Positions 1-64,000 of a DNA stretch of 64,000 nucleotides are shown piece by piece (position 1 is the stretch's first letter; every line of letters begins with the position of its first letter). The DNA lies in assembly GCF_028551275.1 (NCBI RefSeq), contig NZ_CP117025.1, positions 3,350,001-3,414,000 on the forward strand, read 5' to 3'. The notes below the pieces were generated by a model, which ran no database searches, had not been told where the DNA came from, and saw nothing but the letters and a program-made list of their open reading frames with translations. Both the position numbers and the translations under genes were made by a program. The stretch comes from Sphingomonas hankookensis (GTDB taxonomy: Bacteria > Pseudomonadota > Alphaproteobacteria > Sphingomonadales > Sphingomonadaceae).

Positions 1-625
1 GCTGCTGGAGCGTGGCCCGCGTACCGATCCCAGCGTCGTGTTCGAATGGGTCAGCCTGTGGGCGCTGGCGGTGAACGAGGAGAATGCAGCGGGCGGGCGC
101 GTGGTCACCGCCCCGACCAACGGCGCGGCGGGGGTGATCCCGGCGGTGCTCAAATATTACGAGACCTTCGTCCATGGATCGACGCGGGCGGGGGCGCAGG
201 CACTGCTGATGACCGCTGCTGCCATCGGCTTTCTCTACAAGCAGAACGCGTCGATCTCGGCGGCCGAGATGGGGTGCCAGGGCGAGGTCGGCGTCGCCTG
301 TTCGATGGCGGCCGCAGGGCTTGCCGCAGCGCTGGGCGCGACGCCGGCGCAGGTGGAGAATGCCGCCGAGATCGGCATGGAACACAACCTCGGCCTCACC
401 TGCGACCCGATCGGCGGGCTGGTGCAGATCCCCTGTATCGAGCGCAACACGATGGGCGCGATCAAGGCGATCAACGCCGCCTATCTGGCGCTGCACGGCG
501 ACGGCCGCCACATCGTCAGCCTCGACCAGGTCATCGAAACGATGCGCCAGACGGGCGAGGACATGAAAAGCCAGTATAAGGAAACCAGCCAGGGCGGCCT
601 GGCGGTCAACGTCGTCGAATGCTGA
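1..625 (+). CDS. sdaA: L-serine ammonia-lyase, C-terminal part (cut by window start)
   Basis: This is the 3' part of an iron-sulfur L-serine dehydratase, which deaminates L-serine to pyruvate and ammonia in the cytoplasm. The frame is open from base 2. The visible part holds family-typical blocks: [19 protein letters not shown], the cysteine-bearing segment [20 protein letters not shown] and [17 protein letters not shown], whose cysteines belong to the 4Fe-4S cluster site in this family. The stop codon overlaps the ATG of the following peptidase gene by 7 bases, suggesting co-transcription. The N-terminal half lies outside the window, so the start cannot be judged. Confidence 0.93.
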
Positions 626-2622
626 AGGAACCCGGATTGTCTGCACTGCCCGATTTCGCCGCGATCACGCCCGACACGATCGCCCCGACGCTCGACGCCC
701 TGCTGGCCGAGCGCGATGCAGCGGCCGACGCCGCCAAGGCCGCCAATCCGAGCTTTGCCGCCACCTGGTTGCCGGTTGAGCAGGCCGATGTGGCGCTCGA
801 CAATTTCTGGTCGAGCGTGTGGCACCTGCATGCGGTCGCCGACACGCCGGAGCTGCGCGCGGCGCATGCGGCGGGACAGGCGGTGCTGACCGAGCGGGGC
901 ATCGCCGCACAGCAGGACCGGGCGATGTTCGACACGCTGCGGTCGCTGGCGGTGACGCCGGACTTCGCCCAGCTGGACGACGCCGACCGGGTCGCGGTCG
1001 AACGGTCGATCCGCGACCGGACGCTGGCCGGGGTCGCGCTGGACGACACCGCGCGCGAGCGGTTCAAGGAAGTCGCGACCGAGCTGTCGGCATTGCAGAC
1101 CGCATTCGCCAGCGCGGTGCTGGACGCGACCGATGCGTGGACGCTGCACGTGACCGACGAGGCGCGGCTGGCCGGGCTGTCGGAGGCGGACCGGGCGATG
1201 ATGGCGGCGGCGGCCGAGGCGCGGGGGCTGACCGGATGGGTCGTGACGCTGCAACAGCCGAGCGTCGTCGCGGTGCTGACCTTTGCCGAGGATCGGAGCT
1301 TACGCGCCGAGGTCTATCGCGCCTATGGCACGCGGGCGTCGGATCAGGGACCCGATGCGGGCAAGTTCGACAATGGTCCGCGCATCCGCCGCATCCTCGA
1401 GTTGCGGCACGAAGCGGCGCGGCTGCTGGGCTTTCCCGATCCGGTCGCACGGTCGCTCAGCACCAAGATGGCGCCGGACGTGGGCGAGGTGCTGGCGTTC
1501 CTTCGCGACCTGGCGCAGCGGGCGCGGCCGCATGCCGAGGCGGAGATTGCCGAACTGCGTGCCTTTGCCGCCGAGCATCTGGGGATCGACGACCTGCAAC
1601 CCTGGGATATCGGCTTTGTCGGCGACCGGTTGAAGCGCCATGCCCATGCGATCGACCAGTCGGTGGTGAACCAGTATTTCCCGGTCGACCGGGTGCTGGC
1701 CGGATGGCGCGCGTTGCTGGGGCAGCTGTTCGGGCTGACGCTGACCGAGCGGCCCGACGTCACGACCTACCACCCCGATGCGCGCTATTACGACGTGGCG
1801 GACGAGGACGGCGTGTTCGCCGGGCTGTACCTCGACCTGCATGCGCGACCGGGCAAGAAGGGCGGCGCTTGGATGGCCCCTGCCCGCCCCTATCTGACCG
1901 ATGCCAGCCTGCCGGTCGCGTACATGGTCTGCAACTTCGCGCCGACCGGCGGGGCCACGCCGCTGCTGAGCCATGACGACGTGACGACGTTGCTGCACGA
2001 GACGGGGCATTGCCTGCACCACCTGTTCACCCGTGTGCCGCGCCCGGACATTGCCGGCACGACCGGGTTCGAATGGGATGCGGTGGAGCTGCCGAGCCAG
2101 TTGATGGAGGACTTCGCATGGGAGCCCTCCGTGCTGGCCGCCATGTCGGGCCATGTCGAGACGGGCGAGCCGTTGCCGCGCGACCTGTTCGAGCGGATGC
2201 TGGCGGCGCGGCGGTTCCAGTCGGGCATGTTCCTGGTCCGGCAGATCGAGTTCGCGATGTTCGACCTGTTGCTGCATCTGGGCACCCAGGGCGACGACCC
2301 GATGGCGGTGATCGAGGCGGTGCGCGACGAAGTGGCGGTGGTGCGGCCGCCAGCGTGGCACCGTTTCCCCAACAGCTTCGCCCATATCTTCGCCGGGGGC
2401 TATGCAGCGGGCTATTACAGCTACCTTTGGGCGGAGTTGCTGGCGGCGGACGGCTTTGCTGCGTTCGTCGAGGCCGGGACCGTGGACCGGGCGACCGGCG
2501 ACCGGCTGCGCGAGACGGTGCTGAGCCAAGGGGCGGTGCGGCCGGCGATCGAGCTGTTCCGCGCGTTCCGGGGGCGCGATCCCGATCCGGCGGCGATGCT
2601 GGCGCGGCATGGGCTGGTGTGA
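619..2622 (+). CDS. prlC: M3 family oligopeptidase (oligopeptidase A type)
   Basis: A 667-residue cytoplasmic zinc metallopeptidase of family M3, which trims short peptides such as signal-peptide fragments. The zinc site HETGH sits at residues 460-464, and the third ligand glutamate lies about 26 residues later in the motif [16 protein letters not shown] (around residue 490). The length matches oligopeptidase A (about 680) and Dcp. Start ATG 619 overlaps the sdaA stop; no alternative methionine is close. Oligopeptidase A rather than peptidyl-dipeptidase is the better guess, but the two cannot be separated by eye. Confidence 0.9.
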
Positions 2623-2805
2623 GGCGGAAGTTGACGAAGGTTGCGGGATTCGAATGTTTGCGCGAGCCTGTCGGCATTGACCACCAAGTCATAGTGAATT
2701 GATTTAGCTTGTTTTTTCCGGTGACCGAAGGTGGCGCGGTGTCACCTTTGCCGGCGGAAGTTTGCACGATGTCGCGTTCGGCGTGGCTTTGCGACAGGCG
2801 GAGAA

Positions 2806-2835
2806 GCGGGACCCCGGATCAAGTCCGGGGTGACG
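2806..2835. repeat. Intergenic inverted repeat, family A (single hairpin)
   Basis: Short palindrome containing ACCCCGGATCAAGTCCGGGG in the gap between the convergent prlC and ada-type genes. The same unit recurs near 11.3-11.4, 16.1 and 63.0 kb. The rest of the 2623-2924 gap shows no convincing gene. Confidence 0.75.
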
Positions 2836-2924
2836 CATTCTGCCGGGCTTTGCGGTAGCGAGCGATCACGATGGGAAAGAGCGGTCGCCATCCTGACCGC
2901 CCGTCACCGTGTAGGAAAGGCGTT

Positions 2925-3695
2925 TCACCCGCCCGCGAACACCGCGCGTTTTGCGGCGGCGATGGCGCGGCCCAGCGCGGGGAGCGGCACGTCGGTCAGG
3001 GTGATGCGCAGGGTGCGGTCACCGGCCGGCGTGACCTCTGCGTGGCCCTCGGGCAGGGCGATCTCCACGGGGCCGCCGGGGTTGAAATCCGGGCGATGGG
3101 CGATGGTGACCGTGATCGGTGCAGCGGGATCTGGCAGCGTCCCTTCGCGGCGGAGGGCGGAAGGCGCACGGCCGAAGGCCGCCTGGAACGCCTCGTTGAA
3201 GCGGCGGACGCTGCCATAGCCGGCGGCGAAGGCGATGTCGGTCAGCGGCAGGCGGGTATCGTGGACGAGATGCTTGGCGAGGTGCAGCCGCCGCGTCGCC
3301 TCGATCGCGAGCGGGGTGAGACCCAGATGTTCGACGAACAGCCGGCGCAGATGGCGGTCGGTCATCCCCAGCCGCTCGGCAAGCATCGCGACGCCGCCCT
3401 CCGCCAGTGCCCCGTCGTCGATCAGGCGCAGCGCGCGGTGGATCGAAGCGAGCGTGCCGGCCCAGGCCGGGCTGTCGGGTGCGGTTTCGGGGCGACAGCG
3501 CAGGCAGGGGCGATAGCCCGCCGCCTGCGCCGCCGCCGCGCTGGCGTGGAAGGTGACGTTGGCGCGGTCGGGCGTGCGCGCCGGACATACCGGGCGGCAA
3601 TAGATGCGGGTGGTGTGCACCGCAGTGAAGAACAGCCCGTCCATCGCCGGGTCGCGCCGCCGGATCGCGGCATAGCATTGGTCGGGGTCGAGCAT
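2925..3695 (-). CDS. Ada-type methyl-phosphotriester sensor / AraC regulator with truncated AlkA N-domain
   Basis: 256 residues in three parts. The Ada metal-binding domain has four cysteines at 33, 37, 64 and 67 (IYCRPVCP and PCLRC); in Ada the first accepts a methyl group from DNA phosphotriesters. An AraC-type double helix-turn-helix follows (about 80-180, with DIAFAAGYGSVRRFNEAF). Residues about 185-256 match the start of the AlkA N-terminal domain. In the common Ada-AraC-AlkA fusion (about 480 residues) a helix-hairpin-helix glycosylase domain follows, but here the protein stops before it and nothing like a glycosylase follows downstream. It should activate the alkylation response; glycosylase activity is not expected. 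Divergent from the methyltransferase gene across a near-palindrome. Confidence 0.85.
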   Translation of the reverse strand: MLDPDQCYAAIRRRDPAMDGLFFTAVHTTRIYCRPVCPARTPDRANVTFHASAAAAQAAGYRPCLRCRPETAPDSPAWAGTLASIHRALRLIDDGALAEGGVAMLAERLGMTDRHLRRLFVEHLGLTPLAIEATRRLHLAKHLVHDTRLPLTDIAFAAGYGSVRRFNEAFQAAFGRAPSALRREGTLPDPAAPITVTIAHRPDFNPGGPVEIALPEGHAEVTPAGDRTLRITLTDVPLPALGRAIAAAKRAVFAGG

Positions 3696-3730
3696 GGGTG
3701 TGACCTTATCGACGGCACGGCTTGCGACTA

Positions 3731-3772
3731 GCGAAAATCGGACATGGGCGTGGCGTCATGTCCGTTTTCCGC
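3731..3772. promoter_or_regulatory. Inverted repeat between divergent ada-type and ogt genes
   Basis: Arms GCGAAAATCGGACATG (3731-3746) and CATGTCCGTTTTCCGC (3757-3772) pair at 14 of 16 positions around a 10-base spacer. The position, 36 bases from one start and 37 from the other, suggests a shared operator for the Ada-type regulator. The function is inferred. Confidence 0.55.
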
Positions 3773-3808
3773 TGGCAGTCGATCCGGTGCGCAGCCAGAC
3801 TGCCGGGC

Positions 3809-4324
3809 ATGATGACGCTGTATCAAGAACTGCTCCCCAGCCCGGTGGGGACGATCACCATCCTGACCGATGGCGACGGGGTGCTGCGCGTGCTGGAATT
3901 CGAGGATTTCGGTGCGCGGATGGAGCGGCTGTTGCGGCTGCACTACGGGCCGGGCGGCTGGCAGGTCGTGCCGGCGACACGGACCAGCGACGCGATGCGG
4001 GCGATGACCGCCTATTTCGCGGGCGACGTAACGGCGATCGACGGGCTGCCGACCGCGACCGGGGGAACCGCGTTCCAGCGTTCGGTGTGGGCTGCGCTGC
4101 GCTCTGTCGAGGCGGGAAGGACGGTCGCCTATGCCGACATCGCCGCCGCGATCGATCGGCCGGGCGCGGTGCGGGCCGTGGGCCTCGCCAACGGATCGAA
4201 CCCGATCGCGATCGTCGTGCCGTGCCACCGGATCATCGGTCGGTCGGGGGCGCTGACCGGCTATGGCGGCGGACTGGAGCGCAAGCGGTGGTTGCTGGCG
4301 CATGAGGGGGTCGGGTTGGTTTAA
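3809..4324 (+). CDS. ogt: Methylated-DNA--[protein]-cysteine S-methyltransferase
   Basis: A suicide repair protein that moves the alkyl group from O6-alkylguanine to its own cysteine. The active site is IVVPCHRII, with the acceptor cysteine at residue 139 from the chosen start. The preceding FQRSVWAALRSVEAGRTVAYADIA and the later GALTGYGGGLERKRWLL are the conserved DNA-binding and C-terminal blocks. The frame is open from 3722, but that longer start would run through the palindromic operator, so ATG 3809 (MMTLYQELL) is preferred, giving 171 residues, normal for Ogt. Divergent from the Ada-type regulator. Confidence 0.92.
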   Translation: MMTLYQELLPSPVGTITILTDGDGVLRVLEFEDFGARMERLLRLHYGPGGWQVVPATRTSDAMRAMTAYFAGDVTAIDGLPTATGGTAFQRSVWAALRSVEAGRTVAYADIAAAIDRPGAVRAVGLANGSNPIAIVVPCHRIIGRSGALTGYGGGLERKRWLLAHEGVGLV

Positions 4325-4327
4325 TTT

Positions 4328-4560
4328 GGTTCACGCGAAGGCGCGAGGAAGGGAAGAGTGATGTTTCGCGCAGAGGCGCAGAGGACGCAGAGGGGTTGCG
4401 TCCCGCGCGGTCGGTGCGCGACCGGAAGACCGTAGCGCCCTTTACAACGGGAAATGAAGCCGCTGGCGCGGATGAGGCTGCATCAAGCACAACCTCTCCG
4501 CGCCCTCTGCGCCTCTGCGCGACAATCTACCTTCCCTTCTTCGCGCCCTTCGCGTGAACC
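4328..4560. repeat. Large intergenic inverted repeat, family F
   Basis: The gap between ogt and the convergent reductase gene is nearly filled by a long imperfect inverted repeat. The outer arms are GGTTCACGCGAAGGCGCGAG and its near complement ending in CGCGTGAACC; inner arms are GCGCAGAGGCGCAGAGGACG and CCTCTGCGCCTCTGCGCG. Related copies lie near 25.1 and 39.5 kb, also between convergent genes. Confidence 0.75.
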
Positions 4561-4568
4561 AATCTTCT

Positions 4569-5984
4569 TTAGACCAACGCCGCGCTCACATCTCCACCCG
4601 GTGCCAACAAGGCATAGGCCCTCTCGACCGCCGCGACGAACTCCGCGTCCTCGCCCAGGTCGCCAATAACATCGCGCATTGTCAGCAACGCCGCTGGCTC
4701 CCCTGCCCGCGCCAGCAGCGCATCGGCGCGGGGGTCGACGAGTTTTTCGCCGCTGGCCTTGCGTCGTTCGAGGAAGCGGAACCATGCGGCGATCGGCACC
4801 GCCAGCCGCTCGACCGAACGCCCGGCCGCCCGCGCGTCGCGGATCGTGTCGCATAGCCGATAGGGCAGCTTTTGCGATCCGTCCCACGCGATCTGCGCCA
4901 GCTGGTGCGCGATCGCCGGGTTGGCGAAGCGCGCCAACACCGCATCGATATAGGCCGACAGGTCCATTTCGGCAGGCGGCGTGATCGACGGCGCGATATC
5001 CTGCCGCATCAGCCGTTCGGCGAACGCCGCGAGCGGGGCGCAGGCCATCGCGTCGCGCACCGTCGTCAGGCCCAACAGGATGCCGAGATAGGCGAGCGAC
5101 GAATGCGCGCCGTTCAGCAGGCGGAGCTTGGCGTTTTCGAACCCGCGCACATCGCGGGTGAATTTTGCGCCGGCAAGATCGAAGGGCGGGCGGTCGCCGG
5201 CGAAATCGTCCTCGATCACCCATTGCGCAAAGCCTTCGCGCTGGATCGGCCATGCATCCTCCAGCCCGGTGGCGGCAAGGACCGATGCCCTGAGGGCGTC
5301 GTCGGTGGCAGGCGTGATCGAATCGACCATGGTCGAGGGGAAGCGGACGTTGTCGTCGATCCACCTCGCCAGATCGGGATCGCGCGCGGCGGCGAGATCG
5401 CGGACCGAGCGGCGGAAGCGATGGCCGTTGTCCGCGAGATTGTCGCACGACAGCAGCGTGATCGCGCCGCCGCCCGCCGCCCGGCGCGCCGCCAAGCCGG
5501 CGACCAGCCAGCCGGACAGGGTCGACGGCTCCGCGCCGGTTAGTTCGCGGACGATGGCGGGATGCTCCATGTCGAGGGCGCCGCTGCAGTCGAGGTGATA
5601 GCCCTTCTCCGTCACGGTGGTCGTCACCATCCGCGTGGACGCCGCGGCGATGCGCGACAGGATCGCGTCGCGGCGCTGCGCCGTCAACAATTCGGTGATC
5701 GAGCCGATGACGCGGTGCCGCGTCTCCGCGCCTAGCAACGCCAGCGTATAGAGGCCGTCCTGCGGCGCCAGCGCATCGGCGACCCCGGTCGAGTTGAGCG
5801 CGACCGCGCTGATCGCCCAGCGCGGGTCCCGCCGCAAGATGCTGTCCACATAGGCCGCCTGATGCGCGCGATGGAACGCGCCGGGGCCGATATGGACGAT
5901 GCCCGGCGTCAGCGCGCTCCGGTCGTAATCGGGGCGGGCTATGGCGGCCGGCAGATGGCCAAGCGTCGCGTCGGACAGCCTCAC
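4569..5984 (-). CDS. Mannitol dehydrogenase-family hexuronate reductase (tagaturonate or fructuronate reductase)
   Basis: 471-residue NAD-dependent enzyme of the long-chain mannitol dehydrogenase family. The N-terminal part has GIVHIGPGAFHRAHQAAYVD and a Rossmann-type dinucleotide region; the C-terminal part has the family signature around FENAKLRLLNGAHSSLAYLG (Lys-x4-Asn-x2-His type). The start is GTG 5984, overlapping the uxaC TGA as GTGA; the open frame runs further upstream inside uxaC but is not used. With uxaC in the same operon and uxaA opposite, tagaturonate reductase (UxaB role) fits best. Fructuronate reductase (UxuB) cannot be excluded because the two are homologous. Confidence 0.82.
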   Translation of the reverse strand: MRLSDATLGHLPAAIARPDYDRSALTPGIVHIGPGAFHRAHQAAYVDSILRRDPRWAISAVALNSTGVADALAPQDGLYTLALLGAETRHRVIGSITELLTAQRRDAILSRIAAASTRMVTTTVTEKGYHLDCSGALDMEHPAIVRELTGAEPSTLSGWLVAGLAARRAAGGGAITLLSCDNLADNGHRFRRSVRDLAAARDPDLARWIDDNVRFPSTMVDSITPATDDALRASVLAATGLEDAWPIQREGFAQWVIEDDFAGDRPPFDLAGAKFTRDVRGFENAKLRLLNGAHSSLAYLGILLGLTTVRDAMACAPLAAFAERLMRQDIAPSITPPAEMDLSAYIDAVLARFANPAIAHQLAQIAWDGSQKLPYRLCDTIRDARAAGRSVERLAVPIAAWFRFLERRKASGEKLVDPRADALLARAGEPAALLTMRDVIGDLGEDAEFVAAVERAYALLAPGGDVSAALV

Positions 5985-7390
5985 AGCTTGTACGCCTGCT
6001 TGACGAGGCCATAGGCCAGGTCGTGGGCGACGGCGTGCGCATCCTCCTCGTCCAGCCGATGTTCGGCCACCAGTCGGGCGAGGAAGGCGCAATCGACGCG
6101 GCGGGCGACGTCGTGGCGCGCCGGGATCGACAGGAAGGCGCGGGTATCGTCGTTGAACCCGACGGTGTTGTAGAAGCCGGCCGTCTCGGTCGTCATCTCG
6201 CGGAAGCGGCGCATCCCCTCCGGCGAATCGTGGAACCACCATGCCGGGCCGAGCTTCAGGCAGGGATAATGGCCCGCCAGCGGCGCCAGTTCGCGGGCAT
6301 AGGTCGATTCATCGAGCGTGAAGAGGATGACGGTCAGTTCGGTCGAGGTGCCGACGACGTCGAGCATCGGCTTCAACGCCGCGACATAATCGGTGCGGGT
6401 CGGGATGTCGGCGCCCTTGTCGCGACCATAGGCGTCGAACAGGCCGCGATTGTGGTTGCGGAACGATCCGGGGTGAAGCTGCATCACCAGCCCGTCATCG
6501 ATCGACATGCGCGCCATTTCGGTCAGCATCTGCGCGCGGAACAGTTCGGCATCGGTCGCATCCGCCGCGCCTGCGACGACCTTGGCGAACAGGGCTTCGG
6601 CCTCGGCGGGCGAGAGGTTGGCGGTACGCGCGGTCGGATGGCCATGGTCGGTCGAGGTGGCGCCGGCGGCGATGAAGTCCTGCCGCCGTTTGCGGTGGGC
6701 GTTCAGATAGCCGGTCCAGTTATGGACGTCCTCCCCCGTCAGTTCGGCGAATGTGGCGAGCGCTCCGCGAAAGGCTTCGTGTTCGCAGTCGATCACCGCA
6801 TCGGGGCGATAGGCGGTGACGACCCGCCCGCCCCAGCCGCTTTCCCGTATCGCGCGGTGATGGTCGAGCGGGTCGTCGGCGCCTTCCGTCGTCGCGATCA
6901 GTTCGATGCCGAACCGGTCGAACAGCGCGCGCGGGCGATAGGCGTCGGTCGCGAGCAGTTCGCCGATCCGGTCGTAATAGTCGTCGGCATTGGCGGCGGT
7001 CAGTGCTTCGGTGAACCCGAAGACCGCGCCGAACACATGGTCGAGCCACAGCCGCGACGGGGTGCCGCGGAACAGATGCTGGTGGGCGGCGAACACCCGC
7101 CATGCCTTGCGCGGATCGGCGACGATCGTCCCGTCGCGACGCGGGACGGCGAGGTCGTCGAGCGCGATCCCCTGGCTGTAGAGCATGCGGAACAGATAAT
7201 GGTCGGGCGACAGCAGCAGCTCGGTCGCGTTGGTCCATGGGCGGTTCGTCGCGAACCAGGCCGGGTCGGTATGGCCGTGCGGGCTGACGATCGGCAGGTC
7301 GCGGACGGCGGCATAGAGGCTGCGGACGATGCCGCGCGTCGTCGGATCGGCCGGGAACAGGCGGTCGGGGTTCAGCAGCAGCGCGGGCAT
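5981..7390 (-). CDS. uxaC: Glucuronate (uronate) isomerase
   Basis: 469-residue cytoplasmic isomerase that converts D-glucuronate to D-fructuronate and D-galacturonate to D-tagaturonate, the first step of hexuronate breakdown. Recognisable blocks are LYAAVRDLPIVSPHGHTDP near the N-terminus, TEGADDPLDHH and MQLHPGSFRNHN. ATG 7390 is chosen over the upstream ATG 7420 because AGGAG lies at the right distance before it and the upstream start would overlap the operator palindrome. It is the first gene of a two-gene operon with the reductase, divergent from uxaA. Confidence 0.93.
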   Translation of the reverse strand: MPALLLNPDRLFPADPTTRGIVRSLYAAVRDLPIVSPHGHTDPAWFATNRPWTNATELLLSPDHYLFRMLYSQGIALDDLAVPRRDGTIVADPRKAWRVFAAHQHLFRGTPSRLWLDHVFGAVFGFTEALTAANADDYYDRIGELLATDAYRPRALFDRFGIELIATTEGADDPLDHHRAIRESGWGGRVVTAYRPDAVIDCEHEAFRGALATFAELTGEDVHNWTGYLNAHRKRRQDFIAAGATSTDHGHPTARTANLSPAEAEALFAKVVAGAADATDAELFRAQMLTEMARMSIDDGLVMQLHPGSFRNHNRGLFDAYGRDKGADIPTRTDYVAALKPMLDVVGTSTELTVILFTLDESTYARELAPLAGHYPCLKLGPAWWFHDSPEGMRRFREMTTETAGFYNTVGFNDDTRAFLSIPARHDVARRVDCAFLARLVAEHRLDEEDAHAVAHDLAYGLVKQAYKL

Positions 7391-7422
7391 TTCAGTCTCC
7401 TTGCGCCTTCGATGCGACATTG

Positions 7423-7436
7423 TGCCAGCGCTGGCA
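7423..7436. promoter_or_regulatory. 14-bp perfect palindrome, LacI-family-like operator
   Basis: TGCCAGCGCTGGCA, with the central CG typical of LacI/GalR-family operators, sits in the 64-bp gap between the divergent uxaC and uxaA starts. It probably controls both transcripts in response to a hexuronate. No regulator gene is adjacent, so the binding protein is inferred. Confidence 0.6.
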
Positions 7437-7454
7437 ACGGTCTATTTAGCCGCA

Positions 7455-8948
7455 ATGGCTGACCCAAATCCTGCCCGCGCCGTCCGGGTCGATCGCGACG
7501 ACGACGTCGCCCTGCTGCTCGATCCGGTGGCGGCGGGGGGCGCGGTGCGGTTCGACGATGCGACCGTGGTGGCGCGGGAGGACATTGCCCAGGGGCACAA
7601 GATCGCGGTGCGGGCGGTGGCTGCGGGCGCTCCGGTGCGGCGCTATCGCGCGGCGTTCGGGGTGGCGACGCGGGACATTGCGGCGGGCGAGCATGTCCAT
7701 GTCCACAATGTCCGGACGGCGCTGTCGGGCGAGGATGCCTATCGCTACGTCCCTGCCCTGCCGCCCCAGGCCGAACGTCGCGCGGAGCCGGGCTTTGCCG
7801 GCTATGTCCGTGCCGATGGCAGCGTGGGTACGCGCAACGAAATCTGGGTGCTGCCGACGGTCGGCTGTGTCGGGCGGCTGGGCGAGCGGATCGCAGGCTT
7901 GGCGGGGCCGCGCCATACCGGGCGGGTCGACGGGGTGCATGCGTTCAACCATCCGTTCGGCTGTTCGCAGCTGGGCGACGACCTGAACCGGACGGGCGCG
8001 ATCCTCGCGGCGCTGGCGTGCAATCCCAATGCCGGGGGCGTGGTGCTGCTCGGCCTCGGGTGTGAATCGAACCAGCTGGATGCGATGCTCGCGCGACTGC
8101 CCGCCGATGTACTGGCGCGGGTGCGGACGGTGCGGGCGCAGGCGAGCGCCGACGAGTTTGCCGAAGCGATGGCGGCGGTCGACGAACTGGCCGAAGCGGC
8201 GACGGCGAAGCGGGTGCCGGTGCCGCTGTCGGCGCTGCGGCTGGGCGTGAAGTGCGGCGGGTCCGATTCGATGTCGGGGCTGACCGCCAACCCGCTAATC
8301 GGGCGGATGACCGACCGGGTGGCGGCGGCGGGCGGCACGGTGCTGATGACCGAAATCCCCGAGATTTTCGGGGCGGAACGGCTGCTGATGGCGCGCTGTG
8401 CCGATGAAGCCGTGTTCGACCGGCTGGTCGAGGTGACCAACCGGTTCAAGCGCTATTTCCTCGACCATGGCGAGCCGGTGTCGGAGAATCCCAGCCCCGG
8501 CAATATCGCGGGCGGGATCACCACGCTGGAGGAAAAGTCGCTGGGCGCGGTACAGAAGGGCGGCGTGGCGACCGTCACCGACGTGCTCGACTATGGCGAG
8601 CCGGTGCGGAAGGCCGGGCTGTCGGTGGTCGATGGGCCGGGCAACGATGCGGTGTCGACGACCGCGCTGGCGGCGGCGGGGGCGACGATCACGCTGTTTT
8701 CGACCGGGCGGGGCACGCCGCTGGGGTCGCCGGTGCCGACGATGAAGATCGCGACCAATCGTGATCTGGCGACGCGCAAGGGGGGGTGGATCGATTTCGA
8801 CGCCAGCATCGCGCTGGACGAAGGGCAGGATGCGGCGGCGGATGCGTTGCTGGCGCGGATCGTGGCGGTGGCGTCGGGCGAGCCGGCGCGGAACGAGGCA
8901 AACGAGGAACGCGCGATTGGGATTTGGAAGTCGGGGGTTACGCTGTAG
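7455..8948 (+). CDS. uxaA: Altronate dehydratase
   Basis: 497-residue enzyme that dehydrates D-altronate to 2-keto-3-deoxygluconate. The N-terminal SAF-like domain (about residues 1-100, with VVAREDIAQGHKIAVRAV and DIAAGEHVHVHN) is followed by the catalytic domain: GYVRADGSVGTRNEIWVLPTVGC, FNHPFGCSQLGDD, LGLGCESNQ and KCGGSDSMSGLTANP. The cysteines in these blocks fit the metal-dependent family. ATG 7455 is used although the frame is open from 7329, because the extra codons cross the operator and the divergent promoter region. Confidence 0.93.
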   Translation: MADPNPARAVRVDRDDDVALLLDPVAAGGAVRFDDATVVAREDIAQGHKIAVRAVAAGAPVRRYRAAFGVATRDIAAGEHVHVHNVRTALSGEDAYRYVPALPPQAERRAEPGFAGYVRADGSVGTRNEIWVLPTVGCVGRLGERIAGLAGPRHTGRVDGVHAFNHPFGCSQLGDDLNRTGAILAALACNPNAGGVVLLGLGCESNQLDAMLARLPADVLARVRTVRAQASADEFAEAMAAVDELAEAATAKRVPVPLSALRLGVKCGGSDSMSGLTANPLIGRMTDRVAAAGGTVLMTEIPEIFGAERLLMARCADEAVFDRLVEVTNRFKRYFLDHGEPVSENPSPGNIAGGITTLEEKSLGAVQKGGVATVTDVLDYGEPVRKAGLSVVDGPGNDAVSTTALAAAGATITLFSTGRGTPLGSPVPTMKIATNRDLATRKGGWIDFDASIALDEGQDAAADALLARIVAVASGEPARNEANEERAIGIWKSGVTL

Positions 8949-8988
8949 GCGGCTTGCCCGCCCAGCATCGCTGGCCCACTATTGCGCC

Positions 8989-9537
8989 ATGTCGCGCCGC
9001 TGCCTGCCCCTGATCGCGCTGCCGGTCCTGTTTCTGGCCGGCTGTGACCCACCAGCGAAGCGCTATTCCGACGCCGAAATGAATTTTTTCGATGCTGCAC
9101 TACCGGGCATGACCCCAGAATGCCGCAATAAGATGCAATTTGGCGGCATTGGCGCGATGCCTCAGGATACCGACGAGTGTTACAAGACGTCCTTGCCCCG
9201 ACGCTGGCAGGGACTGTGGCGCAATTCGTTTGAAAGCCACGTGTTCTGCGAGACGCCAGCGACGCGATGCCAGATCGAACCGGATGCCGATCCGCAGCCG
9301 GTCTATACTTGGATCGAGTTCAAGGACCCCATTGATCCGCGCGTGAAGCAAGCGGCAGAGGGATTGTACCGGATCGATTTCATCGGTCGCAGGACCGTCA
9401 TTCCCGGCAATTACGGCCATTTCGGGCTGGCTCGACATGCCATCGTTGTGGACCGGGTGTTGTTCATCGACCGGCAGGACCGACCGGCAACGTCCGAACC
9501 GACGTCAGACCGGCGAACGATCAACCAAGTGCAGTAA
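8989..9537 (+). CDS. Hypothetical lipoprotein
   Basis: 182 residues with a lipoprotein signal: a hydrophobic stretch ending in the lipobox LAGC, cysteine at 19. The mature part is hydrophilic and contains several cysteines (ECRNK, DECYK, VFCETPATRC) that could form disulfides in the periplasm. I do not recognise a family. It starts 40 bases after uxaA and its last 17 bases overlap the convergent carbonic-anhydrase-like gene. Confidence 0.7.
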   Translation: MSRRCLPLIALPVLFLAGCDPPAKRYSDAEMNFFDAALPGMTPECRNKMQFGGIGAMPQDTDECYKTSLPRRWQGLWRNSFESHVFCETPATRCQIEPDADPQPVYTWIEFKDPIDPRVKQAAEGLYRIDFIGRRTVIPGNYGHFGLARHAIVVDRVLFIDRQDRPATSEPTSDRRTINQVQ

Positions 9538-10045
9538 GTCCGTCGCGATACCGCTTCGCCTTCCCAACATACACCGCCGCCGACATCCGCAACCCGGCGA
9601 GTTGCTCGTCGGTCAGCGTCTTGACCGCGCGTGCCGGGGCGCCGACGATCAAGCTCTTGGGCGGAAAACTCTTGCCCTCGGTCACCAGCGCCCCTGCCCC
9701 GACCACGCAATCCTCGCCGATCACCGCGTGGTTCAGCACCGTTGCTCCCATGCCGATCAGCACGCGGTCGCCGATGGTGCAGCCGTGGAGCACCGCGCGG
9801 TGGCCGATGGTGCAGTCTTCGCCCAGCGTCAGCGGCGCGCCGGGGTCGCTGTGGAGGACTGCGCCGTCCTGCACGTTGCTGCGCGCGCCGATGACGATCG
9901 CGCCATTGTCGGCGCGGACCACGGCGCCGAACCAGATGCTGGCCCCCGCCCCCAGCCGCACCGCGCCGATCAGGTCGGCGGACGGCGCGACCCAGCTGTC
10001 GGAGGCAAGGTCGGGAGTGGCGTCGGCGAGGGCGTAGATCGGCAT
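9521..10045 (-). CDS. Gamma carbonic anhydrase family protein
   Basis: 174-residue left-handed beta-helix protein built of hexapeptide repeats (IGAVRLGAGASIWFGAVVRAD, IVIGARSNVQDGAVLH, CTIGDRVLIGMGATVLNHAVIG). Histidines in AVLHSD, TIGHRAVLHG are placed as the zinc ligands of gamma carbonic anhydrases and the YrdA/PaaY group. The product may hydrate CO2 or act on thioesters; many homologues are catalytically weak. ATG 10045 (MPIYAL) is preferred to the longer open frame. It follows the histidine phosphatase by 13 bases. Confidence 0.85.
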   Translation of the reverse strand: MPIYALADATPDLASDSWVAPSADLIGAVRLGAGASIWFGAVVRADNGAIVIGARSNVQDGAVLHSDPGAPLTLGEDCTIGHRAVLHGCTIGDRVLIGMGATVLNHAVIGEDCVVGAGALVTEGKSFPPKSLIVGAPARAVKTLTDEQLAGLRMSAAVYVGKAKRYRDGLTALG

Positions 10046-10058
10046 GGCGCGGAGGCTA

Positions 10059-11219
10059 TCATCCCGCGACGACGGGGGCGAGTTTCGCGCGCAACAATTT
10101 GTCGAACCGGTCGAGCGGGCAGCGCTTCGCACAGCCGGGGATGGAGATCGGGCGATCGATCACCTTCGCAGTCCCCTTACGGATCGCGTCGAGCGGCTGC
10201 ACCCGGTAGGAGACGGTGACATACGGTCCCCGCGCGTCCCACCTGCGGGTCAGCACGAGTGCGCCGCCGGGGGCCGCATCGTTCCGCGCGAAACCGGGCG
10301 CGTCGAGATCGACGCCGAGTGCCGCCGCCAGCGCGGTGACGTTGGTGTCGTGGCCGACCAGCACTTCGAGGCGCGGACCATTCGCGGCGGTGAGCGTCCG
10401 CAGCATATGGTCGCCGACCGGCCCGGTCTGATGCGCGGTCATATAGGGTGAGCGGGTGAAGACGTCGAACAGCGCGGCGTGGAGCGCGCCCAGCCGGCGG
10501 ATCGTCGCGGCATCGGCGCGGCCGAAGCCGACGTCGCGCATCGGCATCCCCTCGGCATATTGCAGCAGGATCACCTGCGCGGTGCCCGACGTCGCGCGGA
10601 TCGGCCCGGTAAAGTCGACGCCGCGTCCATCGGCGGAGGGTTTCAGCGTCGCCAGGCCCGGCGTCGAACAGCCCGCGGGCAGGCCGCAGCCGAGCACGCG
10701 GTCGAGTTCGCGGATCGTGGCGGCATGGCGGGCGGTCAGCGCGTTCACCCCGCCGGTATAGGCGGTGATCGCCGCGACGGCCTTCGTCGCGTCGAACGCG
10801 GTCGCGCCGGCGCGCAGCGGTTCGAACAGCGGGTCGGTCTTGCCCTCCGGGTTATGCTCGACAGTCAGGTTGCAGCCGGGAGCGAGCGCGTCGGCATAGG
10901 CGCGGCCGGTGGCGATGGTGCGCTCGGGCGTGTTGGTGTGGATGCGGACGGTGCCGGGCGCGGGGCAGCCGGCGCCATTCAGCCAGCGGCGGTCGTGGCG
11001 GGCGAGTTGGGCGATTGCCCGAGCACCGTGGGGGGTGAGGAATTCGGGGGCGACCGGCCATGTCGGCCACTGTCCGGCGACCTTCGTGTCGAGCGGCGCC
11101 TCCCCGGTGATCGGCGCGCGCACGCCGTGGCGCATCAGCATCACGACGCGCTCCACCCGGTCCTGCGCTGCGGCGGGTAGCGGGGTCAGCAGGGTTGCGG
11201 CGAGGAGCAGGAGGCGCAT
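10059..11219 (-). CDS. Histidine-type acid phosphatase (phytase / glucose-1-phosphatase type)
   Basis: 386-residue exported phosphatase. A signal peptide (MRLLLLAATLLTPLPAAAQ) precedes the catalytic motif MRHGVRAP, whose histidine forms the phospho-enzyme. The distal proton-donor motif is VGHDTNV. Six or more cysteines suggest periplasmic disulfides. This family releases phosphate from sugar phosphates or phytate. It lies downstream of the TonB receptor on the same strand, separated by 267 bases of repeats, which suggests the receptor may import the same phosphorylated substrate or its products (inference). ATG 11219 follows a weak ribosome site. Confidence 0.85.
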   Translation of the reverse strand: MRLLLLAATLLTPLPAAAQDRVERVVMLMRHGVRAPITGEAPLDTKVAGQWPTWPVAPEFLTPHGARAIAQLARHDRRWLNGAGCPAPGTVRIHTNTPERTIATGRAYADALAPGCNLTVEHNPEGKTDPLFEPLRAGATAFDATKAVAAITAYTGGVNALTARHAATIRELDRVLGCGLPAGCSTPGLATLKPSADGRGVDFTGPIRATSGTAQVILLQYAEGMPMRDVGFGRADAATIRRLGALHAALFDVFTRSPYMTAHQTGPVGDHMLRTLTAANGPRLEVLVGHDTNVTALAAALGVDLDAPGFARNDAAPGGALVLTRRWDARGPYVTVSYRVQPLDAIRKGTAKVIDRPISIPGCAKRCPLDRFDKLLRAKLAPVVAG

Positions 11220-11244
11220 GATTCGTCCTTGTCTTCGTAAAGGG

Positions 11245-11325
11245 CCGTACCCCGCGCAGGCGGGGGTCCAGAGCGACAAACGGGATCGCTCTTGGCTCTG
11301 GACCCCCGCCTGCGCGGGGGTACGG
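11245..11325. repeat. Intergenic inverted repeat, family C
   Basis: Arms beginning CCGTACCCCGCGCAGGCGGG and ending CCCGCCTGCGCGGGGGTACG form a long hairpin between the TonB receptor and phosphatase genes. A close copy is at 49444-49524. Confidence 0.8.
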
Positions 11326-11338
11326 TCGTTTACTTCTT

Positions 11339-11422
11339 CGTCACCCCGGACTTGATCCGGGGTCTCGCTGTTGCGCAACGGCGGAAGAAGAAGCGGGACC
11401 CCGGGTCAAGCCCGGGGTGACG
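11339..11422. repeat. Intergenic inverted repeat, family A (paired hairpins)
   Basis: Two inverted copies of the GTCACCCCGGACTTGATCCG type unit flank a short centre. Together with the family C copy it fills nearly the whole 11220-11486 gap. Confidence 0.8.
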
Positions 11423-11486
11423 TCAGGGGTAGGCGTCACGACGCGGCATACGGACGCGGGCGGCGACGCTGACGCCGCCCACCCCC

Positions 11487-14297
11487 TCACATCTTCATCG
11501 TCAGGCTGAACTGGAACACCCGGCCGGTCTTCAGATAGCCGCCGTTGCGGTCGTTGGAGATATATTTCTCCGTCTTCCCCACGGTCGCCCAATAGGTGTG
11601 CTGGTCGAGCAGGTTGCGCGCCGACACGCCGATTTCGAGATTGTCGGTGACTTCGTACGCGGCACCGAAGTTCAGCTCGCCGACCGGCTGGACATAGATG
11701 TCCGGCTGGCTGTCCTGCACCGCCGCCAGGAACTTGCCGGTATAGTTGTACCACAGGTTCGTGCGGAACCCGCCGCCGGCATAGAAGACCTCCGCATTAT
11801 AGATCAGGTCCGGTGCCTGCGGCAGCGTGCTGGTGCGGGTGGTGCGCACGCCGTTCAGCGGGATGACGTAGTTCGCCTCGGTCTTCTGGTAGGTGATGTT
11901 GCCGCCCACGCCGAAATTGCCGAGGAACGCGCTGTCGACCATGTCGCCGACGGTGAAGCGGCCCGATGCCTCGACGCCCTTCGCCGTGCCGCCGCCGCCG
12001 TTGATCGGGCGGGTATAGGTGATGCCGTCGATCGTCTCGCCCGCGGTCCGGGTCGCGGTGGTGACGACGAAGTTCGACAGGTCTTTGTAATAGGCGGCAA
12101 GCTGGACGTAGCGGCCGACGCCCATCTGGACATCGACGCCCGCGTCATAGCTCCATGCCTGCACCGGCTTCAGGTCCGGGTTGGGCTGGCTGATCGCGGT
12201 GATCGCGTTGCCCCGTGCCGCGTCGCGGGTGATCCGGGTCGGGCCGGCCAGCAGGTCGAACGCCGGGCGGGCATAGCTCGAACGGGCCGAGGCGCGGACG
12301 GTCAGGTTGCCGTTCGGCTTCCACGCCGCCAGCACGCTCGGGTCGACATGGTCGTAATCGCGACCGGCATTGACGAAGCGCGCGCCGTCGCTGTCGCTCA
12401 GATAATAGCGCGCGGTGAAGCTGTTATCCTCGTACCGGATGCCCGGCATCACTTCGAGATTGCCGAAGGTCAGCGTGGCGGTGCCGTACAGCGCCTTGCG
12501 CCGTTCGCTGCCGTCGAGCAGCCCCTGGTTGATCGTCGCCTGCGCGATGACCATCGGATCGACGAACCCGCGCACCTGCGCATCGAGCTGCGCCCGCGAC
12601 AGCACCTTGAGCGGGCGTGCCGGATAATAATCGAGGAAGTCCTTCAGGACATAGCCCAGATACTGGTTGATCGACGGCCCCTGCACCGTGCCGTTCTGCA
12701 GCGGCGTGAGGAAGCGATAGCGGGTATTGTCGGGGGCAAGGCTGCGGCCGTCGCGGTCCGCGTCCTCATACAGTCCGCCGACCTCGACCGACAGGAAGTC
12801 GTCGTTGGTCCAGCCGATGCTGCCCTTCAGCGTCTTCTTGGTTTCGCTGAGATAGTCATAGCCGCGCTGGACATAGAGCTGGGTCGGACGGTCGAGCGAG
12901 GAGACGAAGGCGGTCGCCCCGGCCGACAGCACCGGGCGCGGCGATTTCGGGTTGGACAGGTCGACGACGACGCCTTCGGTCGCGGCACCGGTGTTGGTCG
13001 CAGTGCCGTTATAGGCGATGCCGCGGAACGCCGCCTCGATCCGGGTCGGCTGGTCGAAGCGGCCATCGGCATAGGCGCCTTCCAGCGCGGCGGTGAAGCC
13101 ATTCCAATGCGCCTTCGCGCCCAGCTGGGCCGAGAACAGTTCCTGTTCGATATCCTCGGTACGGAAATAGCTGGCCGGGTTCACGCCCTGCGGGGTGTAG
13201 ACGCCCGCCGCGTTATAGGCGCGGGTGGTGCTGCCGTCGCGGCGCGTGCGCAGCGGATTGCCGCTCGACTGGCCGCTGGTCGTCTCGTTGCGCAGACCCG
13301 TCTGGTTCATCGTGTTGGTGTTGAGATATGTGGCGTAGTTTACGCGGGCGAACAGGTCGATCGCGTCGCTGCGGAAATCGAACGCGCCGGTCGCGCCGTA
13401 CCGCTTGATCTTGTTGTTGTAGAAATTCCACTGCACGCCGTTGCCCGACAGCGCGTTGGGATTGTCGCGCGCGGTGCCGACGTCGAACTGCGTCGTCTGG
13501 TAATCGCTCTGCACCGCGGTCGATTCGGCCGCGTTGCCGCGCTCTTCATAATAGCCCGCGAGGTACCCGCCGAACTGGTGGTCGCTGCCGAAGCGGCGCG
13601 CGGCGTCGAGGCCGATCGCCCCGCCGAACGCTTCCTGTTCGCGGTCGAGCGCGAGGCCGGCGACCTGCCCCAGCACGCGGGCGCGGGTGAAGCTCTGGTT
13701 GAAGTCGAACGCGGTCGGAGTGCGCAGGTCGACGATGCCGGCGATGCTGTCGGCATCCTTGGCGGCGCCCGGCGTCTTGTCGGTGACGATGCCGCCGATC
13801 GCGAAGGGTGAGAAGAGGTTGAGCGAGATCGCGCGGTTGTTGCCCGAGGTCTGCGGCAGGCGCAGGCCGTCGAGGGTATAGGCGTTGTAGCTGGTGTCGA
13901 AACCGCGGATCGTCACGAACTGCGCTTCGCCGGTCGCGCTCTGGTTGCGGCCCTGGTCGCGGCTGACCGAAACGCCGGGCAGCATCTTGGCGAGGTCGGC
14001 GATGCTGGTCTGCGAATGGATCGCCACGTCGCCGGTAGTAACGATGTCGATCGTGGCGATCGCCTGCTGTTCCTCGTTCAGCGCGGTGCGCTGCCGACGG
14101 CCGTTGACGACGATGTCGTCGGTCAGCGATTCGCTGGCGGTCTGCTGCGGTTCTTCCGTCGCGGGCAGCGCGGTCGCGTCCTGCGCAAGGGCGGCGGCGG
14201 GCAGCAGCGCGCCCAGCGTCAGCGCGGCGATGCCGCTGGACAGGACGAGCGCATGGGCGCGCCGCCGGCGTGCCGGCAGCGTCGGGATCGACGACAT
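11487..14297 (-). CDS. TonB-dependent outer-membrane receptor
   Basis: 936-residue receptor of the Caulobacter/sphingomonad type. A signal peptide (to about residue 38, ending AAALAQ) precedes a TonB-box-like region DDIVVNGRR. The plug domain (about 70-200) includes IADLAKMLPGVSVSRD, VTIRGFDTSYNAYTLDGLRLP and IAGIVDLRT. The rest is a 22-strand barrel with the terminal aromatic-ending strand RVFQFSLTMKM. It imports an unidentified ligand; the neighbouring acid phosphatase and the phosphatase-fold enzyme point to a phosphorylated organic compound, but sugar or siderophore ligands are possible. Divergent from the DeoR regulator. Confidence 0.92.
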   Translation of the reverse strand: MSSIPTLPARRRRAHALVLSSGIAALTLGALLPAAALAQDATALPATEEPQQTASESLTDDIVVNGRRQRTALNEEQQAIATIDIVTTGDVAIHSQTSIADLAKMLPGVSVSRDQGRNQSATGEAQFVTIRGFDTSYNAYTLDGLRLPQTSGNNRAISLNLFSPFAIGGIVTDKTPGAAKDADSIAGIVDLRTPTAFDFNQSFTRARVLGQVAGLALDREQEAFGGAIGLDAARRFGSDHQFGGYLAGYYEERGNAAESTAVQSDYQTTQFDVGTARDNPNALSGNGVQWNFYNNKIKRYGATGAFDFRSDAIDLFARVNYATYLNTNTMNQTGLRNETTSGQSSGNPLRTRRDGSTTRAYNAAGVYTPQGVNPASYFRTEDIEQELFSAQLGAKAHWNGFTAALEGAYADGRFDQPTRIEAAFRGIAYNGTATNTGAATEGVVVDLSNPKSPRPVLSAGATAFVSSLDRPTQLYVQRGYDYLSETKKTLKGSIGWTNDDFLSVEVGGLYEDADRDGRSLAPDNTRYRFLTPLQNGTVQGPSINQYLGYVLKDFLDYYPARPLKVLSRAQLDAQVRGFVDPMVIAQATINQGLLDGSERRKALYGTATLTFGNLEVMPGIRYEDNSFTARYYLSDSDGARFVNAGRDYDHVDPSVLAAWKPNGNLTVRASARSSYARPAFDLLAGPTRITRDAARGNAITAISQPNPDLKPVQAWSYDAGVDVQMGVGRYVQLAAYYKDLSNFVVTTATRTAGETIDGITYTRPINGGGGTAKGVEASGRFTVGDMVDSAFLGNFGVGGNITYQKTEANYVIPLNGVRTTRTSTLPQAPDLIYNAEVFYAGGGFRTNLWYNYTGKFLAAVQDSQPDIYVQPVGELNFGAAYEVTDNLEIGVSARNLLDQHTYWATVGKTEKYISNDRNGGYLKTGRVFQFSLTMKM

Positions 14298-14371
14298 GGA
14301 TATTCCCCCTGGGACGTGTTCTGGATGATGCGGGGTTGTTCCCCGTTGGCCCGCGCCCCTAGGCGGCTGCT

Positions 14372-14389
14372 GTGTATATTTTATGACAC
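14372..14389 (-). promoter_or_regulatory. Possible Pho-box-like element upstream of the TonB receptor
   Basis: Read on the minus strand the sequence is GTGTCATAAAATATACAC, sharing GTGTCATAAA with the better Pho-box candidate before pstS. The second half-site is poor, so this is tentative. It lies about 75 bases before the receptor start. Confidence 0.3.
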
Positions 14390-14511
14390 TTGCCGTTCAT
14401 ATCCATGAATCCGCCAATATGAGCGATCCAGTTCACAAAATTTGATGGAATCCTGTTGATATCCGCATGGATCGCTTGTCTCGCGACCTGTCGGCGATAT
14501 GGTGTGCGCCC

Positions 14512-15267
14512 ATGATGAAGCGCCGCGACCGCCGCCAGGAGATCCTCGACCTGCTCGCGCAGGGGGAGCCACTGGGCATTCACATGCTGGCCGATACGCT
14601 GACCGTGTCGGACGAGACGGTGCGCCGCGAGCTGCGGCTGCTGGAGGCGGACGGGCTGGTCGAGCGCATCCATGGCGGCGCGCGGCTGGCGAAATCGGTC
14701 GAGGAAGGGCCGTTCGAGGCGCGGCTGCATCGCGATGCCGGCGCGAAGCAGCGCATCGCCGCCGCCGTCGCACAGACGGTGGCCGATGGCGACTCGCTCT
14801 ATCTCGATGCCAGTTCGACCGCCTTCCATGTCGCGCAGGCTTTGAAGGGGAAGCGCGACCTGACCATCGTCACCAACGCGCTGGGCGTCGCGGCGGAATT
14901 GGGCGGGCGCTATGGCAACCGGCTGTATCTCGCCGGGGGCGAGCTGGACGAACGCTATCGCGCATTTTTCGACGCTACTGCACGGGCCTATCTGGCACAG
15001 TTCCGGCCGGCCATGGCGATCGTGTCGACCGAATCGGTCGATGTCGCGGCCGGCTTCACCGATTATCACATCGGCGAGGGCGAAGTGTGCCGCCAGATGA
15101 TTGCCCAGTCGCGGCGGGTGACGATGGCGGTCGACGCATCGAAATTCGACCGGGCGAGCGTGGTCGCGGTGGCGTCGTTCGCGGAGGTCGACCGAATCGT
15201 CTCCGATCGGGAGATGGACGACGCCTATGCCGGGGTGAGTGCCGGCGTCGAATGGATCGTCGCATGA
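14512..15267 (+). CDS. DeoR/GlpR-family transcriptional regulator
   Basis: 251-residue repressor with an N-terminal DeoR helix-turn-helix (MLADTLTVSDETVRRELRLLEADGLVERIHGGARL, about 20-55) and a C-terminal sugar-phosphate sensor domain of the ribose-5-phosphate isomerase-like fold (DGDSLYLDASSTAFHVAQAL and LTIVTNALGVAAELG). These regulators respond to phosphorylated sugars. ATG 14512 is preferred over the upstream ATG 14467, as the family usually begins a few residues before the winged helix. It overlaps the next gene as ATGA and is divergent from the receptor, which it may control. Confidence 0.87.
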   Translation: MMKRRDRRQEILDLLAQGEPLGIHMLADTLTVSDETVRRELRLLEADGLVERIHGGARLAKSVEEGPFEARLHRDAGAKQRIAAAVAQTVADGDSLYLDASSTAFHVAQALKGKRDLTIVTNALGVAAELGGRYGNRLYLAGGELDERYRAFFDATARAYLAQFRPAMAIVSTESVDVAAGFTDYHIGEGEVCRQMIAQSRRVTMAVDASKFDRASVVAVASFAEVDRIVSDREMDDAYAGVSAGVEWIVA

Positions 15268-16076
15268 TCCGCTGGCTGGCGCTGGCGCTGGCGATCGTCG
15301 TCCTGCCTGCCGATGCGCGCGACCTGCGCGTGATGAGCTTCAACGTGCGCTATCCCAACCCGGACGACGGCGCGAACCGGTGGGAGGCGCGCGCACCGAT
15401 CCTGATCGACACGATCCGTAGCGCAGATCCGGACGTGATCGGCACGCAGGAATTGTACCGGCGACAGGGCGACGCGATCGTCGCTGCCCTGCCGCACTGG
15501 CGCTGGTTCGGGCGCGACCGGCATGGGGGCCATGCCGACGAGCATATGGGCATCCTCTATCGCACCGACCGGCTGCGGCTGGTGCGGCACGGCGATTTCT
15601 GGCTGTCCGCGACCCCCGACCGGGTGGGGAGTGCGAGCTGGGGCATCGATCTGCCGCGCATGGTCAGTTGGGGCGAGTTCCGGCGGGCGGACGGCCAACG
15701 CTTTGTGCTGTTCGACACCCATTTCCCGCATCGCGACGTCGATGCGGTGGCGCGGACGAGGGCGGCAGAGGTGCTGCTCGGCCGGATGCGGGGCATCGCC
15801 GGGCGGTTGCCGGTGGTGGTGACCGGCGACCTGAACGCGCAGCCCGACAGCGCGGCCTATCGGGTGTTCACCGGCGCGCTGACCGATGCGTGGCAGCAGG
15901 CGCCGAAGCGGTCCGGGCCGGTGCTGACGTTCCACGACTTCACCGGCACGCCGGACCGGCGGATCGATTATGTGTTCGTGCGCGGGTTGCGGCCGGTATC
16001 GGCGCGGGTAGCGACCGACCATCGCGGCCCGCGCTACCCGTCCGACCATTTCCCGGTGGTGGTGGATCTGCACTGA
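15264..16076 (+). CDS. Secreted endonuclease/exonuclease/phosphatase family enzyme
   Basis: 270 residues with a signal peptide (MIRWLALALAIVVLPADA). The fold's catalytic blocks are present in order: LRVMSFNVRYPN, DVIGTQEL (metal-binding glutamate), VVTGDLNAQP, RIDYVFV and SDHFPVVVDL (terminal catalytic histidine). Members cleave phosphodiesters or phosphomonoesters of nucleic acids, phospholipids or inositol phosphates; export suggests a scavenging role. It overlaps the DeoR gene by 4 bases, so the two form an operon. Confidence 0.87.
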   Translation: MIRWLALALAIVVLPADARDLRVMSFNVRYPNPDDGANRWEARAPILIDTIRSADPDVIGTQELYRRQGDAIVAALPHWRWFGRDRHGGHADEHMGILYRTDRLRLVRHGDFWLSATPDRVGSASWGIDLPRMVSWGEFRRADGQRFVLFDTHFPHRDVDAVARTRAAEVLLGRMRGIAGRLPVVVTGDLNAQPDSAAYRVFTGALTDAWQQAPKRSGPVLTFHDFTGTPDRRIDYVFVRGLRPVSARVATDHRGPRYPSDHFPVVVDLH

Positions 16077-16103
16077 GCGGCGGACATGTGCCCTGCCCAA
16101 ATT

Positions 16104-16131
16104 GTCACCCCGGACTTGATCCGGGGTGACG
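16104..16131. repeat. Intergenic inverted repeat, family A (single hairpin)
   Basis: A compact palindrome of the GTCACCCCGGACTTGATCCG unit occupies half of the 62-bp gap between two convergent genes. It would form a strong stem in either transcript and may serve both as terminator. Confidence 0.75.
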
Positions 16132-16138
16132 GGCGGGG

Positions 16139-17407
16139 TCACCCCCGCCGCCGCACCAGCCACACCGTATCGCCGGCATCGTCGACCACGAAGATCGCGC
16201 CGTCGGCCCGCGTCTGGATGCTGACCGGGCGGCCATAGACGGTGCCCTTCTTCGCATCCGCCACGAATCCGGTCAGGAACGGCTGCGGATCGCCGGTCGG
16301 GCGACCCTCGGCAAAGGGCACGGCGAGCACGTCATAGCCGCTGAAGCTCGACCGGTTCCACGATCCGTGCCGCGCGACGAACGCGGTCGGCGCGCCCTGC
16401 TTGGCAAAGGCGATGCCGAGCGCCGCCGCATGCGCGCCGACCGCGACGTCGGGCAGCAGCGTGGTGGCGAGCAGTTCGCGCTTCTCGTTGGCGTGGCGCG
16501 GGTCCTGCTTGCCGAAATAGCTGTACGGCCAGCCGTAGAAACCGCCTTCGCGCACCCCGACCAGATAGTCGGGGGCGATGTCGTCGCCGATCTCGTCGCG
16601 CTCGTTGACCGCAGTCCACAGGGTGTTGGTGCCCGGCACGAAGTCCATGCCGACCGGATTGCGCAGCCCCGACGCATAGGTCCGCTCGCGTCCCGTAGTC
16701 AGGTCGATGGCGAGGATCGCGGCGCGGCGCTTTTCCTCGTCCATACCATATTCGCCGACATTCGACGCCGACCCGACCGACACGAACAGCGTACGCCCGT
16801 CGGGGCTGAGCAGCAGGTTGCGGGTCCAGTGGTTGTTATAGCCACCGGCGGGCACGGTCGCATGGGTACGCGGCGCTGCGGTGATGCTGGTCTGGCCCGG
16901 CTGATAGGGGAAGCTGACCACCGCATCGGTATTGGCGACATACAGCCGGCCATTGGCGTACTGCATCCCGAACGGCTGGTTCAGATTCTCGCGCAGCACG
17001 AAGCGCTGTTCGGCGATCCCGTCGCGGTTCGCGTCGCGCAGCAGCGTGATGCGGTTGGCGCTGTAGCCGGTGGTCTTCGACAGCGCCTGTCCGCGCGCGA
17101 CCTCCGGATCGGCGTCGAGCTTGGGCAGGGTGCGCGCTTCGGACACCAGCATGTCGCCATTGGGCAGCAGCAGCGCCTGGCGCGGATAGTCGAGCCCGCC
17201 GGCGAACTTCACGACCTCCCAGCCCCGCGGCGCGGTGGGAGCGCGGCCTTCGGGCCAGCCGATGGTGACCGGATGGTTGACCACCGATTCGGTCGCATAG
17301 GGCGGCGCGGTTTCGGTGTAGCCGGGTATCGATTTCTGCGGCGCCTGCGCGAAGGCGGCGGTCGAGAACAGGGCGAGCGTCGTCGCGCCCAGCGTGCGAA
17401 GGTTCAT
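16139..17407 (-). CDS. PQQ-type glucose/sorbosone dehydrogenase family protein
   Basis: 422-residue exported six-bladed beta-propeller. The signal peptide is MNLRTLGATTLALFSTAAFA. Family blocks include GLDYPRQALLLPNGDMLVSE, GVREGGFYGWPYSYFG, RHGSWNRSSFSGYDVLAVPF and a final ADGAIFVVDDAGDTVWLVRR. Relatives oxidise aldose sugars with pyrroloquinoline quinone and calcium, though many members are untested. ATG 17407 is preferred to the upstream ATG 17470 because it begins a clean signal peptide. Convergent with the phosphatase-fold gene. Confidence 0.85.
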   Translation of the reverse strand: MNLRTLGATTLALFSTAAFAQAPQKSIPGYTETAPPYATESVVNHPVTIGWPEGRAPTAPRGWEVVKFAGGLDYPRQALLLPNGDMLVSEARTLPKLDADPEVARGQALSKTTGYSANRITLLRDANRDGIAEQRFVLRENLNQPFGMQYANGRLYVANTDAVVSFPYQPGQTSITAAPRTHATVPAGGYNNHWTRNLLLSPDGRTLFVSVGSASNVGEYGMDEEKRRAAILAIDLTTGRERTYASGLRNPVGMDFVPGTNTLWTAVNERDEIGDDIAPDYLVGVREGGFYGWPYSYFGKQDPRHANEKRELLATTLLPDVAVGAHAAALGIAFAKQGAPTAFVARHGSWNRSSFSGYDVLAVPFAEGRPTGDPQPFLTGFVADAKKGTVYGRPVSIQTRADGAIFVVDDAGDTVWLVRRRG

Positions 17408-17526
17408 TGCGAGTCCCCATGTTGCCATGGGGGCGTGAACCGGGCGCGCGCCGCGCGGGTCCGTCAGCAATGAAATGATACGGGTTGGGTACGCGGAGGG
17501 TCGTTCCCGGTACGGGGAGGATACAG

Positions 17527-17671
17527 CTCCTCCCCATCATCTATGGGGAGGGGGACCAGCCGTCAGGCTGGTGGAGGGGCAATGGCGCGCACGCTGACGT
17601 GGCGCCTGGGGCGGCACCCCTCCACCATCCGCTGCGCGGACGGTCCCCCTCCCCGCGGTGCGGGGAGGATC
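17527..17671. repeat. Intergenic inverted repeat, family E
   Basis: Long composite hairpin beginning CTCCTCCCCATCATCTATGG and ending near CCCCGCGGTGCGGGGAGG, with inner parts GGTGGAGGGG and CCCCTCCACC. It fills most of the gap after glmS. A related copy is at 22442-22580. Confidence 0.75.
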
Positions 17672-17677
17672 TTTTCG

Positions 17678-19501
17678 CTATTCCACCGTCACGCTCTTCG
17701 CCAGGTTACGCGGTTGGTCGACGTCCGTCCCCTTGGCCACCGCGACATGGTACGCCAGCAGCTGCACCGGCACCGCATAGACGATCGGCGCGATCAGCGG
17801 GTGGACCTTGGGCATGGTGATCGTCGCCACCGCGCCGTCGCCCGCCGCCTGGATACCGTCATAGTCGGAGATCAGCACGACCTTGCCGCCGCGCGCCTGC
17901 ACTTCCTGCATGTTGCTGACGGTCTTGTCGAACAGCGGGCCCGACGGTGCGATGACGATGACCGGCACGGACTCGTCGATCAGCGCGATCGGACCATGCT
18001 TCATCTCGCCGGCGGCATAGCCCTCGGCATGGATATAGCTGATTTCCTTGAGCTTCAGCGCCCCTTCCAGCGCCAGCGGATAATCGGTGCCGCGCCCCAG
18101 ATACAGCACGTCGCGCGCGGCGGCGATGACGCCGGCCATGCCCTCGATCGCCTCGTCATAGGCGAGCGCACCGTTGATCGACGCGGGCGCTTCGGCAAGG
18201 TGGCGGACGATGCTGCGTTCCTCGGCCTCGCTCAAGCGCCCCTTCGCCTTGGCGAGGTTCGCTGCGAGTGCTGCCAGGACCGCGAGCTGGCAGGTGAACG
18301 CCTTGGTCGAGGCGACGCCGATTTCCGGCCCGGCATGGGTCGGCAGCAGCAGGTCGGCCTCGCGCGCCATGGTGCTGGTCGGCACGTTGACGACGACGGC
18401 GATGGTCTGGCCCTCGCTCTTGGCGTGGCGAAGTGCTGCCAGCGTGTCGGCGGTCTCGCCCGACTGGCTGATGAACAGGGCCAGACCGCCCTCCTCCATC
18501 ACCGGCGCGCGGTAGCGGAACTCGCTGGCGACATCCAAGTCGACCGGCACGCGCGCGAATTGTTCGAACCAGTATTTGGCGACCATGCCGGCATAGAAGC
18601 TGGTGCCGCACGCGACGATGGTGACGCGCTTGATGCCCGACAGGTCGAATTCGGGGATCGGCAGCGACACGCGCCCTTCGAAGCGCTGGAGATAGCCGCG
18701 CAGCGTCTGGGCGACGACGATCGGCTGTTCGTAGATCTCCTTCTGCATGAAGTGGCGGTGATTGCCCTTGTCGATCAGCGCGCCGGTGACGCCCGACAGC
18801 GTGACCGGGCGATCGACCGGGTTGTTGTCGCGGTCGAAGATGTCGGTGCCGTCGCGGCGGCAGACGACCCAGTCGCCCTCCTCCAGATAGGCGATGCGCT
18901 GCGTCAGCGGGGCGAGCGCCAGCGCGTCGGAGCCGAGATAGACTTCGCCCTCGCCATAGCCGACGACCAATGGCGAGCCGAGCCGCGCGCCGATCAGCAG
19001 GTCGTCATGCTGGCGGAACAGGATCGCGAGCGCGAAGGCACCGTGCAGGCGCGGCAGGATCGCCTTCACCGCGTCCTGTGGCGACAGGCCGGCCTCGACC
19101 TGTTCGCTGACCAGATGGGCGACGACCTCGGTATCGGTCTCGCTGGTGAACACCCGGCCGCGCGCGGTCAGTTCCTCGCGCAGCGGCTTGAAATTCTCGA
19201 TGATGCCGTTGTGGACGACCGCAACTTCGTCTGTCGCGTGCGGATGGGCGTTGTCGGTGGTCGGGCCACCATGCGTCGCCCAGCGGGTGTGGGCGATGCC
19301 GATATTGCCGGGCAGCGGATGCTCGGCCAGTTCGGCGGCAAGGTTCTTGAGCTTGCCCGACGCACGGCGACGCTCGATCGACTGCCCCTCGACCGTGGCG
19401 ATGCCCGCCGAGTCATAGCCGCGATATTCGAGGCGCTTGAGCCCATCGAGCAAGCGGTCGGCGACGCTTTCGGTGCCGATGATGCCAACAATTCCACACA
19501 T
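17678..19501 (-). CDS. glmS: Glutamine--fructose-6-phosphate aminotransferase (isomerizing)
   Basis: 607-residue cytoplasmic enzyme that makes glucosamine-6-phosphate, the entry step to UDP-GlcNAc for peptidoglycan and LPS. The mature N-terminus MCGIVGIIG exposes the glutaminase cysteine. The glutaminase domain covers about 1-240, followed by two SIS isomerase domains (CGTSFYAG, SQSGETADTLAALR, STKAFTCQ, GRGTDYPLALEGALKLKEISYIHAEGYAAGEMKHGPIALI). It ends with the classic PRNLAKSVTVE. Preceded by glmU on the same strand, 30 bases away, so glmU-glmS form an operon feeding one pathway. Confidence 0.97.
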   Translation of the reverse strand: MCGIVGIIGTESVADRLLDGLKRLEYRGYDSAGIATVEGQSIERRRASGKLKNLAAELAEHPLPGNIGIAHTRWATHGGPTTDNAHPHATDEVAVVHNGIIENFKPLREELTARGRVFTSETDTEVVAHLVSEQVEAGLSPQDAVKAILPRLHGAFALAILFRQHDDLLIGARLGSPLVVGYGEGEVYLGSDALALAPLTQRIAYLEEGDWVVCRRDGTDIFDRDNNPVDRPVTLSGVTGALIDKGNHRHFMQKEIYEQPIVVAQTLRGYLQRFEGRVSLPIPEFDLSGIKRVTIVACGTSFYAGMVAKYWFEQFARVPVDLDVASEFRYRAPVMEEGGLALFISQSGETADTLAALRHAKSEGQTIAVVVNVPTSTMAREADLLLPTHAGPEIGVASTKAFTCQLAVLAALAANLAKAKGRLSEAEERSIVRHLAEAPASINGALAYDEAIEGMAGVIAAARDVLYLGRGTDYPLALEGALKLKEISYIHAEGYAAGEMKHGPIALIDESVPVIVIAPSGPLFDKTVSNMQEVQARGGKVVLISDYDGIQAAGDGAVATITMPKVHPLIAPIVYAVPVQLLAYHVAVAKGTDVDQPRNLAKSVTVE

Positions 19502-19531
19502 AGTCTTGTCTCCGGCGGGATGCCCGCTTGG

Positions 19532-20890
19532 TTATTTCTTGGCGGCTTTCAGGGCGGCCTGCTTGTGGCGGAACCGCTTGGCCCAGCCGGGATGGTCGGC
19601 GCGTTCGGCGCGGACCAGCGCCAGCGCGTCGGCCTCGACATCGCGAGTCACGACCGATCCGGCGGCGACCAGTGCGCCGTCGCCGATCCTGACCGGCGCG
19701 ACCAGTGCGCTGTTCGATCCGATGAACGCGCCCTCGCCGATCTCGGTGCGGTATTTGAAGAAGCCGTCGTAATTGCAGGTGATCGTGCCTGCGCCGATAT
19801 TGACGTTCGCGCCGACGCTGGCGTCGCCGAGATAGGTCAGGTGGTTGGCCTTGGCCCCTACCCCCAGCGTCGTGTTCTTCACCTCGACGAAATTGCCGAC
19901 GCGGCTGCCCTCGCCCAGCACCGCGCCGGGGCGCAGACGCGCATAGGGGCCGACATCGGCCTTCGACGCGACGGTCGCGCCCTCCAGATGGCTGAAGGCG
20001 TGGATCGTGACGTTATCGGCAATGGTCACGCCGGGGCCGAACACGACATTGGGTTCGACCGTCACGTCGCGGCCGAGCTGCGTATCGTGCGCGAAGAACA
20101 CGGTTTCGGGCGCGATCAGCGTCACGCCATCAGCCATGGCACGGGCGCGGCGCTTGGCCTGCCACGCACCTTCGACCGCCGCCAGTTCGGCGCGGCTGTT
20201 GATGCCGGCCACTTCGTCCGCTGCCGTCTCGATCACCACCGCGCCGCGTCCGTCGGCGATGGCGAGCATGACGATGTCGGGGAGGTAATATTCGCCCGCC
20301 GCATTGTCGTTGCCGACCCGTTCGAGCAGCGCCCACAGGTCGGCCGAGCGCACCGCGGTCACGCCGCTGTTGCACAGATTGACCGCGCGCTCTTCTGCCG
20401 AGGCGTCCTTATATTCGACCATCTTGGCGATGTTGCCGGCATCATCGGCGATGATCCGGCCATAAGCGGCGGCATCGGCTGGGCGGAAGCCGAGCACCGC
20501 CACCGCCGGCCGGTCGGCTTCGTCCAGCCGTGCGGTCAGCCGCGCGACGGTATCCGCCGACAGCAACGGGGTATCGCCGAAACAGACCAGCACGATGCCG
20601 TCGTGGTCGGCGAGCGTTTCCTTCGCCTGCAATGCGGCATGCGCGGTGCCCAGCTGTTCGCGCTGCCACGCGATCTCGACACCTCGGCCGGTGACCGCCT
20701 TCTCGACCTGTTCGCCGACCGCACCGACGATCACCACCCGGCGGGTGACGTTCGCGGCGGACAGGCTGTCCAGCAGATGGAACAGCATCGGCTGCCCGGC
20801 GAGCGGGTGCAGCACCTTGTGCTTCGTCGACTTCATGCGGGTGCCCTGCCCGGCGGCGAGGATCACGGCAGCGATGGGTTGTGCGCTCAT
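19532..20890 (-). CDS. glmU: Bifunctional UDP-N-acetylglucosamine pyrophosphorylase / glucosamine-1-phosphate N-acetyltransferase
   Basis: 452-residue enzyme that acetylates glucosamine-1-phosphate and then uridylates it to UDP-GlcNAc. The N-terminal nucleotidyltransferase domain has AAVILAAGQGTRMKSTKHKV and GDTPLLSADT; the C-terminal left-handed beta-helix holds hexapeptide repeats with YARLRPGAVLGEGSRVGNFVEVKN, and NYDGFFKYRTEIGEGAFIGSN. ATG 20890 (MSAQPIAAV) is chosen over ATG 20908, giving the usual length. First gene of the glmU-glmS operon; divergent from gph. Confidence 0.96.
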   Translation of the reverse strand: MSAQPIAAVILAAGQGTRMKSTKHKVLHPLAGQPMLFHLLDSLSAANVTRRVVIVGAVGEQVEKAVTGRGVEIAWQREQLGTAHAALQAKETLADHDGIVLVCFGDTPLLSADTVARLTARLDEADRPAVAVLGFRPADAAAYGRIIADDAGNIAKMVEYKDASAEERAVNLCNSGVTAVRSADLWALLERVGNDNAAGEYYLPDIVMLAIADGRGAVVIETAADEVAGINSRAELAAVEGAWQAKRRARAMADGVTLIAPETVFFAHDTQLGRDVTVEPNVVFGPGVTIADNVTIHAFSHLEGATVASKADVGPYARLRPGAVLGEGSRVGNFVEVKNTTLGVGAKANHLTYLGDASVGANVNIGAGTITCNYDGFFKYRTEIGEGAFIGSNSALVAPVRIGDGALVAAGSVVTRDVEADALALVRAERADHPGWAKRFRHKQAALKAAKK

Positions 20891-20941
20891 GGGGGCCGTC
20901 TGTGGCACACGACCCTTGCCAATTCCATATCGCGCGCGCCA

Positions 20942-21628
20942 ATGCCGATGATGATGACAACAATTTCATTCGATATCGTCGGCTTCGACCTCGACGGGAC
21001 CTTTATCGATACCAGCGGCGACCTGACCGATGCGGTGAATCATGCTTTGGCCGATGCCGGGCGGCCGCTACTGACGCGCGAACAGGTCATTCCGATGATC
21101 GGCGGCGGGGCCAGGCACATGCTGCGGCAGGGGATGGAAGCGACCGGCGGCTGCGACGAGGCGGAACTGAACCGGCTCCACCGGCTACTGCTCGATTATT
21201 ACGAAGCGAACATCGCCGTCCATTCGCGACCCTTTCCGGGCGCGATGGCGGCGCTCGACCAGTTGGATACTGATGGGGTCAAGGTCGCGATCGTCACCAA
21301 CAAGCTGGAGGGGCTGGCGCTGCGGTTGCTGGACGAGCTCGACCTCACCCGCCGCTTCGGCTGCGTCATCGGTGGCGATACGCTGGGGCCGGGCAAGTCC
21401 AAGCCCAACCGCGCGCCGATCGACGCGATGATCGAACGCTGCGGCGGCGGGCGCGCCGCGTTCGTCGGCGATTCGCATTTCGATATCGATGCGGCCAGGA
21501 ATGCCGAGATTCCCAGCATCGCCTGCTCGTTCGGTTTCATGATGCAGCCGGTCGCCGAGCTGGGGGCGGATGCGGTGATCGATCATTTCGACGAACTGAT
21601 CCCGACGCTCGCGCGTTTGGCCCCCTGA
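20942..21628 (+). CDS. gph: Phosphoglycolate phosphatase (HAD family)
   Basis: 228-residue haloacid-dehalogenase hydrolase that removes 2-phosphoglycolate produced by DNA repair or oxygenation. HAD motif I is FDLDGTFIDTS, motif II VAIVTNK, and motifs III/IV are GKSKPNRAPI and AAFVGDSHFDIDAARNA. The start among several methionines (MPMMMTTI) is uncertain by up to four codons. The frame stays open far upstream on this strand, but that stretch is antisense to glmS-glmU and is not coding. Other HAD substrates are possible. Confidence 0.88.
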   Translation: MPMMMTTISFDIVGFDLDGTFIDTSGDLTDAVNHALADAGRPLLTREQVIPMIGGGARHMLRQGMEATGGCDEAELNRLHRLLLDYYEANIAVHSRPFPGAMAALDQLDTDGVKVAIVTNKLEGLALRLLDELDLTRRFGCVIGGDTLGPGKSKPNRAPIDAMIERCGGGRAAFVGDSHFDIDAARNAEIPSIACSFGFMMQPVAELGADAVIDHFDELIPTLARLAP

Positions 21629-21653
21629 CCCCTTCCCCTTTCGAGGAACTGCC

Positions 21654-22439
21654 ATGACCCGCCCCGTCGCTCTCATCACCGGCGCATCGTCCGGTATCGG
21701 CCTCAGCTTCGCGCATCACCTCGCGCGCACCGGCCACGACCTCGTCATCGTCGCACGGCGCGAGGACCGGCTGCGCGACCTCGCCGAACAGCTGTCGACC
21801 GAACACGGCATCGATATCGAGGTGATCGCCGCCGACCTCGCCGACCCCGACGACCTCGACGTGGTCGAGGAACGGCTGGAGGCGGGCGAGCCGATCGCGC
21901 TGTTCGTCAACAATGCCGGCTTCGCCGCGATGGGCAAGGTCGGCGAGGGCGACCGCGACGACATGACCGACATGCTGCTGCTCAACGTCGTCGCGTTCAG
22001 CCGGCTGGCCGATGCGGCGATGGCCGGCATGAAGCGCTCGGGCCGGGGCACGATCATCAATGTCGGGTCGGGCACGCTGTTCACCAAGATGCCGGCCTAT
22101 GCCGGCTATGGCGCCACCAAGGCCTATGTCGCCTATTACACCCGCACGATGCAGGCGGAGGCGAAGGACGGCAACATTCGCATCCAGCTGCTGATCCCCG
22201 GCGTCACCGCGACCGATTTCCACCATGTCGCGGGCAAGAGCATCGACGATTTCCCGCCCGAGCGGGTGATGGAGCCGGACGATCTGGTCGTCGCCTCGCT
22301 GCGCGGGCTGGAGCTGGGCGAGGCGGTGTGCATCCCGTCGCTGCCGGATGTGGCGGATTGGGAAGCGCTGGAAGCGGCCGAAGCGAAGATCGCGCCCAAT
22401 GCGTCGCGGAACAAGGTGGCGGACAGGTATCACGCCTGA
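21654..22439 (+). CDS. Short-chain dehydrogenase/reductase
   Basis: 261-residue classical SDR. The cofactor-binding motif is TGASSGIG (residues 9-16); NNAG follows at about 85, and the active site has serine in NVGSGT and YxxxK in YGATKAYVAYY. The substrate is unknown. It follows gph by 25 bases with a GAGGA ribosome site and is probably co-transcribed. Confidence 0.9.
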   Translation: MTRPVALITGASSGIGLSFAHHLARTGHDLVIVARREDRLRDLAEQLSTEHGIDIEVIAADLADPDDLDVVEERLEAGEPIALFVNNAGFAAMGKVGEGDRDDMTDMLLLNVVAFSRLADAAMAGMKRSGRGTIINVGSGTLFTKMPAYAGYGATKAYVAYYTRTMQAEAKDGNIRIQLLIPGVTATDFHHVAGKSIDDFPPERVMEPDDLVVASLRGLELGEAVCIPSLPDVADWEALEAAEAKIAPNASRNKVADRYHA

Positions 22440-22441
22440 AG

Positions 22442-22580
22442 CTCCTCCCCGCTCAGCGGGGAGGGGAACCATGCGCAGCATGGTAGAGGGGGGTCTCGAC
22501 GCAACGCAACCGTGCCGAATGCGGACACTCCCCTCCACCATTCGCTGCGCGGACGGTCCCCCCCGGTGCCGGGGAGGAGC
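22442..22580. repeat. Intergenic inverted repeat, family E
   Basis: Second copy of the composite hairpin: CTCCTCCCCGCTCAGCGGGG at the left, CACTCCCCTCCACCATTCGC inside, and GGTGCCGGGGAGGAGC at the right. It shares CGCTGCGCGGACGGTCCC with the copy at 17.6 kb. It separates the SDR gene from wecB. Confidence 0.75.
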
Positions 22581-22657
22581 TTGAGCGCCACCAATTATTA
22601 AGCTCCCGCCGCTAGTTCGGCCATGGTAGCGGCCAATTCCGGTCGCGGGGGTTGCGG

Positions 22658-23782
22658 ATGTTCAAGCGGGTGCAGCGAATCCTGGTCGTGTTCGGTACGC
22701 GGCCCGAGGCGATCAAGCTGTTCCCGCTGATCCATGCCCTTCGTGCCCATCCCGGCTTCGACACCCGCGTCGTCGTCACCGCGCAGCATCGCGAGATGCT
22801 GGACCAGGTGATGGAGTTCGCCGGGATCACCCCGGACATCGACCTGAACATCATGACCGCCGGCCAGTCATTGGACGGCCTGACCGCGCGGCTGCTCGAT
22901 GCGCTGGGCCCGGTGTTCGATGCCGAACAGCCCGACCGGGTCATCGTGCAGGGTGACACCGCGACGGCGATGGTCGCCGCGCTCGCCGCTTATTACCGCA
23001 AGGTGCCCGTAGCCCATGTCGAGGCGGGTCTGCGCAGCCACGACGTCTATCATCCCTGGCCCGAAGAGGTGAACCGCAAGATCGTCGGCAGCATCGCCGA
23101 CCTGCATTTCGCCCCGACGCAGACCGCCGCCGACGCGCTGCTGGCCGAGAATGTGCCGGCCGAGCGCGTCCTCGTGACCGGCAACACCGTGATCGACGCG
23201 CTGCACATGGCGCGGACACGCCTCGCCGCCGAACCGGCGCGGACGCAGGCGCTCGACGAACTGGCCGAGCGGTTCGCCGGCACGCGCGTCGTGCTGGTGA
23301 CGACGCATCGCCGCGAGAATTTCGGCGGCGGCATGGAGAATATCGCCCGCGCCATCGCCCGCATCGCCGCGCGCGAAGATGTCGGCGTGATCTTCCCGGT
23401 CCATCCCAATCCGCAGGTTCGTAGCGTGATGGACGCGATCCTCGGGCACAATCCGCGCGTCGCGATGATCGCGCCGCAGGATTATCCGCATTTCGTCCGG
23501 CTGCTCGACCTGTGCCATCTGGTCCTGACCGATTCGGGCGGGGTGCAGGAGGAAGCGCCGGGCCTCGGCAAACCGGTGCTGGTGATGCGCGAGACGACCG
23601 AGCGCCCCGAGGGCGTGATGGCCGGCACCGCGAAGCTGATCGGATCGGACGAGGACCGCATCGTCGCCGAAGTGGCGACCCTGCTCGACGACCCCGCCGC
23701 CTATGCCGCGATGGCCAAGGCGCACAACCCCTTCGGAGACGGCCATGCGTCCGCCCGCATCGTGGAGACCCTCTATGCTTGA
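22658..23782 (+). CDS. wecB: UDP-N-acetylglucosamine 2-epimerase (non-hydrolysing)
   Basis: 374-residue cytoplasmic enzyme that interconverts UDP-GlcNAc and UDP-ManNAc for surface polysaccharide. Family blocks: VVFGTRPEAIKLFPLIHAL, VTAQHREMLDQVMEF, VQGDTATAMVAALAAYY, VAHVEAGLRSHDVYHPWPEEVNRK, TTHRRENFGGG and LTDSGGVQEEAPGLGKPVLVMRETTERPEG. ATG 22658 is used; TTG 22652 is an in-frame alternative. Its last 8 bases overlap wecC, so they form a two-gene unit making UDP-ManNAcA. Confidence 0.94.
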   Translation: MFKRVQRILVVFGTRPEAIKLFPLIHALRAHPGFDTRVVVTAQHREMLDQVMEFAGITPDIDLNIMTAGQSLDGLTARLLDALGPVFDAEQPDRVIVQGDTATAMVAALAAYYRKVPVAHVEAGLRSHDVYHPWPEEVNRKIVGSIADLHFAPTQTAADALLAENVPAERVLVTGNTVIDALHMARTRLAAEPARTQALDELAERFAGTRVVLVTTHRRENFGGGMENIARAIARIAAREDVGVIFPVHPNPQVRSVMDAILGHNPRVAMIAPQDYPHFVRLLDLCHLVLTDSGGVQEEAPGLGKPVLVMRETTERPEGVMAGTAKLIGSDEDRIVAEVATLLDDPAAYAAMAKAHNPFGDGHASARIVETLYA

Positions 23783-25028
23783 ACAGCGGATCGCCGCCGC
23801 CGACACCTATGACGTGTGCGTCGTTGGCCTCGGCTATATCGGCCTGCCGACCGCCGCCGTCGTCGCCCGGTCGGGCGCGCGGGTCATCGGCATCGATGTC
23901 AGCCAGCATGTCGTCGACACCGTGGCGCGCGGTGACATCCATATCGAGGAGGCCGATCTCGACACGCTGGTGCGCGACGTCGTGCTGCTCGGCCGCCTGA
24001 CCACCGCGACGACCCCGGCGCCGTCCGACATCTTCGTCATCGCCGTGCCGACGCCGTTCGGGCCGGGCCATGTGCCCGACCTCAGCTATGTCCTGAACGC
24101 CACCCGCGCGATCGCGCCGGTATTGCGCAAGGGCAATACGGTTATCCTCGAATCGACGTCGCCGGTCGGGACCACCGAACAGATCCGCGACCTGCTGGCC
24201 GAACTGCGGCCCGACCTGGCGATGCCTGGGCTGTCGGATACGCCCGACATTGCGGTCGCCTATTGCCCCGAACGGGTGCTGCCGGGGCGGATCATCCTCG
24301 AACTCGTGTCGAACGAACGCTCGATCGGCGGGATCACCCCGGCCTGTGCGGAAGCGGCGTGCGGCTTCTATCGCCGGTTCGTGGAGGGTGCCTGCACCGT
24401 CACCACCGCGCGGACGGCGGAAATGGTCAAGCTGGTGGAGAATACCAGCCGCGACGTCGCCATCGCCTTCGCCAACGAACTGTCGATCGTGTGCGACAAG
24501 ATGGACCTCAACGTCTGGGACGTGATCGAGCTGGCCAACCGCCATCCGCGCGTCAACATCCTGAAGCCGGGTCCGGGCGTCGGCGGGCACTGCATCGCGG
24601 TCGACCCCTGGTTCATCGTCGATGCCGCCCCCGAACAGACCCCGCTGATCCGCACCGCGCGCGAGGTGAATGACGGCAAGGTCGACCATGTCGTCGCCCG
24701 CGCCGCCGCGATGCTCGACGCCGCTCCGCACGCCCGCGCCTCGCTGCTGGGCCTGGCGTTCAAGGCGGATATCGACGACCTGCGCGAAAGCCCGGCGGTG
24801 AAGGTCGCGGCCGAACTTATCGCGCGTTATGGCGACCGGATCGATCTGGTCGAACCGTTCGTGACCACCCTGCCCCGATCGCTCGTCGGCGGGCGGCTGG
24901 TGTCGCTGGAGGCGGGGCTGGCGAACGACATTCTGGTCGTGCTGGTCGACCATAGCGTGTTCAAGGCGGTGCCGGTCGAGGCGCGCGAGGGCAAGCAGGT
25001 GTACGATACGCGGGGGATGTGGCGGTAG
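23775..25028 (+). CDS. wecC: UDP-N-acetyl-D-mannosamine dehydrogenase
   Basis: 417-residue NAD-dependent enzyme that oxidises UDP-ManNAc to UDP-ManNAc-uronate. The Rossmann motif is VVGLGYIGLPTAAVVA; further blocks are VPTPFGPGHVPDLSYV, ESTSPVGTTEQIRD, AYCPERVLPG, the central LVENTSRDVAIAFANELS, and the catalytic cysteine in GPGVGGHCIAVDPWFIV. Length matches E. coli WecC (420). The start ATG 23775 lies inside the 3' end of wecB. A convergent repeat separates it from the next block, and no further polysaccharide genes follow. Confidence 0.93.
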   Translation: MLEQRIAAADTYDVCVVGLGYIGLPTAAVVARSGARVIGIDVSQHVVDTVARGDIHIEEADLDTLVRDVVLLGRLTTATTPAPSDIFVIAVPTPFGPGHVPDLSYVLNATRAIAPVLRKGNTVILESTSPVGTTEQIRDLLAELRPDLAMPGLSDTPDIAVAYCPERVLPGRIILELVSNERSIGGITPACAEAACGFYRRFVEGACTVTTARTAEMVKLVENTSRDVAIAFANELSIVCDKMDLNVWDVIELANRHPRVNILKPGPGVGGHCIAVDPWFIVDAAPEQTPLIRTAREVNDGKVDHVVARAAAMLDAAPHARASLLGLAFKADIDDLRESPAVKVAAELIARYGDRIDLVEPFVTTLPRSLVGGRLVSLEAGLANDILVVLVDHSVFKAVPVEAREGKQVYDTRGMWR

Positions 25029-25042
25029 GCGGAAGAGGATTC

Positions 25043-25300
25043 GGTTTCACGCGGAGGCGCGGAGGCGCGGAGGCGCGGAGGCGCGGAGAAGGAGATGAAG
25101 AGAGTTTTCGCGCAGAGGCGCCGAGGACGCTGAGATGTTGGGGAGCAGGCCATCTCGGCCTGTCTGGCGCAGCCTGGTTCCTGCCGGCGGCCGATGATGG
25201 AGAGCCGCTGTCGCGGCGAGCGTTACCCCTCAGCGTCCTCTGCGCCTCTGCGCGCAATCAAAACTTCTTCTTCGCGTCTCCGCCCCTTCGCGTGAAAACC
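25043..25300. repeat. Large intergenic inverted repeat, family F, with 8-bp tandem array
   Basis: Outer arms GGTTTCACGCGGAGG and the matching CGCGTGAAAACC flank inner arms of the CGCAGAGGCGCCGAGGACGC type. Within the left arm, 25051-25088, the unit GCGGAGGC is repeated almost five times. The element fills the entire gap between the convergent wecC and nucleotidyltransferase genes. Confidence 0.75.
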
Positions 25301-26305
25301 CTATCTCTTCCGAAACTTGGTCCACAAATGCCGCGCCAGCATGACCGGCGGCATCCGCAGCCAGTGCGAGCGGACATAGAAGCCGAACTCGGTCCCCTTA
25401 TGGCTGAGCCGTCCCCAGCCGTCGCGCGCCAGCAGGCGGCGGGCGAACAGCGCGTCGGACGCGACCGGATCGCCGCCCCCCGGCGTCCCGTAGATGCGCC
25501 GCGCCAATCGTAGCGCCCGCGCGACCGCATCCGACAGATCGTGCAGCGCCGCCCGCTCGGTCAACGACGCGACGAACCCGGCATCCCGATCGACAAACTC
25601 GCGGACCAGCCGGTCGATATCCCACAGGTTGCGTAAGCCACCCTGCAGGTCGCCATCGGCGAACAGGTGCGCAGCGGCGTGGACCACCATATCCTCCGGG
25701 CACAGCACCGACAGGCCGTTACCAAGCGGCACCGCCCCGGCGATCAGCGCTGCCGCGTCAGGCTTAGGTCGTGCGGTGGGCGGCAGGATCGTGTGGTGGA
25801 CGTCGATCATCCGGTCGCGTGTCCGGTGGATCAGCGGCGGCAGCTCGTGCATCCAGCGGCGGTAATAGGCGTCGTCATAGGGGTCGGGCTTCACCCATTC
25901 CCACCCGGCGGCCAGCAGCGCCGCCTCCACCGCATTGAGGGCGTCGCGCGGCACGAGGATGTCGAGATCACCGATCGCCCGCCCCCGCCCCGCATCCAGT
26001 CCGGCGGCGACGAAGGCGGTGCCCTTCAGCAGAACGATCGGCAAACCCAGCGGGGCGAGCGCGCGCCGTGCCATCTCCGCCTCCCACAATGCTGCCACGC
26101 GCCCCTGTTCGGCGGACGCGCGCGCGTCGGCCATGATGCGTGCGGCGGCAGGGGGCATCTCGATCCCGTCGAGCCGGGTGGCAAGGCTGCCGATCAGCTG
26201 CTCCGCCCGCGCCGCCGCGATCAGCGCGTTCCAGCTGTCGGCGGAATCCAGACCGTCCCACAACTCGGGATCGGCGAGCGCGCCGGCCGTCCTGGCATCC
26301 GTCAT
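25301..26305 (-). CDS. Nucleotidyltransferase-family protein of HPr-rel-A type cassette
   Basis: 334-residue member of the NTP_transf_5-like family. The nucleotidyltransferase core is seen in IVLLKGTAFVAAGL (about 90-103) and the metal-binding GDLDILVPRDALNAVEAAL (112-130). The later DRMIDVHHTILPP and CPEDMVVHAAAHLF are typical of this family. The enzyme may transfer a nucleotide or extend a phosphate on a protein or sugar; the substrate is unknown. ATG 26305 overlaps the HprK-like gene as ATGA. The cassette partners suggest it modifies a product of the kinase (inference). Confidence 0.75.
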   Translation of the reverse strand: MTDARTAGALADPELWDGLDSADSWNALIAAARAEQLIGSLATRLDGIEMPPAAARIMADARASAEQGRVAALWEAEMARRALAPLGLPIVLLKGTAFVAAGLDAGRGRAIGDLDILVPRDALNAVEAALLAAGWEWVKPDPYDDAYYRRWMHELPPLIHRTRDRMIDVHHTILPPTARPKPDAAALIAGAVPLGNGLSVLCPEDMVVHAAAHLFADGDLQGGLRNLWDIDRLVREFVDRDAGFVASLTERAALHDLSDAVARALRLARRIYGTPGGGDPVASDALFARRLLARDGWGRLSHKGTEFGFYVRSHWLRMPPVMLARHLWTKFRKR

Positions 26306-27165
26306 GCCAGTTTCCCCCACAGCCCCTCCACCAGCGCCAGCGCGGTGTCGGTATCGGGATAGTCGATCGCCCGCACCGGCATTCGCCCGACCAGGCCGGT
26401 CAGCGCATCGAACCCGCGCTCGCCCATCGCGACATAGTTGGTCGATGCCTGGGTCAGCCGCACGAAGGTTTCGGCCGCCTCGACCGGCCGCACCGCCTCC
26501 GCCTGTCCGAAGGTCGGGAACAGCAGCAAAGCAGGGACGGCGGGGCGATCCATCGCGGCGATAGCGGCGGCATCGGGAACGAGGTGGCGAATGTCCCCCT
26601 TCGGCGTGCCCGCCAGCAGCGGGCCGAACCGGCCGGCGGGTGCCGCGCGTTCCATCACCCCGATCGCCTGATTCTTCAGGCTGATGAGCCTGGGAAAGGC
26701 ATGGACCAGTCCGGTCGCCGGATCGAGCAGCGCGAACTCGTCGCCCATCAACCGCCAGCCGCGCGTCATCAGCAGCGCCGCCAGCGTCGACTTGCCCGCA
26801 CCCGATTCGCCGGTCATCAGCAGCGCCCGCCCGTCGCGCTCGACCGCCGAGGCGTGGAGCAGCAGATAGCGGCGCTGCGCCAGCGCCATCTGCAAATTCA
26901 TCCCCATCTCGGCCGCCAGCAGCCCTTGGCGCAGCGGCAGCGGCGCGGCATCGGGGATGGTGAAATCGCCGCCGATCATCACCGATGGGCGCACGAACCG
27001 CCGCCACGGTCGCGCGGCGAACAGGCGGACGTTGAAATCGGCGATGCCGTCCTCGGGCCGGGGATAGTCGCGATACAGGTCACGCAACTGGTCGACCGGG
27101 CCGCGCCAGTCGCTGCCGATGCGAAAGCCTATGGGGCCGATGCGCAGCGTCGCAACGTGCCTCAC
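26302..27165 (-). CDS. HprK-related kinase A
   Basis: 287-residue HPr kinase-like protein. The P-loop core is LLHASAVERDGRALLMTGESGAGKSTLAALL with Walker A GESGAGKST at 119-127, followed by WRLMGDEFALLDP at 138-149, matching the HprK C-terminal domain. It lacks the HprK N-terminal domain, and no HPr gene is adjacent, so the target is unlikely to be HPr. I recall an NCBIfam family named HprK-related kinase A for this arrangement. Start GTG 27165 overlaps the PqqD-like stop as GTGA, giving tight translational coupling. Confidence 0.8.
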   Translation of the reverse strand: MRHVATLRIGPIGFRIGSDWRGPVDQLRDLYRDYPRPEDGIADFNVRLFAARPWRRFVRPSVMIGGDFTIPDAAPLPLRQGLLAAEMGMNLQMALAQRRYLLLHASAVERDGRALLMTGESGAGKSTLAALLMTRGWRLMGDEFALLDPATGLVHAFPRLISLKNQAIGVMERAAPAGRFGPLLAGTPKGDIRHLVPDAAAIAAMDRPAVPALLLFPTFGQAEAVRPVEAAETFVRLTQASTNYVAMGERGFDALTGLVGRMPVRAIDYPDTDTALALVEGLWGKLA

Positions 27166-27446
27166 GCCGGTTGGTCCAAGCGTTCGGCCAGTCCGGTATC
27201 GACCAGTTCGTCCAGCCGCGCGGTCAGTGCCGCCGCATCGCCATCGGGCAGGTCGAACCGCTCGGCCAGCGCCGCCAGCAGTTCGTCGGCAGTCATTGCC
27301 CGGTCGGCCAGCAGATCGAGCAGTTCGGGCACCGGCGGCGCGACGACATGGGTCTGGCCCGATGCGCGGTGATAGACGGCGCTGAGCGTATCGAGCGCGA
27401 CGACCCGGAGAGCAGCCGGCGGCGGCGCGCGATAGCGTGCCGGCAT
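27162..27446 (-). CDS. PqqD-like protein of HPr-rel-A type cassette
   Basis: 94-residue protein with a PqqD/RRE-like layout: a short strand-rich start (LRVVALDTLSAVYHRASGQTHVVAPPVPELLDLL) and then two helices (MTADELLAALAERFDLP and AAALTARLDELVDTGLAERL) typical of PqqD-type domains. In peptide-modifying systems such domains bind a substrate peptide and present it to an enzyme. ATG 27446 begins 7 bases after the stop of the small Tat-signal protein. The open frame upstream of 27446 overlaps that gene and is not used. Confidence 0.72.
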   Translation of the reverse strand: MPARYRAPPPAALRVVALDTLSAVYHRASGQTHVVAPPVPELLDLLADRAMTADELLAALAERFDLPDGDAAALTARLDELVDTGLAERLDQPA

Positions 27447-27453
27447 GGAAGCG

Positions 27454-27849
27454 TCAGCCGCGCGGCATCTGGAGCGAGGCGAAGCAGGTGAAGCCGCTGG
27501 TCCCGTTCTGCAACCGCTGGACATATTTCAGATAGGCGCGGGTCGTATCGCCATCGGTGCCGGGCAAATTCTGCCCCTTCATCGCCAGCTTCACCTGTTC
27601 GCCGGTGAAGGGGCGGTTGGCGCCGGGAAAGGCGCCGGGCGTGCCGGGGGCGACGACCTGTCCGTCGGCGGCGATCATCTGCCCGGCGCGCGCGCGGTCG
27701 GGGATCGGGATTTCGCAGGTCATGATCGACGCCTGGGTCTGTGCCAGCGCCGGACGGATCGACACTACCGCCGACGCGCTCGCCGCGCCGATCAGCAGCG
27801 TGCGCCGCGCGAGCCTGCCATCGGGCGAAGGGGTGGGAGCGTCGGTCAT
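27454..27849 (-). CDS. Small Tat-signal secreted protein, first gene of the HPr-rel-A type cassette
   Basis: 131 residues of unknown family. The N-terminus has a twin-arginine signal (LARRTLLIGA at 13-22, then a mild hydrophobic stretch ending in PALA at 33-36). The mature part of about 95 residues has just two cysteines, 45 and 122, and ends QMPRG. Being folded before export fits cytoplasmic modification by the downstream kinase and transferase, so this protein is a candidate substrate, but that is inference. It is the promoter-proximal gene, divergent from phoR. Confidence 0.65.
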   Translation of the reverse strand: MTDAPTPSPDGRLARRTLLIGAASASAVVSIRPALAQTQASIMTCEIPIPDRARAGQMIAADGQVVAPGTPGAFPGANRPFTGEQVKLAMKGQNLPGTDGDTTRAYLKYVQRLQNGTSGFTCFASLQMPRG

Positions 27850-27965
27850 CGCGCCATCTTCCCCAACCCGGCATAATTCGCAATCGCAAAGAGGGTTAAC
27901 CTGTCCGATCGCGGGGCACGCCGCTCCCTCTGGCCTTGATCGTCACTTCCGCCTAATCGGGGGCG

Positions 27966-29168
27966 ATGGACGAATTCGGCCCCCGCCTGCCCCTCGCCCT
28001 CGCCATCGCGATCGGCGTCGCCCTGCTGGCGCTGCTGCTGGGTGCCGGGATCAATGCCAGCGCGGTCGTGGCGGTCGGCGCGGTCGCCGCCGTGCTCGTC
28101 GCCGGGCTGCACCCGCCCGAACGCGGCACCAGCGAATCGCCCGATACCGCGCGCCAGCATGTCGTCGCCGCGACCCAGGCGGCGATCGATGCGGTCGACG
28201 AACCGATCCTGGTGATCGCGCGCGGCCATGTCGAGGCGGCGAACCCCGCCGCGCTCTCGCTGCTCGGCCAGCATGTCGTCGGCGGCGACGTCCGCCTCGC
28301 CATCCGCCACCCCGCGGCGGCCGAGCGGCTGTTAGGCACGCGCGACGATCGGGAACCGGTCGGGCTGGTGGGGCTTGGCGCGCGCGACCAGAGCTGGGAG
28401 ATGCGGGTCCGCCCGCTCGCCGACGACCGCCGGCTCGTCCATCTGGTCGACCGTACCGGCAACCGCGCGACCGAAAAGATGCGAGTCGATTTCGTCGCCA
28501 ATGCCAGCCACGAACTGCGCACCCCGCTCGCCTCGCTGCTGGGCTTCATCGAAACCTTGCGCGACGAGGCGGGGGAAGACCCGGCCGTGCGCGAACGCTT
28601 CCTGAAGGTCATGAACGACGAAGCGCGGCGGATGCAGCGGCTGATCGACGACCTGATCTCCTTGAGCCGGATCGAGGCGGAGAAATACCGCCCGCCCGAC
28701 CAGGCGGTCGACCTGTCGGCGATGGTGCCGGCGGTGCAGGGCGAACTGGCCGCGACCAACCCGACGCGCGGTGCCGACATCGTGCTGTCGGTCGCCCCCG
28801 ATGTGACCGTGATCGGCGACCGGGCGCAATTGTCGCAGCTGCTGCACAACGTCATGGGCAATGCGATGAAATATGGCCGCGCCGGCACGCCGGTCGAAAT
28901 AAGCCTGACCGCGCGCGATACCATGGCGGCGCTGGTGGTGCGCGATCATGGCGAGGGGGTCGCAATCGAGCATCTGCCGCGGCTGACCGAGCGATTTTAC
29001 CGTGTCGATTCAGGGCGCAGCCGGGCGCTGGGCGGCACCGGCCTCGGCCTTGCCATCGTCAAGCATATCGTCGAACGGCATCGCGGCCGGCTCGATATCG
29101 GCAGCGTGGTGGGCGACGGCACGACGGTTTCCGTGCTGCTGCCCCTCCACGGTGTCATAAAGGCGTAA
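27966..29168 (+). CDS. phoR: Phosphate regulon sensor histidine kinase
   Basis: 400-residue membrane kinase. Two hydrophobic helices lie at about 8-26 and 30-48, a PAS-like region follows (about 65-165), and then the H-box VANASHELRTPLASLLGF with the phosphorylated histidine at 182. N-box HNVMGNAMKYG, G1 DHGEGV and G2 GGTGLGLAIVKH complete the ATP-binding domain. It senses Pst/PhoU state and phosphorylates PhoB. Unusually, it heads the pst operon here and phoB closes it; the gap to pstS is only 67 bases. Confidence 0.92.
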   Translation: MDEFGPRLPLALAIAIGVALLALLLGAGINASAVVAVGAVAAVLVAGLHPPERGTSESPDTARQHVVAATQAAIDAVDEPILVIARGHVEAANPAALSLLGQHVVGGDVRLAIRHPAAAERLLGTRDDREPVGLVGLGARDQSWEMRVRPLADDRRLVHLVDRTGNRATEKMRVDFVANASHELRTPLASLLGFIETLRDEAGEDPAVRERFLKVMNDEARRMQRLIDDLISLSRIEAEKYRPPDQAVDLSAMVPAVQGELAATNPTRGADIVLSVAPDVTVIGDRAQLSQLLHNVMGNAMKYGRAGTPVEISLTARDTMAALVVRDHGEGVAIEHLPRLTERFYRVDSGRSRALGGTGLGLAIVKHIVERHRGRLDIGSVVGDGTTVSVLLPLHGVIKA

Positions 29169-29170
29169 CG
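29152..29170 (+). promoter_or_regulatory. Candidate Pho box before pstS, overlapping the 3' end of phoR
   Basis: GTGTCATAAAGGCGTAACG contains two 7-base half-sites, GTGTCAT and GCGTAAC, spaced by 11 bases as in PhoB-binding direct repeats. It lies 66 bases before the pstS start and spans the phoR stop codon, allowing phosphate-starvation induction of pst separately from phoR. Confidence 0.5.
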
Positions 29171-29235
29171 CCATGGTAACATGGCACCGCCGAGCGTCGC
29201 GAATGACCGTCAACGCCCATGGAAACTGGAACCGC

Positions 29236-30267
29236 ATGACCCGCCGGATCGCGTCCGTCCTGGCCCTCGGCCTCGCGCTCACCGCGTGCGAGCCGCAGAC
29301 GTCGCGCGACCATATCCGCGTCGTCGGATCGTCGACCGTCTATCCCTTCACCACCGCGGTCGCCGAAATGCTGGTGAACGCGAACCCCGACCTGCGCGCG
29401 CCGCTGGTCGAATCGACCGGCACCGGTGCGGGCGCGGCGCTGTTCTGCGCCGGGGTCGGCCCGCAGCATCCCGACATTCTCGACGCGTCGCGCCGGTTGA
29501 AGAAGTCGGAATATGCCAGCTGCGTCGCGCATGGCGTGAAGGACATCATGGAGGTGCAGGTCGGCGTCGACGGCGTGGCGCTGGCCGAATCGAACAATGG
29601 GCCGAAGCTGAAGCTTAGCAAGCGCGACGTCTATATGGCGTTGTCGGCCAATCCGCTGGGCAAGCCGAACAAGGCGCGGATGTGGAACGAGATCAACCCG
29701 GCGCTGCCCGCCATCCCGATCCAGTTCTTCGGCCCGCCGGCCACCAGCGGCACGCGCGACGCGCTGGTCGAACTCATCATGGTCCCGGCCTGCGAAGCGG
29801 CGATGCCCGAGGTGAAGAAGCTCAAGGACAGCGACAAGGATCGCTACGAGGATATCTGCACCCGCATCCGCGAGGACGCGGCCTATGTCGACAAGGGCGA
29901 GAACGACAATCTGATCGTGCAGAACCTGTCGACCAACCCCAATGCGGTCGGCATCTTCGGCTATTCCTATCTGGAGGAAAACAAGTCGCGGCTGCATGGC
30001 GTGCCGATCGACGGGATCGTGCCGACCTATGACAGCATCGCCGACGGCAGCTATCCCGGTGCGCGACCGCTGTTCATCTATGTCAAGAAGGCGCACATCA
30101 AACCGGTGCCGGGCATGAACGACTTCCTCGCCGCCTATGCGAAGTCGTGGGACCCGGGCGGGCCGCTGACCCGGCGCGGCATGATCGCCGCCCCTGCCAC
30201 CGTCCGCGCCGAATCGGCGGCCGAGATCAAGGACCAGACGCCGATGAACCCGGCGGGGTTGCACTGA
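29236..30267 (+). CDS. pstS: Phosphate ABC transporter substrate-binding lipoprotein
   Basis: 343-residue periplasmic phosphate-binding protein. A lipoprotein signal ends LTAC (cysteine 18), so it is membrane-anchored. Phosphate-binding segments are GSSTVYPF, ESTGTGAGAALFC and GPPATSGTRDALVE. ATG 29236 is chosen because it starts the lipoprotein signal directly; the open frame continues upstream to 29173. Its stop overlaps the pstC start. Confidence 0.93.
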   Translation: MTRRIASVLALGLALTACEPQTSRDHIRVVGSSTVYPFTTAVAEMLVNANPDLRAPLVESTGTGAGAALFCAGVGPQHPDILDASRRLKKSEYASCVAHGVKDIMEVQVGVDGVALAESNNGPKLKLSKRDVYMALSANPLGKPNKARMWNEINPALPAIPIQFFGPPATSGTRDALVELIMVPACEAAMPEVKKLKDSDKDRYEDICTRIREDAAYVDKGENDNLIVQNLSTNPNAVGIFGYSYLEENKSRLHGVPIDGIVPTYDSIADGSYPGARPLFIYVKKAHIKPVPGMNDFLAAYAKSWDPGGPLTRRGMIAAPATVRAESAAEIKDQTPMNPAGLH

Positions 30268-31649
30268 TGCACGGCTTTACCCTGATCCTGCTGATGCTGG
30301 GGTTCGGCGGCATCGGCTGGATGGTCGCGCGCGCCCGCGCCGCCCGTTTCGCCAAGCCCGCGACCGCTGCGGACCGGCCCAATTCGCTGCCCAGCCAGCA
30401 TGGCTGGCACATGGCGATCTGGATCGCGGCCCCTGCCCTGCTGTTCCTCAGCATCTGGAGCGCGGTGTCGCCTGCGCTGGTGCGCGATGCGGTGCTGCAG
30501 GCGCCCGCCGCCGCCGGGCTGCCCGGCCCCGGCTTCGAACGCTCGGCGATCCTGGCGGAGGCGCGCTCGCTGGCGCTCGGTAATGCCTATGGCGCGTTCA
30601 ACAGCCAAGCCGAAGCGCTGGCGCCTGCCTATGCCGCCGCGCAAAGCCGCTACGACTGGATCGGCACCGCGCTCGCCATCCTGCTCGCCTTTGCCGGCGG
30701 CGCCTTCGCCTTTACCCGCATCCGACCCGATTATCGCGCGCGGACGCAGGTCGAACGCGCGGTGATGCTGGCGCTACTGGTCGCGTCGCTGATCGCGATC
30801 CTGACCACGCTCGGCATCTTCCTGTCGCTGGTGATCGAAAGCTGGCGCTTCTTCCGCATCGTGCCGGTCACCGACTTCCTGTTCGGCACCAACTGGAGCC
30901 CGCAGGTCATCCGCTCGTCCGATCCGGGGGCGACATTGGGCGCGGTGCCGCTATTCTGGGGCACCTTCTTCATCGGCGCGGTGATCGCGATGATCGTCGC
31001 CATCCCGTTCGGGCTGATGAGCGCGATCTACCTGACGCAATATGCCAGGCCGGCGGTGCGCAAGTGGATGAAGCCGATCCTCGAAATTCTCGCCGGCGTG
31101 CCGACCGTGGTCTATGGCTATTTCGCCGCGCTGACCGTCGGTCCGGCGATCAGCGACCTCGCCGTCATGCTCGGCATGCCGTTCGCCAGTTCGGAAAGCG
31201 CGCTCGCCGCCGGCCTTGTCATGGGGGTGATGATCATCCCGTTCGTGTCGTCCATGGCCGACGATTCGATCGCCGCCGTGCCGCAATCGATGCGCGACGG
31301 CAGCCTGGCGATGGGCGCCACCACCAGCGAGACGATCGGCAAGGTCCTGCTCCCCGCCGCGCTCCCCGGCGTCGTCGCGGGCGTGCTGCTCGCCGTCTCC
31401 AGAGCGATCGGTGAGACGATGATCGTCGTCATGGCCGCGTCGGGCGCGGCGTCGATTACGCTCAACCCGTTCGAAAGCGCGACCACCGTCACCAAGCAGA
31501 TCGTCGACCTGCTGACCGGCGAGGCCGAGTTCGACAGCCCGAAGACGCTCGCCGCCTTCGCGCTCGGCCTGACCTTGTTCGCGATCACCTTCCTTCTCAA
31601 CGTCGTCGCGCTGCGCGTCGTGAAACGCTACCGGGAAGCCTATGAATAG
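30267..31649 (+). CDS. pstC: Phosphate ABC transporter permease PstC
   Basis: 460-residue inner-membrane permease. It is longer than the E. coli protein (319) owing to an N-terminal extension of about 150 residues with two or three extra membrane segments and a soluble loop, a pattern seen in alphaproteobacterial homologues. The permease core (about 165-460) has the EAA-like loop MRDGSLAMGATTSETIGKVLLPAALPG, which contacts PstB. It starts on the A of the pstS TGA and overlaps pstA by 8 bases. Confidence 0.93.
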   Translation: MHGFTLILLMLGFGGIGWMVARARAARFAKPATAADRPNSLPSQHGWHMAIWIAAPALLFLSIWSAVSPALVRDAVLQAPAAAGLPGPGFERSAILAEARSLALGNAYGAFNSQAEALAPAYAAAQSRYDWIGTALAILLAFAGGAFAFTRIRPDYRARTQVERAVMLALLVASLIAILTTLGIFLSLVIESWRFFRIVPVTDFLFGTNWSPQVIRSSDPGATLGAVPLFWGTFFIGAVIAMIVAIPFGLMSAIYLTQYARPAVRKWMKPILEILAGVPTVVYGYFAALTVGPAISDLAVMLGMPFASSESALAAGLVMGVMIIPFVSSMADDSIAAVPQSMRDGSLAMGATTSETIGKVLLPAALPGVVAGVLLAVSRAIGETMIVVMAASGAASITLNPFESATTVTKQIVDLLTGEAEFDSPKTLAAFALGLTLFAITFLLNVVALRVVKRYREAYE

Positions 31650-32940
31650 TCCTGCCAACGTCGCCGGATCGCCTGCGATCGAGCGGGACGTGCCCGAACG
31701 CGTGCCGACCGACTGGAAAACGGGCGCGATGCAGAAGCGCATCCGTCGCCGCTATGCCGCCGAACGCCGCTTCCGCTTCTTCGGCCTTGCCGCCGTCGTG
31801 CTGTCGGGCGGGTTCCTCGCCTTCCTGCTCGTCACCATGTTGATGAGCGGGATCGGCGGGTTTCAGCGGACCTTGGTCACGCTGCCGATCGATTTTCCGT
31901 CGGCGGGACTAGAAGTCGACCGCGCGCAGCTGAAGACGCGCGGTGCCGATCTGGCGCTGGCCGGCGCGGGCCTCGAAAACACCGTCAACGGTGCGGCGGC
32001 TGCCGCGTTCGGCGAGGAGAACCGCGTCATCTCCGACAGCGCGTGGCTGACGGTGCGCGACGCGATCAAGGCCGATCCGTCGATCCTGTCGCAAAAGGTC
32101 AGGATCCCCGTTCCCGCCGCGCCGGGGATCGAGGAAGCGGCCAAGGCCGATGGCGAGCCGGCGGACGAGGCGCTGGTCGCCCGGCTGGAGCGAGCCGGCA
32201 CCATCTCGACCGGGTTCAACACCGACTTCTTCAGATCGGCCGATTCGACCGATCCGACCGCCGTCGGCATCTGGGGCGCGCTCAAGGGCTCGCTGATGAC
32301 GATGCTCGTCACGCTGCTGATCGCCTTTCCGGTCGGCACGCTGTCGGCGCTCTATCTGGAGGAATACGCCCCCCGCAACCGGTGGACCGACCTGATCGAG
32401 GTGTCGATCAACAACCTCGCCGCCGTGCCCTCGATCATCTTCGGCCTGCTCGGCCTTGCCGTGTTCCTCGGCACGCTCAACCTGCCGCGCTCCGCGCCGA
32501 TCGTCGGCGGGCTCACGCTCGCGCTGATGATCATGCCGGTCATCGTCATCGCCGGGCGCAACGCGATCAAGGCGGTGCCGCCGTCGATCCGCGACGCCGC
32601 GCTCGGCATCGGCGCGTCGAAGGTGCAGGTGGTGTTCCACCATGTCCTGCCGCTCGCCCTGCCCGGCATCCTGACCGGCACCATCATCGGCATGGCCCGC
32701 GCGCTGGGCGAAACCGCACCGCTGCTGATGATCGGCATGCGCGCCTTTATCAGCCAGCCGCCGCAGGGGTTCGCCGATCCCGCAACCGTGCTGCCGGTGC
32801 AGATCTTCCTGTGGTCCGATCAGGTCAGCCGCGGCTTCATCGAAAAGACCAGCGCCGCGATCCTCGTGCTGCTGGCGTTCCTCCTCGCGATGAACGCGCT
32901 CGCCATCTATCTCCGCAATCGCTTCGAGACCCGCTGGTAA
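31642..32940 (+). CDS. pstA: Phosphate ABC transporter permease PstA
   Basis: 432-residue partner permease. After a basic N-terminal tail, one membrane helix (about 47-70) leads to a large soluble insert (about 75-205) before the permease domain. The core has the EAA-type loop [31 protein letters not shown]. The extension is typical of this lineage. It overlaps pstC by 8 bases and its stop shares one base with the pstB start. Confidence 0.93.
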
Positions 32941-33722
32941 TGACCGACACCCAACTCAACAACGCGACCCCGAAACTGTCGGCGCGCGGCGTCGACGTGT
33001 TCTATGGCCAGAAACAGGCGATCAAGGACGTGTCGATCGACATCGACATGGAGCATGTGACGGCCTTTATCGGTCCGTCGGGCTGCGGCAAGTCGACCTT
33101 CCTGCGCACGATGAACCGGATGAACGACACCGTGTCGTCGGCGCGCGTCACCGGCGACATCCGGCTGGATGGCGAGGATATCTATTCCCCCGCGATGGAC
33201 GTGGTTCAGCTGCGTGCGCGGGTCGGCATGGTGTTCCAGAAGCCGAACCCCTTCCCCAAGTCGATCTATGAAAACGTGGCCTATGGCCCGCGCATCCACG
33301 GCCTCGCCGCGTCGAAGGGCGATATGGACGGGATCGTCGAACGCTCGCTAACCCGCGCGGGGCTCTGGAACGAGGTGAAGGACCGCCTGACCGACAGCGG
33401 CACCGCACTGTCGGGCGGTCAGCAACAGCGATTGTGCATCGCAAGGGCCATCGCGGTCGATCCGGAAGTGATCCTGATGGACGAGCCGTGCAGCGCGCTC
33501 GACCCGATCGCGACGGCGAAAATCGAGGAGCTGATCCACGAACTGCGCGGGCGCTATGCCATCGCGATCGTCACCCACAACATGCAGCAGGCCGCGCGCG
33601 TGTCGCAGCGGACCGCCTTCTTCCACCTCGGCACGTTGGTCGAATATGGCCGGACCTCGGACATCTTTACCAACCCCCGCCAGGAGCGCACAAAAGACTA
33701 TATCACCGGGCGTTATGGTTGA
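32940..33722 (+). CDS. pstB: Phosphate ABC transporter ATPase PstB
   Basis: 260-residue ATPase that powers phosphate uptake. Walker A is GPSGCGKST, the signature LSGGQQQRL, Walker [14 protein letters not shown], and the H-loop IVTHN. The Q-loop region [22 protein letters not shown] is diagnostic for PstB. The start ATG 32940 overlaps the pstA stop. Confidence 0.96.
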
Positions 33723-33732
33723 GGGAGGCGAG

Positions 33733-34434
33733 ATGACGACGGGCCACGAACATACGGTCAAGGCGTTCGATCGCGACATCGGCCATCTGCGCGCGCTGAT
33801 TTCGCAGATGGGCGGCCTGGCGGAACAGGCGATCAGCGACGCGATGCTGGCGCTGACCCGCAACGATCCGGCGCTCGCCAAGGAAGTGCGTGCCAAGGAC
33901 AAGGCGATCGACGCGATCGAGGCGGAGGTCGAGAAGCTGACCGTCCGTGTCATCGCGCTCCGCGCGCCGATGGCTGACGACCTGCGCGAAGTGGTCGCGG
34001 CGCTCAAGATCGCCGCCGTCATCGAACGCATCGGCGACTATGCCAAGAACATCGCCAAGCGGGTCGCATCGATCCATGGCGAAACCCACGAACCGCGCAT
34101 CGAACCCTTAAGCATCCTGCCGGCCATGGCCCAGCTGGCATCGGACATGGTGCATGACGTGCTCGACGCCTTTTCGGCGCGCGACCCGCAGGCGGCGGTC
34201 GAGATCTGCAAGCGCGACAGCGCGCTAGACGATTATTACAACAGCATCTTCCGCGTGCTGGTGACCTATATGGTCGAAAATCCCAAGACGATCAGCCAGG
34301 TCGCGCACCTGCTGTTCGTTGCCAAGAATCTCGAACGCATCGGCGACCATGCGACCAACGTCGCCGAAATGGTCTATTTCGCCGCCACCGGGCAGACGAT
34401 GGCGGAACGTGAAACCTCGGACTTCGCAGGATAA
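33733..34434 (+). CDS. phoU: Phosphate signalling complex protein PhoU
   Basis: 233-residue cytoplasmic three-helix-bundle repeat protein that links Pst activity to PhoR. Both PhoU repeats are visible, including ALKIAAVIERIGDYAKNIAKR and LLFVAKNLERIGDHATNVAEMV, the metal-binding helices. ATG 33733 is preferred because GGGAGG lies just before it; ATG 33715 inside pstB is an in-frame alternative. Confidence 0.94.
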   Translation: MTTGHEHTVKAFDRDIGHLRALISQMGGLAEQAISDAMLALTRNDPALAKEVRAKDKAIDAIEAEVEKLTVRVIALRAPMADDLREVVAALKIAAVIERIGDYAKNIAKRVASIHGETHEPRIEPLSILPAMAQLASDMVHDVLDAFSARDPQAAVEICKRDSALDDYYNSIFRVLVTYMVENPKTISQVAHLLFVAKNLERIGDHATNVAEMVYFAATGQTMAERETSDFAG

Positions 34435-34436
34435 TC

Positions 34437-35129
34437 ATGAGCAAGGCACGGATGTTGCTGCTGGAAGACGATGCGGCGCTGGCCGAATTGATCGCCTTCC
34501 ACTTCCAGCGTGAGGATTTCGAGGTCGTCCGCACCCATGAGGGCGAGGAGGCACTGCTGCTCGCGCGCGAGGCGACACCCGACATCGTCCTGCTCGACTG
34601 GATGGTCGAAGGGCTGTCGGGGATCGAAGTCTGCCGCCAGCTGCGCCGCCAGGCCGAGACGCAGAATGTGCCGATCATCATGCTGACCGCGCGCGGCGAG
34701 GAAGAGGATCGCGTGCGCGGCCTCGAAACCGGTGCCGACGATTATGTCACCAAGCCCTTCTCCCCGCGCGAACTGGTCGCCCGCGTCAATGCGGTCCTGC
34801 GCCGCGTCCGCCCGGCGCTGGCCGGCGAGGCGCTGAGCTATGCCGATATCGAGATGGACACGGTCGGCCACCGCGTGCGGCGCGGCGGCGAAGTCGTGCC
34901 GTTGGGGCCGACGGAATTCCGCCTTCTCAAACACTTCCTCGAACATCCCGGCTGGGTTTTCTCGCGCGAACGGCTGCTCGATGCGGTGTGGGGCCATGAT
35001 TCGGACATCGAATCGCGCACGGTCGACGTACATATCCGCCGCCTGCGCAAGGCGATCAATGTCGGCGACCGGCCCGATATTATCCGTACCGTCCGCTCGG
35101 CGGGCTATGCTCTGGACGCGACAGGCTGA
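34437..35129 (+). CDS. phoB: Phosphate regulon response regulator PhoB
   Basis: 230-residue OmpR-family regulator. The receiver domain has acidic residues LLLEDDAAL and phospho-acceptor Asp54 (VLLDWMVEG), with the conserved lysine in DYVTKPFSPREL. The C-terminal winged helix includes LGPTEFRLLKHFLEHPGWVFSRERLLDAVWG and VDVHIRRLRKAI. It starts 2 bases after phoU and closes the phoR-pstSCAB-phoU-phoB unit. Confidence 0.96.
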   Translation: MSKARMLLLEDDAALAELIAFHFQREDFEVVRTHEGEEALLLAREATPDIVLLDWMVEGLSGIEVCRQLRRQAETQNVPIIMLTARGEEEDRVRGLETGADDYVTKPFSPRELVARVNAVLRRVRPALAGEALSYADIEMDTVGHRVRRGGEVVPLGPTEFRLLKHFLEHPGWVFSRERLLDAVWGHDSDIESRTVDVHIRRLRKAINVGDRPDIIRTVRSAGYALDATG

Positions 35130-35139
35130 AAACTTGCGC

Positions 35140-35164
35140 GGAAACCTTTTCGTGCCTGGTCGTT
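35140..35164 (+). promoter_or_regulatory. Possible EcfG-type general stress promoter
   Basis: GGAAA (35140-35144), 16 bases, then CGTT (35161-35164) resembles the alphaproteobacterial general-stress sigma consensus GGAAC-N16/17-CGTT with one mismatch. It lies about 45 bases before the small secreted protein. Confidence 0.3.
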
Positions 35165-35208
35165 CTGGTTCGCAGCCTCAACGATAAAAGTCGAAAAGGA
35201 GCTATCCG

Positions 35209-35586
35209 ATGAAGACTGTCGCTTTCATGGCCGCCCTGCTGATGGGCAGCGCCGCCGTCGCGCAGACCACGCCGCCGACGACGCCCGCCCCCGACGCCAC
35301 CATGCAGCCGGGCACGACGACCGCGCCGACCCCGCCGGCCGACAACATGACCCCGCCGCCGGCGCCCGACGCCCCGGCAGCACCGGCTGATCCGATGGCG
35401 ACCACCGCCGCCCCGGCCCCGATGGCGCCGCCGGCACCGCCCGCCCCGATGGCAGGTTCGCCGATGGCCGGCCAGCAGATTCAGTTCGCGCCGCCGCAGG
35501 TGACCCCGCCGCCGCCGGCGAAGGACAGCTACCCGGTGTGCACGCGCACGCTGAAGGATGGCTGCCGCAATCCGGGCGGCAAGTAA
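35209..35586 (+). CDS. Small exported proline/alanine-rich protein
   Basis: 125 residues. A short signal peptide (MKTVAFMAALLMGSAAVAQ) is followed by a low-complexity Pro/Ala/Thr region, with repeated PPAP and APMA segments, and a C-terminal tail YPVCTRTLKDGCRNPGGK with two cysteines. An AAGGAG ribosome site stands 8 bases before the ATG and a strong terminator follows, so this is a real single-gene unit. The function is unknown; cell-wall or periplasmic spacer roles are possible. Confidence 0.7.
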   Translation: MKTVAFMAALLMGSAAVAQTTPPTTPAPDATMQPGTTTAPTPPADNMTPPPAPDAPAAPADPMATTAAPAPMAPPAPPAPMAGSPMAGQQIQFAPPQVTPPPPAKDSYPVCTRTLKDGCRNPGGK

Positions 35587-35612
35587 CCCGCCCCGGCCTG
35601 GCGGCAAGCAAC

Positions 35613-35644
35613 GGCGCCCCGCCCACCCGGCGGGGCGCCTTTTT
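35613..35644 (+). terminator. Rho-independent terminator
   Basis: Perfect 11-bp stem GGCGCCCCGCC / GGCGGGGCGCC, 5-base loop and a T-run, 27 bases after the small secreted protein. Confidence 0.88.
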
Positions 35645-35737
35645 CATGTCCGGCGGACAGGCGGAGAACCGATCTCGAAACGCAGGCCCTCCGACCTATA
35701 TATCCGTCATGTTCGACCAGTTCCGCGAGGTAACGAC

Positions 35738-36208
35738 ATGACTGGCTCAACCGATCCGCGCGGCGCTGTGGGGGTGGCTGAACGCCCCTCCGCTCCCCCC
35801 ACGATCGATGGCGTGCTCGAAACCGCGCTCTATGTCACCGATCTCGATCGGTCGGTCGCTTTCTTCGCCGACGATCTCGGCCGGCCGGTGCTGCTGCGCA
35901 ACGAGCGGATGGCCGCGTTCGATGCGGGGCGGCGCAGCGTTCTGCTGCTGTTCGCGCAGGGGCAGTCGGCGGAATCGATGGCGGTGCCCGGCGGCGTCAT
36001 CCCCGGCCATGACGGCGCGGGCCGGCTGCACATGGCCTTTGCGATCGCCGATGCCGATTATGGCGCGTGGCGCGACCATCTCGAGCAGTGCGGGATCGCG
36101 CTCACCAGCGAAATCCGGTGGCCCGGCGGCGGTCGCAGCCTGTATTTTGACGATCCTGACGGCCATATCATCGAACTGGCCACGCCCGGCCTGTGGCCGA
36201 ACTACTGA
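35738..36208 (+). CDS. VOC-superfamily (glyoxalase/dioxygenase-like) protein
   Basis: 156 residues. After a disordered 25-residue start, one VOC domain with two beta-alpha-beta-beta-beta modules is seen: LETALYVTDLDRSVAFFADDLG and LHMAFAIADADYGAWRDHLEQ, ending in RSLYFDDPDGHIIELATPG. The histidine and glutamate in these modules fit the metal site of glyoxalase, dioxygenase or fosfomycin-resistance types. The exact reaction cannot be assigned. Confidence 0.82.
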   Translation: MTGSTDPRGAVGVAERPSAPPTIDGVLETALYVTDLDRSVAFFADDLGRPVLLRNERMAAFDAGRRSVLLLFAQGQSAESMAVPGGVIPGHDGAGRLHMAFAIADADYGAWRDHLEQCGIALTSEIRWPGGGRSLYFDDPDGHIIELATPGLWPNY

Positions 36209-36216
36209 CCGATCGC

Positions 36217-36265
36217 CCTGTATTGCATGAGCAATACACATGTGTCATACTCCCCTAATACAGGG
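36217..36265. promoter_or_regulatory. Promoter region with nested palindromes before the DUF2157-like gene
   Basis: TGTATTGC-ATGA-GCAATACA (36219-36238) is a perfect 8-bp-arm palindrome covering a possible -35 TTGCAT (36223); a -10-like CATACT follows 17 bases later (36246). ACACATGTGT (36236-36245) is a second palindrome, and CCCTGTATT / AATACAGGG form a wider inverted pair. It is likely an operator; the regulator is unknown. Confidence 0.5.
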
Positions 36266-36275
36266 AGGTAATAGC

Positions 36276-37301
36276 ATGTATAGCGAGAGCGATCTGAACG
36301 GCGCGGTGGAGGCTGGCGTGCTGTCGCGCGACTCCGCCGACGCGCTGCGCGCCCACATTGCGCAGCAACGCGCGACCCCGGTGGTGGATGAGGAGCATTT
36401 CCGCCTGCTGACGGGGTTCAACGACATCTTCGTCTCGGTCGCGCTCGCGCTGCTGCTGGTATCGCTCGCCTGGATCGGCGGCACGATACTGACGCCACTG
36501 GGCGGTCTGGGCGTCGCGGGCGCCGCATGGTTTCTCGCCGAATATTTCACCGCGCGCCGCCGCATGGCGTTGCCCAGCATCCTGCTGCTGCTCGCGTTCG
36601 TCGGCGGGGTCGCTGCAACGCTGTTCGGGATCGTGGTCGAACTCGACCCGCAGAATGTGCCCGACCGGACGACCGCGATGATCTTCGCCGGCATCGGCGT
36701 GGTCGCGGCCGGCGCAGCATGGCTGCACTGGCGGCGGTTCATGGTGCCGATCACGGTTGCAGCGGGGGCAGCGGCTTTGGTCGCGACCGTGGCGTCGCTG
36801 ATCGTCGCGGCGTTCCCGGCGCTCAAGGATAATTTCTATCCGGTGACCCTGCTCGGCGGCATCGCGGTGTTCGTCGCCGCGATGCGCTGGGACATGTCCG
36901 ATCGCGACCGCCGCACGCGCCGCAGCGACGTCGCCTTCTGGCTGCACCTCGTCGCTGCCCCGCTGATCGCGCATTCGCTGTTCCAGCTGCTGGGCGTGTT
37001 CGGGCCGAGCGTCACCGCACCGATGGCGGCGGTGGTGATCGCGCTCTACGTCGTGTTCGGCCTCGTGGCGCTGGCGGTCGACCGCCGCGCGCTGCTCGTC
37101 TCCAGCCTCGCTTATGTCCTCTATGCGCTCTACGCGCTGTTCGAAAAGGCGGGGGCGGTCGAACTGTCGGCGGCGTTCACCGCCTTCGTGATCGGATCGG
37201 CGCTGCTGACCCTGTCGGTTTTCTGGCAACCGATGCGGCGTCAGGTGGTTGGACTGCTCGGCGGCATCGGCCAACGCCTGCCGCCCGTGGCGATGGCCTG
37301 A
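36276..37301 (+). CDS. Multi-spanning membrane protein, DUF2157/DUF4401-like
   Basis: 341 residues. A soluble N-terminal helix (YSESDLNGAVEAGVLSRDSADALRAHI, about 1-30) precedes roughly nine or ten membrane segments. The N-terminal segment and repeated helices resemble the DUF2157 group, whose function is unknown. GGGAGGT sits 8 bases before ATG 36276, which decides the start against ATG 36240. It ends 26 bases before a strong terminator and has its own palindrome-rich promoter. Confidence 0.75.
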   Translation: MYSESDLNGAVEAGVLSRDSADALRAHIAQQRATPVVDEEHFRLLTGFNDIFVSVALALLLVSLAWIGGTILTPLGGLGVAGAAWFLAEYFTARRRMALPSILLLLAFVGGVAATLFGIVVELDPQNVPDRTTAMIFAGIGVVAAGAAWLHWRRFMVPITVAAGAAALVATVASLIVAAFPALKDNFYPVTLLGGIAVFVAAMRWDMSDRDRRTRRSDVAFWLHLVAAPLIAHSLFQLLGVFGPSVTAPMAAVVIALYVVFGLVALAVDRRALLVSSLAYVLYALYALFEKAGAVELSAAFTAFVIGSALLTLSVFWQPMRRQVVGLLGGIGQRLPPVAMA

Positions 37302-37327
37302 AAACTCATTCCTTGGAGCGTACCTTG

Positions 37328-37355
37328 CGGCCCCGGGCGACCGGGGCCGTTTTTT
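37328..37355. terminator. Rho-independent terminator
   Basis: Stem CGGCCCCGG / CCGGGGCCG with loop GCGA and six Ts on the plus strand. It lies between convergent genes; its T-run overlaps the stop of the DUF2794 gene. Confidence 0.88.
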
Positions 37356-37695
37356 ATTCCTCGACCAGCTTCATCAGCCGGCGCTCGACCGGGGCCAGTA
37401 CCGGTCCCAGCTCGTGCCCGCGCTTCACGATCGCGCCGGCCTCCCCCACCAGCGCCCACATGCCCTGCTTGTTGCGCAAGCTCGGCCGCTTCTCGATGCG
37501 GAACTCGGGCCGTTCGGTCGCGCGGCGGAAGGCGCTGAAGACCGCCGCCTCGCGCCCCAGATCGATCGCATAGTCGCGCCAATGCCCGGCGGCGACCATC
37601 CGGCCATAGAGGTCGAGGATGCGGGTCAGCTCGGCGCGTTCGAACCCGACCTGCCCCGGCTGGCGTGACGCGGGAAAGGGGGTGACGATTCCCAT
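37354..37695 (-). CDS. DUF2794 domain-containing protein
   Basis: 113-residue cytoplasmic protein that fits the alphaproteobacterial DUF2794 family (blocks ELTRILDLYGRMVAAGHWRDYAIDLG and SLRNKQGMWALVGEAGAIVKRGHELG). The function is unknown. Its ATG overlaps the cysE stop by one base, so the two genes are co-transcribed. Confidence 0.82.
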   Translation of the reverse strand: MGIVTPFPASRQPGQVGFERAELTRILDLYGRMVAAGHWRDYAIDLGREAAVFSAFRRATERPEFRIEKRPSLRNKQGMWALVGEAGAIVKRGHELGPVLAPVERRLMKLVEE

Positions 37696-38378
37696 CAGGC
37701 GCGGTCGCGATGGTCCTGCTGCTCGGCCAGCAGCGCGTCGAGCTGCCGCTTGAGCGTTTCCACCTCGCAGCGCAGCAGCTCCATCCGCTGCGTCTGCGGA
37801 TCGAACGTGTCGCGGCATGGCGTGCCATAGGGGACGAAGCGCGGATCGGGTGCCTGCCCGCCCTCGACCACGGTCGGTCGCGCCGGGATGCCGACGACGG
37901 TCGTCCCCTCCGGCACGTCCTTCGTCACCACCGCATTGGCGCCGACCCGCGCACGTGTCCCGATAGTGATCGGTCCCAGCACCTGCGCGCCCGACCCGAT
38001 GATCGCGCCGTCGCTGATCGTCGGATGCCGCTTGCCGGCGATGCCGTTGTCGGGGCTGGTCCCGCCCAGCGTCACATTTTGATAGATGGTGACGCCATCG
38101 CCGATCTCCGCCGTCTCGCCGATCACGACGAAGCCGTGGTCGATGAAGAAATGCCGGCCGATCGTGGCACCCGGATGGATGTCGATCGCGGTCAGGAAGC
38201 GCGAGAAATGGTTGATCGATCGCGCAGCGAAATACCAGCGCGCGCGGAACAGCCGGTGCGAAACCTTGTGGAACGCGACCGCCCATACGCCGGGATAGGT
38301 CAGGATTTCGGCGCGCGACCGCGGCGCGGGGTCCCGCGCCTTGATCGAATCCAGATAGCGCAACAGCCGCGCAACCAT
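37695..38378 (-). CDS. cysE: Serine O-acetyltransferase
   Basis: 227-residue cytoplasmic acetyltransferase that makes O-acetylserine for cysteine synthesis. The N-terminal helices are short (EpsC-like class), followed by left-handed beta-helix hexapeptides: IDIHPGATIGRHFFIDHGFVVIGETAEIGDGVTIYQNVTLGG, GSGAQVLGPITIGTRARVGANAVV. The catalytic histidine sits in HFFIDHG and the active loop in GKRHPTI. A C-terminal coiled region (RMELLRCEVETLKRQLDALLAEQ) is added. ATG 38378 is preferred over the longer frame, which would enter the inverted repeat. Confidence 0.9.
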   Translation of the reverse strand: MVARLLRYLDSIKARDPAPRSRAEILTYPGVWAVAFHKVSHRLFRARWYFAARSINHFSRFLTAIDIHPGATIGRHFFIDHGFVVIGETAEIGDGVTIYQNVTLGGTSPDNGIAGKRHPTISDGAIIGSGAQVLGPITIGTRARVGANAVVTKDVPEGTTVVGIPARPTVVEGGQAPDPRFVPYGTPCRDTFDPQTQRMELLRCEVETLKRQLDALLAEQQDHRDRA

Positions 38379-38411
38379 GTGCAGTCCCCTTGGTCGTCGG
38401 AGTCCTGCGGT

Positions 38412-38483
38412 GCCGGCCCGCTCCCCCACCCGGCCACCCAATCAGGATACGCTGTGGGTGGCCGGGTGGGGGAGCGGGCCGGC
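38412..38483. repeat. Perfect 29-bp inverted repeat, family G
   Basis: Left arm 38412-38440 and right arm 38455-38483 are exact reverse complements around a 14-base loop (ATCAGGATACGCTG). The arm begins GCCGGCCCGCTCCCCCACCC. It lies in the gap between divergent cysE and the exporter gene, 34 bases from the cysE start. The rest of that gap (to 38657) shows no gene. Confidence 0.9.
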
Positions 38484-38657
38484 GCCGCCACGAAACGCGC
38501 CTTCGCGCGTTTCAAAACGGACTCTCAACTCGGAATGTAGGCGGCCCGTCCCCACTCGCCAAGTCGTACTGTAGGCGCAACAAACCCTATGTATCTTGTA
38601 GGCATTGTCGTTTGCCGCCATCACTGAGCCACGCTGCGCCAACTCGAAGGGAATGGG

Positions 38658-39419
38658 ATGCTCGAGAATATCGACTGGGCGCGTCTGGCCGAGTTCATTG
38701 CCGCCGGATTTGCCGCCCAGATCGTCGATGGTGCGCTGGGCATGGCGTTCGGGGTGATTTCGTCGACCCTGCTGGTGAGCGTGCTGGGCGTGCCGCCCGC
38801 GACCGCCTCCGCCAGCGTGCATGTCGTCGAATGTTTCACGACCGGCGTGTCGGGGATCAGCCACGCGCTGCACAAGAATGTGAACTGGAAGCTGTTCTGG
38901 CGGCTGGTGCTGCCCGGCATCGCCGGCGGCGTCACCGGCGCCTATCTGCTGTCGTCGCTCGACGCTTCGGTCACGCGGCCGTTCGTGATGACCTATCTGG
39001 CCGGGATCGGCCTGTACCTGCTGTGGCGGGGCTTACGGAAGCCACCCGAGCCGAAGGAGCCGAAGGTCATCGCCCCGCTGGGGCTGGTCGGTGGGTTCCT
39101 CGACGCGGCGGGCGGCGGCGGCTGGGGTCCGGTCGTGACCTCCAACCTGCTGGTACAGGGCGCCACCCCGCGCACGACGATCGGCACGGTCAACACGGTC
39201 GAATTCTTCCTGACCGTCAGCATTTCGGCGACGTTCCTGTTCCATCTGGGGCTGGAGGCCTTCACCACCGCGGTTGCCGGCCTGCTGATCGGCGGCATCG
39301 TCGCCGCGCCGTTCGGGGCGATGTTCGCCAAACACATCCCGGCGCGCACGCTGCTGATCCTCGTCGGCGTCGTGCTGACGATCACCAGCCTGTACAGCGT
39401 GTATCGGGCGCTTTCATAG
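38658..39419 (+). CDS. TauE/SafE-family sulfite/anion exporter
   Basis: 253-residue membrane protein with about eight helices and two TauE/SafE repeats (GFAAQIVDGALGMAFGVISSTLL in the first, GLVGGFLDAAGGGGWGPVVTSNLL in the second). The family exports sulfite, sulfoacetate and related anions. Its place opposite cysE fits sulfur metabolism, but the substrate is not shown. Confidence 0.87.
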   Translation: MLENIDWARLAEFIAAGFAAQIVDGALGMAFGVISSTLLVSVLGVPPATASASVHVVECFTTGVSGISHALHKNVNWKLFWRLVLPGIAGGVTGAYLLSSLDASVTRPFVMTYLAGIGLYLLWRGLRKPPEPKEPKVIAPLGLVGGFLDAAGGGGWGPVVTSNLLVQGATPRTTIGTVNTVEFFLTVSISATFLFHLGLEAFTTAVAGLLIGGIVAAPFGAMFAKHIPARTLLILVGVVLTITSLYSVYRALS

Positions 39420-39438
39420 CGCAGGCAGAAAAAGAAAC

Positions 39439-39592
39439 TGGTTCGCGCAGAGGCGCAGAGAGGCTCGTTTGGGGAAGCCGATCGCGTAGCGATCAGCCTC
39501 TTCGTAGGCTGCGGCTAGGATGAGGGTCCCGCTGACGCCGGACGATCGTGCGCCGCAACTCCTCCGCGCCGCCGCGCCTCCGCGCGAACCAG
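39439..39592. repeat. Intergenic inverted repeat, family F
   Basis: TGGTTCGCGCAGAGGCGCAG at the left pairs with CGCGCCTCCGCGCGAACCAG at the right. An inner palindrome GATCGCGTAGCGATC is also present. It fills the gap between the convergent exporter and ahpD genes. Confidence 0.7.
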
Positions 39593-39604
39593 ATTTCTTC
39601 TTAC

Positions 39605-40126
39605 TTACGCCACCGCCGCGTGCACCGTCGCCACCGCCGCCAGCACCGCACCGATCCGCACCGCGCCCTGGATGACCTCGGCCTTCACGCCGTGCTTCTT
39701 CAGCACGTCCTCATGCGCGTCGATGCACATGCCGCAGCCGTTCATCGCCGACACCGCCAGGCTGAACAGTTCGAAATCGACCTTCTCGATCCCCGGCGCA
39801 GCGATCACGTTCATCCGGAGCTTCGCGGGCAGGTTGCCATATTCCTTGTTCTTGGCGAGGTGGACGAAGCGGTAATAGACGTTGTTCATCGCCATCACCG
39901 CCGCTGCGGCACGCGCCGCGTTCGCCGCCTCGGGCGACAGCTTGTCGGCGACTTCGGCCTCGGCCGCTTCGACCAGCGGCTTGTGACCGGTGGCATGGGC
40001 GCAGGCGAGCATCGTCCCGAACTTCTTCTGCGGGTCGAGCACCGTCTCGTTCAGCAGCGAGCCGACGTTCAGGCGGATATCCTTGGCGAAATCGGGCAGC
40101 TGGCCCGCAAATTCCTTGAGCGACAT
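39605..40126 (-). CDS. ahpD: Alkyl hydroperoxide reductase AhpD
   Basis: 173-residue carboxymuconolactone-decarboxylase-fold protein. The redox motif NGCGMCIDAHEDVL has cysteines 131 and 134 and histidine 138, as in AhpD, which reduces AhpC via its own disulfide. It follows ahpC on the same strand, 130 bases away across an inverted repeat. Confidence 0.92.
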   Translation of the reverse strand: MSLKEFAGQLPDFAKDIRLNVGSLLNETVLDPQKKFGTMLACAHATGHKPLVEAAEAEVADKLSPEAANAARAAAAVMAMNNVYYRFVHLAKNKEYGNLPAKLRMNVIAAPGIEKVDFELFSLAVSAMNGCGMCIDAHEDVLKKHGVKAEVIQGAVRIGAVLAAVATVHAAVA

Positions 40127-40150
40127 GGGATGTTACCTTCGATGAAAACA

Positions 40151-40215
40151 CGTCACCCCAGCGCAGGCTGGGGTCTCCCAGTTACGGAGAGACCCCAGCC
40201 TGCGCTGGGGTGACG
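40151..40215. repeat. Intergenic inverted repeat, family B
   Basis: CGTCACCCCAGCGCAGGCTG and its exact complement CAGCCTGCGCTGGGGTGACG, each followed inward by GGGTCTC / GAGACCC, form a long hairpin between ahpC and ahpD, possibly attenuating ahpD expression. A related copy is at 45631-45713. Confidence 0.85.
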
Positions 40216-40256
40216 TTTGGGAATGGTCGGGCGGGACCGCAGCCCCGCCCGATAAA

Positions 40257-40799
40257 TTATGCCGCGACCTGGAGGACGTCGTCGCCCTTGTTCCAGTTGC
40301 ACGGGCACAGTTCGTCGGTCTGCAGCGCGTCGAGCACGCGCAGCGTCTCGGCCGGATTGCGGCCGACGTTCAGGCCGTTGACCTGCACCGCCTGGATCAC
40401 ATTGTCCGGATCGATGATGAAGGTCGCGCGGAACGCAACATGCTCGTTCTTGTCGAGGATGCCGAGCTTGCTTGCCAGCACCGCGCCATTGTCCGCGATC
40501 CACGGGAAATCGGCCGCGGCCAGATCCGGGTCCGACTTGCGCCACGCCAAGTGGACGTGCGCGGTATCGGTCGATGCGCCGATCAGCACGGCGTCGCGAT
40601 CGGCGAAGTCTTCCTTCAGCTCGCTGTAACCGACGATTTCGGTCGGGCAGACGAAGGTGAAGTCCTTCGGCCAGTAGAACAGCACCTTCCACTTGCCCGG
40701 GAACGCGTCGTGGCTCAGCGTTTCGCCGGCCGGGAGCGCGTCGGTGCCCTGCTGAACGGGAACGGTGAATTCAGGGAGCTTGTCGCCAACGGTCAGCAT
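40257..40799 (-). CDS. ahpC: Alkyl hydroperoxide reductase AhpC (2-Cys peroxiredoxin)
   Basis: 180-residue cytoplasmic peroxiredoxin that reduces organic peroxides and H2O2. Peroxidatic cysteine 51 is in FTFVCPTEI and the C-terminal cysteines in DELCPCNW act in resolution. The AhpD-linked CPCNW ending fits the neighbour. ATG 40799 (MLTVGDKLP) is chosen over the upstream ATG in the regulatory gap. Divergent from oxyR. Confidence 0.94.
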   Translation of the reverse strand: MLTVGDKLPEFTVPVQQGTDALPAGETLSHDAFPGKWKVLFYWPKDFTFVCPTEIVGYSELKEDFADRDAVLIGASTDTAHVHLAWRKSDPDLAAADFPWIADNGAVLASKLGILDKNEHVAFRATFIIDPDNVIQAVQVNGLNVGRNPAETLRVLDALQTDELCPCNWNKGDDVLQVAA

Positions 40800-40863
40800 G
40801 GAATGCCCTTTCTTATGGTGCAGTGCGCACCGTGAATTGCTGCGTTGCGATATAGGGTACGCG

Positions 40864-40877
40864 TTGGACCGATCCAA
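40864..40877. promoter_or_regulatory. Dyad in the ahpC-oxyR intergenic region
   Basis: TTGGA-CCGA-TCCAA, in the 126-base gap between the divergent starts, with a looser dyad ATCCAATC / GATTGAT beside it. It is a candidate OxyR-controlled region by position only; it does not match a strict OxyR consensus. Confidence 0.3.
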
Positions 40878-40925
40878 TCGAAATTACCCTTGGGATTGAT
40901 CGTCGCACTCGATAAGTAACCGGGC

Positions 40926-41825
40926 ATGTCGGTGTACCTGCCTACCCTGAAACAGCTGCAATATCTGGTCGCGCTGCGCGACGCTGGTCATTTCGGCCGC
41001 GCCGCCGAGGCGTCGTTCGTCACCCAGTCGACGCTGTCGGCGGGCATTCGCGAACTGGAGACGCTGATCGGCGTAGTGCTGGTCGAACGTACCCGCCGCG
41101 TGGTGCGCTTCACGCCGCTGGGCGAAAGCATCGTCGCCAAGGCGCGCACCGTGCTGCGCGAGGCGGAGGAACTGACCGACATGGCGCGCGCCGCCGGACG
41201 ACCGCTGTCGGGCGAGATGCGGATGAGCGTCATCCCGACCATCGCCCCGTTCCTCCTGCCCCAACTCCTCCCCCGCCTGCGCCGCGACTATCCCGACCTG
41301 AAACTGTATCTGCGCGAGGAGCCGAGCGCGGCGGCGTGCGAGGGGCTGCACCATGGCCGCACCGACTGCGTGCTGCTGGCGCTGCCCTATGGCTGTGGCG
41401 AGGTAGAAGTCGCGCCGCTGTTCGACGACCGGCTGTTCCTGGCGGTGCCGGGCAACGATGCCGCCGACACGACGCCGCTGGTCGCCGACGATATCGACGC
41501 CGAACGCCTGCTGCTGTTGGAAGACGGTCATTGCCTGAAGGACCATGCCCTGCGCGCGTGCGAACAGCCCGAAGCGCGCGGACAGGCGATGATGATGGGC
41601 ACGTCGCTCCACACCATCGTCCAGATGGTCGACAATGGCTTGGGCACCACCATGCTGCCGCAGATGGCGATCGATGCCGGCATCCTCGACAATACCGGGG
41701 TCACCGCCCGCCCGATCGAGGCGAAGAACGCGTCGCGGCGCATCGCGCTGGTGTGGCGACGCGCCTCTCCGCGCGAGCGGGATTTTCGGCTGCTGGCAGA
41801 GGTACTTGGCGCGCAACGGCCCTGA
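40926..41825 (+). CDS. oxyR: Hydrogen peroxide-inducible transcriptional activator OxyR
   Basis: 299-residue LysR-family regulator. The N-terminal helix-turn-helix is GHFGRAAEASFVTQSTLSAGIRELE. The redox pair is Cys203 and Cys212 in EDGHCLKDHALRACE, equivalent to E. coli Cys199 and Cys208, which form a disulfide on peroxide stress. Divergence from ahpC-ahpD supports the assignment. Confidence 0.93.
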   Translation: MSVYLPTLKQLQYLVALRDAGHFGRAAEASFVTQSTLSAGIRELETLIGVVLVERTRRVVRFTPLGESIVAKARTVLREAEELTDMARAAGRPLSGEMRMSVIPTIAPFLLPQLLPRLRRDYPDLKLYLREEPSAAACEGLHHGRTDCVLLALPYGCGEVEVAPLFDDRLFLAVPGNDAADTTPLVADDIDAERLLLLEDGHCLKDHALRACEQPEARGQAMMMGTSLHTIVQMVDNGLGTTMLPQMAIDAGILDNTGVTARPIEAKNASRRIALVWRRASPRERDFRLLAEVLGAQRP

Positions 41826-41841
41826 TCCTTCGGGCAGCGCG

Positions 41842-41867
41842 GGAACCGTTGGCGTGGGAAAACCGTA
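41842..41867 (+). promoter_or_regulatory. Possible EcfG-type stress promoter before the fasciclin gene
   Basis: GGAAC (41842-41846), 17 bases, then CGTA (41864-41867), close to the EcfG-type consensus. It stands about 65 bases before the fasciclin-protein start. Confidence 0.35.
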
Positions 41868-41931
41868 TTTCTCCGGTCGCTGCTCGATCGGACAGCGAAC
41901 ATGTTTCGACCGCAACCACCGGAGAAAACCG

Positions 41932-42603
41932 ATGATTCGCGCAACGATTTCGGCCGCCGCGCTCACCCTGTCGCTGACCGCCGCCGCCTATGCCCAGACC
42001 ACGACTGCCCCGACTGCGCAGACGGGGGTGAAGACCGGCACGACCGCCACCGTGCAGACTCCGGTCGGCACCGTCCAGACCGGCGTGAACACCAACATCA
42101 ACGCAGCTGCCAAGGCACCGGTGACCGTCGGCGGCGCGCCGATGCTGCCGACCGCGACCATCGTCGCCAACGCGTCGAAGGCCAGCAACCTCACCACCCT
42201 GGTCAAGGCGGTGCAGGCCGCCGACCTGACCGCCACGCTGTCGGGCCCCGGTCCCTTCACCGTCTTCGCGCCGACGGATGAAGCGTTCGGCCGCCTCGCC
42301 CCCGGCACGCTCGACCAGCTGATGAAGCCCGAGCAGAAGGCCTCGCTCGCCAAGCTGCTGAAGTATCACGTCGTCGCGGGCAAGCTCGACGCCGCGGCGC
42401 TCAAGCAGCAGATCCAGGCCGGCGGCGGCACCGCCACGCTGACCACCGTCGAGGGCCAGCCGCTCAAGGCGACGCTGGAAAACGACGCACTGGTGCTGAC
42501 CGATGTCGGCGGCGGCAAGAGCTATGTCACGCAGTATGACGTCGAACAGTCGAACGGCATCGTTCACGTGGTGAACGGCGTGCTGGCACCGAAGCTCGGC
42601 TGA
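41932..42603 (+). CDS. Secreted fasciclin-domain protein
   Basis: 223 residues. The signal peptide (MIRATISAAALTLSLTAAAYA) is followed by a Thr/Gln/Val-rich linker (about 22-75) and one fasciclin domain: TIVANASKASNLTTLVKAVQAADL, FTVFAPTDEAFGRL, LLKYHVVAGKLD, and IVHVVNGVLAP. Such proteins are extracellular or cell-surface adhesion-like. GGAGAA precedes ATG 41932; a strong terminator follows. Confidence 0.9.
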   Translation: MIRATISAAALTLSLTAAAYAQTTTAPTAQTGVKTGTTATVQTPVGTVQTGVNTNINAAAKAPVTVGGAPMLPTATIVANASKASNLTTLVKAVQAADLTATLSGPGPFTVFAPTDEAFGRLAPGTLDQLMKPEQKASLAKLLKYHVVAGKLDAAALKQQIQAGGGTATLTTVEGQPLKATLENDALVLTDVGGGKSYVTQYDVEQSNGIVHVVNGVLAPKLG

Positions 42604-42627
42604 TCCGGGGTTCAGGCGAGAATGGAG

Positions 42628-42655
42628 CCGGGCGGGAGCGATCCCGCCCGGTTTT
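42628..42655 (+). terminator. Rho-independent terminator
   Basis: Stem CCGGGCGGGA / TCCCGCCCGG with loop GCGA, followed by TTTTGTTTT, 24 bases after the fasciclin gene stop. Confidence 0.88.
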
Positions 42656-42695
42656 GTTTTGGGGCGCTGCCCTGCCCCGCCATTCCGTCCGGTTC

Positions 42696-42911
42696 GAGCA
42701 GCTTCGAGCGAAGTCGAGAAGCGTCCGTCGAGAACTCCTGCCGCAAACGGACCCTTCATGGGTCACCCCAGCGGAACCCCGTTCTCGATACGCGCTCTCG
42801 ACGAGCTCGATCGCTACTCGAACCAAACGGGATTGGACGGGTTTGGGTTGGGACTTCTCCAGCCGTTCGTCCTGAGTAGCCATTGAGCTTGTCGAAGGGG
42901 CGTATCGAAGG
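42696..42911. repeat. Degenerate intergenic repeat region, family H
   Basis: Several short inverted pieces of the type GCTTCGAGCGAAGTCGAGAA, GTTCTCGATACGCGCTCTCG and GAGCTTGTCGAAGGGGCGTA crowd the gap between the fasciclin gene and moaE. No reading frame with gene-like features is seen in 42656-42927. Confidence 0.5.
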
Positions 42912-42927
42912 ACCCGCCCCAAGCACC

Positions 42928-43374
42928 TCAGCCCAGATCCCCCCACCGCGCGGCGGCCGCGTCGTCACTCTCCCGCGCCTCGACCCAGCGCGTCTCTGCC
43001 CCCCGCCGCTCGCGCTTCCAAAACGGCGCCCCGGTCTTCAACCGGTCGATCAGGAACGCACAGGCTTCCAGCGCCGCGCCGCGATGCCGTGCGGTCGTCG
43101 CGACGAACACCACCCGGTCGCCGGGCACCATCGGCCCGACGCGGTGCACGACCGTCGCCTTCACCAGCGACCAGCGCGCCACCGCCTGCTCGCACAAAGC
43201 CTCCAGCGCGCGCTCGGTCGCTCCCGGATAATGTTCGAGCGCCAGTTCGGTGACGCCATCGTCACCACGCACCAGCCCGGTAAAGGTCGCCACCGCCCCC
43301 GCATCCGCCCCCTCGGCCGCCGCAAATTCGGCGGCGAGGTCGATCGGTGCCGCCTGCACGACCACGCGGATCAT
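42928..43374 (-). CDS. moaE: Molybdopterin synthase catalytic subunit
   Basis: 148-residue large subunit that inserts dithiolene sulfur into precursor Z. Conserved blocks are ATFTGLVRG, LEHYPGATERALEAL, VHRVGPMVPGDRVVFVATTARHRGAALEACAFLIDRLKTGAPFWKRE, with active-site lysines in the last. It starts 4 bases into the moaD 3' end (ATGA-like overlap) and is the last gene of pgsA-moaD-moaE. Confidence 0.93.
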   Translation of the reverse strand: MIRVVVQAAPIDLAAEFAAAEGADAGAVATFTGLVRGDDGVTELALEHYPGATERALEALCEQAVARWSLVKATVVHRVGPMVPGDRVVFVATTARHRGAALEACAFLIDRLKTGAPFWKRERRGAETRWVEARESDDAAAARWGDLG

Positions 43375-43628
43375 CCGCCGGTCACCGGGGGAAAGATCGC
43401 GACCTCGCGCGCGCCGGCGATCGGCGTATCGAGCGCCACGAACGCCTGGTCGACCGCCGCGCGCAGCCTTTGCCCATCGGCAAAGGCCGTCGCATAGCCC
43501 CCGCCCCTTGCCGCCAGCCAGTCGACCAGATCGGCGACGGTCGCCACCTCGGCCGGCGGGTCGACCCGCTCGCCCGCCACGCCGATCGCCTCGCGCACCC
43601 AAGCGAAATACAGCAGCTCGATCGCCAT
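43371..43628 (-). CDS. moaD: Molybdopterin synthase sulfur-carrier subunit
   Basis: 85-residue ubiquitin-like protein ending in the required Gly-Gly (FPPVTGG), which is activated and thiocarboxylated to carry sulfur for MoaE. ATG 43628 shares one base with the pgsA stop; the longer open frame lies inside pgsA and is not used. Confidence 0.92.
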   Translation of the reverse strand: MAIELLYFAWVREAIGVAGERVDPPAEVATVADLVDWLAARGGGYATAFADGQRLRAAVDQAFVALDTPIAGAREVAIFPPVTGG

Positions 43629-44194
43629 TATGTGTCCATGTGCCGGAGACCGAGCCGCAGATAATCCCAGCCGGTGATCGCGGTCAGCACCGCCGCGCCC
43701 CACAGGCAGACGAGCCCGGTCACATGCACGAAGCTATAGGCCGGCACCGCCCCGGCGAGGATCAGCGCCCCGAACGCGACCAGCTGCAGTGTCGTCTTCC
43801 ACTTGGCCAGCTGCGACACCGGCAGAGATACCTGAATGCCGGCGAGGAACTCGCGCAGCCCCGACACCGCGATCTCGCGCAGCAGGATGATGAGCGCGGC
43901 GATCAGGTGGATGCCGGTGATGATCGCCACGTCATGCCGCGTGCCGACCAGCATCAGGATGACGGCGGCGACCATGATCTTGTCGGCGATCGGGTCGAGG
44001 AACACGCCCAGCTTCGACACCGTGCCCTGCGCGCGCGCCAGATAGCCGTCGAAATAGTCGGTGATCCCCATCAGGCAATAGAGTGCGAAGGCAATGGCAT
44101 AGCCCGCCTCCCACATCGGCCACCACAGGAACGCGACCAGCAGCGGCACCGCCAGGATACGCGACAACGTCAATATGTTGGGAAGCGTCAGCAC
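43628..44194 (-). CDS. pgsA: CDP-diacylglycerol--glycerol-3-phosphate 3-phosphatidyltransferase
   Basis: 188-residue inner-membrane enzyme of phosphatidylglycerol synthesis. The CDP-alcohol phosphatidyltransferase motif DG-x2-AR-x8-G-x3-D-x3-D is seen in DGYLARAQGTVSKLGVFLDP and the following IAD. The N-terminal LTLPNILTLSRILAVP is family-typical. First gene of the pgsA-moaD-moaE unit. Confidence 0.93.
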   Translation of the reverse strand: MLTLPNILTLSRILAVPLLVAFLWWPMWEAGYAIAFALYCLMGITDYFDGYLARAQGTVSKLGVFLDPIADKIMVAAVILMLVGTRHDVAIITGIHLIAALIILLREIAVSGLREFLAGIQVSLPVSQLAKWKTTLQLVAFGALILAGAVPAYSFVHVTGLVCLWGAAVLTAITGWDYLRLGLRHMDT

Positions 44195-44319
44195 AGTTCG
44201 GCGCTTAGCATCCCCGGCCCCTCACGCGAAAGCGGCAAAACGGCGTTGAAGCAGGCGGAGGGGCTGGCTACACCCGATCCAACCAAGCCGACAGGCACGT
44301 AGATCAGGTCGTACCCGGA

Positions 44320-45624
44320 ATGAATAATGCGCTGGGGTTGCTCAAGCAGCGCCGTTTCCTGCCGCTGTTCGTCACCCAGTTTCTGGGCGCGTTCAACGAC
44401 AACCTCTTCAAGCATGCGATGGTGCTGTTCGCGACATACCAGTTGTTCAAGGACCCGGCGAGCGAACAGAATTTCAACGCACTGGCCACCGGTCTGGCCA
44501 TCCTGCCGTTCGTTTTGCTGTCCGCTCTGTCGGGACAGCTGGCCGACACGCATGACAAGGCGCGGATCATCCGCATCGTGAAGACGGCGGAAATCGGCAT
44601 CATGCTCTATGGCGCGGCCGGCATGCTGATCGCGCGCACCGGCTATGTCACCACCGGCGTGGTGATGATGCTGAGCGCGGTCGTGATGCTCGGCGTCCAT
44701 TCGACCTTTTTCGGGCCGATCAAATACGCGATCCTGCCCCAGCATCTGGAGGATCATCAGGTGCTGGGCGGCACCGGGCTGATCGAGGCGGCAACCTATC
44801 TGTCGGTGCTGACCGGCACGATCGTCGCCGGCTGGATCAGCGTCGAATGGGCGGCCGGGCTGGTGGTCGTCGTGGCGATCATCGGCTGGTTTACCGGGCG
44901 GCTCGTGCCCCCGGCGCCGCGCAGCGGGCCGGAACTGGTCATCAACTTCAATCCCTTCACCTCGTCCTGGCACCTGATCGCGGCGACGATGCATATCCGC
45001 CGGCTGTTCCTCGCCATCGTCGCGATCAGCTTCTTCTGGACGATCGGGTCGGTGCTGATCGTGATCTTCCCGGTGCTGGTGAAGAATGTGCTGACCGCCG
45101 ACCAGCAGGTCGCCTCGCTCACCATCGCGATCTTCTCGATCGGGGTCGCGATCGGGTCGGTCATCATCAATGCGTTGCTGAAAGGACAGATTTCGGCGCG
45201 CTATTCGCCCGCATCGGTCATCGCGATGGCGCTGTGCGTACTGGCCTTCGCGTTCGAGGCGAAGGCCTGGGTCCCGGCGCCCGACGGCACGCTTTATGGC
45301 GTGATCGACTTCGCCACCCATCCGCAATCGCTGCTGCTGCTCGCCACGCTGGCGCTGATCGCGATCTTCGGCGGCATGTTCGTGGTCCCGCTCTACGCGT
45401 TCCTGACGACGACGGTGACCAAGGACCAGACCGCGCGGACGGTGGCGGCGAACAACGTCGTCAACTGCGCCTCGATGACGATCGGCGCGGTCAGCGTGAT
45501 CCTGCTGACCAAGGCCGGCCTCGGCCCGACCGACATGCTGCTGATCGTCGCCGCCATGTGCCTCGGCTCGGCATGGCTCGCATGGCGGCTGCACAAGGCG
45601 TGCGACGACGGCTGCCCGGCCTGA
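44320..45624 (+). CDS. MFS transporter, lysophospholipid transporter LplT-like
   Basis: 434-residue transporter with about twelve membrane segments. The start LLKQRRFLPLFVTQFLGAFNDNLFKHAMVLF with the FNDN motif and the loop FGPIKYAILPQHL are signatures of the LplT branch, which flips lysophospholipids inward for re-acylation. In many proteobacteria this protein is fused to, or followed by, the acyltransferase; here it is stand-alone. pgsA, on the opposite strand, is also phospholipid-related. Its substrate is inferred from homology. Confidence 0.8.
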   Translation: MNNALGLLKQRRFLPLFVTQFLGAFNDNLFKHAMVLFATYQLFKDPASEQNFNALATGLAILPFVLLSALSGQLADTHDKARIIRIVKTAEIGIMLYGAAGMLIARTGYVTTGVVMMLSAVVMLGVHSTFFGPIKYAILPQHLEDHQVLGGTGLIEAATYLSVLTGTIVAGWISVEWAAGLVVVVAIIGWFTGRLVPPAPRSGPELVINFNPFTSSWHLIAATMHIRRLFLAIVAISFFWTIGSVLIVIFPVLVKNVLTADQQVASLTIAIFSIGVAIGSVIINALLKGQISARYSPASVIAMALCVLAFAFEAKAWVPAPDGTLYGVIDFATHPQSLLLLATLALIAIFGGMFVVPLYAFLTTTVTKDQTARTVAANNVVNCASMTIGAVSVILLTKAGLGPTDMLLIVAAMCLGSAWLAWRLHKACDDGCPA

Positions 45625-45630
45625 AGGCAC

Positions 45631-45713
45631 CGTCACCCCAGCGAAAGCTGGGGTCGCAAGTGGCTCCTGCTGCGCGCTACCATGGCGAGATCCCGGCCTT
45701 CGCTGGGATGACG
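45631..45713. repeat. Intergenic inverted repeat, family B
   Basis: CGTCACCCCAGCGAAAGCTG at the left and CGGCCTTCGCTGGGATGACG at the right pair imperfectly across a 40-base centre, between the LplT-like gene and the convergent small membrane protein. Confidence 0.75.
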
Positions 45714-45733
45714 TCGAGTTCGGTCGACCCGCC

Positions 45734-45889
45734 CTACAGAAAGAACGTGTAGAAGCAGATGAAGAAGGCAGTGAAGCTGACCGTGAACAGCTTCAGGTCG
45801 CTGTCCTCGCTGCGCACCGGAACGCTGGCCATACGCGGCAGCGTGGCGCGGAACGGGTGGCGGCGGCGGGGTGCGTGCGGCGTCATCAT
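45734..45889 (-). CDS. Small membrane protein, 51 residues
   Basis: A short gene with ATG 45889 (or ATG 45886) and stop at 45734. The N-terminal half is basic and Pro/Arg-rich (HAPRRRHPFRATLP); the middle VRSEDSDLKLFTVSFTAFF leads into an aromatic hydrophobic tail ICFYTFFL, long enough for one membrane helix. The acidic SEDSDLKLF just before the helix looks like a conserved topology signal. The family is not recognised. Codon use is like that of its neighbours. Upstream 45890-45960 is AT-richer and could hold its promoter. Confidence 0.6.
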   Translation of the reverse strand: MMTPHAPRRRHPFRATLPRMASVPVRSEDSDLKLFTVSFTAFFICFYTFFL

Positions 45890-45967
45890 GGCCGCGTTAA
45901 CGCATTATTTACCTTTTTGTCGCCTGCCGCATTTTCGGGCAGCCGTCCGATTACGGGACGGACGCCC

Positions 45968-46708
45968 TCAACCCGCCGATACCGCGCGGTCGAGGTGCAG
46001 ATAGGCCGGGGTGAAGGACGCGACCCCGCATAGTGCGTCGAGGTCGAGGATCGTCAGCGTCCGCCCGCCCCAGGCGATCAACCCGTCGCGGCGCAATTCC
46101 TGCACCATGCGATTGACGTGCACCGGGGTCAGGCCCGTCGCCTCCGCCAGATCGGCCTGGGTCAGCGGAAATTCGCAGGCGCGGCCCATGCACCGCCCGC
46201 TCGTCCGCAACCGGAAATAGACTTCGCAGAACAGCAGCGCGATGCGTTCGCGCGCGCTGCGCAGGCCGAGGCTGGCGATCCATTCGCGCTGCGTGCCCAT
46301 CGCCACATGGTTGTTCCACCACAGCGCGCGGGCGATCGTGGCGCTTTCCCGCCCTAGCGCGGCGAGCGCATCGGGCGCGACCTCCGCCACGGTCATCGTC
46401 GTGATCGTGCCGACCGCATGATCGGACCGCGCCACCGCCTGCGGATAGGGATCGATCAGGTCGCCCGGCAGCAGCAGCGACAGCAGCTGGCGCCGCCCGT
46501 CGGACAGCTGGCGATAGCGGCACGCCCAGCCGTCGAGCACGACATGCACGAATCGCGGCACTTCCCCTTCCGCCACCACGTCGCGACGCGGGGCGATGAC
46601 CCGCTGCCGCTGGTCGAGCAGGGCATCGATCGCCGTCCGGTCGGCATCGGTCAGTTCGGAAAATGCGTGCAGTCGCGATCGGTACCGCAGATCATGGCCC
46701 CCAGTCAT
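45968..46708 (-). CDS. Crp/Fnr-family transcriptional regulator
   Basis: 246 residues: an N-terminal cyclic-nucleotide-binding-type beta-roll (about 20-145, with VVAEGEVPRFVHVVLDGWACRYR and SLLLPGDLIDPY) and a C-terminal winged helix (FPLTQADLAEATGLTPVHVNRMVQELRRDGLI). There is no Fnr-type N-terminal cysteine cluster, so an oxygen-sensing [4Fe-4S] is unlikely. The effector is unknown. A 15-base palindrome lies upstream. Confidence 0.87.
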   Translation of the reverse strand: MTGGHDLRYRSRLHAFSELTDADRTAIDALLDQRQRVIAPRRDVVAEGEVPRFVHVVLDGWACRYRQLSDGRRQLLSLLLPGDLIDPYPQAVARSDHAVGTITTMTVAEVAPDALAALGRESATIARALWWNNHVAMGTQREWIASLGLRSARERIALLFCEVYFRLRTSGRCMGRACEFPLTQADLAEATGLTPVHVNRMVQELRRDGLIAWGGRTLTILDLDALCGVASFTPAYLHLDRAVSAG

Positions 46709-46760
46709 AGGGCCGTTCAGCTAGCCGCTATCGCGACCGCGCACGATATACTGGTATAAT

Positions 46761-46775
46761 CGCGAACGGTTCGCG
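46761..46775. promoter_or_regulatory. 15-base palindrome upstream of the Crp/Fnr gene
   Basis: CGCGAACGGTTCGCG, with 7-base arms around one central base, 52 bases before the regulator's start. The symmetry suggests an operator, perhaps autoregulatory. Confidence 0.4.
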
Positions 46776-46816
46776 TGTTTTTTGTAATATGGCCGAAACG
46801 ATTATACGACGGCCAA

Positions 46817-46843
46817 CAAAAAACCCCGCATCGCTGCGGGGTT
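46817..46843 (-). terminator. Rho-independent terminator of tRNA-Ala
   Basis: On the minus strand the stem AACCCCGCA / TGCGGGGTT with loop GCGA is followed by a T-run, 10 bases after the tRNA 3' end. Confidence 0.88.
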
Positions 46844-46853
46844 CTTGGAAAAA

Positions 46854-46929
46854 TGGTGGAGCCGAGGGGGATCGAACCCCTGACCTCTGCAATGCCATTG
46901 CAGCGCTCTCCCAGCTGAGCTACGGCCCC
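46854..46929 (-). tRNA. tRNA-Ala (anticodon GGC)
   Basis: The minus strand folds as a 76-base tRNA with encoded CCA: acceptor GGGGCCG pairs with CGGCTCC (one G-U pair), D-arm AGCTCAGCTGGGAGAGC, anticodon stem-loop CTGCA-ATGGCAT-TGCAG, and T-loop GGTTCGATCC. Anticodon GGC reads alanine codons. Confidence 0.96.
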
Positions 46930-47046
46930 GTCCATTTTGTCGGGGCCACTGCTGGTGGGCAGCCCCGCTTCCCCGTTGGGGAGGAGCGCCCTCTATGCGG
47001 AGGGCGCCGGTTTGGCAAGCGGCTTTTGTTGCCGCCCGCCAAAAAA

Positions 47047-47370
47047 TCAACGCTCGGCGTCGTTGTCCTCGTCGGACGTGTCGACGCCCAGGTCGTCGTC
47101 GCCGCCCAGATCGACATCGTCGTCCGCCGACGGCTCGTCGTCGCCCTCGATGTCCAGATCGGCGTCCAGATCCGTATCCTTCTCGCCATCCTTGTCGCCG
47201 CCGACCTTGACCTGCTCGAACGGCAGCGGCTGCTTCGACTTCAGGATCGGTTCGGGCGTCCAGTGCACGCCGCAATTGATGCAGGTGACGGGATCGTCAT
47301 TGCCCAGGTCGTAGAAGCGCGTCGCGCATTTCGGACAGGTACGCTTCGTACCCCATTCCGGCTTCACCAT
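47047..47370 (-). CDS. FYDLN-acid domain protein (TIGR02300 family)
   Basis: 107 residues. The N-terminus KPEWGTKRTCPKCATRFYDLGNDDPVTCINCG has four cysteines forming a zinc ribbon and the name-giving FYDLN. The C-terminal half is strongly acidic (Asp/Glu runs from about residue 60). Found in alphaproteobacteria; the function is unknown. ATG 47370 is chosen because the family starts MVKPEWGTKR; the longer frame crosses the aroA promoter. Confidence 0.88.
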   Translation of the reverse strand: MVKPEWGTKRTCPKCATRFYDLGNDDPVTCINCGVHWTPEPILKSKQPLPFEQVKVGGDKDGEKDTDLDADLDIEGDDEPSADDDVDLGGDDDLGVDTSDEDNDAER

Positions 47371-47469
47371 GTGTAGCCAAACCTTTCGGTATCGTGGAAG
47401 AACGGGGCACATACCCCGGATGGGGCCGCGCCTTGCCATAGCGGGCACGCGCTGTCAAAGCCGCCGGTC

Positions 47470-48801
47470 ATGCACGACGCCACCCCCACCCCGCTTTCCG
47501 TCGCCGCCAGCGGCCCGCTGACCGGCACCGCCCCCGTTCCCGGCGACAAGTCGATCAGCCACCGGTCGCTGATGCTTTCCGCGCTCGCCGTCGGCACCAG
47601 CCGCGTGACCGGTTTGCTGGAGGGCGAGGACGTGCTCGCCACCGCCGCCGCGATGCGCGCGATGGGTGCCGTGATCGAACGCGGCGACGACGGGGTGTGG
47701 ACCATCGATGGCGTCGGCGTCGGCGGGCTGCTGCAACCCGCGACCGCCTTGGAAATGGGCAATTCGGGCACCTCGACCCGGCTGCTGATGGGTCTGGTAT
47801 CGAGCCACGCCATCACCGCGACCTTCACCGGCGACGCCTCGCTCAGCAAGCGCCCGATGAGCCGCGTGATCGAACCACTCAGCCAGATGGGCGCCGAGTT
47901 CACCGCCAGCCCCGGGGGCCGCCTGCCGCTGATGCTGCGCGGGATCGTGCCCGCCGTGCCGATCGACTATACGCTGCCGGTCGCCTCGGCGCAGGTGAAG
48001 TCGGCGATCCTGCTCGCCGGCCTCAACACGCCGGGCATCACCCGCGTCGTCGAACCGGTCCCGACCCGCGACCATAGCGAGCGGATGCTGACCGGCTTCG
48101 GCGCGAAGCTGACCGTCGAGGAAACCCCCGCAGGCCGCGTCATGGAACTGCACGGCGAAGCGGAATTGCAGCCGCAGACGATCACCGTCCCTGGCGACCC
48201 GTCCTCCGCCGCCTTCCCGGTCGTCGCCGCGCTGCTGGTGCCGGGCAGCCATGTCACGATCACCAATGTCGGCCTGAACCCGACCCGCGCCGCGCTGTTC
48301 GACGTGCTGCGCGCGATGGGCGGCGACATCACCTTCGAGAATCGCCGCGAGGTCGGTGGCGAGCCGGTCGCCGACCTGGTCGTCCGCGCCTCGACGCTGA
48401 CCGGCATCGATGTCGACCCGGCGGTCGCCCCGGCGATGATCGACGAATTCCCGGTCCTGTTCGTCGCCGCCGCGCTCGCCAAGGGACGCACCGTCACGCG
48501 TGGCCTCGAAGAGCTGCGCGTCAAGGAAAGCGACCGCATCACGACCATGGCCGAAGGACTGCGCGCGATCGGCGCGCGGGTCGAGGAGACCGAGGACGGC
48601 CTGATCATCGACGGCACCGGCGGCGACCTGTTGCCCGGCGGCGGAACGGTCGAGGCAAAGCTCGACCACCGCATCGCGATGAGCTTCGTCGTCGCCGGCC
48701 TCGTCTCGCGCGCGCCGGTCACCATCGACGACATGGCACCCGTGGCGACCAGCTTCCCGACCTTCACCACGCTGCTGCGTGGCCTCGGCGCATCGCTGTG
48801 A
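47470..48801 (+). CDS. aroA: 3-phosphoshikimate 1-carboxyvinyltransferase (EPSP synthase), class II-like
   Basis: 443-residue shikimate-pathway enzyme. Blocks: [71 protein letters not shown], and [20 protein letters not shown]. The middle blocks resemble the Agrobacterium CP4-type class II enzymes rather than the E. coli class I form. It overlaps cmk by 4 bases (GTGA). Confidence 0.95.
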
Positions 48802-49421
48802 TCATCGCGGTCGATGGCCCGGCGGCATCGGGCAAGGGCACCATCGCGCGGGCGCTGGCACGGCATTACGGCCTGCCGCATCTCGACACCGGCCTGCTCT
48901 ATCGCGCAGTCGCGACCCGCGTGCTGCGCGACGGCATGGACCCGACGCGTGAGGCGGATTGCGTCGCCGCCTGCGACTTTTCCGACACGCTGCTCGACGA
49001 CCCGTGGCTGCGCACCGACGAGGCCGGACAGACCGCCTCGATCGTGTCCGCCCATCCGCTGGTGCGCTCGGCGCTGCTGCGCCGCCAGCGCAAGTTCGCG
49101 CAGCAACCGGGCGGCGCGGTGCTCGACGGACGCGACATCGGCACGGTCATCGCCCCCGACGCCGATGCGAAGCTGTTCGTAAAGGCGACCCCGGCGATCC
49201 GCGCCCGCCGCCGCCACACCGAACTGGCGAAGGCGGGGTCGAGCGTCACCTACGACCGCGTCCTCGCCGACATCCGCGCCCGCGACGAACGCGATTCGAG
49301 CCGATCGACCGCGCCGCTGGTCATGGCCGCCGACGCCGCGCCGCTCGACACCAGCACCCTGTCGATCGAAGTCGCGGTCGAACGCGCCATCGCGCTCGTC
49401 GAGGCACAGCGGGGCAAGTAA
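48798..49421 (+). CDS. cmk: Cytidylate kinase
   Basis: 207-residue (d)CMP kinase. The P-loop is [31 protein letters not shown] and [21 protein letters not shown] are family blocks. It starts with GTG 48798 inside the aroA stop. In many relatives rpsA follows; here an inverted repeat and nadC follow instead. Confidence 0.94.
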
Positions 49422-49443
49422 GCTGCAACCTTCACCCCCGGAC

Positions 49444-49524
49444 CGTACCCCCGCGCAGGAGGGGGTCCAGGGTAACGGAAGGGCAGCGCGTGTGGCCCTG
49501 GACCCCCGCCTGCGCGGGGGTACG
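49444..49524. repeat. Intergenic inverted repeat, family C
   Basis: CGTACCCCCGCGCAGGAGGG at the left and CCCCGCCTGCGCGGGGGTAC at the right form a hairpin after cmk. The remaining gap to 49794 holds a dyad ATGGCAG-CCAC-CTGCCAT (49590-49607) and a direct repeat GTGAACTT near 49690-49710, but no gene. Confidence 0.8.
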
Positions 49525-49794
49525 AGGAATTGGCTAGAGGTAGACCCAACTGCCCGCAGACGGGGTTAGGAACGTCACCCCTTTCCTACATGGCAGCCAC
49601 CTGCCATCGTCGGCGGGTCACCCCTTAACACCCGCCGCCTGCACGTCTCTACCGACCACCGCCACACCCACCGCGCAAACGCGCCACTAGTGTGAACTTA
49701 GTGAACTTTGACCCGCGAACCGCTCGCAAAAGGCCCTGTCACCGCCCGCCGCCCGCCTCTATACCGCCCCCTCCCCCAGCCCGGACCCCGCCCC

Positions 49795-50637
49795 ATGATC
49801 CCCGGTTTCGACCTCCCCGCCTTCGTCGCCGCGACCCTTGCCGAGGATATGGGCGAGGCGGGCGACATCACCGCCGCCGCGGTCATCCCGGCGGATGCCG
49901 TGTTCACCGGCGTCATGGACAGCCGCGACGCGATCACCGTCGCGGGGCTGGACATCGCCGCCGCCTTCTTCCGCCATCTCGATCCCGGCGCGACCATCGA
50001 ACCGCTGGTCGCCGATGGCGATGCCGTGCCGGCCGGGACCGCGCTGATGCGGCTGCGCGGCAATGCGCGGGCGCTGCTGACCGCCGAACGCTCGGCGCTC
50101 AACACCGTCCAGCATCTCTCGGGCATCGCCACGCTGACCGCGACCTATGTCGCCGCGATCGCCGGCACCGGCGTGACCCTGCTCGACACGCGCAAGACCA
50201 TTCCCGGCCTGCGCAGTCTCGAGAAATATGCGACCCGCATGGGCGGCGCGACCAACCACCGCATGGGGCTATGGGATGCGGCGATGATCAAGGACAATCA
50301 CGTCGCGGTCGCCGGGTCCGTCGGCGAAGCGACCGCCCGTGCCAAGGCGGCCGGCATCGACCGGATCATCGTCGAGGTCGATTCGATCAGCCAGATCGAA
50401 CCCGCCCTTGCGGCAGGCGCGACGCATCTGCTGCTCGACAACATGGCCCCGCCGATCCTGCGCACCGCCGTCGCGCTGATCGCCGGGCGCGTGCCCGCGG
50501 AGGCATCGGGCGGCGTCCGGCTCGACACCATCCGCGCCATCGCCAAAACCGGCGTCACCTACATCAGCGTCGGCCGCCTGACCCAGTCGGCCCCGGCGGC
50601 CGATATCGGGCTGGATTTCACCCTCGACGCCGCATAA
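49795..50637 (+). CDS. nadC: Nicotinate-nucleotide pyrophosphorylase (carboxylating)
   Basis: 280-residue quinolinate phosphoribosyltransferase of NAD synthesis. Family blocks: LAEDMGEAGDITAAAV, AERSALNTVQHLSGIATLT, LLDTRKTIPGLRSLEKYA, AMIKDNHVAVAG, VEVDSISQIEPAL and ISVGRLTQSAPAADIGLDF. ATG 49795 is preferred; the frame is open to 49708 without family sequence. Confidence 0.95.
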   Translation: MIPGFDLPAFVAATLAEDMGEAGDITAAAVIPADAVFTGVMDSRDAITVAGLDIAAAFFRHLDPGATIEPLVADGDAVPAGTALMRLRGNARALLTAERSALNTVQHLSGIATLTATYVAAIAGTGVTLLDTRKTIPGLRSLEKYATRMGGATNHRMGLWDAAMIKDNHVAVAGSVGEATARAKAAGIDRIIVEVDSISQIEPALAAGATHLLLDNMAPPILRTAVALIAGRVPAEASGGVRLDTIRAIAKTGVTYISVGRLTQSAPAADIGLDFTLDAA

Positions 50638-50667
50638 CCAGCTTCGGCTGTTTCAGGGGGAGCCTTC

Positions 50668-51099
50668 ATGCGTCCGTCTTCGATCGTCCGGTTCGACCGG
50701 CTCTATCTCGCCTCGATCGCCGTCGGGCTGATCGGCAACATCCTCGAATGGCCGCTGACCATGGCGCGGCTGGCGGAAAATCCCGACACGGCGGCGCTCG
50801 GGTCGACCGCGGCGGTCGCGGCCGGCGGCATGATCGCCATCGGTGTCGTCATCGCGCTGCTGCTGTGGTTCTTCATCGCCCGGCGCGGCAGCAATGTCGC
50901 CAAATGGATCCTCGTCGTCTTCACCGTCTTCGCGATCGGCAGCCTGGTGCTGGGCTTCACGACCGGCGCGGTGATCCTCGACGCCGGCGGCATCGTCCGC
51001 CTCGTCGCGGTCGCGTTGCAGACGGCGGCGGTCGCCTTCCTGTTCCGCCCCGACGCCGCCGCGTGGTTCGCACCCGCCATCGTCGACGAGGATATCTGA
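50668..51099 (+). CDS. Four-helix membrane protein of unknown function
   Basis: 143 residues with four hydrophobic segments (about 10-28, 48-70, 79-98, 106-125) and a basic loop FIARRGSNVAKW. The shape recalls small uncharacterised inner-membrane proteins of sphingomonads. The ATG follows a GGGGGAG ribosome site; its stop overlaps the RNase T2 start. Confidence 0.7.
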   Translation: MRPSSIVRFDRLYLASIAVGLIGNILEWPLTMARLAENPDTAALGSTAAVAAGGMIAIGVVIALLLWFFIARRGSNVAKWILVVFTVFAIGSLVLGFTTGAVILDAGGIVRLVAVALQTAAVAFLFRPDAAAWFAPAIVDEDI

Positions 51100-51815
51100 T
51101 GCGTCTGGCCCTCACCCTCCTTGCCCTGCTCGCCCCCGTCACGGCACAGGCGCAGACGCTGCAATGTTCGGTGCCGGCGCAGATCGAACGCCCGCGCCCC
51201 GACCTGCCGACGCCGCAACAGCCGCGCCGCGTCCTCCCGATCGGCAGCTATACGCTCGCCATCACCTGGAGCCCCGAATATTGCCGCACCCGCCGCGACG
51301 ATGCGCGGAACAGCTTCCAGTGCGGCGGCGCCAACCGCTTCGGGTTCACACTGCATGGCCTGTGGCCCGATGGCGAGGGCAAGGACTGGCCGCAATATTG
51401 CACTACCACCCCGATCCTGCCCGAATCGGTCATCGCCAGGAATCTGTGCGTCACCCCCTCGGCCCAGCTGCTCCAGCATGAATATGCCAAGCACGGCACG
51501 TGCATGGGCGTATCGCCCGCCGCCTATTTCGACGAATCGCGCACCCTGTTCCAGCGGCTGCGCTTCCCCGACATGATGGCCCTGTCGCGCCGGCCGAACC
51601 TGACCGCCGGACAGATCGCCAGCGCAATCGCCCGGCGCAATCCCGGCATGACCGCGCAGTCGATGCGGATCACCACCAACAAGCGCGGCTGGCTGGACGA
51701 AGTGTGGCTCTGCCTCGACAAGCGCCGCCGCTATACCGCCTGCCCCGCGCATCAGGGCGGCGTGACCCCCAACACCCGCGTCAAGATCTGGCGCGGCGGG
51801 CGTCAGGCGGGATAG
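51099..51815 (+). CDS. Secreted RNase T2-family ribonuclease
   Basis: 238 residues with signal peptide MRLALTLLALLAPVTAQA. The two catalytic segments are intact: FTLHGLWPDG with His86, and HEYAKHGTC with His127, Glu128 and His132. Disulfide-type cysteines are spread as in bacterial RNase I. It degrades periplasmic RNA. Overlaps the membrane protein gene by one base. Confidence 0.92.
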   Translation: MRLALTLLALLAPVTAQAQTLQCSVPAQIERPRPDLPTPQQPRRVLPIGSYTLAITWSPEYCRTRRDDARNSFQCGGANRFGFTLHGLWPDGEGKDWPQYCTTTPILPESVIARNLCVTPSAQLLQHEYAKHGTCMGVSPAAYFDESRTLFQRLRFPDMMALSRRPNLTAGQIASAIARRNPGMTAQSMRITTNKRGWLDEVWLCLDKRRRYTACPAHQGGVTPNTRVKIWRGGRQAG

Positions 51816-51861
51816 TTTTGCCGGACGTGCCGACGGCACGTCCGGCGCCGCCTTGAACTAC

Positions 51862-52287
51862 CTACCCCTCGACCGTCACCGTGGCGGGATGGTGGCGGTC
51901 GAGATGCTTGCGGATGATCCGCAGGTTCCGGGTGTTCGACCGGAAGAAGAAGTCCGGCACCGCCCCGACGATCGGGATCAGCCCCAGCGCCCAGTCGGTC
52001 CCGACATTGCCCGCCATCCGCGCCATCTGCCACTTCGACATGCCCAGGTTGCGGGCCTCCCACAGCATGTAGCTGCCCATCGCCGCACCGATGAAGCTGC
52101 CGACCACGGGGATGAAGTTCAGCAGGAAGTCGAGCCCGACCGGATGGTTCGTGCCGGGAATGGTCATCGACCGTTCCATCAGCCGCTCGATCGCCACCAC
52201 GCGGCGGCGCACGGCGTCGGGGTTCTTGTCGAGATGCCCGGCAATCTGTTCGAACAGTTCGGGCGAGATACGGGTCGGCTTTGCCAT
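51862..52287 (-). CDS. DUF4112 domain-containing membrane protein
   Basis: 141 residues. The conserved core NHPVGLDFLLNFIPVVGSFIGAAMGSYMLWEARNLG ... GTDWALGLIPIVGAVPDFFFRSNTRNLRII marks the DUF4112 family: two hairpin-like hydrophobic segments and a basic C-terminus. The function is unknown. It follows the lipoprotein gene by 5 bases on the same strand. Confidence 0.87.
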   Translation of the reverse strand: MAKPTRISPELFEQIAGHLDKNPDAVRRRVVAIERLMERSMTIPGTNHPVGLDFLLNFIPVVGSFIGAAMGSYMLWEARNLGMSKWQMARMAGNVGTDWALGLIPIVGAVPDFFFRSNTRNLRIIRKHLDRHHPATVTVEG

Positions 52288-52292
52288 GGACC

Positions 52293-53684
52293 CTAATTGG
52301 TGTCGCCGCGCAGATGGTTCAACGGATGCACCGCGCGCGCATTGGTCTGGAACGCGCGCAGCCGCGGCGCGACCAGCGCCCAGCGCCACGGCCGCGCAAC
52401 CGGCACGAACGCTACGTCCGCTGCCATCGCCGCATCCGCCGCCGCCAGCCGCTGCGCGCGTTCGGGCAGGTTGTCGGCGTCGCGCGCCGCCGCGATCAGC
52501 GTCATCGCGTCCATCGAACAGGTGCGGCACGCCGTCGCCAGATACCATCGCGCGCTGTCATAGGGTGCGACCCGGTCGACCAGCCGCAGATCGGCCGGCG
52601 CGGTCATCGCCACCCGCTCGCCCGAGATCCCGATGCGCGACAGCGCGACCGCGACCCGCCCCCACAGCAAAGTGGCGCCCGGCCCCCTGGGCAGGGCGAC
52701 GCGCAGCCGCACCGGCTGGCCATAGGCGGTCACCTGCGCCCGCGCCGTCGCCCAGCGTTGCTCCTCGGTCAGGTTGCGCCATGCCGGCAGCGCCGGGTCC
52801 GCCGCCGAATCGAGCCGTTCGGGCAGCAGCGTATCCGCCTGCCCCCAGCCTGCATCGATCGCGCCGGGCAGGTTCGCACTCTGCACCGCCATCGCCACCG
52901 CCGCCCGGCCGAGCGCGCTCGACAGGAACCCGTCGCGCGCGACAAAGGCAAAGCCGAACAGCCCGCGTGCCGGATCGACCCGCACGTCCGCCGGCCGGGG
53001 ACTGGCGGCGGCGACCAGCGGCCAGTCGGCAAAGTCTCCGCCCAGCACCAGGTCGCTGCGCTTGCTCGCAAAGCGCGCCACCGCCAGCGCCGCCCGCGCA
53101 CCGCGCAGCCGGACTTCGTCGGCGGCGACCGTCGCCGGCCCTTCCGGATCGGCCGGCGCGCGCAGCCGGATGCCCTCGCCCCGCAACCGGCGCAGCGGGC
53201 CGGTGCCTTGCGGCCCGCGAATTACCGCCAGTTCGGGCTGGGCCAGCAGCGTCAGCAATTCGGTATTAGGGCGCTTCAACCGCACCTCGATCACCTGCGG
53301 CGTCATCGCCACGATCTCGTCGATCGACCGCAGGAACGGGGTCAGCCGATGTCCCGCCTCGACCCCCACCGCGCGGCGCAGCGCCACCACGACCTGTTCG
53401 GCGGTGACCGGACGCCCGTCGCTCCAGGTCGCATCGCCCAGCCGAAAGATGTAGCTGCGCCCGTCATCGACCATGTTCCAGCGCTCGGCCAGCCCCGGCT
53501 CGACCTGCCCCGCGGCATCGAAACGCACCAGCCCCTGCGCCAGCGCGCTGCGCAACAGCACGCGCTCGGCATCGCCCTTCACGCCGTCCTCGATCGCATC
53601 GACCACCACCGGCCGCTCGTCGTTCCCGCCATCGCAAGCGCCGAGCGCGAACAGCAGGGGAGCGAGGATCAGGATGCGCGCCAT
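52293..53684 (-). CDS. Solute-binding lipoprotein, SBP_bac_5 (peptide/opine) family
   Basis: 463-residue periplasmic binding protein. The lipoprotein signal MARILILAPLLFALGAC places the anchor cysteine at 17. The extended domain has the family layout LRSALAQGLVRFDAAGQVEPGLAERWNMVDDGRSYIFRLGDATWSDGRPVTAEQVVVALRR. No ABC permease or ATPase is adjacent, so it may be an orphan. It begins 13 bases beyond the displaced tRNA-Leu 3' end, so before the island inserted it probably followed the tRNA gene directly. Confidence 0.83.
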   Translation of the reverse strand: MARILILAPLLFALGACDGGNDERPVVVDAIEDGVKGDAERVLLRSALAQGLVRFDAAGQVEPGLAERWNMVDDGRSYIFRLGDATWSDGRPVTAEQVVVALRRAVGVEAGHRLTPFLRSIDEIVAMTPQVIEVRLKRPNTELLTLLAQPELAVIRGPQGTGPLRRLRGEGIRLRAPADPEGPATVAADEVRLRGARAALAVARFASKRSDLVLGGDFADWPLVAAASPRPADVRVDPARGLFGFAFVARDGFLSSALGRAAVAMAVQSANLPGAIDAGWGQADTLLPERLDSAADPALPAWRNLTEEQRWATARAQVTAYGQPVRLRVALPRGPGATLLWGRVAVALSRIGISGERVAMTAPADLRLVDRVAPYDSARWYLATACRTCSMDAMTLIAAARDADNLPERAQRLAAADAAMAADVAFVPVARPWRWALVAPRLRAFQTNARAVHPLNHLRGDTN

Positions 53685-53697
53685 GCCACCTCCATGC

Positions 53698-53753
53698 TGG
53701 TACGGACGGCGGGACTTGAACCCGCACTCCCGATGGGAAGCGGATTTTAAGTC
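53698..53753 (-). repeat. Displaced tRNA-Leu 3' fragment, distal att site of the island
   Basis: The last 56 bases of tRNA-Leu(UAA), including CCA, lacking the 5' half. Bases 53718-53753 are identical to 57523-57558 (36 bp). The T-arm differs from the intact copy at three positions but still forms a proper stem-loop. This is the original chromosomal 3' end pushed away by integration. Confidence 0.9.
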
Positions 53754-54046
53754 GCGCATTGGAGGATTGCAAACCGCTACGTTTCGTTACGAAAAGGACG
53801 TGTTATCTATAGTTTAAGCACCGAACGGGGATCAAAACGCTTCGAGGTTTTTGCGGTCGTTTGCGGCGAATTGCGAACATAGTTACACCGGAATTACCAC
53901 CACGGACGCCCTACGGTTGCCTGCACGCGAGACGATGGCGTGTCTCACCTATTTCGCATTTGCCGGGTACCGCCCTGCGAATTGACGATCTAACGGTTGC
54001 ACTGATCCGCTGTCTTTTGCAGACGGAACGCCCCGTCTCCTCGTTA

Positions 54047-54881
54047 GGGTCAGGACCCATTGATATGAGGATCGCGATCTGATTCAGGCTCTGCGAGGAG
54101 ACCCGAATGAGCGACCTTTTTTGGCTGACGGACGAGCAGATCGAGCGGCTGCGGCCGTTCTTTCCCAAGAGCCACGGCAAGCCGCGTGTCGATGACCGGC
54201 GGGTGCTCAGCGGCATCGTCTTCGTCAACCGCAACGGGCTGCGCTGGCGAGACGCGCCAAGCGCGTATGGTCCTCACAAGACGCTGTATAACCGGTGGAA
54301 GCGCTGGGGCGAGCGAGGCGTATTCACGCGCATGATGGAGGGGCTGGCGGCGGTCGATGCGGAGCCCAAGACCGTGATGATCGACGCGACCTACCTGAAG
54401 GCGCACCGCATGGCATCAAGCCTGCGGGTTAAAAAGGGGATCTCGGCCGCCTTATCGGCCGCACCAAAGGCGGCATGAACACAAAGCTCCATGCCATCGC
54501 CGACGCGAACGGGAGGCCCTTGAGCTTCTTCATGACCGCGGGCCAGGTCAGCGACTACACCGGGGCGGCCGCGCTGCTTGATGACATGCCTGCGGCACAG
54601 TGGCTGCTCGGTGATCGCGGCTACGACGCCGACTGGTTCCGCGACGCTCTCCAGGCCAAGGGCATTGAGCCCTGCATACCGGGTCGCAAATCCCGCAACG
54701 AGCCGGTCCGATACGATAAGCGCCGATACCGGCGCCGCAGCCGCATTGAGATCATGTTTGGCCGCCTCAAGGACTGGCGCCGCGTCGCAACCCGCTACGA
54801 TCGCTGCCCGACCGCCTTCTTCTCCGCCATCGCCCTCGCTGCCACCATCATCTTCTGGCTGTAATCAACGAGTCCTGACCC
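54047..54881 (+). mobile_element. IS5-family (IS427 group) insertion sequence
   Basis: 835 bp from GGGTCAGGACCCATTGAT to the complementary ATCAACGAGTCCTGACCC (15 of 18 matching). It is flanked by TA on both sides (54045-54046 and 54882-54883), fitting the target preference of this group. One transposase is encoded over two frames. Confidence 0.9.
54107..54864 (+). CDS. IS5-family transposase (two frames joined by -1 frameshift)
   Basis: The first frame (54107-54478) carries LTDEQIERLRPFFP and the first catalytic Asp in VMIDATYLKAHR. The second (54475-54864) carries LLGDRGYDADWF (second Asp) and RRRSRIEIMFGRLKDWRR (Glu). The frames meet at a run AAAAAGGGG near 54431, a slippery site, so the active DDE transposase of about 250 residues is made by programmed -1 frameshifting, as is usual in the IS427 group. 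Confidence 0.88.
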
Positions 54882-55233
54882 TAGATATTGGGCTGCTTCG
54901 GCGCGCGTCAGCCGCCCCTCGGTGCCCTGCACAGCATCCGACAAACCAATCTTCGGCATAGCCACAACCTCTCAATCGCCAATTTTGGCCCAGATAGCGC
55001 TACGATTTCCGATGTCAACCCGCACATACCGCGGACACGCCCAATTTAAACAGACAAACTGAAAGATACTCGATATTACTTTTACAACATAACGAAAATT
55101 AGTACTTCTATCCTATAATTCTAATTCAGCTATTTTGTTTCTGTTGTCTAAAGTTTCTGCCTTTTGTCCGCGATCAAGCGAATCGTTGACTTATACGGAA
55201 TTTGCGCCATCTTCGTCCACGAACGGAGTTGCT

Positions 55234-56355
55234 ATGGCTATAAAATTCAGAAAGCTGACGCGGGCGAAGATCAAGGAACTGACGGTTGGCGCGTCCATCA
55301 CCGAACACGGCATCACGGCGACCGGGTTGAAGGGCGGTGATGTCCGATACGCCGTGAACATCATGGTGGACGGGCTTCGGATTCACCGCGCCATAGGGAA
55401 GGCAAGCGAGGGCGTCACCCGTCAGCAGGCGGAGGACGCTATCGAACTGCTTCGCACCCGCGCTCGCGAAGATCGCCTTGGCTTGCCGACAGGTCGAAAG
55501 ACGCACCGCATGTTCGAGGAAGCTGCCACGGGCTACCTTGAAGGGTTGGAACAGGGCACAGGAAAGAACCTGACTGCGAAACGCCGACAGCTTGTCACGC
55601 ATTTGATTCCGGCATTCCGTAAAAACCGGGCGGACAAAATCACCACGCAGATGGTGCAAAGCTATGTGCGGGATCGCCTCTCCACGGGCGCTGCACAGGC
55701 CACGGTGAACCGCGAACTTGCCACCCTTTCCCATCTCTTCAAACGCATGATTGAATGGAAGTGGATCAAGGCGGAGGATACTCCATTGGTGTCCAAGGGT
55801 GCCGAACCACCCAAAGCGATTACGGTCCTAAGCGACGCTGACGCAACGGCGCTGCGGCATGCGGCGATTGGGGATCAAGACGGATTGCTGCACCTATTTG
55901 TGGAATTGGGCTTGGGTACAGCTATGCGTCATAGCGAAATCCTCGGCATCCGTTACGATCAGATCGATTTCAATGCGCGGCGTATCTACCTCGCGAGGGC
56001 GAAAGCCGGACCGCGTCAGCAGCCCATTACGCGAAGCCTCGCCGCTATCATTGCCGCTGCCCGCGAGCGAGCGCAGGACAAATCAGGATGGGTCTTTCCG
56101 TCGCAGCGCAATGCTAAGGACGCAACGCATCGCCTTAGCATGGCAAAGCAGTTCAAGCGGGCTGTCGAACGGGCTGGCCTATGTCCCCAGCGGGTAACGC
56201 CGCACGTCATGCGACATACCGTCATTTCCCAACTGGCCCAAGCGGGCATCGATCTACCGACAATTCAACAAATCAGTGGGCACAAAACCTTGGGTATGGT
56301 CATGCGATACGTCCACATTCACGGCACCCATATCGACAATGCGATTAGAGTCTGA
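55234..56355 (+). CDS. int: Tyrosine-type site-specific integrase, C-terminus altered by IS630
   Basis: 373 residues. An N-terminal arm-binding domain, a SAM-like core-binding domain (about 110-190, MFEEAATGYLEGLEQGTG), and the catalytic domain with LGLGTAMRHSEILGI (Arg), RAKAGPRQQPI (Lys), HVMRHT (His-x-x-Arg), GHKTLGMVMRYVH (His and nucleophile Tyr). All five catalytic residues are present. The last two residues and stop come from the IS630 terminal repeat; the original frame continued at 57397 to a stop at 57479, adding about 26 residues. ATG 55234 has a GGAG ribosome site; upstream 54960-55233 is AT-rich and holds no gene. Confidence 0.9.
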   Translation: MAIKFRKLTRAKIKELTVGASITEHGITATGLKGGDVRYAVNIMVDGLRIHRAIGKASEGVTRQQAEDAIELLRTRAREDRLGLPTGRKTHRMFEEAATGYLEGLEQGTGKNLTAKRRQLVTHLIPAFRKNRADKITTQMVQSYVRDRLSTGAAQATVNRELATLSHLFKRMIEWKWIKAEDTPLVSKGAEPPKAITVLSDADATALRHAAIGDQDGLLHLFVELGLGTAMRHSEILGIRYDQIDFNARRIYLARAKAGPRQQPITRSLAAIIAAARERAQDKSGWVFPSQRNAKDATHRLSMAKQFKRAVERAGLCPQRVTPHVMRHTVISQLAQAGIDLPTIQQISGHKTLGMVMRYVHIHGTHIDNAIRV

Positions 56356-57394
56356 ATCGTCTGGGTTGAATCGAAGGGGGATTCACACGGCGCAAGAAGT
56401 CTGATTCAAGCTGCTGGCCGTGCGGAGGTCGGCAGCTGTGGGTCGAGCCTATTCGGATGATCTGCGTGAGCGGGTAGCGGTGTCGGTACTGAATGGCCGG
56501 TCGTGTCGGGCGACAGCCGAGCTGTTCGGCGTCAGCGTATCGAGTGCGGTGAAGTGGTCTCAGCGCCGCCGGGCAACGGGCAGCGCCGCGGCCCGGCCGC
56601 CGGGACGCAAGCAGCCACGTTCGCTGGCGGCCGAGCGCGCGTGGCTGCTGGAGCGGCTGGCGACCAAGCCGGACGTCACGCTGCGCGCGCTGGTGGCGGA
56701 ACTGGGTGAACGCGGTGTGGTGACGAGCTACGGTTCGGTGTGGCGGATCGTGCGCGAGGCCGGGATCACGTTCAAAAAAAGACGCTGATCGCCCGCGAGC
56801 AGGACCGGCCCGCGGTTGCCAGGCGCCGCGCACAATGGCGCAAGTATCAAGGCCGGATCGATCCCCGCCGCCTCGTCTTCATCGACGAAACCTGGGCCAA
56901 GACCAACATGACGCGCCTGCGCGGCTGGTGCGCTCGCGGCCTGCCGCTGGTCGACAAGGTGCCGCACGGCCACTGGCGCACGCTGACCTTCCTGGCGGCG
57001 CTCCGCTGCGACCGGATCGACGCGCCGCTCGTGCTCGACGGCCCCATCAACGGCGAGAGTTTCACCGGCTATGTCGAGCAGTTCCTGCTGCCGACCCTCT
57101 CGCCCGGCGATATCGTCGTCATGGACAATCTGGGCAGCCACAAGGGCAAGGCCGTGCGGCAGCTCATCCGCTCCGTCGGCGCCAGGCTCCTGTTCCTGCC
57201 GCCCTACTCGCCCGACCTCAACCCCATCGAGCAGGTCTTCGCCAAGCTCAAGACGCTGCTCCGCAAGGCCAACACCCGATCGGTCGAGGCGACATGGAAG
57301 CAGATCGGCTCCCTCCTCGATGCCTTCCCACCTCACGAATGCGCCAACTATCTCAGCAACAGCGGGTACGCGTCAGCTTAGATGGATCAAACTC
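56348..57394 (+). mobile_element. IS630-family insertion sequence
   Basis: 1047 bp with imperfect ends GAGTCTGAATCGTCT and (inverted) GAGTTTGATCCATCT, flanked by TA at 56346-56347 and 57395-57396, the target of this family. It is inserted in the 3' end of the integrase gene. Confidence 0.88.
56420..57381 (+). CDS. IS630-family transposase (two frames joined by -1 frameshift)
   Basis: The first frame (56420-56788; GTG start, or GTG 56438) holds the helix-turn-helix SCRATAELFGVSVSSAVKWSQR and a winged region. At the seven-A run 56774-56780 a -1 slip leads into the second frame (to 57381), which has the DDE residues in VFIDETWAKTNM, IVVMDNLGSHKG and YSPDLNPIEQVFAKLK. Total about 320 residues. 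Without the slip the first frame stops at once. Confidence 0.9.
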
Positions 57395-57502
57395 TAGCGT
57401 ACTCGATTCGACCCCCACCGCCGTTACACCAGAATTACCACCGGTTCCCGAAACCGATGCCTTTAATAAAGCTGCCTAACCGCAAAAACAGCGGAAAACC
57501 GC

Positions 57503-57588
57503 TGGTACGGACGGCGGGGGTCGAACCCGCACTCCCGATGGGAAGCGGATTTTAAGTCCGCTGCGTCTACCGATTTCGCCACGTCCGC
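57503..57588 (-). tRNA. tRNA-Leu (anticodon UAA), island integration site
   Basis: 86 bases on the minus strand with CCA: acceptor GCGGACG / CGTCCGT, anticodon stem-loop GCGGA-CTTAAAA-TCCGC giving anticodon TAA, a long variable arm (TTCCCATCGGGA) typical of leucine tRNAs, and T-loop GGTTCGACC. Its 3' half was supplied by the integrated element; the original 3' end sits at 53698-53753. Confidence 0.95.
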
Positions 57589-57625
57589 AGGCAAGGGGCG
57601 TTCCAAGCGGATCGCCGCGCTGCCG

Positions 57626-58513
57626 TCAAGCCGCGCCCTGTCGCAGCGCCTGGATGATCCCGGAGAAATCGGTCGCGGCGTTGCCGTCCTCCACGAAGCG
57701 GGCATAGAGTTCGGCGGCACGCGCGCCCATCGGCGTGTCGGCGCCTGCCCCCGCCGCCGCCTGCATGGCGAGCCGCAGGTCCTTGAGCATCAGCGCGGCG
57801 GCGAACCCGCCCTGAAACCCGCGATCGGCGGGCGTTTCCGGCCCCACGCCCGCGACCGGGCAATAGCTGGTCATCGACCAGCACTGGCCCGAACTGACCG
57901 ACGAAATGTCGTAGAAGGTCTGCGGGTCCAGCCCCAGTTTCTCCGCCAGCGCGAACGCCTCGCAGGTCGCGATCATCGACGCGCCGAGCAGCATGTTGTT
58001 GCACATCTTGGCGGCCTGGCCCGCGCCGCTTGTCCCCGCAAGGATTACCGCCTTGCCCATGTCGGACAGGAACGGTTCGGCCTTGGCAAAGGCCGTATCG
58101 CTCCCGCCGACCATGAAGGTCAGCGCGCCGGCATTGGCGGCAGCGATCCCACCCGATACCGGCGCGTCGACCGCGTGCAGCCCCTTCGTCCGGGCGGCTT
58201 CGGCGACCTTCCGGGCGGTATCGACATCGATCGTCGAACAATCGATCAGCACCGCGCCGGTATCGACCGCATCGAACAGCGCATCGTCATAGATTTGCGC
58301 GACATGGGCACCGGCGGGCAGCATCGTCACCACCGCCTGCGCACCGCTGGCGGCCTCCACCGCATCGGCTACGACCAAGCATCCCGCCGCCTTCGCGCGC
58401 GCCAGCGCCTCGGCGGACAGGTCGAACGCGCGGACGTCATGCCCCGCCTTCGCCAGATTGGCCGCCATGCCCCAGCCCATATTGCCGAGGCCGATAAAGC
58501 CGATGCGTGCCAT
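57626..58513 (-). CDS. mmsB: 3-hydroxyisobutyrate dehydrogenase
   Basis: 295-residue NAD-dependent enzyme of valine breakdown. The Rossmann start GFIGLGNMGWGMAANLAKAGHDV, the substrate motif DAPVSGGIAAANAGAL, and GTSGAGQAAKMCNNMLL with the catalytic lysine all match. It is the last gene of the valine run on this strand, 11 bases after the enoyl-CoA hydratase. Confidence 0.93.
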   Translation of the reverse strand: MARIGFIGLGNMGWGMAANLAKAGHDVRAFDLSAEALARAKAAGCLVVADAVEAASGAQAVVTMLPAGAHVAQIYDDALFDAVDTGAVLIDCSTIDVDTARKVAEAARTKGLHAVDAPVSGGIAAANAGALTFMVGGSDTAFAKAEPFLSDMGKAVILAGTSGAGQAAKMCNNMLLGASMIATCEAFALAEKLGLDPQTFYDISSVSSGQCWSMTSYCPVAGVGPETPADRGFQGGFAAALMLKDLRLAMQAAAGAGADTPMGARAAELYARFVEDGNAATDFSGIIQALRQGAA

Positions 58514-58524
58514 TGCGTGCTCTC

Positions 58525-59301
58525 CTACCGCCCGGTCCAGTTGCCGGGGCGCTTCTCGACAAAGGCGGTCATGCCTTCCTTCTGGTCCGCCGTGCCGAAC
58601 AGCCCATGGAACAGGCGGCGTTCGAACTGGACGCCCTGCGAGAGCGTCGTGTCGAACGCGGCGTTGACCATTTCCTTGTTCGCCTTGACCGCCAGCGGGG
58701 CCATGGCGGCGATCGTCTGGGCAGTCTTCACCGCTTCCTCGACCAGATCGTCGGCGGGCAGGATGCGCGCGACGAGGCCGCAGCGTTCCGCTTCCTCCGC
58801 GCCGATCATCCGCCCGGTCAGGCACATTTCCATCGCCTTCGCCTTGCCAACCGCCCGCGCCAGGCGCTGCGATCCCCCCATGCCCGGCGTCACGCCCAGC
58901 TTGATCTCGGGCTGGCCGAACTTCGCGGTGTCGGCGGCCAGGATGAAGTCGCACATCATCGCCAACTCGCACCCGCCGCCCAGCGCAAAGCCGGCGACGG
59001 CCGCGATGATCGGCTTGCGGGTACGGGTGAAGGCGTCCCAGCCGCTGAAATGGTCGCCGCCATACATGGCCGCGAAGTCCATTTCCTGCATCTCCTTGAT
59101 ATCCGCGCCGGCCGCAAACGCCTTCGCTGAGCCGGTAATGACCGCGCAGCCCTGCGTCGGATCGGCATCGAAGGCGCGCATGGCGTCGAGCAGTTCGGAC
59201 AGGATCTGCGCATTCAGGGCGTTCAGCGCCTGCGGCCGGTTCAGCGTCACCAGCGTCACCGCATCGCGGCGCTCGACGAGGATGGTTTCATAGTCGGACA
59301 T
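58525..59301 (-). CDS. Enoyl-CoA hydratase
   Basis: 258-residue crotonase-fold hydratase. The oxyanion-hole segment is [11 protein letters not shown], the catalytic glutamates lie in [14 protein letters not shown] and [20 protein letters not shown]. In this setting it likely hydrates methacrylyl-CoA in valine degradation. ATG 59301 ([11 protein letters not shown]) is used; the longer frame runs into the inverted repeat. Confidence 0.92.
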
Positions 59302-59318
59302 GGAAGCTCCTAACGGAT

Positions 59319-59416
59319 CGTCATTCCGGCGCAGGCCGGAATCCATGGACAGGCAACGTCGTCGATAGAATCGCTGCCTTCCGACACAATGGATTCCGGC
59401 CTTCGCCGGAATGACG
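59319..59416. repeat. Intergenic inverted repeat, family D
   Basis: CGTCATTCCGGCGCAGGCCG at the left and CGGCCTTCGCCGGAATGACG at the right, each with an inward ATCCATGG / AATGGATT extension, form a long hairpin between two catabolic genes on the same strand. Confidence 0.82.
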
Positions 59417-59422
59417 GACAAG

Positions 59423-60463
59423 TCATTGCGGTTGCCATTCGTCATCCGCACTTAGCGGCGCGAAGATGCGGTCGATCATATGGACGCTGACCGCGTCCGG
59501 CGTGGCCGGGTCCCATTTGGGTGCGTGATCCTTGTCGATGATCACCGCGCGGACGCCCTCGACAATGTCGGGACGCTGTACGATGCGGGTAACGACGGCA
59601 TATTCCTGCCGCATCTCGTCCTCGAAGGTCGGCATGGTCGCACCGTCAAGCAGCAGCTTCAGCGACACCTTGCACGACAACGGCGACCGCCCGCGGAGCG
59701 TCTCCAGCTGCTTGGCCGCCCAGTCCGATCCATCGGCTTCCAGCGCCGCCAGCACTTCCTCGAAATCGTCGCTGGCGAACAGCCTGTCGATCGCCTCGCG
59801 CTGCGCGAGAATCGGCGCATCCCCCGGCGACATCGCATGGCCGGACAGGATCGCCTCCGCCGCCATCGGATCAGCGGCAATCGCCTGCTTGACCGCATCC
59901 AGCGTCTCGGCCGGCAGCAGATGCGTCGCCAGCCCCAGCGCCAGCATCTCCGCCCCGTCCAGCCGCGCACCGGTCAGCGCGAGATACTGCCCGATGCGCC
60001 CGGGCAGGCGCGACAGATACCAGCCGCCCCCGACATCGGCGAACAGGCCGATCGCGGTTTCCGGCATGGCGAAACGGCTGTTCTCGGTCGCGACCCGCAA
60101 CTTGCACGGTTGCGAAATGCCGACCCCGCCGCCCATCGTCACCCCGTCCATGAACGCCACGGTCGGCTTGGCATAGGTGAACAGCCGGTGGTTCAGCCGA
60201 TATTCGGTCGCGAAGAAGGCGCGCGCGGAGACGCCATCCCCCGCGCTGCTTTCCGCGATCATGCGGATATCGCCGCCGGCACAAAAGCCGCGTCCCTCGG
60301 CATGATCGATCAGGATCGCATGGACGTCGGCATCGTCGCGCCACTGCTCCAGCGCGGCGAGCATGGCGTCGCACATCGCGTGGTTCAGCGCATGCAGCGC
60401 CTTGGGCCGGTTCAGCCGAATCCGGCCGGCATGGCCGTCGACCATGGTCAGCACGTCGCTCAT
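59423..60463 (-). CDS. 3-hydroxyisobutyryl-CoA hydrolase
   Basis: 346-residue crotonase-superfamily member of HIBCH type, longer than hydratases. Blocks: [66 protein letters not shown], and [11 protein letters not shown]. It removes CoA from 3-hydroxyisobutyryl-CoA. Its ATG overlaps the acyl-CoA dehydrogenase stop as ATGA. Confidence 0.9.
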
Positions 60464-61599
60464 TTCAGCAGGTCCCGCCCGACGATCATCCGCATCACCT
60501 GGTTCGTGCCCTCGAGGATCGAATGGACGCGCAGGTCGCGCCAGAAGCGTTCGATCGGATAGTCCATCAGATAGCCATAGCCGCCATGCAACTGCAGCGC
60601 CTGATCGACCACCTTCGATCCCGTGTCGGTGGCGAAGCGTTTCGCCATCGCGGCGAAGCGCGTCTTGTCGGGTGCGTTGGCGGTCACCTTGGCCGCGGCG
60701 GTATAGAGCAGCGCGCGGGCGGCCTCCAATTCGGTCGCCATGTCGGCCAGCGTGAACTGCGTGTTCTGGAAGTCCGCAATCGGCTTGCCGAACTGCTGGC
60801 GCGCCTTGGTATAGGCGAGCGCCTCGTCGAGGCAGCGTTGCGCCCCGCCCAGCGAGCAGGCACCGATATTCAGGCGCCCGCCGTCCAGCCCCTGCATCGC
60901 AATCGAGAAACCCTGCCCCTCGGCACCGACCATATTGGTTGCCGGCACGCGGACCTGATCGAGGATCACCGCGCGCGTCGGCTGCGAATGCCAACCGAGC
61001 TTGCGTTCGTTCGCGCCGAACGAGACGCCCAGCATGTCCTTTTCGATCAGCAGGCACGAAATACCCTTCGGCCCCTCACCGCCGGTGCGGACCATCACGA
61101 GATAGACGTCGTTGTCGCCCGCGCCGGAGATGAACTGCTTGGTACCGGTGACGATATAGTCGTCGCCATCGCGCAGCGCCTTGGTCTTCAGCGCCGCGGC
61201 GTCCGATCCCGACGACGGCTCGGTCAGGCAATAGCTGGCGAGCTTGTCCATGGTCACGAGGTCGGGAAGGAAGCGCGCCTTGAGCTCGGCCGACCCGAAC
61301 GCATCGAGCATCCACGCCGCCATGTTGTGGATCGAAATGAACGCGGAGGTCGACGGACAGCCATAGGCCATCGCCTCCATGATCAGCGCCGATTCCATCC
61401 GGCCAAGCCCGATGCCGCCCGATTCCTCTGACACATAGATCGCCGCGAAGCCCAGCTCCGCCGCCGCCTTGATCGTGTCGCGCGGGAAGATGTGCTTTTC
61501 GTCCCATTCGGCGGCATGGGGCGTGATCGCATCCGCCGTGAACCGGCGGGCCAGCTCCTGAATTTCGCGCTGGTCGTCGGTCAAATCGAACTGGGTCAC
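60460..61599 (-). CDS. Acyl-CoA dehydrogenase (isobutyryl-CoA dehydrogenase type)
   Basis: 379-residue flavoenzyme. Flavin-site blocks are ASYCLTEPSSGSDAAALKTKA and YIVTGTKQFISGAG, and the C-terminus has RDLRVHSILEGTNQVMRMIVGRDLL with the catalytic glutamate. Neighbours (HIBCH, hydratase, mmsB, mmsA) make isobutyryl-CoA the likely substrate. It starts with GTG 61599 in a GTGA overlap with ridA. Confidence 0.91.
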   Translation of the reverse strand: MTQFDLTDDQREIQELARRFTADAITPHAAEWDEKHIFPRDTIKAAAELGFAAIYVSEESGGIGLGRMESALIMEAMAYGCPSTSAFISIHNMAAWMLDAFGSAELKARFLPDLVTMDKLASYCLTEPSSGSDAAALKTKALRDGDDYIVTGTKQFISGAGDNDVYLVMVRTGGEGPKGISCLLIEKDMLGVSFGANERKLGWHSQPTRAVILDQVRVPATNMVGAEGQGFSIAMQGLDGGRLNIGACSLGGAQRCLDEALAYTKARQQFGKPIADFQNTQFTLADMATELEAARALLYTAAAKVTANAPDKTRFAAMAKRFATDTGSKVVDQALQLHGGYGYLMDYPIERFWRDLRVHSILEGTNQVMRMIVGRDLLK

Positions 61600-61991
61600 G
61601 CTTCACTCTCCATTATCGCTTCGGCCTCGATCTCCACGCGCCATTCGGGGCGGAGGAGCGCTGCCACAACCAGCATCGTCGCGGCAGGCCGCACGCTGCC
61701 GAAAATCCTGCCATGCACCCGCCCCACCGCATCGGCATCGGCCGGGTCGGTCAGATACATGCGCGTGCGGACCACATCGTCGATCCGCCCGCCCAGTTGC
61801 TCGATCGCCTGCGCGATGATCGCGAAGCAGCGTTCCGCCTGTCGCGTTGCGTCACCCGGCGTGCTGCTGCCATCGGCCTCGACCGGAGCCGTACCTGATA
61901 CGAGGATGCGGTCGCCGACACGCACCGCCCGGGCAAAGCCGATCGCGGCCTCATAGGGCGAAGTGGAGGCAGTGTGTCGCCGCGCCGTCAC
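61596..61991 (-). CDS. RidA-family (YjgF/UK114) protein
   Basis: 131 residues. Family blocks: VGDRILVSGTAPVEADG, IEQLGGRIDDVVRTRMYLTD and RPAATMLVVAALLRPEWRVEIEAEAI. RidA proteins hydrolyse reactive imines released by PLP enzymes; the arginine in VVRTRMY and the glutamate at the end fit. It begins with GTG 61991 in a GTGA overlap with the deacetylase gene and ends in a GTGA overlap with the dehydrogenase gene. Confidence 0.88.
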   Translation of the reverse strand: MTARRHTASTSPYEAAIGFARAVRVGDRILVSGTAPVEADGSSTPGDATRQAERCFAIIAQAIEQLGGRIDDVVRTRMYLTDPADADAVGRVHGRIFGSVRPAATMLVVAALLRPEWRVEIEAEAIMESEA

Positions 61992-62920
61992 TTCGCCTCG
62001 TGCAGCACGCGCTGCCGATAGAGGGGGTCGGCGATCGACAGCGTGTTGCGCTCGTACCAGCGCGGCGCCGGCACGCCCTTTTCCCACGCCATCGCCTCCA
62101 GCCGGTTGCCCTGTGCCGACGGAGTATCGGGCTGCGCCTTCGCGATCGGGTCGCGATAGGCCGCGTCGGCGGTCACGATCTCCCATCCCTTCGCCCGCAG
62201 CCCGGCGACCAGGTCGGCGATCCAATAGGCGGCAAGGTCGGTTTCGTGCAGCAGCATCACCTGCACCGGCTGCCGCCCCAGTGCCTTGCGGGCGAGGGCG
62301 TCGGCAAACTCGGCGGATTGGACATGAGTCTCCACATAGAGGTCGCGCAGGGCGGCCATGTCGATCGGCTTGCCCACCTTGCGCGCGTCGGCGGTCAGGT
62401 TTTCGATGTTCCAGTCCGACCCGTCGACCGTGACATAGCCGTTCGACAGCTTGCGCGCGGCAAGTCCGGCGCGAACCGCATCGCGCTTCGCCTTGTCGGT
62501 GCCGCCTTCATCGAGGAAGGGAAAGCGGAACCATGGACGCAGCCCCCGGCGGCCCATCAGCCAGCCGCTCGCCCGATCAATATCGGCGAGATAGGCCTCG
62601 GCCGTCATCGACTTGAGCGCGGGGTGGCTGAAGCTGTGGTTGGCGATGACGTGCCCCGCCCGGACATAGGCCGCGATCCGCCGCTCGCCCCCCACCCCGT
62701 CCGGCGTCGCCAGATTGCCCGGCACGACAAAGAAGGCGGCCTGCCGCACCTTCGCCTCGCGCAGCCCGGCGATGATCCGCTCGGTCCGTTCGTCGGGCGT
62801 CAGAAACGGTCCGCGTGAGCGCGGCGCATCGTCGAAGGTCAGCGCGATACGTTTCTGGGCGATGGCGGGGACGGCCGTCGCCAGCACCATCAGCATGGCC
62901 ATGATCAGACGTCGCAGCAT
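61988..62920 (-). CDS. Secreted polysaccharide deacetylase family protein
   Basis: 310 residues with signal peptide MLRRLIMAMLMVLATAVPAIAQ. NodB motifs are LTFDDAPRSRG (metal-binding Asp pair), NHSFSHP, RFPFLDEGG and MLLHETDLAAYW. It removes acetyl groups from peptidoglycan, chitin-like or other exported glycans. ATG 62920 is used because GAGGGG precedes it and the signal peptide then starts cleanly; ATG 62959 is an alternative. It overlaps ridA although it has no obvious link to valine catabolism. Confidence 0.88.
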   Translation of the reverse strand: MLRRLIMAMLMVLATAVPAIAQKRIALTFDDAPRSRGPFLTPDERTERIIAGLREAKVRQAAFFVVPGNLATPDGVGGERRIAAYVRAGHVIANHSFSHPALKSMTAEAYLADIDRASGWLMGRRGLRPWFRFPFLDEGGTDKAKRDAVRAGLAARKLSNGYVTVDGSDWNIENLTADARKVGKPIDMAALRDLYVETHVQSAEFADALARKALGRQPVQVMLLHETDLAAYWIADLVAGLRAKGWEIVTADAAYRDPIAKAQPDTPSAQGNRLEAMAWEKGVPAPRWYERNTLSIADPLYRQRVLHEAK

Positions 62921-62980
62921 CTTAGCAATCCCCTCGGGCACAGCGTGACCAGTCGACATGGTGCGATTAGCCCCCCTTCT

Positions 62981-63064
62981 CGTCACCCCGGACTTGATCC
63001 GGGGTCCCGCTTTTTCTCGTCCGCCGCAGAAGGAGCGGGACCCCGGGTCAAGCCCGGGGTGACG
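62981..63064. repeat. Intergenic inverted repeat, family A (paired hairpins)
   Basis: CGTCACCCCGGACTTGATCC followed by its inverted copy ending AAGCCCGGGGTGACG, around the centre CCCGCTTTTTCTCGTCCGCC. It lies between mmsA and the deacetylase gene. Confidence 0.82.
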
Positions 63065-63102
63065 GGGAGAGGCGATGTCGGGACGCACGTGACCGACCAT
63101 CT

Positions 63103-64000
63103 TCACCCCATCGTGGGAATGACGAACGCATCCTGCGTCCGCGCCGCCGCGCCGTCCTCGGCCTGGGTGCCCATCGCCGATCCGTCGGGCCAGCGCTGGG
63201 TGATCGTCTTCACCTTCGTCCAGAAACGCACGCCTTCTTCGCCATGCTGGTTCACGTCGCCGAACGCGCTGCGCTTCCACCCGCCGAAGCTGTGATAGGC
63301 GACCGGCACCGGGATCGGCACGTTGATGCCGACCATCCCGACATTCACGCGGGCCGCAAATTCGCGCGCGGCGTGGCCGTTGCGGGTGAAGATCGCGACG
63401 CCGTTGCCGTACTGATGCTCGCTCGGCAGGCGTACGGCGCTTTCAAAATCGTTCGCGCGGACGATCTGAAGGACGGGGCCGAAGATTTCCTCGCGATACG
63501 ATTCCATCTGCGGCGTGACATGGTCGAACAGCGTCGGGCCGATAAAGAAGCCGCGCTCATGGCCCTGCAGGCTGAACCCGCGTCCGTCGACCACCAGTTC
63601 GGCGCCTTCCTCGACACCCTTGGCGATCCAGCCTTCGACCCGCGCCTTGTGCTGGGCGTTGACCACCGGGCCGTAATGCGCCTCGGCATCGGTCGACACC
63701 CCGACGCGCAGCGCGGCGATGGCGGGAATCAGCTTCTCCCGTAGTGCCTCGGCGGTCTTGTCGCCGACCGGCACCACGACCGGCAACGCCATGCAGCGCT
63801 CGCCCGCCGATCCGAACGCCGCACCGGCCAGATCGGCAACCACCTGGTCGAGATCGGCGTCGGGCATGACGATGCCGTGGTTCTTGGCCCCGCCCATCGC
63901 CTGCACGCGCTTACCCGCCGCGACGCCGCGCTTGTAGACATAATGGGCGATGTCGGACGACCCGACGAAGCTGACCGCGCCGATCGCCGGATGGTCGAGG
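63103..64000 (-). CDS. mmsA: Methylmalonate-semialdehyde dehydrogenase (CoA-acylating), N-terminus beyond window
   Basis: The C-terminal 298 residues of an aldehyde dehydrogenase, open to the window edge. Visible are VGSSDIAHYVYKRG, GGAKNHGIVMPDAD, the catalytic cysteine in GSAGERCMALPVVV, EEIFGPVLQIVRAN, and NVPIPVPVAYHSFGGWKRSAFGD, diagnostic of the MmsA branch that converts methylmalonate semialdehyde to propionyl-CoA. It heads the valine run on this strand. Confidence 0.94.
   Translation of the reverse strand, partial: LDHPAIGAVSFVGSSDIAHYVYKRGVAAGKRVQAMGGAKNHGIVMPDADLDQVVADLAGAAFGSAGERCMALPVVVPVGDKTAEALREKLIPAIAALRVGVSTDAEAHYGPVVNAQHKARVEGWIAKGVEEGAELVVDGRGFSLQGHERGFFIGPTLFDHVTPQMESYREEIFGPVLQIVRANDFESAVRLPSEHQYGNGVAIFTRNGHAAREFAARVNVGMVGINVPIPVPVAYHSFGGWKRSAFGDVNQHGEEGVRFWTKVKTITQRWPDGSAMGTQAEDGAAARTQDAFVIPTMG

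Follow-up and report, generated by a model that had tools for sequence, protein, structure and literature searches.

What the system named HPr-rel-A in NCBIfam acts upon is the question raised by a compact locus of Sphingomonas hankookensis (contig NZ_CP117025.1), whose genome is 99.98% complete. In the window, by which is meant the whole stretch of 64,000 nucleotides analysed here (positions 3,350,001 to 3,414,000 of the contig), four adjoining genes are encoded on the minus strand:

27454..27849, minus strand: small Tat-signal protein, 131 aa, the proposed substrate (open reading frame and alignments)
27162..27446, minus strand: PqqD-like RiPP recognition element (RRE; TIGR04353), 94 aa (NCBIfam match and fold model)
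26302..27165, minus strand: HprK-related kinase A (TIGR04352), 287 aa, with a GTG start (NCBIfam match)
25301..26305, minus strand: nucleotidyltransferase NTP_transf_5 (PF14907), 334 aa (Pfam match)

The open reading frame coordinates bear out the arrangement described in an earlier note on this DNA: a 7-base gap (27453-27447) lies between the small gene and the PqqD-like gene, the PqqD-like and kinase genes overlap by GTGA, and the kinase and nucleotidyltransferase genes by ATGA. The assignment to HPr-rel-A made in the same note also holds, as both the kinase (TIGR04352, 248.2 bits; cut-off 200) and the PqqD-like protein (TIGR04353, 61.8 bits; cut-off 35) lie over their curated NCBIfam cut-offs; the fourth product matches PF14907 of Pfam (174.1 bits; cut-off 31.2), presumably a component of the same system. 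The named system as it stands in NCBIfam, however, has no model for the Tat protein found at this locus, since this protein has zero NCBIfam matches; its single Pfam match falls far under the cut-off (12.3 versus 25 bits). The reading favoured here, by analogy with studied systems and on balance the probable one, is that the cassette yields a modified protein, which the RRE would present, the kinase phosphorylate, the nucleotidyltransferase extend and the Tat system export.

The distribution of the small-protein family was established by genome searches rather than by a protein-database search. Among 298 genomes of the Sphingomonadaceae, TIGR04352 is matched over its cut-off in 100, and a profile built on alignment A1 (51 small-protein relatives) finds the small protein in 102, namely all 100 kinase-positive genomes and two of the 198 kinase-negative ones, both with weak matches (G017, E 2e-5; G027, E 2e-4, in a frame with a stop). 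The association is strong by Fisher's test (P 3e-78, uncorrected for phylogeny), and correction for kinship is limited to the seven genera with both positives and negatives (g22, g36, g44, g51, g54, g69, g91), in which nine negative genomes (G107, G118, G182, G127, G053, G129, G137, G192, G279) were judged by eye to lack both genes. The earlier note had reckoned with a Tat family occurring mostly without the other three genes; this is not what is found, the kinase being present in 100 of the 102 matching family genomes. The kinase loci themselves were read in 97 of the 100 positive genomes (G025, G177 and G185 were left out), and phmmer recovered the small gene in 88 of them and all four genes in 87. 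It missed a diverged copy upstream in L076 and L083 and a copy split over two frames in L098; in L028/L171 a glycosyltransferase gene is inserted downstream of the small gene, and the small gene of five genomes (G040, G042, G122, G224, G293) lies elsewhere, apart from the kinase. These five genomes, with both genes unlinked, show that the pair outlasts the loss of linkage.

Co-occurrence viewed from the side of the small protein, the check that the earlier note had proposed, gives an equally regular picture. A closer-alignment scan returned 382 small-protein relatives; in the best 80 of the 382 loci, PqqD and kinase genes are present in 80/80 and the nucleotidyltransferase gene too in 78, all 78 complete cassettes lying on one strand in the same order. 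In the two loci that lack the nucleotidyltransferase (L193, L213), the available sequence breaks off where the kinase gene ends or close to that point. The choice of the best 80 tilts this sample of named loci towards close relatives; the nearest of them, from S. hankookensis, is 100% identical over the small protein. The recurrence of the same four genes, strand and order in the named loci, together with the complete sets in the family loci, confirms that the cassette is real and not a chance arrangement, and supports the Tat protein as a regular partner of HPr-rel-A.

The conserved features of the small protein are as follows:

27742..27849, minus strand: proposed Tat signal or leader, residues 1-36, with RR at 15-16 and RPALA (alignments A1-A3)
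27727..27729, minus strand: Ser41 codon, candidate for modification close to the mature N-terminus (alignments A1-A3)
27715..27717, minus strand: Cys45 codon, invariant in alignments A1-A3
27484..27486, minus strand: Cys122 codon, invariant in alignments A1-A3
27475..27477, minus strand: Ser125 codon in the C-x-x-S tail, candidate phosphorylation site, invariant in alignments A1-A3

Residues M1, R15, P33, A36, C45, G119, C122 and S125 are invariant in A1, and Ser41 is invariant in A2 and A3 and conserved at 90% or more in A1. By motif, the N-terminus is a Tat signal with an AxA site, R15 and A36 being among the invariant positions, and the RPALA conserved in A1-A3 precedes the expected cleavage site, which suggests that the signal is cut after RPALA. 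Assignment of Tat signals to the small proteins rests on this motif and on inspection by eye, not on a trained predictor; the A1 relatives match Tat-signal models weakly and in single members only (one NCBIfam model, two Pfam models), and beyond these they gave just one match in NCBIfam and Pfam, to an unrelated model (SepX/GlpR). TatC is encoded in the same genome as the cassette.

The earlier note had laid its emphasis on the mature protein having just two cysteines, C45 and C122. The sequence agrees, and both are conserved, but conservation points equally to a serine, either S125 or S41. Of the 90 family small proteins, 89 have the C-x-x-S tail, the sole exception (L026) having a split frame, as do 80/80 named ones; the background frequency among all gene calls is 75 of 1259, with the small proteins themselves counted in. 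The pattern S-x(2-4)-C-x-[IVFL], which corresponds to S41 and C45 in the aligned set, occurs in 90/90 family and 80/80 named small proteins. Of the two serines, S125 is preferred for its strict invariance in A1 and its presence in the tailed proteins found outside the family. An AF2 model of the small protein has a modest pLDDT of 66.6; blocks within approximately residues 51-110 score 81-88, and the score of the tail, the most conserved stretch of the protein, falls from 65 to 40. Such a low score would suit a flexible tail read by an enzyme, although the score alone is no proof of disorder. The model returned zero Foldseek matches at E <= 0.001, and the best match of the small-protein profile among PDB sequences (E 0.0046) is confined to the signal region.

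Beyond the Sphingomonadaceae, TIGR04352 is matched over its cut-off in 61 of 398 genomes of a phylum sample. We read 36 of the outside loci (L132-L167) by stop-to-stop frames; 35 come from families of the same phylum outside the class and one from the same order. In 33 of the 36, judged by motif and by eye, a Tat-type protein is the product of the gene just before the PqqD-kinase pair, one of them (L164) with an SRRKFL form of the twin-arginine motif; for the remaining three (L147, L148 and L155, from genomes G365, G377 and G420), such a protein is encoded on another contig. A PqqD profile match lies between the Tat-type gene and the kinase in 25/36 loci, and eight further loci have at most a short frame that fits. 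The nucleotidyltransferase was found by phmmer in 31/36, some of the other loci ending at a contig end. In L149 the kinase and nucleotidyltransferase lie within one 708-aa reading frame; whether a natural fusion or a read-through, this frame links the two enzymes to each other.

The mature parts of the outside Tat-type proteins differ from one another, and none of ten tested scored over the cut-off in Pfam or NCBIfam. By eye, 21 of the 33 carry a C-x-x-S tail, nearly always C-W-x-S, which the TC-Y/F-A-S tail of the family small proteins resembles. The other 12 of the 33 are longer frames of approximately 160-295 aa without this tail, about eight of them with 'PGxW'- or 'HGYW'-like stretches; as these longer proteins account for 12 of the 36 loci, S125 cannot be a universal site. 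A profile built on 17 tailed beta small proteins (A4) matches 40 of the 398 genomes, all 40 of which are among the 61 kinase-positive ones, with six of the matches (G473, G397, G040, G421, G587, G622) spanning the signal part only. As C-x-x-S was used in picking the A4 proteins, its presence in 17/17 of them is circular and is not counted as evidence.

Several residues of the two enzymes are conserved. Kinase residues H104, K125 and D142, which align with HprK, are present in 97/97 family loci and 36/36 outside loci; D113 and D115 of the nucleotidyltransferase are present in 96/96 family copies and in 31/31 of the outside copies found, and the motifs GR-x3-D-x-D and D168-x-H are kept. The likeness of the kinase to HprK/P proper lies in the aligned P-loop, His and Asp; the second Asp of HprK's ADD, by contrast, corresponds to Glu143 here, and the kinase scores 29.4 bits against TIGR00679, the model for HprK/P proper (cut-off 240), and 24.3 bits against the best solved HprK/P. 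The substrate of HprK/P is HPr, whereas the substrate proposed here is not. This likeness to HprK, together with a phoR-like gene that lies divergent from the cassette in 64/80 named loci (and in 53/67 family loci with flanks of up to 5 kb), invites a regulatory explanation, in which the kinase would reversibly phosphorylate a cytoplasmic pool of the small protein and so control its export in the manner of HprK and HPr, the mature product being unphosphorylated. We consider this very unlikely: neither the small protein nor its relatives match an HPr family, the nucleotidyltransferase is left unexplained, and a Pho box sought beside phoR was rejected, the best observed scores being no better than those of shuffles.

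The region upstream of the small gene holds a conserved element of its own, approximately 26 bases before the start codon:

27876..27890, minus strand: conserved operator-like element TTTGCGATTGCGAAT, 15 bases

The best site exceeds the 99% shuffle level in 71/80 loci, and 77 of the 89 hits scoring at least 12 in the 80 loci fall at this place before the start codon, the profile having been trained on these same sites. Allowing one mismatch, the pattern has two copies in the genome; the second lies inside an open reading frame, which we take to be short-chain dehydrogenase-like, and was put down to chance. An operator shared with the unlinked genes was also rejected, as no hit scoring at least 10 was found in L168, L169, L070 or L074.

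A pointer to a peptide substrate comes from the second gene. A predicted model of the PqqD-like protein has the winged-helix RRE fold and resembles leader-bound RREs of lasso peptides, its structural matches including solved peptide complexes; the protein is, on the strength of this model, a candidate leader-binding RRE. The aromatic leader motif [YW]xxPx[LVIFA] occurs in 1 of 85 leaders and [YW]xxP in 0 of 80, and the Tat signal closes with a stretch of the form [ST]xxPx[LIVFAM] in 75/85 and 80/80 leaders. Our guess is that the RRE reads this stretch.

In two studied systems such an RRE is combined with an NTP transferase and a kinase of the HprK-like kind. In the lasso peptides, which the earlier note had rightly named as a precedent, the kinases PadeK, ThcoK, SyanK and PsmK phosphorylate the last Ser of the precursor, and PsmN adds a hexose to that phosphate (PMC9266682). 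A closer precedent is that of the linear polyphosphorylated peptides (LPP), in which LppK phosphorylates Ser3 (PMC13381572). The paeninodin and pseudomycoidin type of lasso cluster resembles the present cassette in its RRE, its nucleotidyltransferase and its HprK-like kinase, whose target there is a terminal Ser; lasso peptides, however, are short, whereas the proposed substrate here is a 131-aa precursor. The best match in the S. hankookensis genome to the lasso macrolactam cyclase model NF033535, which lies beside an exosortase gene, reaches 200.5 bits (cut-off 525). With LPP the cassette has in common a discrete RRE, a kinase like HprK, an NTP transferase and, next to them, a small gene that would encode the precursor; a conserved N-terminus and a variable C-terminus of that precursor; and putative leader removal of the signal-peptidase type. 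LPP clusters, which are often found in capsule loci (PMC13381572), have their own SipW-like peptidase and MsbA-like transporter, and the four genes of the cassette itself include neither a peptidase nor an exporter; the LPP leader is YxxP, whereas the leader here is Tat-like and without [YW]xxP; and LPP and paeninodins are restricted to Bacillota (PMC13381572), whereas the host here is a sphingomonad.

The analogy with these two systems is the reason for proposing the small protein as substrate, and a sequence of events can be sketched from it. The 131-aa protein would be made by the ribosome as a precursor, and the Tat signal at its N-terminus would also serve as the leader that the RRE reads, or overlap with it. 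Still in the cytoplasm, the PqqD-like RRE would present this precursor to the HprK-like kinase for phosphorylation of a conserved Ser; S125 in the C-x-x-S tail is the likeliest site and S41 beside the first Cys the alternative. A site near the C-terminus, such as S125, fits the lasso precedent, and one near the mature N-terminus, such as S41, fits that of LPP. The nucleotidyltransferase would then put a nucleotidyl or sugar group onto the phosphate. Modification is placed before export because the other three cassette products are, to the eye, without a signal; the finished and probably folded protein would leave through Tat and lose its signal by cleavage behind RPALA. The product, in which C45 and C122 probably form a disulfide, may act outside the cell, plausibly with surface polysaccharide. 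Against this reading stand the missing aromatic leader motif of lasso peptides and LPP and the incomplete recovery of PqqD and nucleotidyltransferase genes outside the family, and the cassette enzymes could act on some other molecule.

The same observations can be arranged differently. Tat is suited to proteins that are already folded and loaded, peptides are bound by the RRE fold, and the Cys pair is conserved; all of this would agree with a PqqD-like protein serving as a Tat proofreading chaperone and with a kinase and nucleotidyltransferase that assemble or load a cofactor or a group derived from a nucleotide, with no Ser phosphorylation. This arrangement appears unlikely, given that the small protein and its relatives match no cofactor-binding family over the cut-off and that both studied systems with an RRE, HprK-like kinase and NTP transferase phosphorylate a peptide Ser.

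Modification of a ribosomal substrate must further be weighed against the gene neighbourhood, in which polysaccharide genes recur. In the window, the genes next downstream of the cassette are presumably wecB/wecC-like; what we take to be a glmU-like gene follows the cassette in 52/67 family loci and a glmS-like gene in 33/67. A GT4 gene lies within the operon in L171, with a similar one in L230. Neighbours were scanned in five outside loci (eight proteins), and XrtA/PEP-CTERM exopolysaccharide genes were found in three: L141 (TIGR03108), L139 (TIGR03087, TIGR03088) and L134 (TIGR02915, TIGR02917); those of L142 and L164 are other genes. In the family, an exosortase is present in 98/100 kinase-positive versus 153/198 negative genomes (Fisher 4e-7), the two positives that lack it (G012, G117) being 91% and 87% complete. 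Outside the family, counts by eye give 20 of 49 positives versus 5 of 29 hand-picked negatives, and the 20/49 rules out the exosortase as an obligate partner of the cassette. The neighbouring wecB/wecC-like and GT4 genes and the three XrtA/PEP-CTERM loci would fit enzymes that modify a polysaccharide or lipid-linked sugar, with the exported protein as a glycan-binding or anchoring partner. The presence of an RRE-type protein argues instead for a peptide substrate, and this, with an exosortase that is not obligate outside the family, makes a glycan substrate quite unlikely.

Machinery in which an RRE, an NTP transferase and a kinase like HprK serve a ribosomal substrate is of a known kind; a Tat-exported protein as its substrate, regularly paired with HPr-rel-A, appears new. 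A literature search that took in few subscription journals and no preprints found no paper on HPr-rel-A or its kinase, nor any joining two of exosortase, PqqD and HprK. The main text of the LPP paper (PMC13381572) uses none of the words Tat, twin-arginine, Proteobacteria and Pseudomonadota, and the papers found to join twin-arginine with RiPP leader peptides and precursors concern, as far as their abstracts tell, engineered or heterologous lanthipeptides.

A wider proposal can be put forward tentatively, as one a little more apt to fail than to stand: HPr-rel-A may represent a widespread proteobacterial RiPP-like class in which the Tat signal is the leader read by the RRE, and in which protein-sized secreted substrates with unrelated mature parts would be phosphorylated in the cytoplasm, then receive a nucleotidyl or sugar group there, and leave through Tat as finished products. 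For the named gene system, the immediate gain is a likely substrate. If the modification and export proposed here are true, phosphorylating machinery of the RiPP type would reach from short peptides of Bacillota to secreted proteins of Proteobacteria, Tat would be the export route for such products for the reason that the cargo is modified and folded, and the system would be tied to surface polysaccharide loci, as LPP is.

The gene for the small Tat-signal protein of the HPr-rel-A cassette is preceded by a conserved operator-like element, which exceeds the shuffle level in 71 of the 80 loci found with the small protein as query (the best 80 of 382 relatives).

Window 27876-27890, minus strand: operator-like element, about 26 bases ahead of the small gene.

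Beyond this element, the genes divergent from the cassette (window 27966-29168, and on to 32940) are ones that we take to be phoR-like and pst-like. In another genome (L168), the small gene still adjoins a histidine kinase gene, even though the other three genes of the cassette are located elsewhere. In four loci whose genomes carry the small gene away from the kinase locus (L070, L074, L085 and L094), the gene upstream of PqqD encodes a protein of about 150 aa, presumably a MarR-like regulator. A short GC-rich repeat of ggaggcgc units lies immediately past the 3' end of the cassette (window ~25050-25090), and a row of several ORFs at window ~54107-57381 is, we assume, transposase-like.

The sphingomonad cassette is also present in records titled Bacillus sp. 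2B10 (L176; small protein 94% identical) and Microvirga sp. SRT01 (L215; 59%), both of which are probably mislabelled or mixed assemblies.

Two loci have an additional gene between the small gene and PqqD.

L171:4464-5642: GT4 glycosyltransferase gene, assigned by Pfam.
L230:5473-6633: GT4-like gene, assigned by likeness to the L171 gene only.

In L149, a single 708-aa frame (5938-8064, plus strand) spans both kinase and nucleotidyltransferase and represents a natural fusion or a read-through of the two. Near the cassette of L164 lies an anti-phage dGTPase-like gene (9806-11113; NF041026, 535 bits against a cut-off of 400).

Finally, L101 encodes a different kinase of the same superfamily (4977-6101) with a long N-terminal part, scoring 69 bits to TIGR04352 against a cut-off of 200. 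This kinase adjoins a nucleotidyltransferase-like frame, and the pair perhaps constitutes another system.
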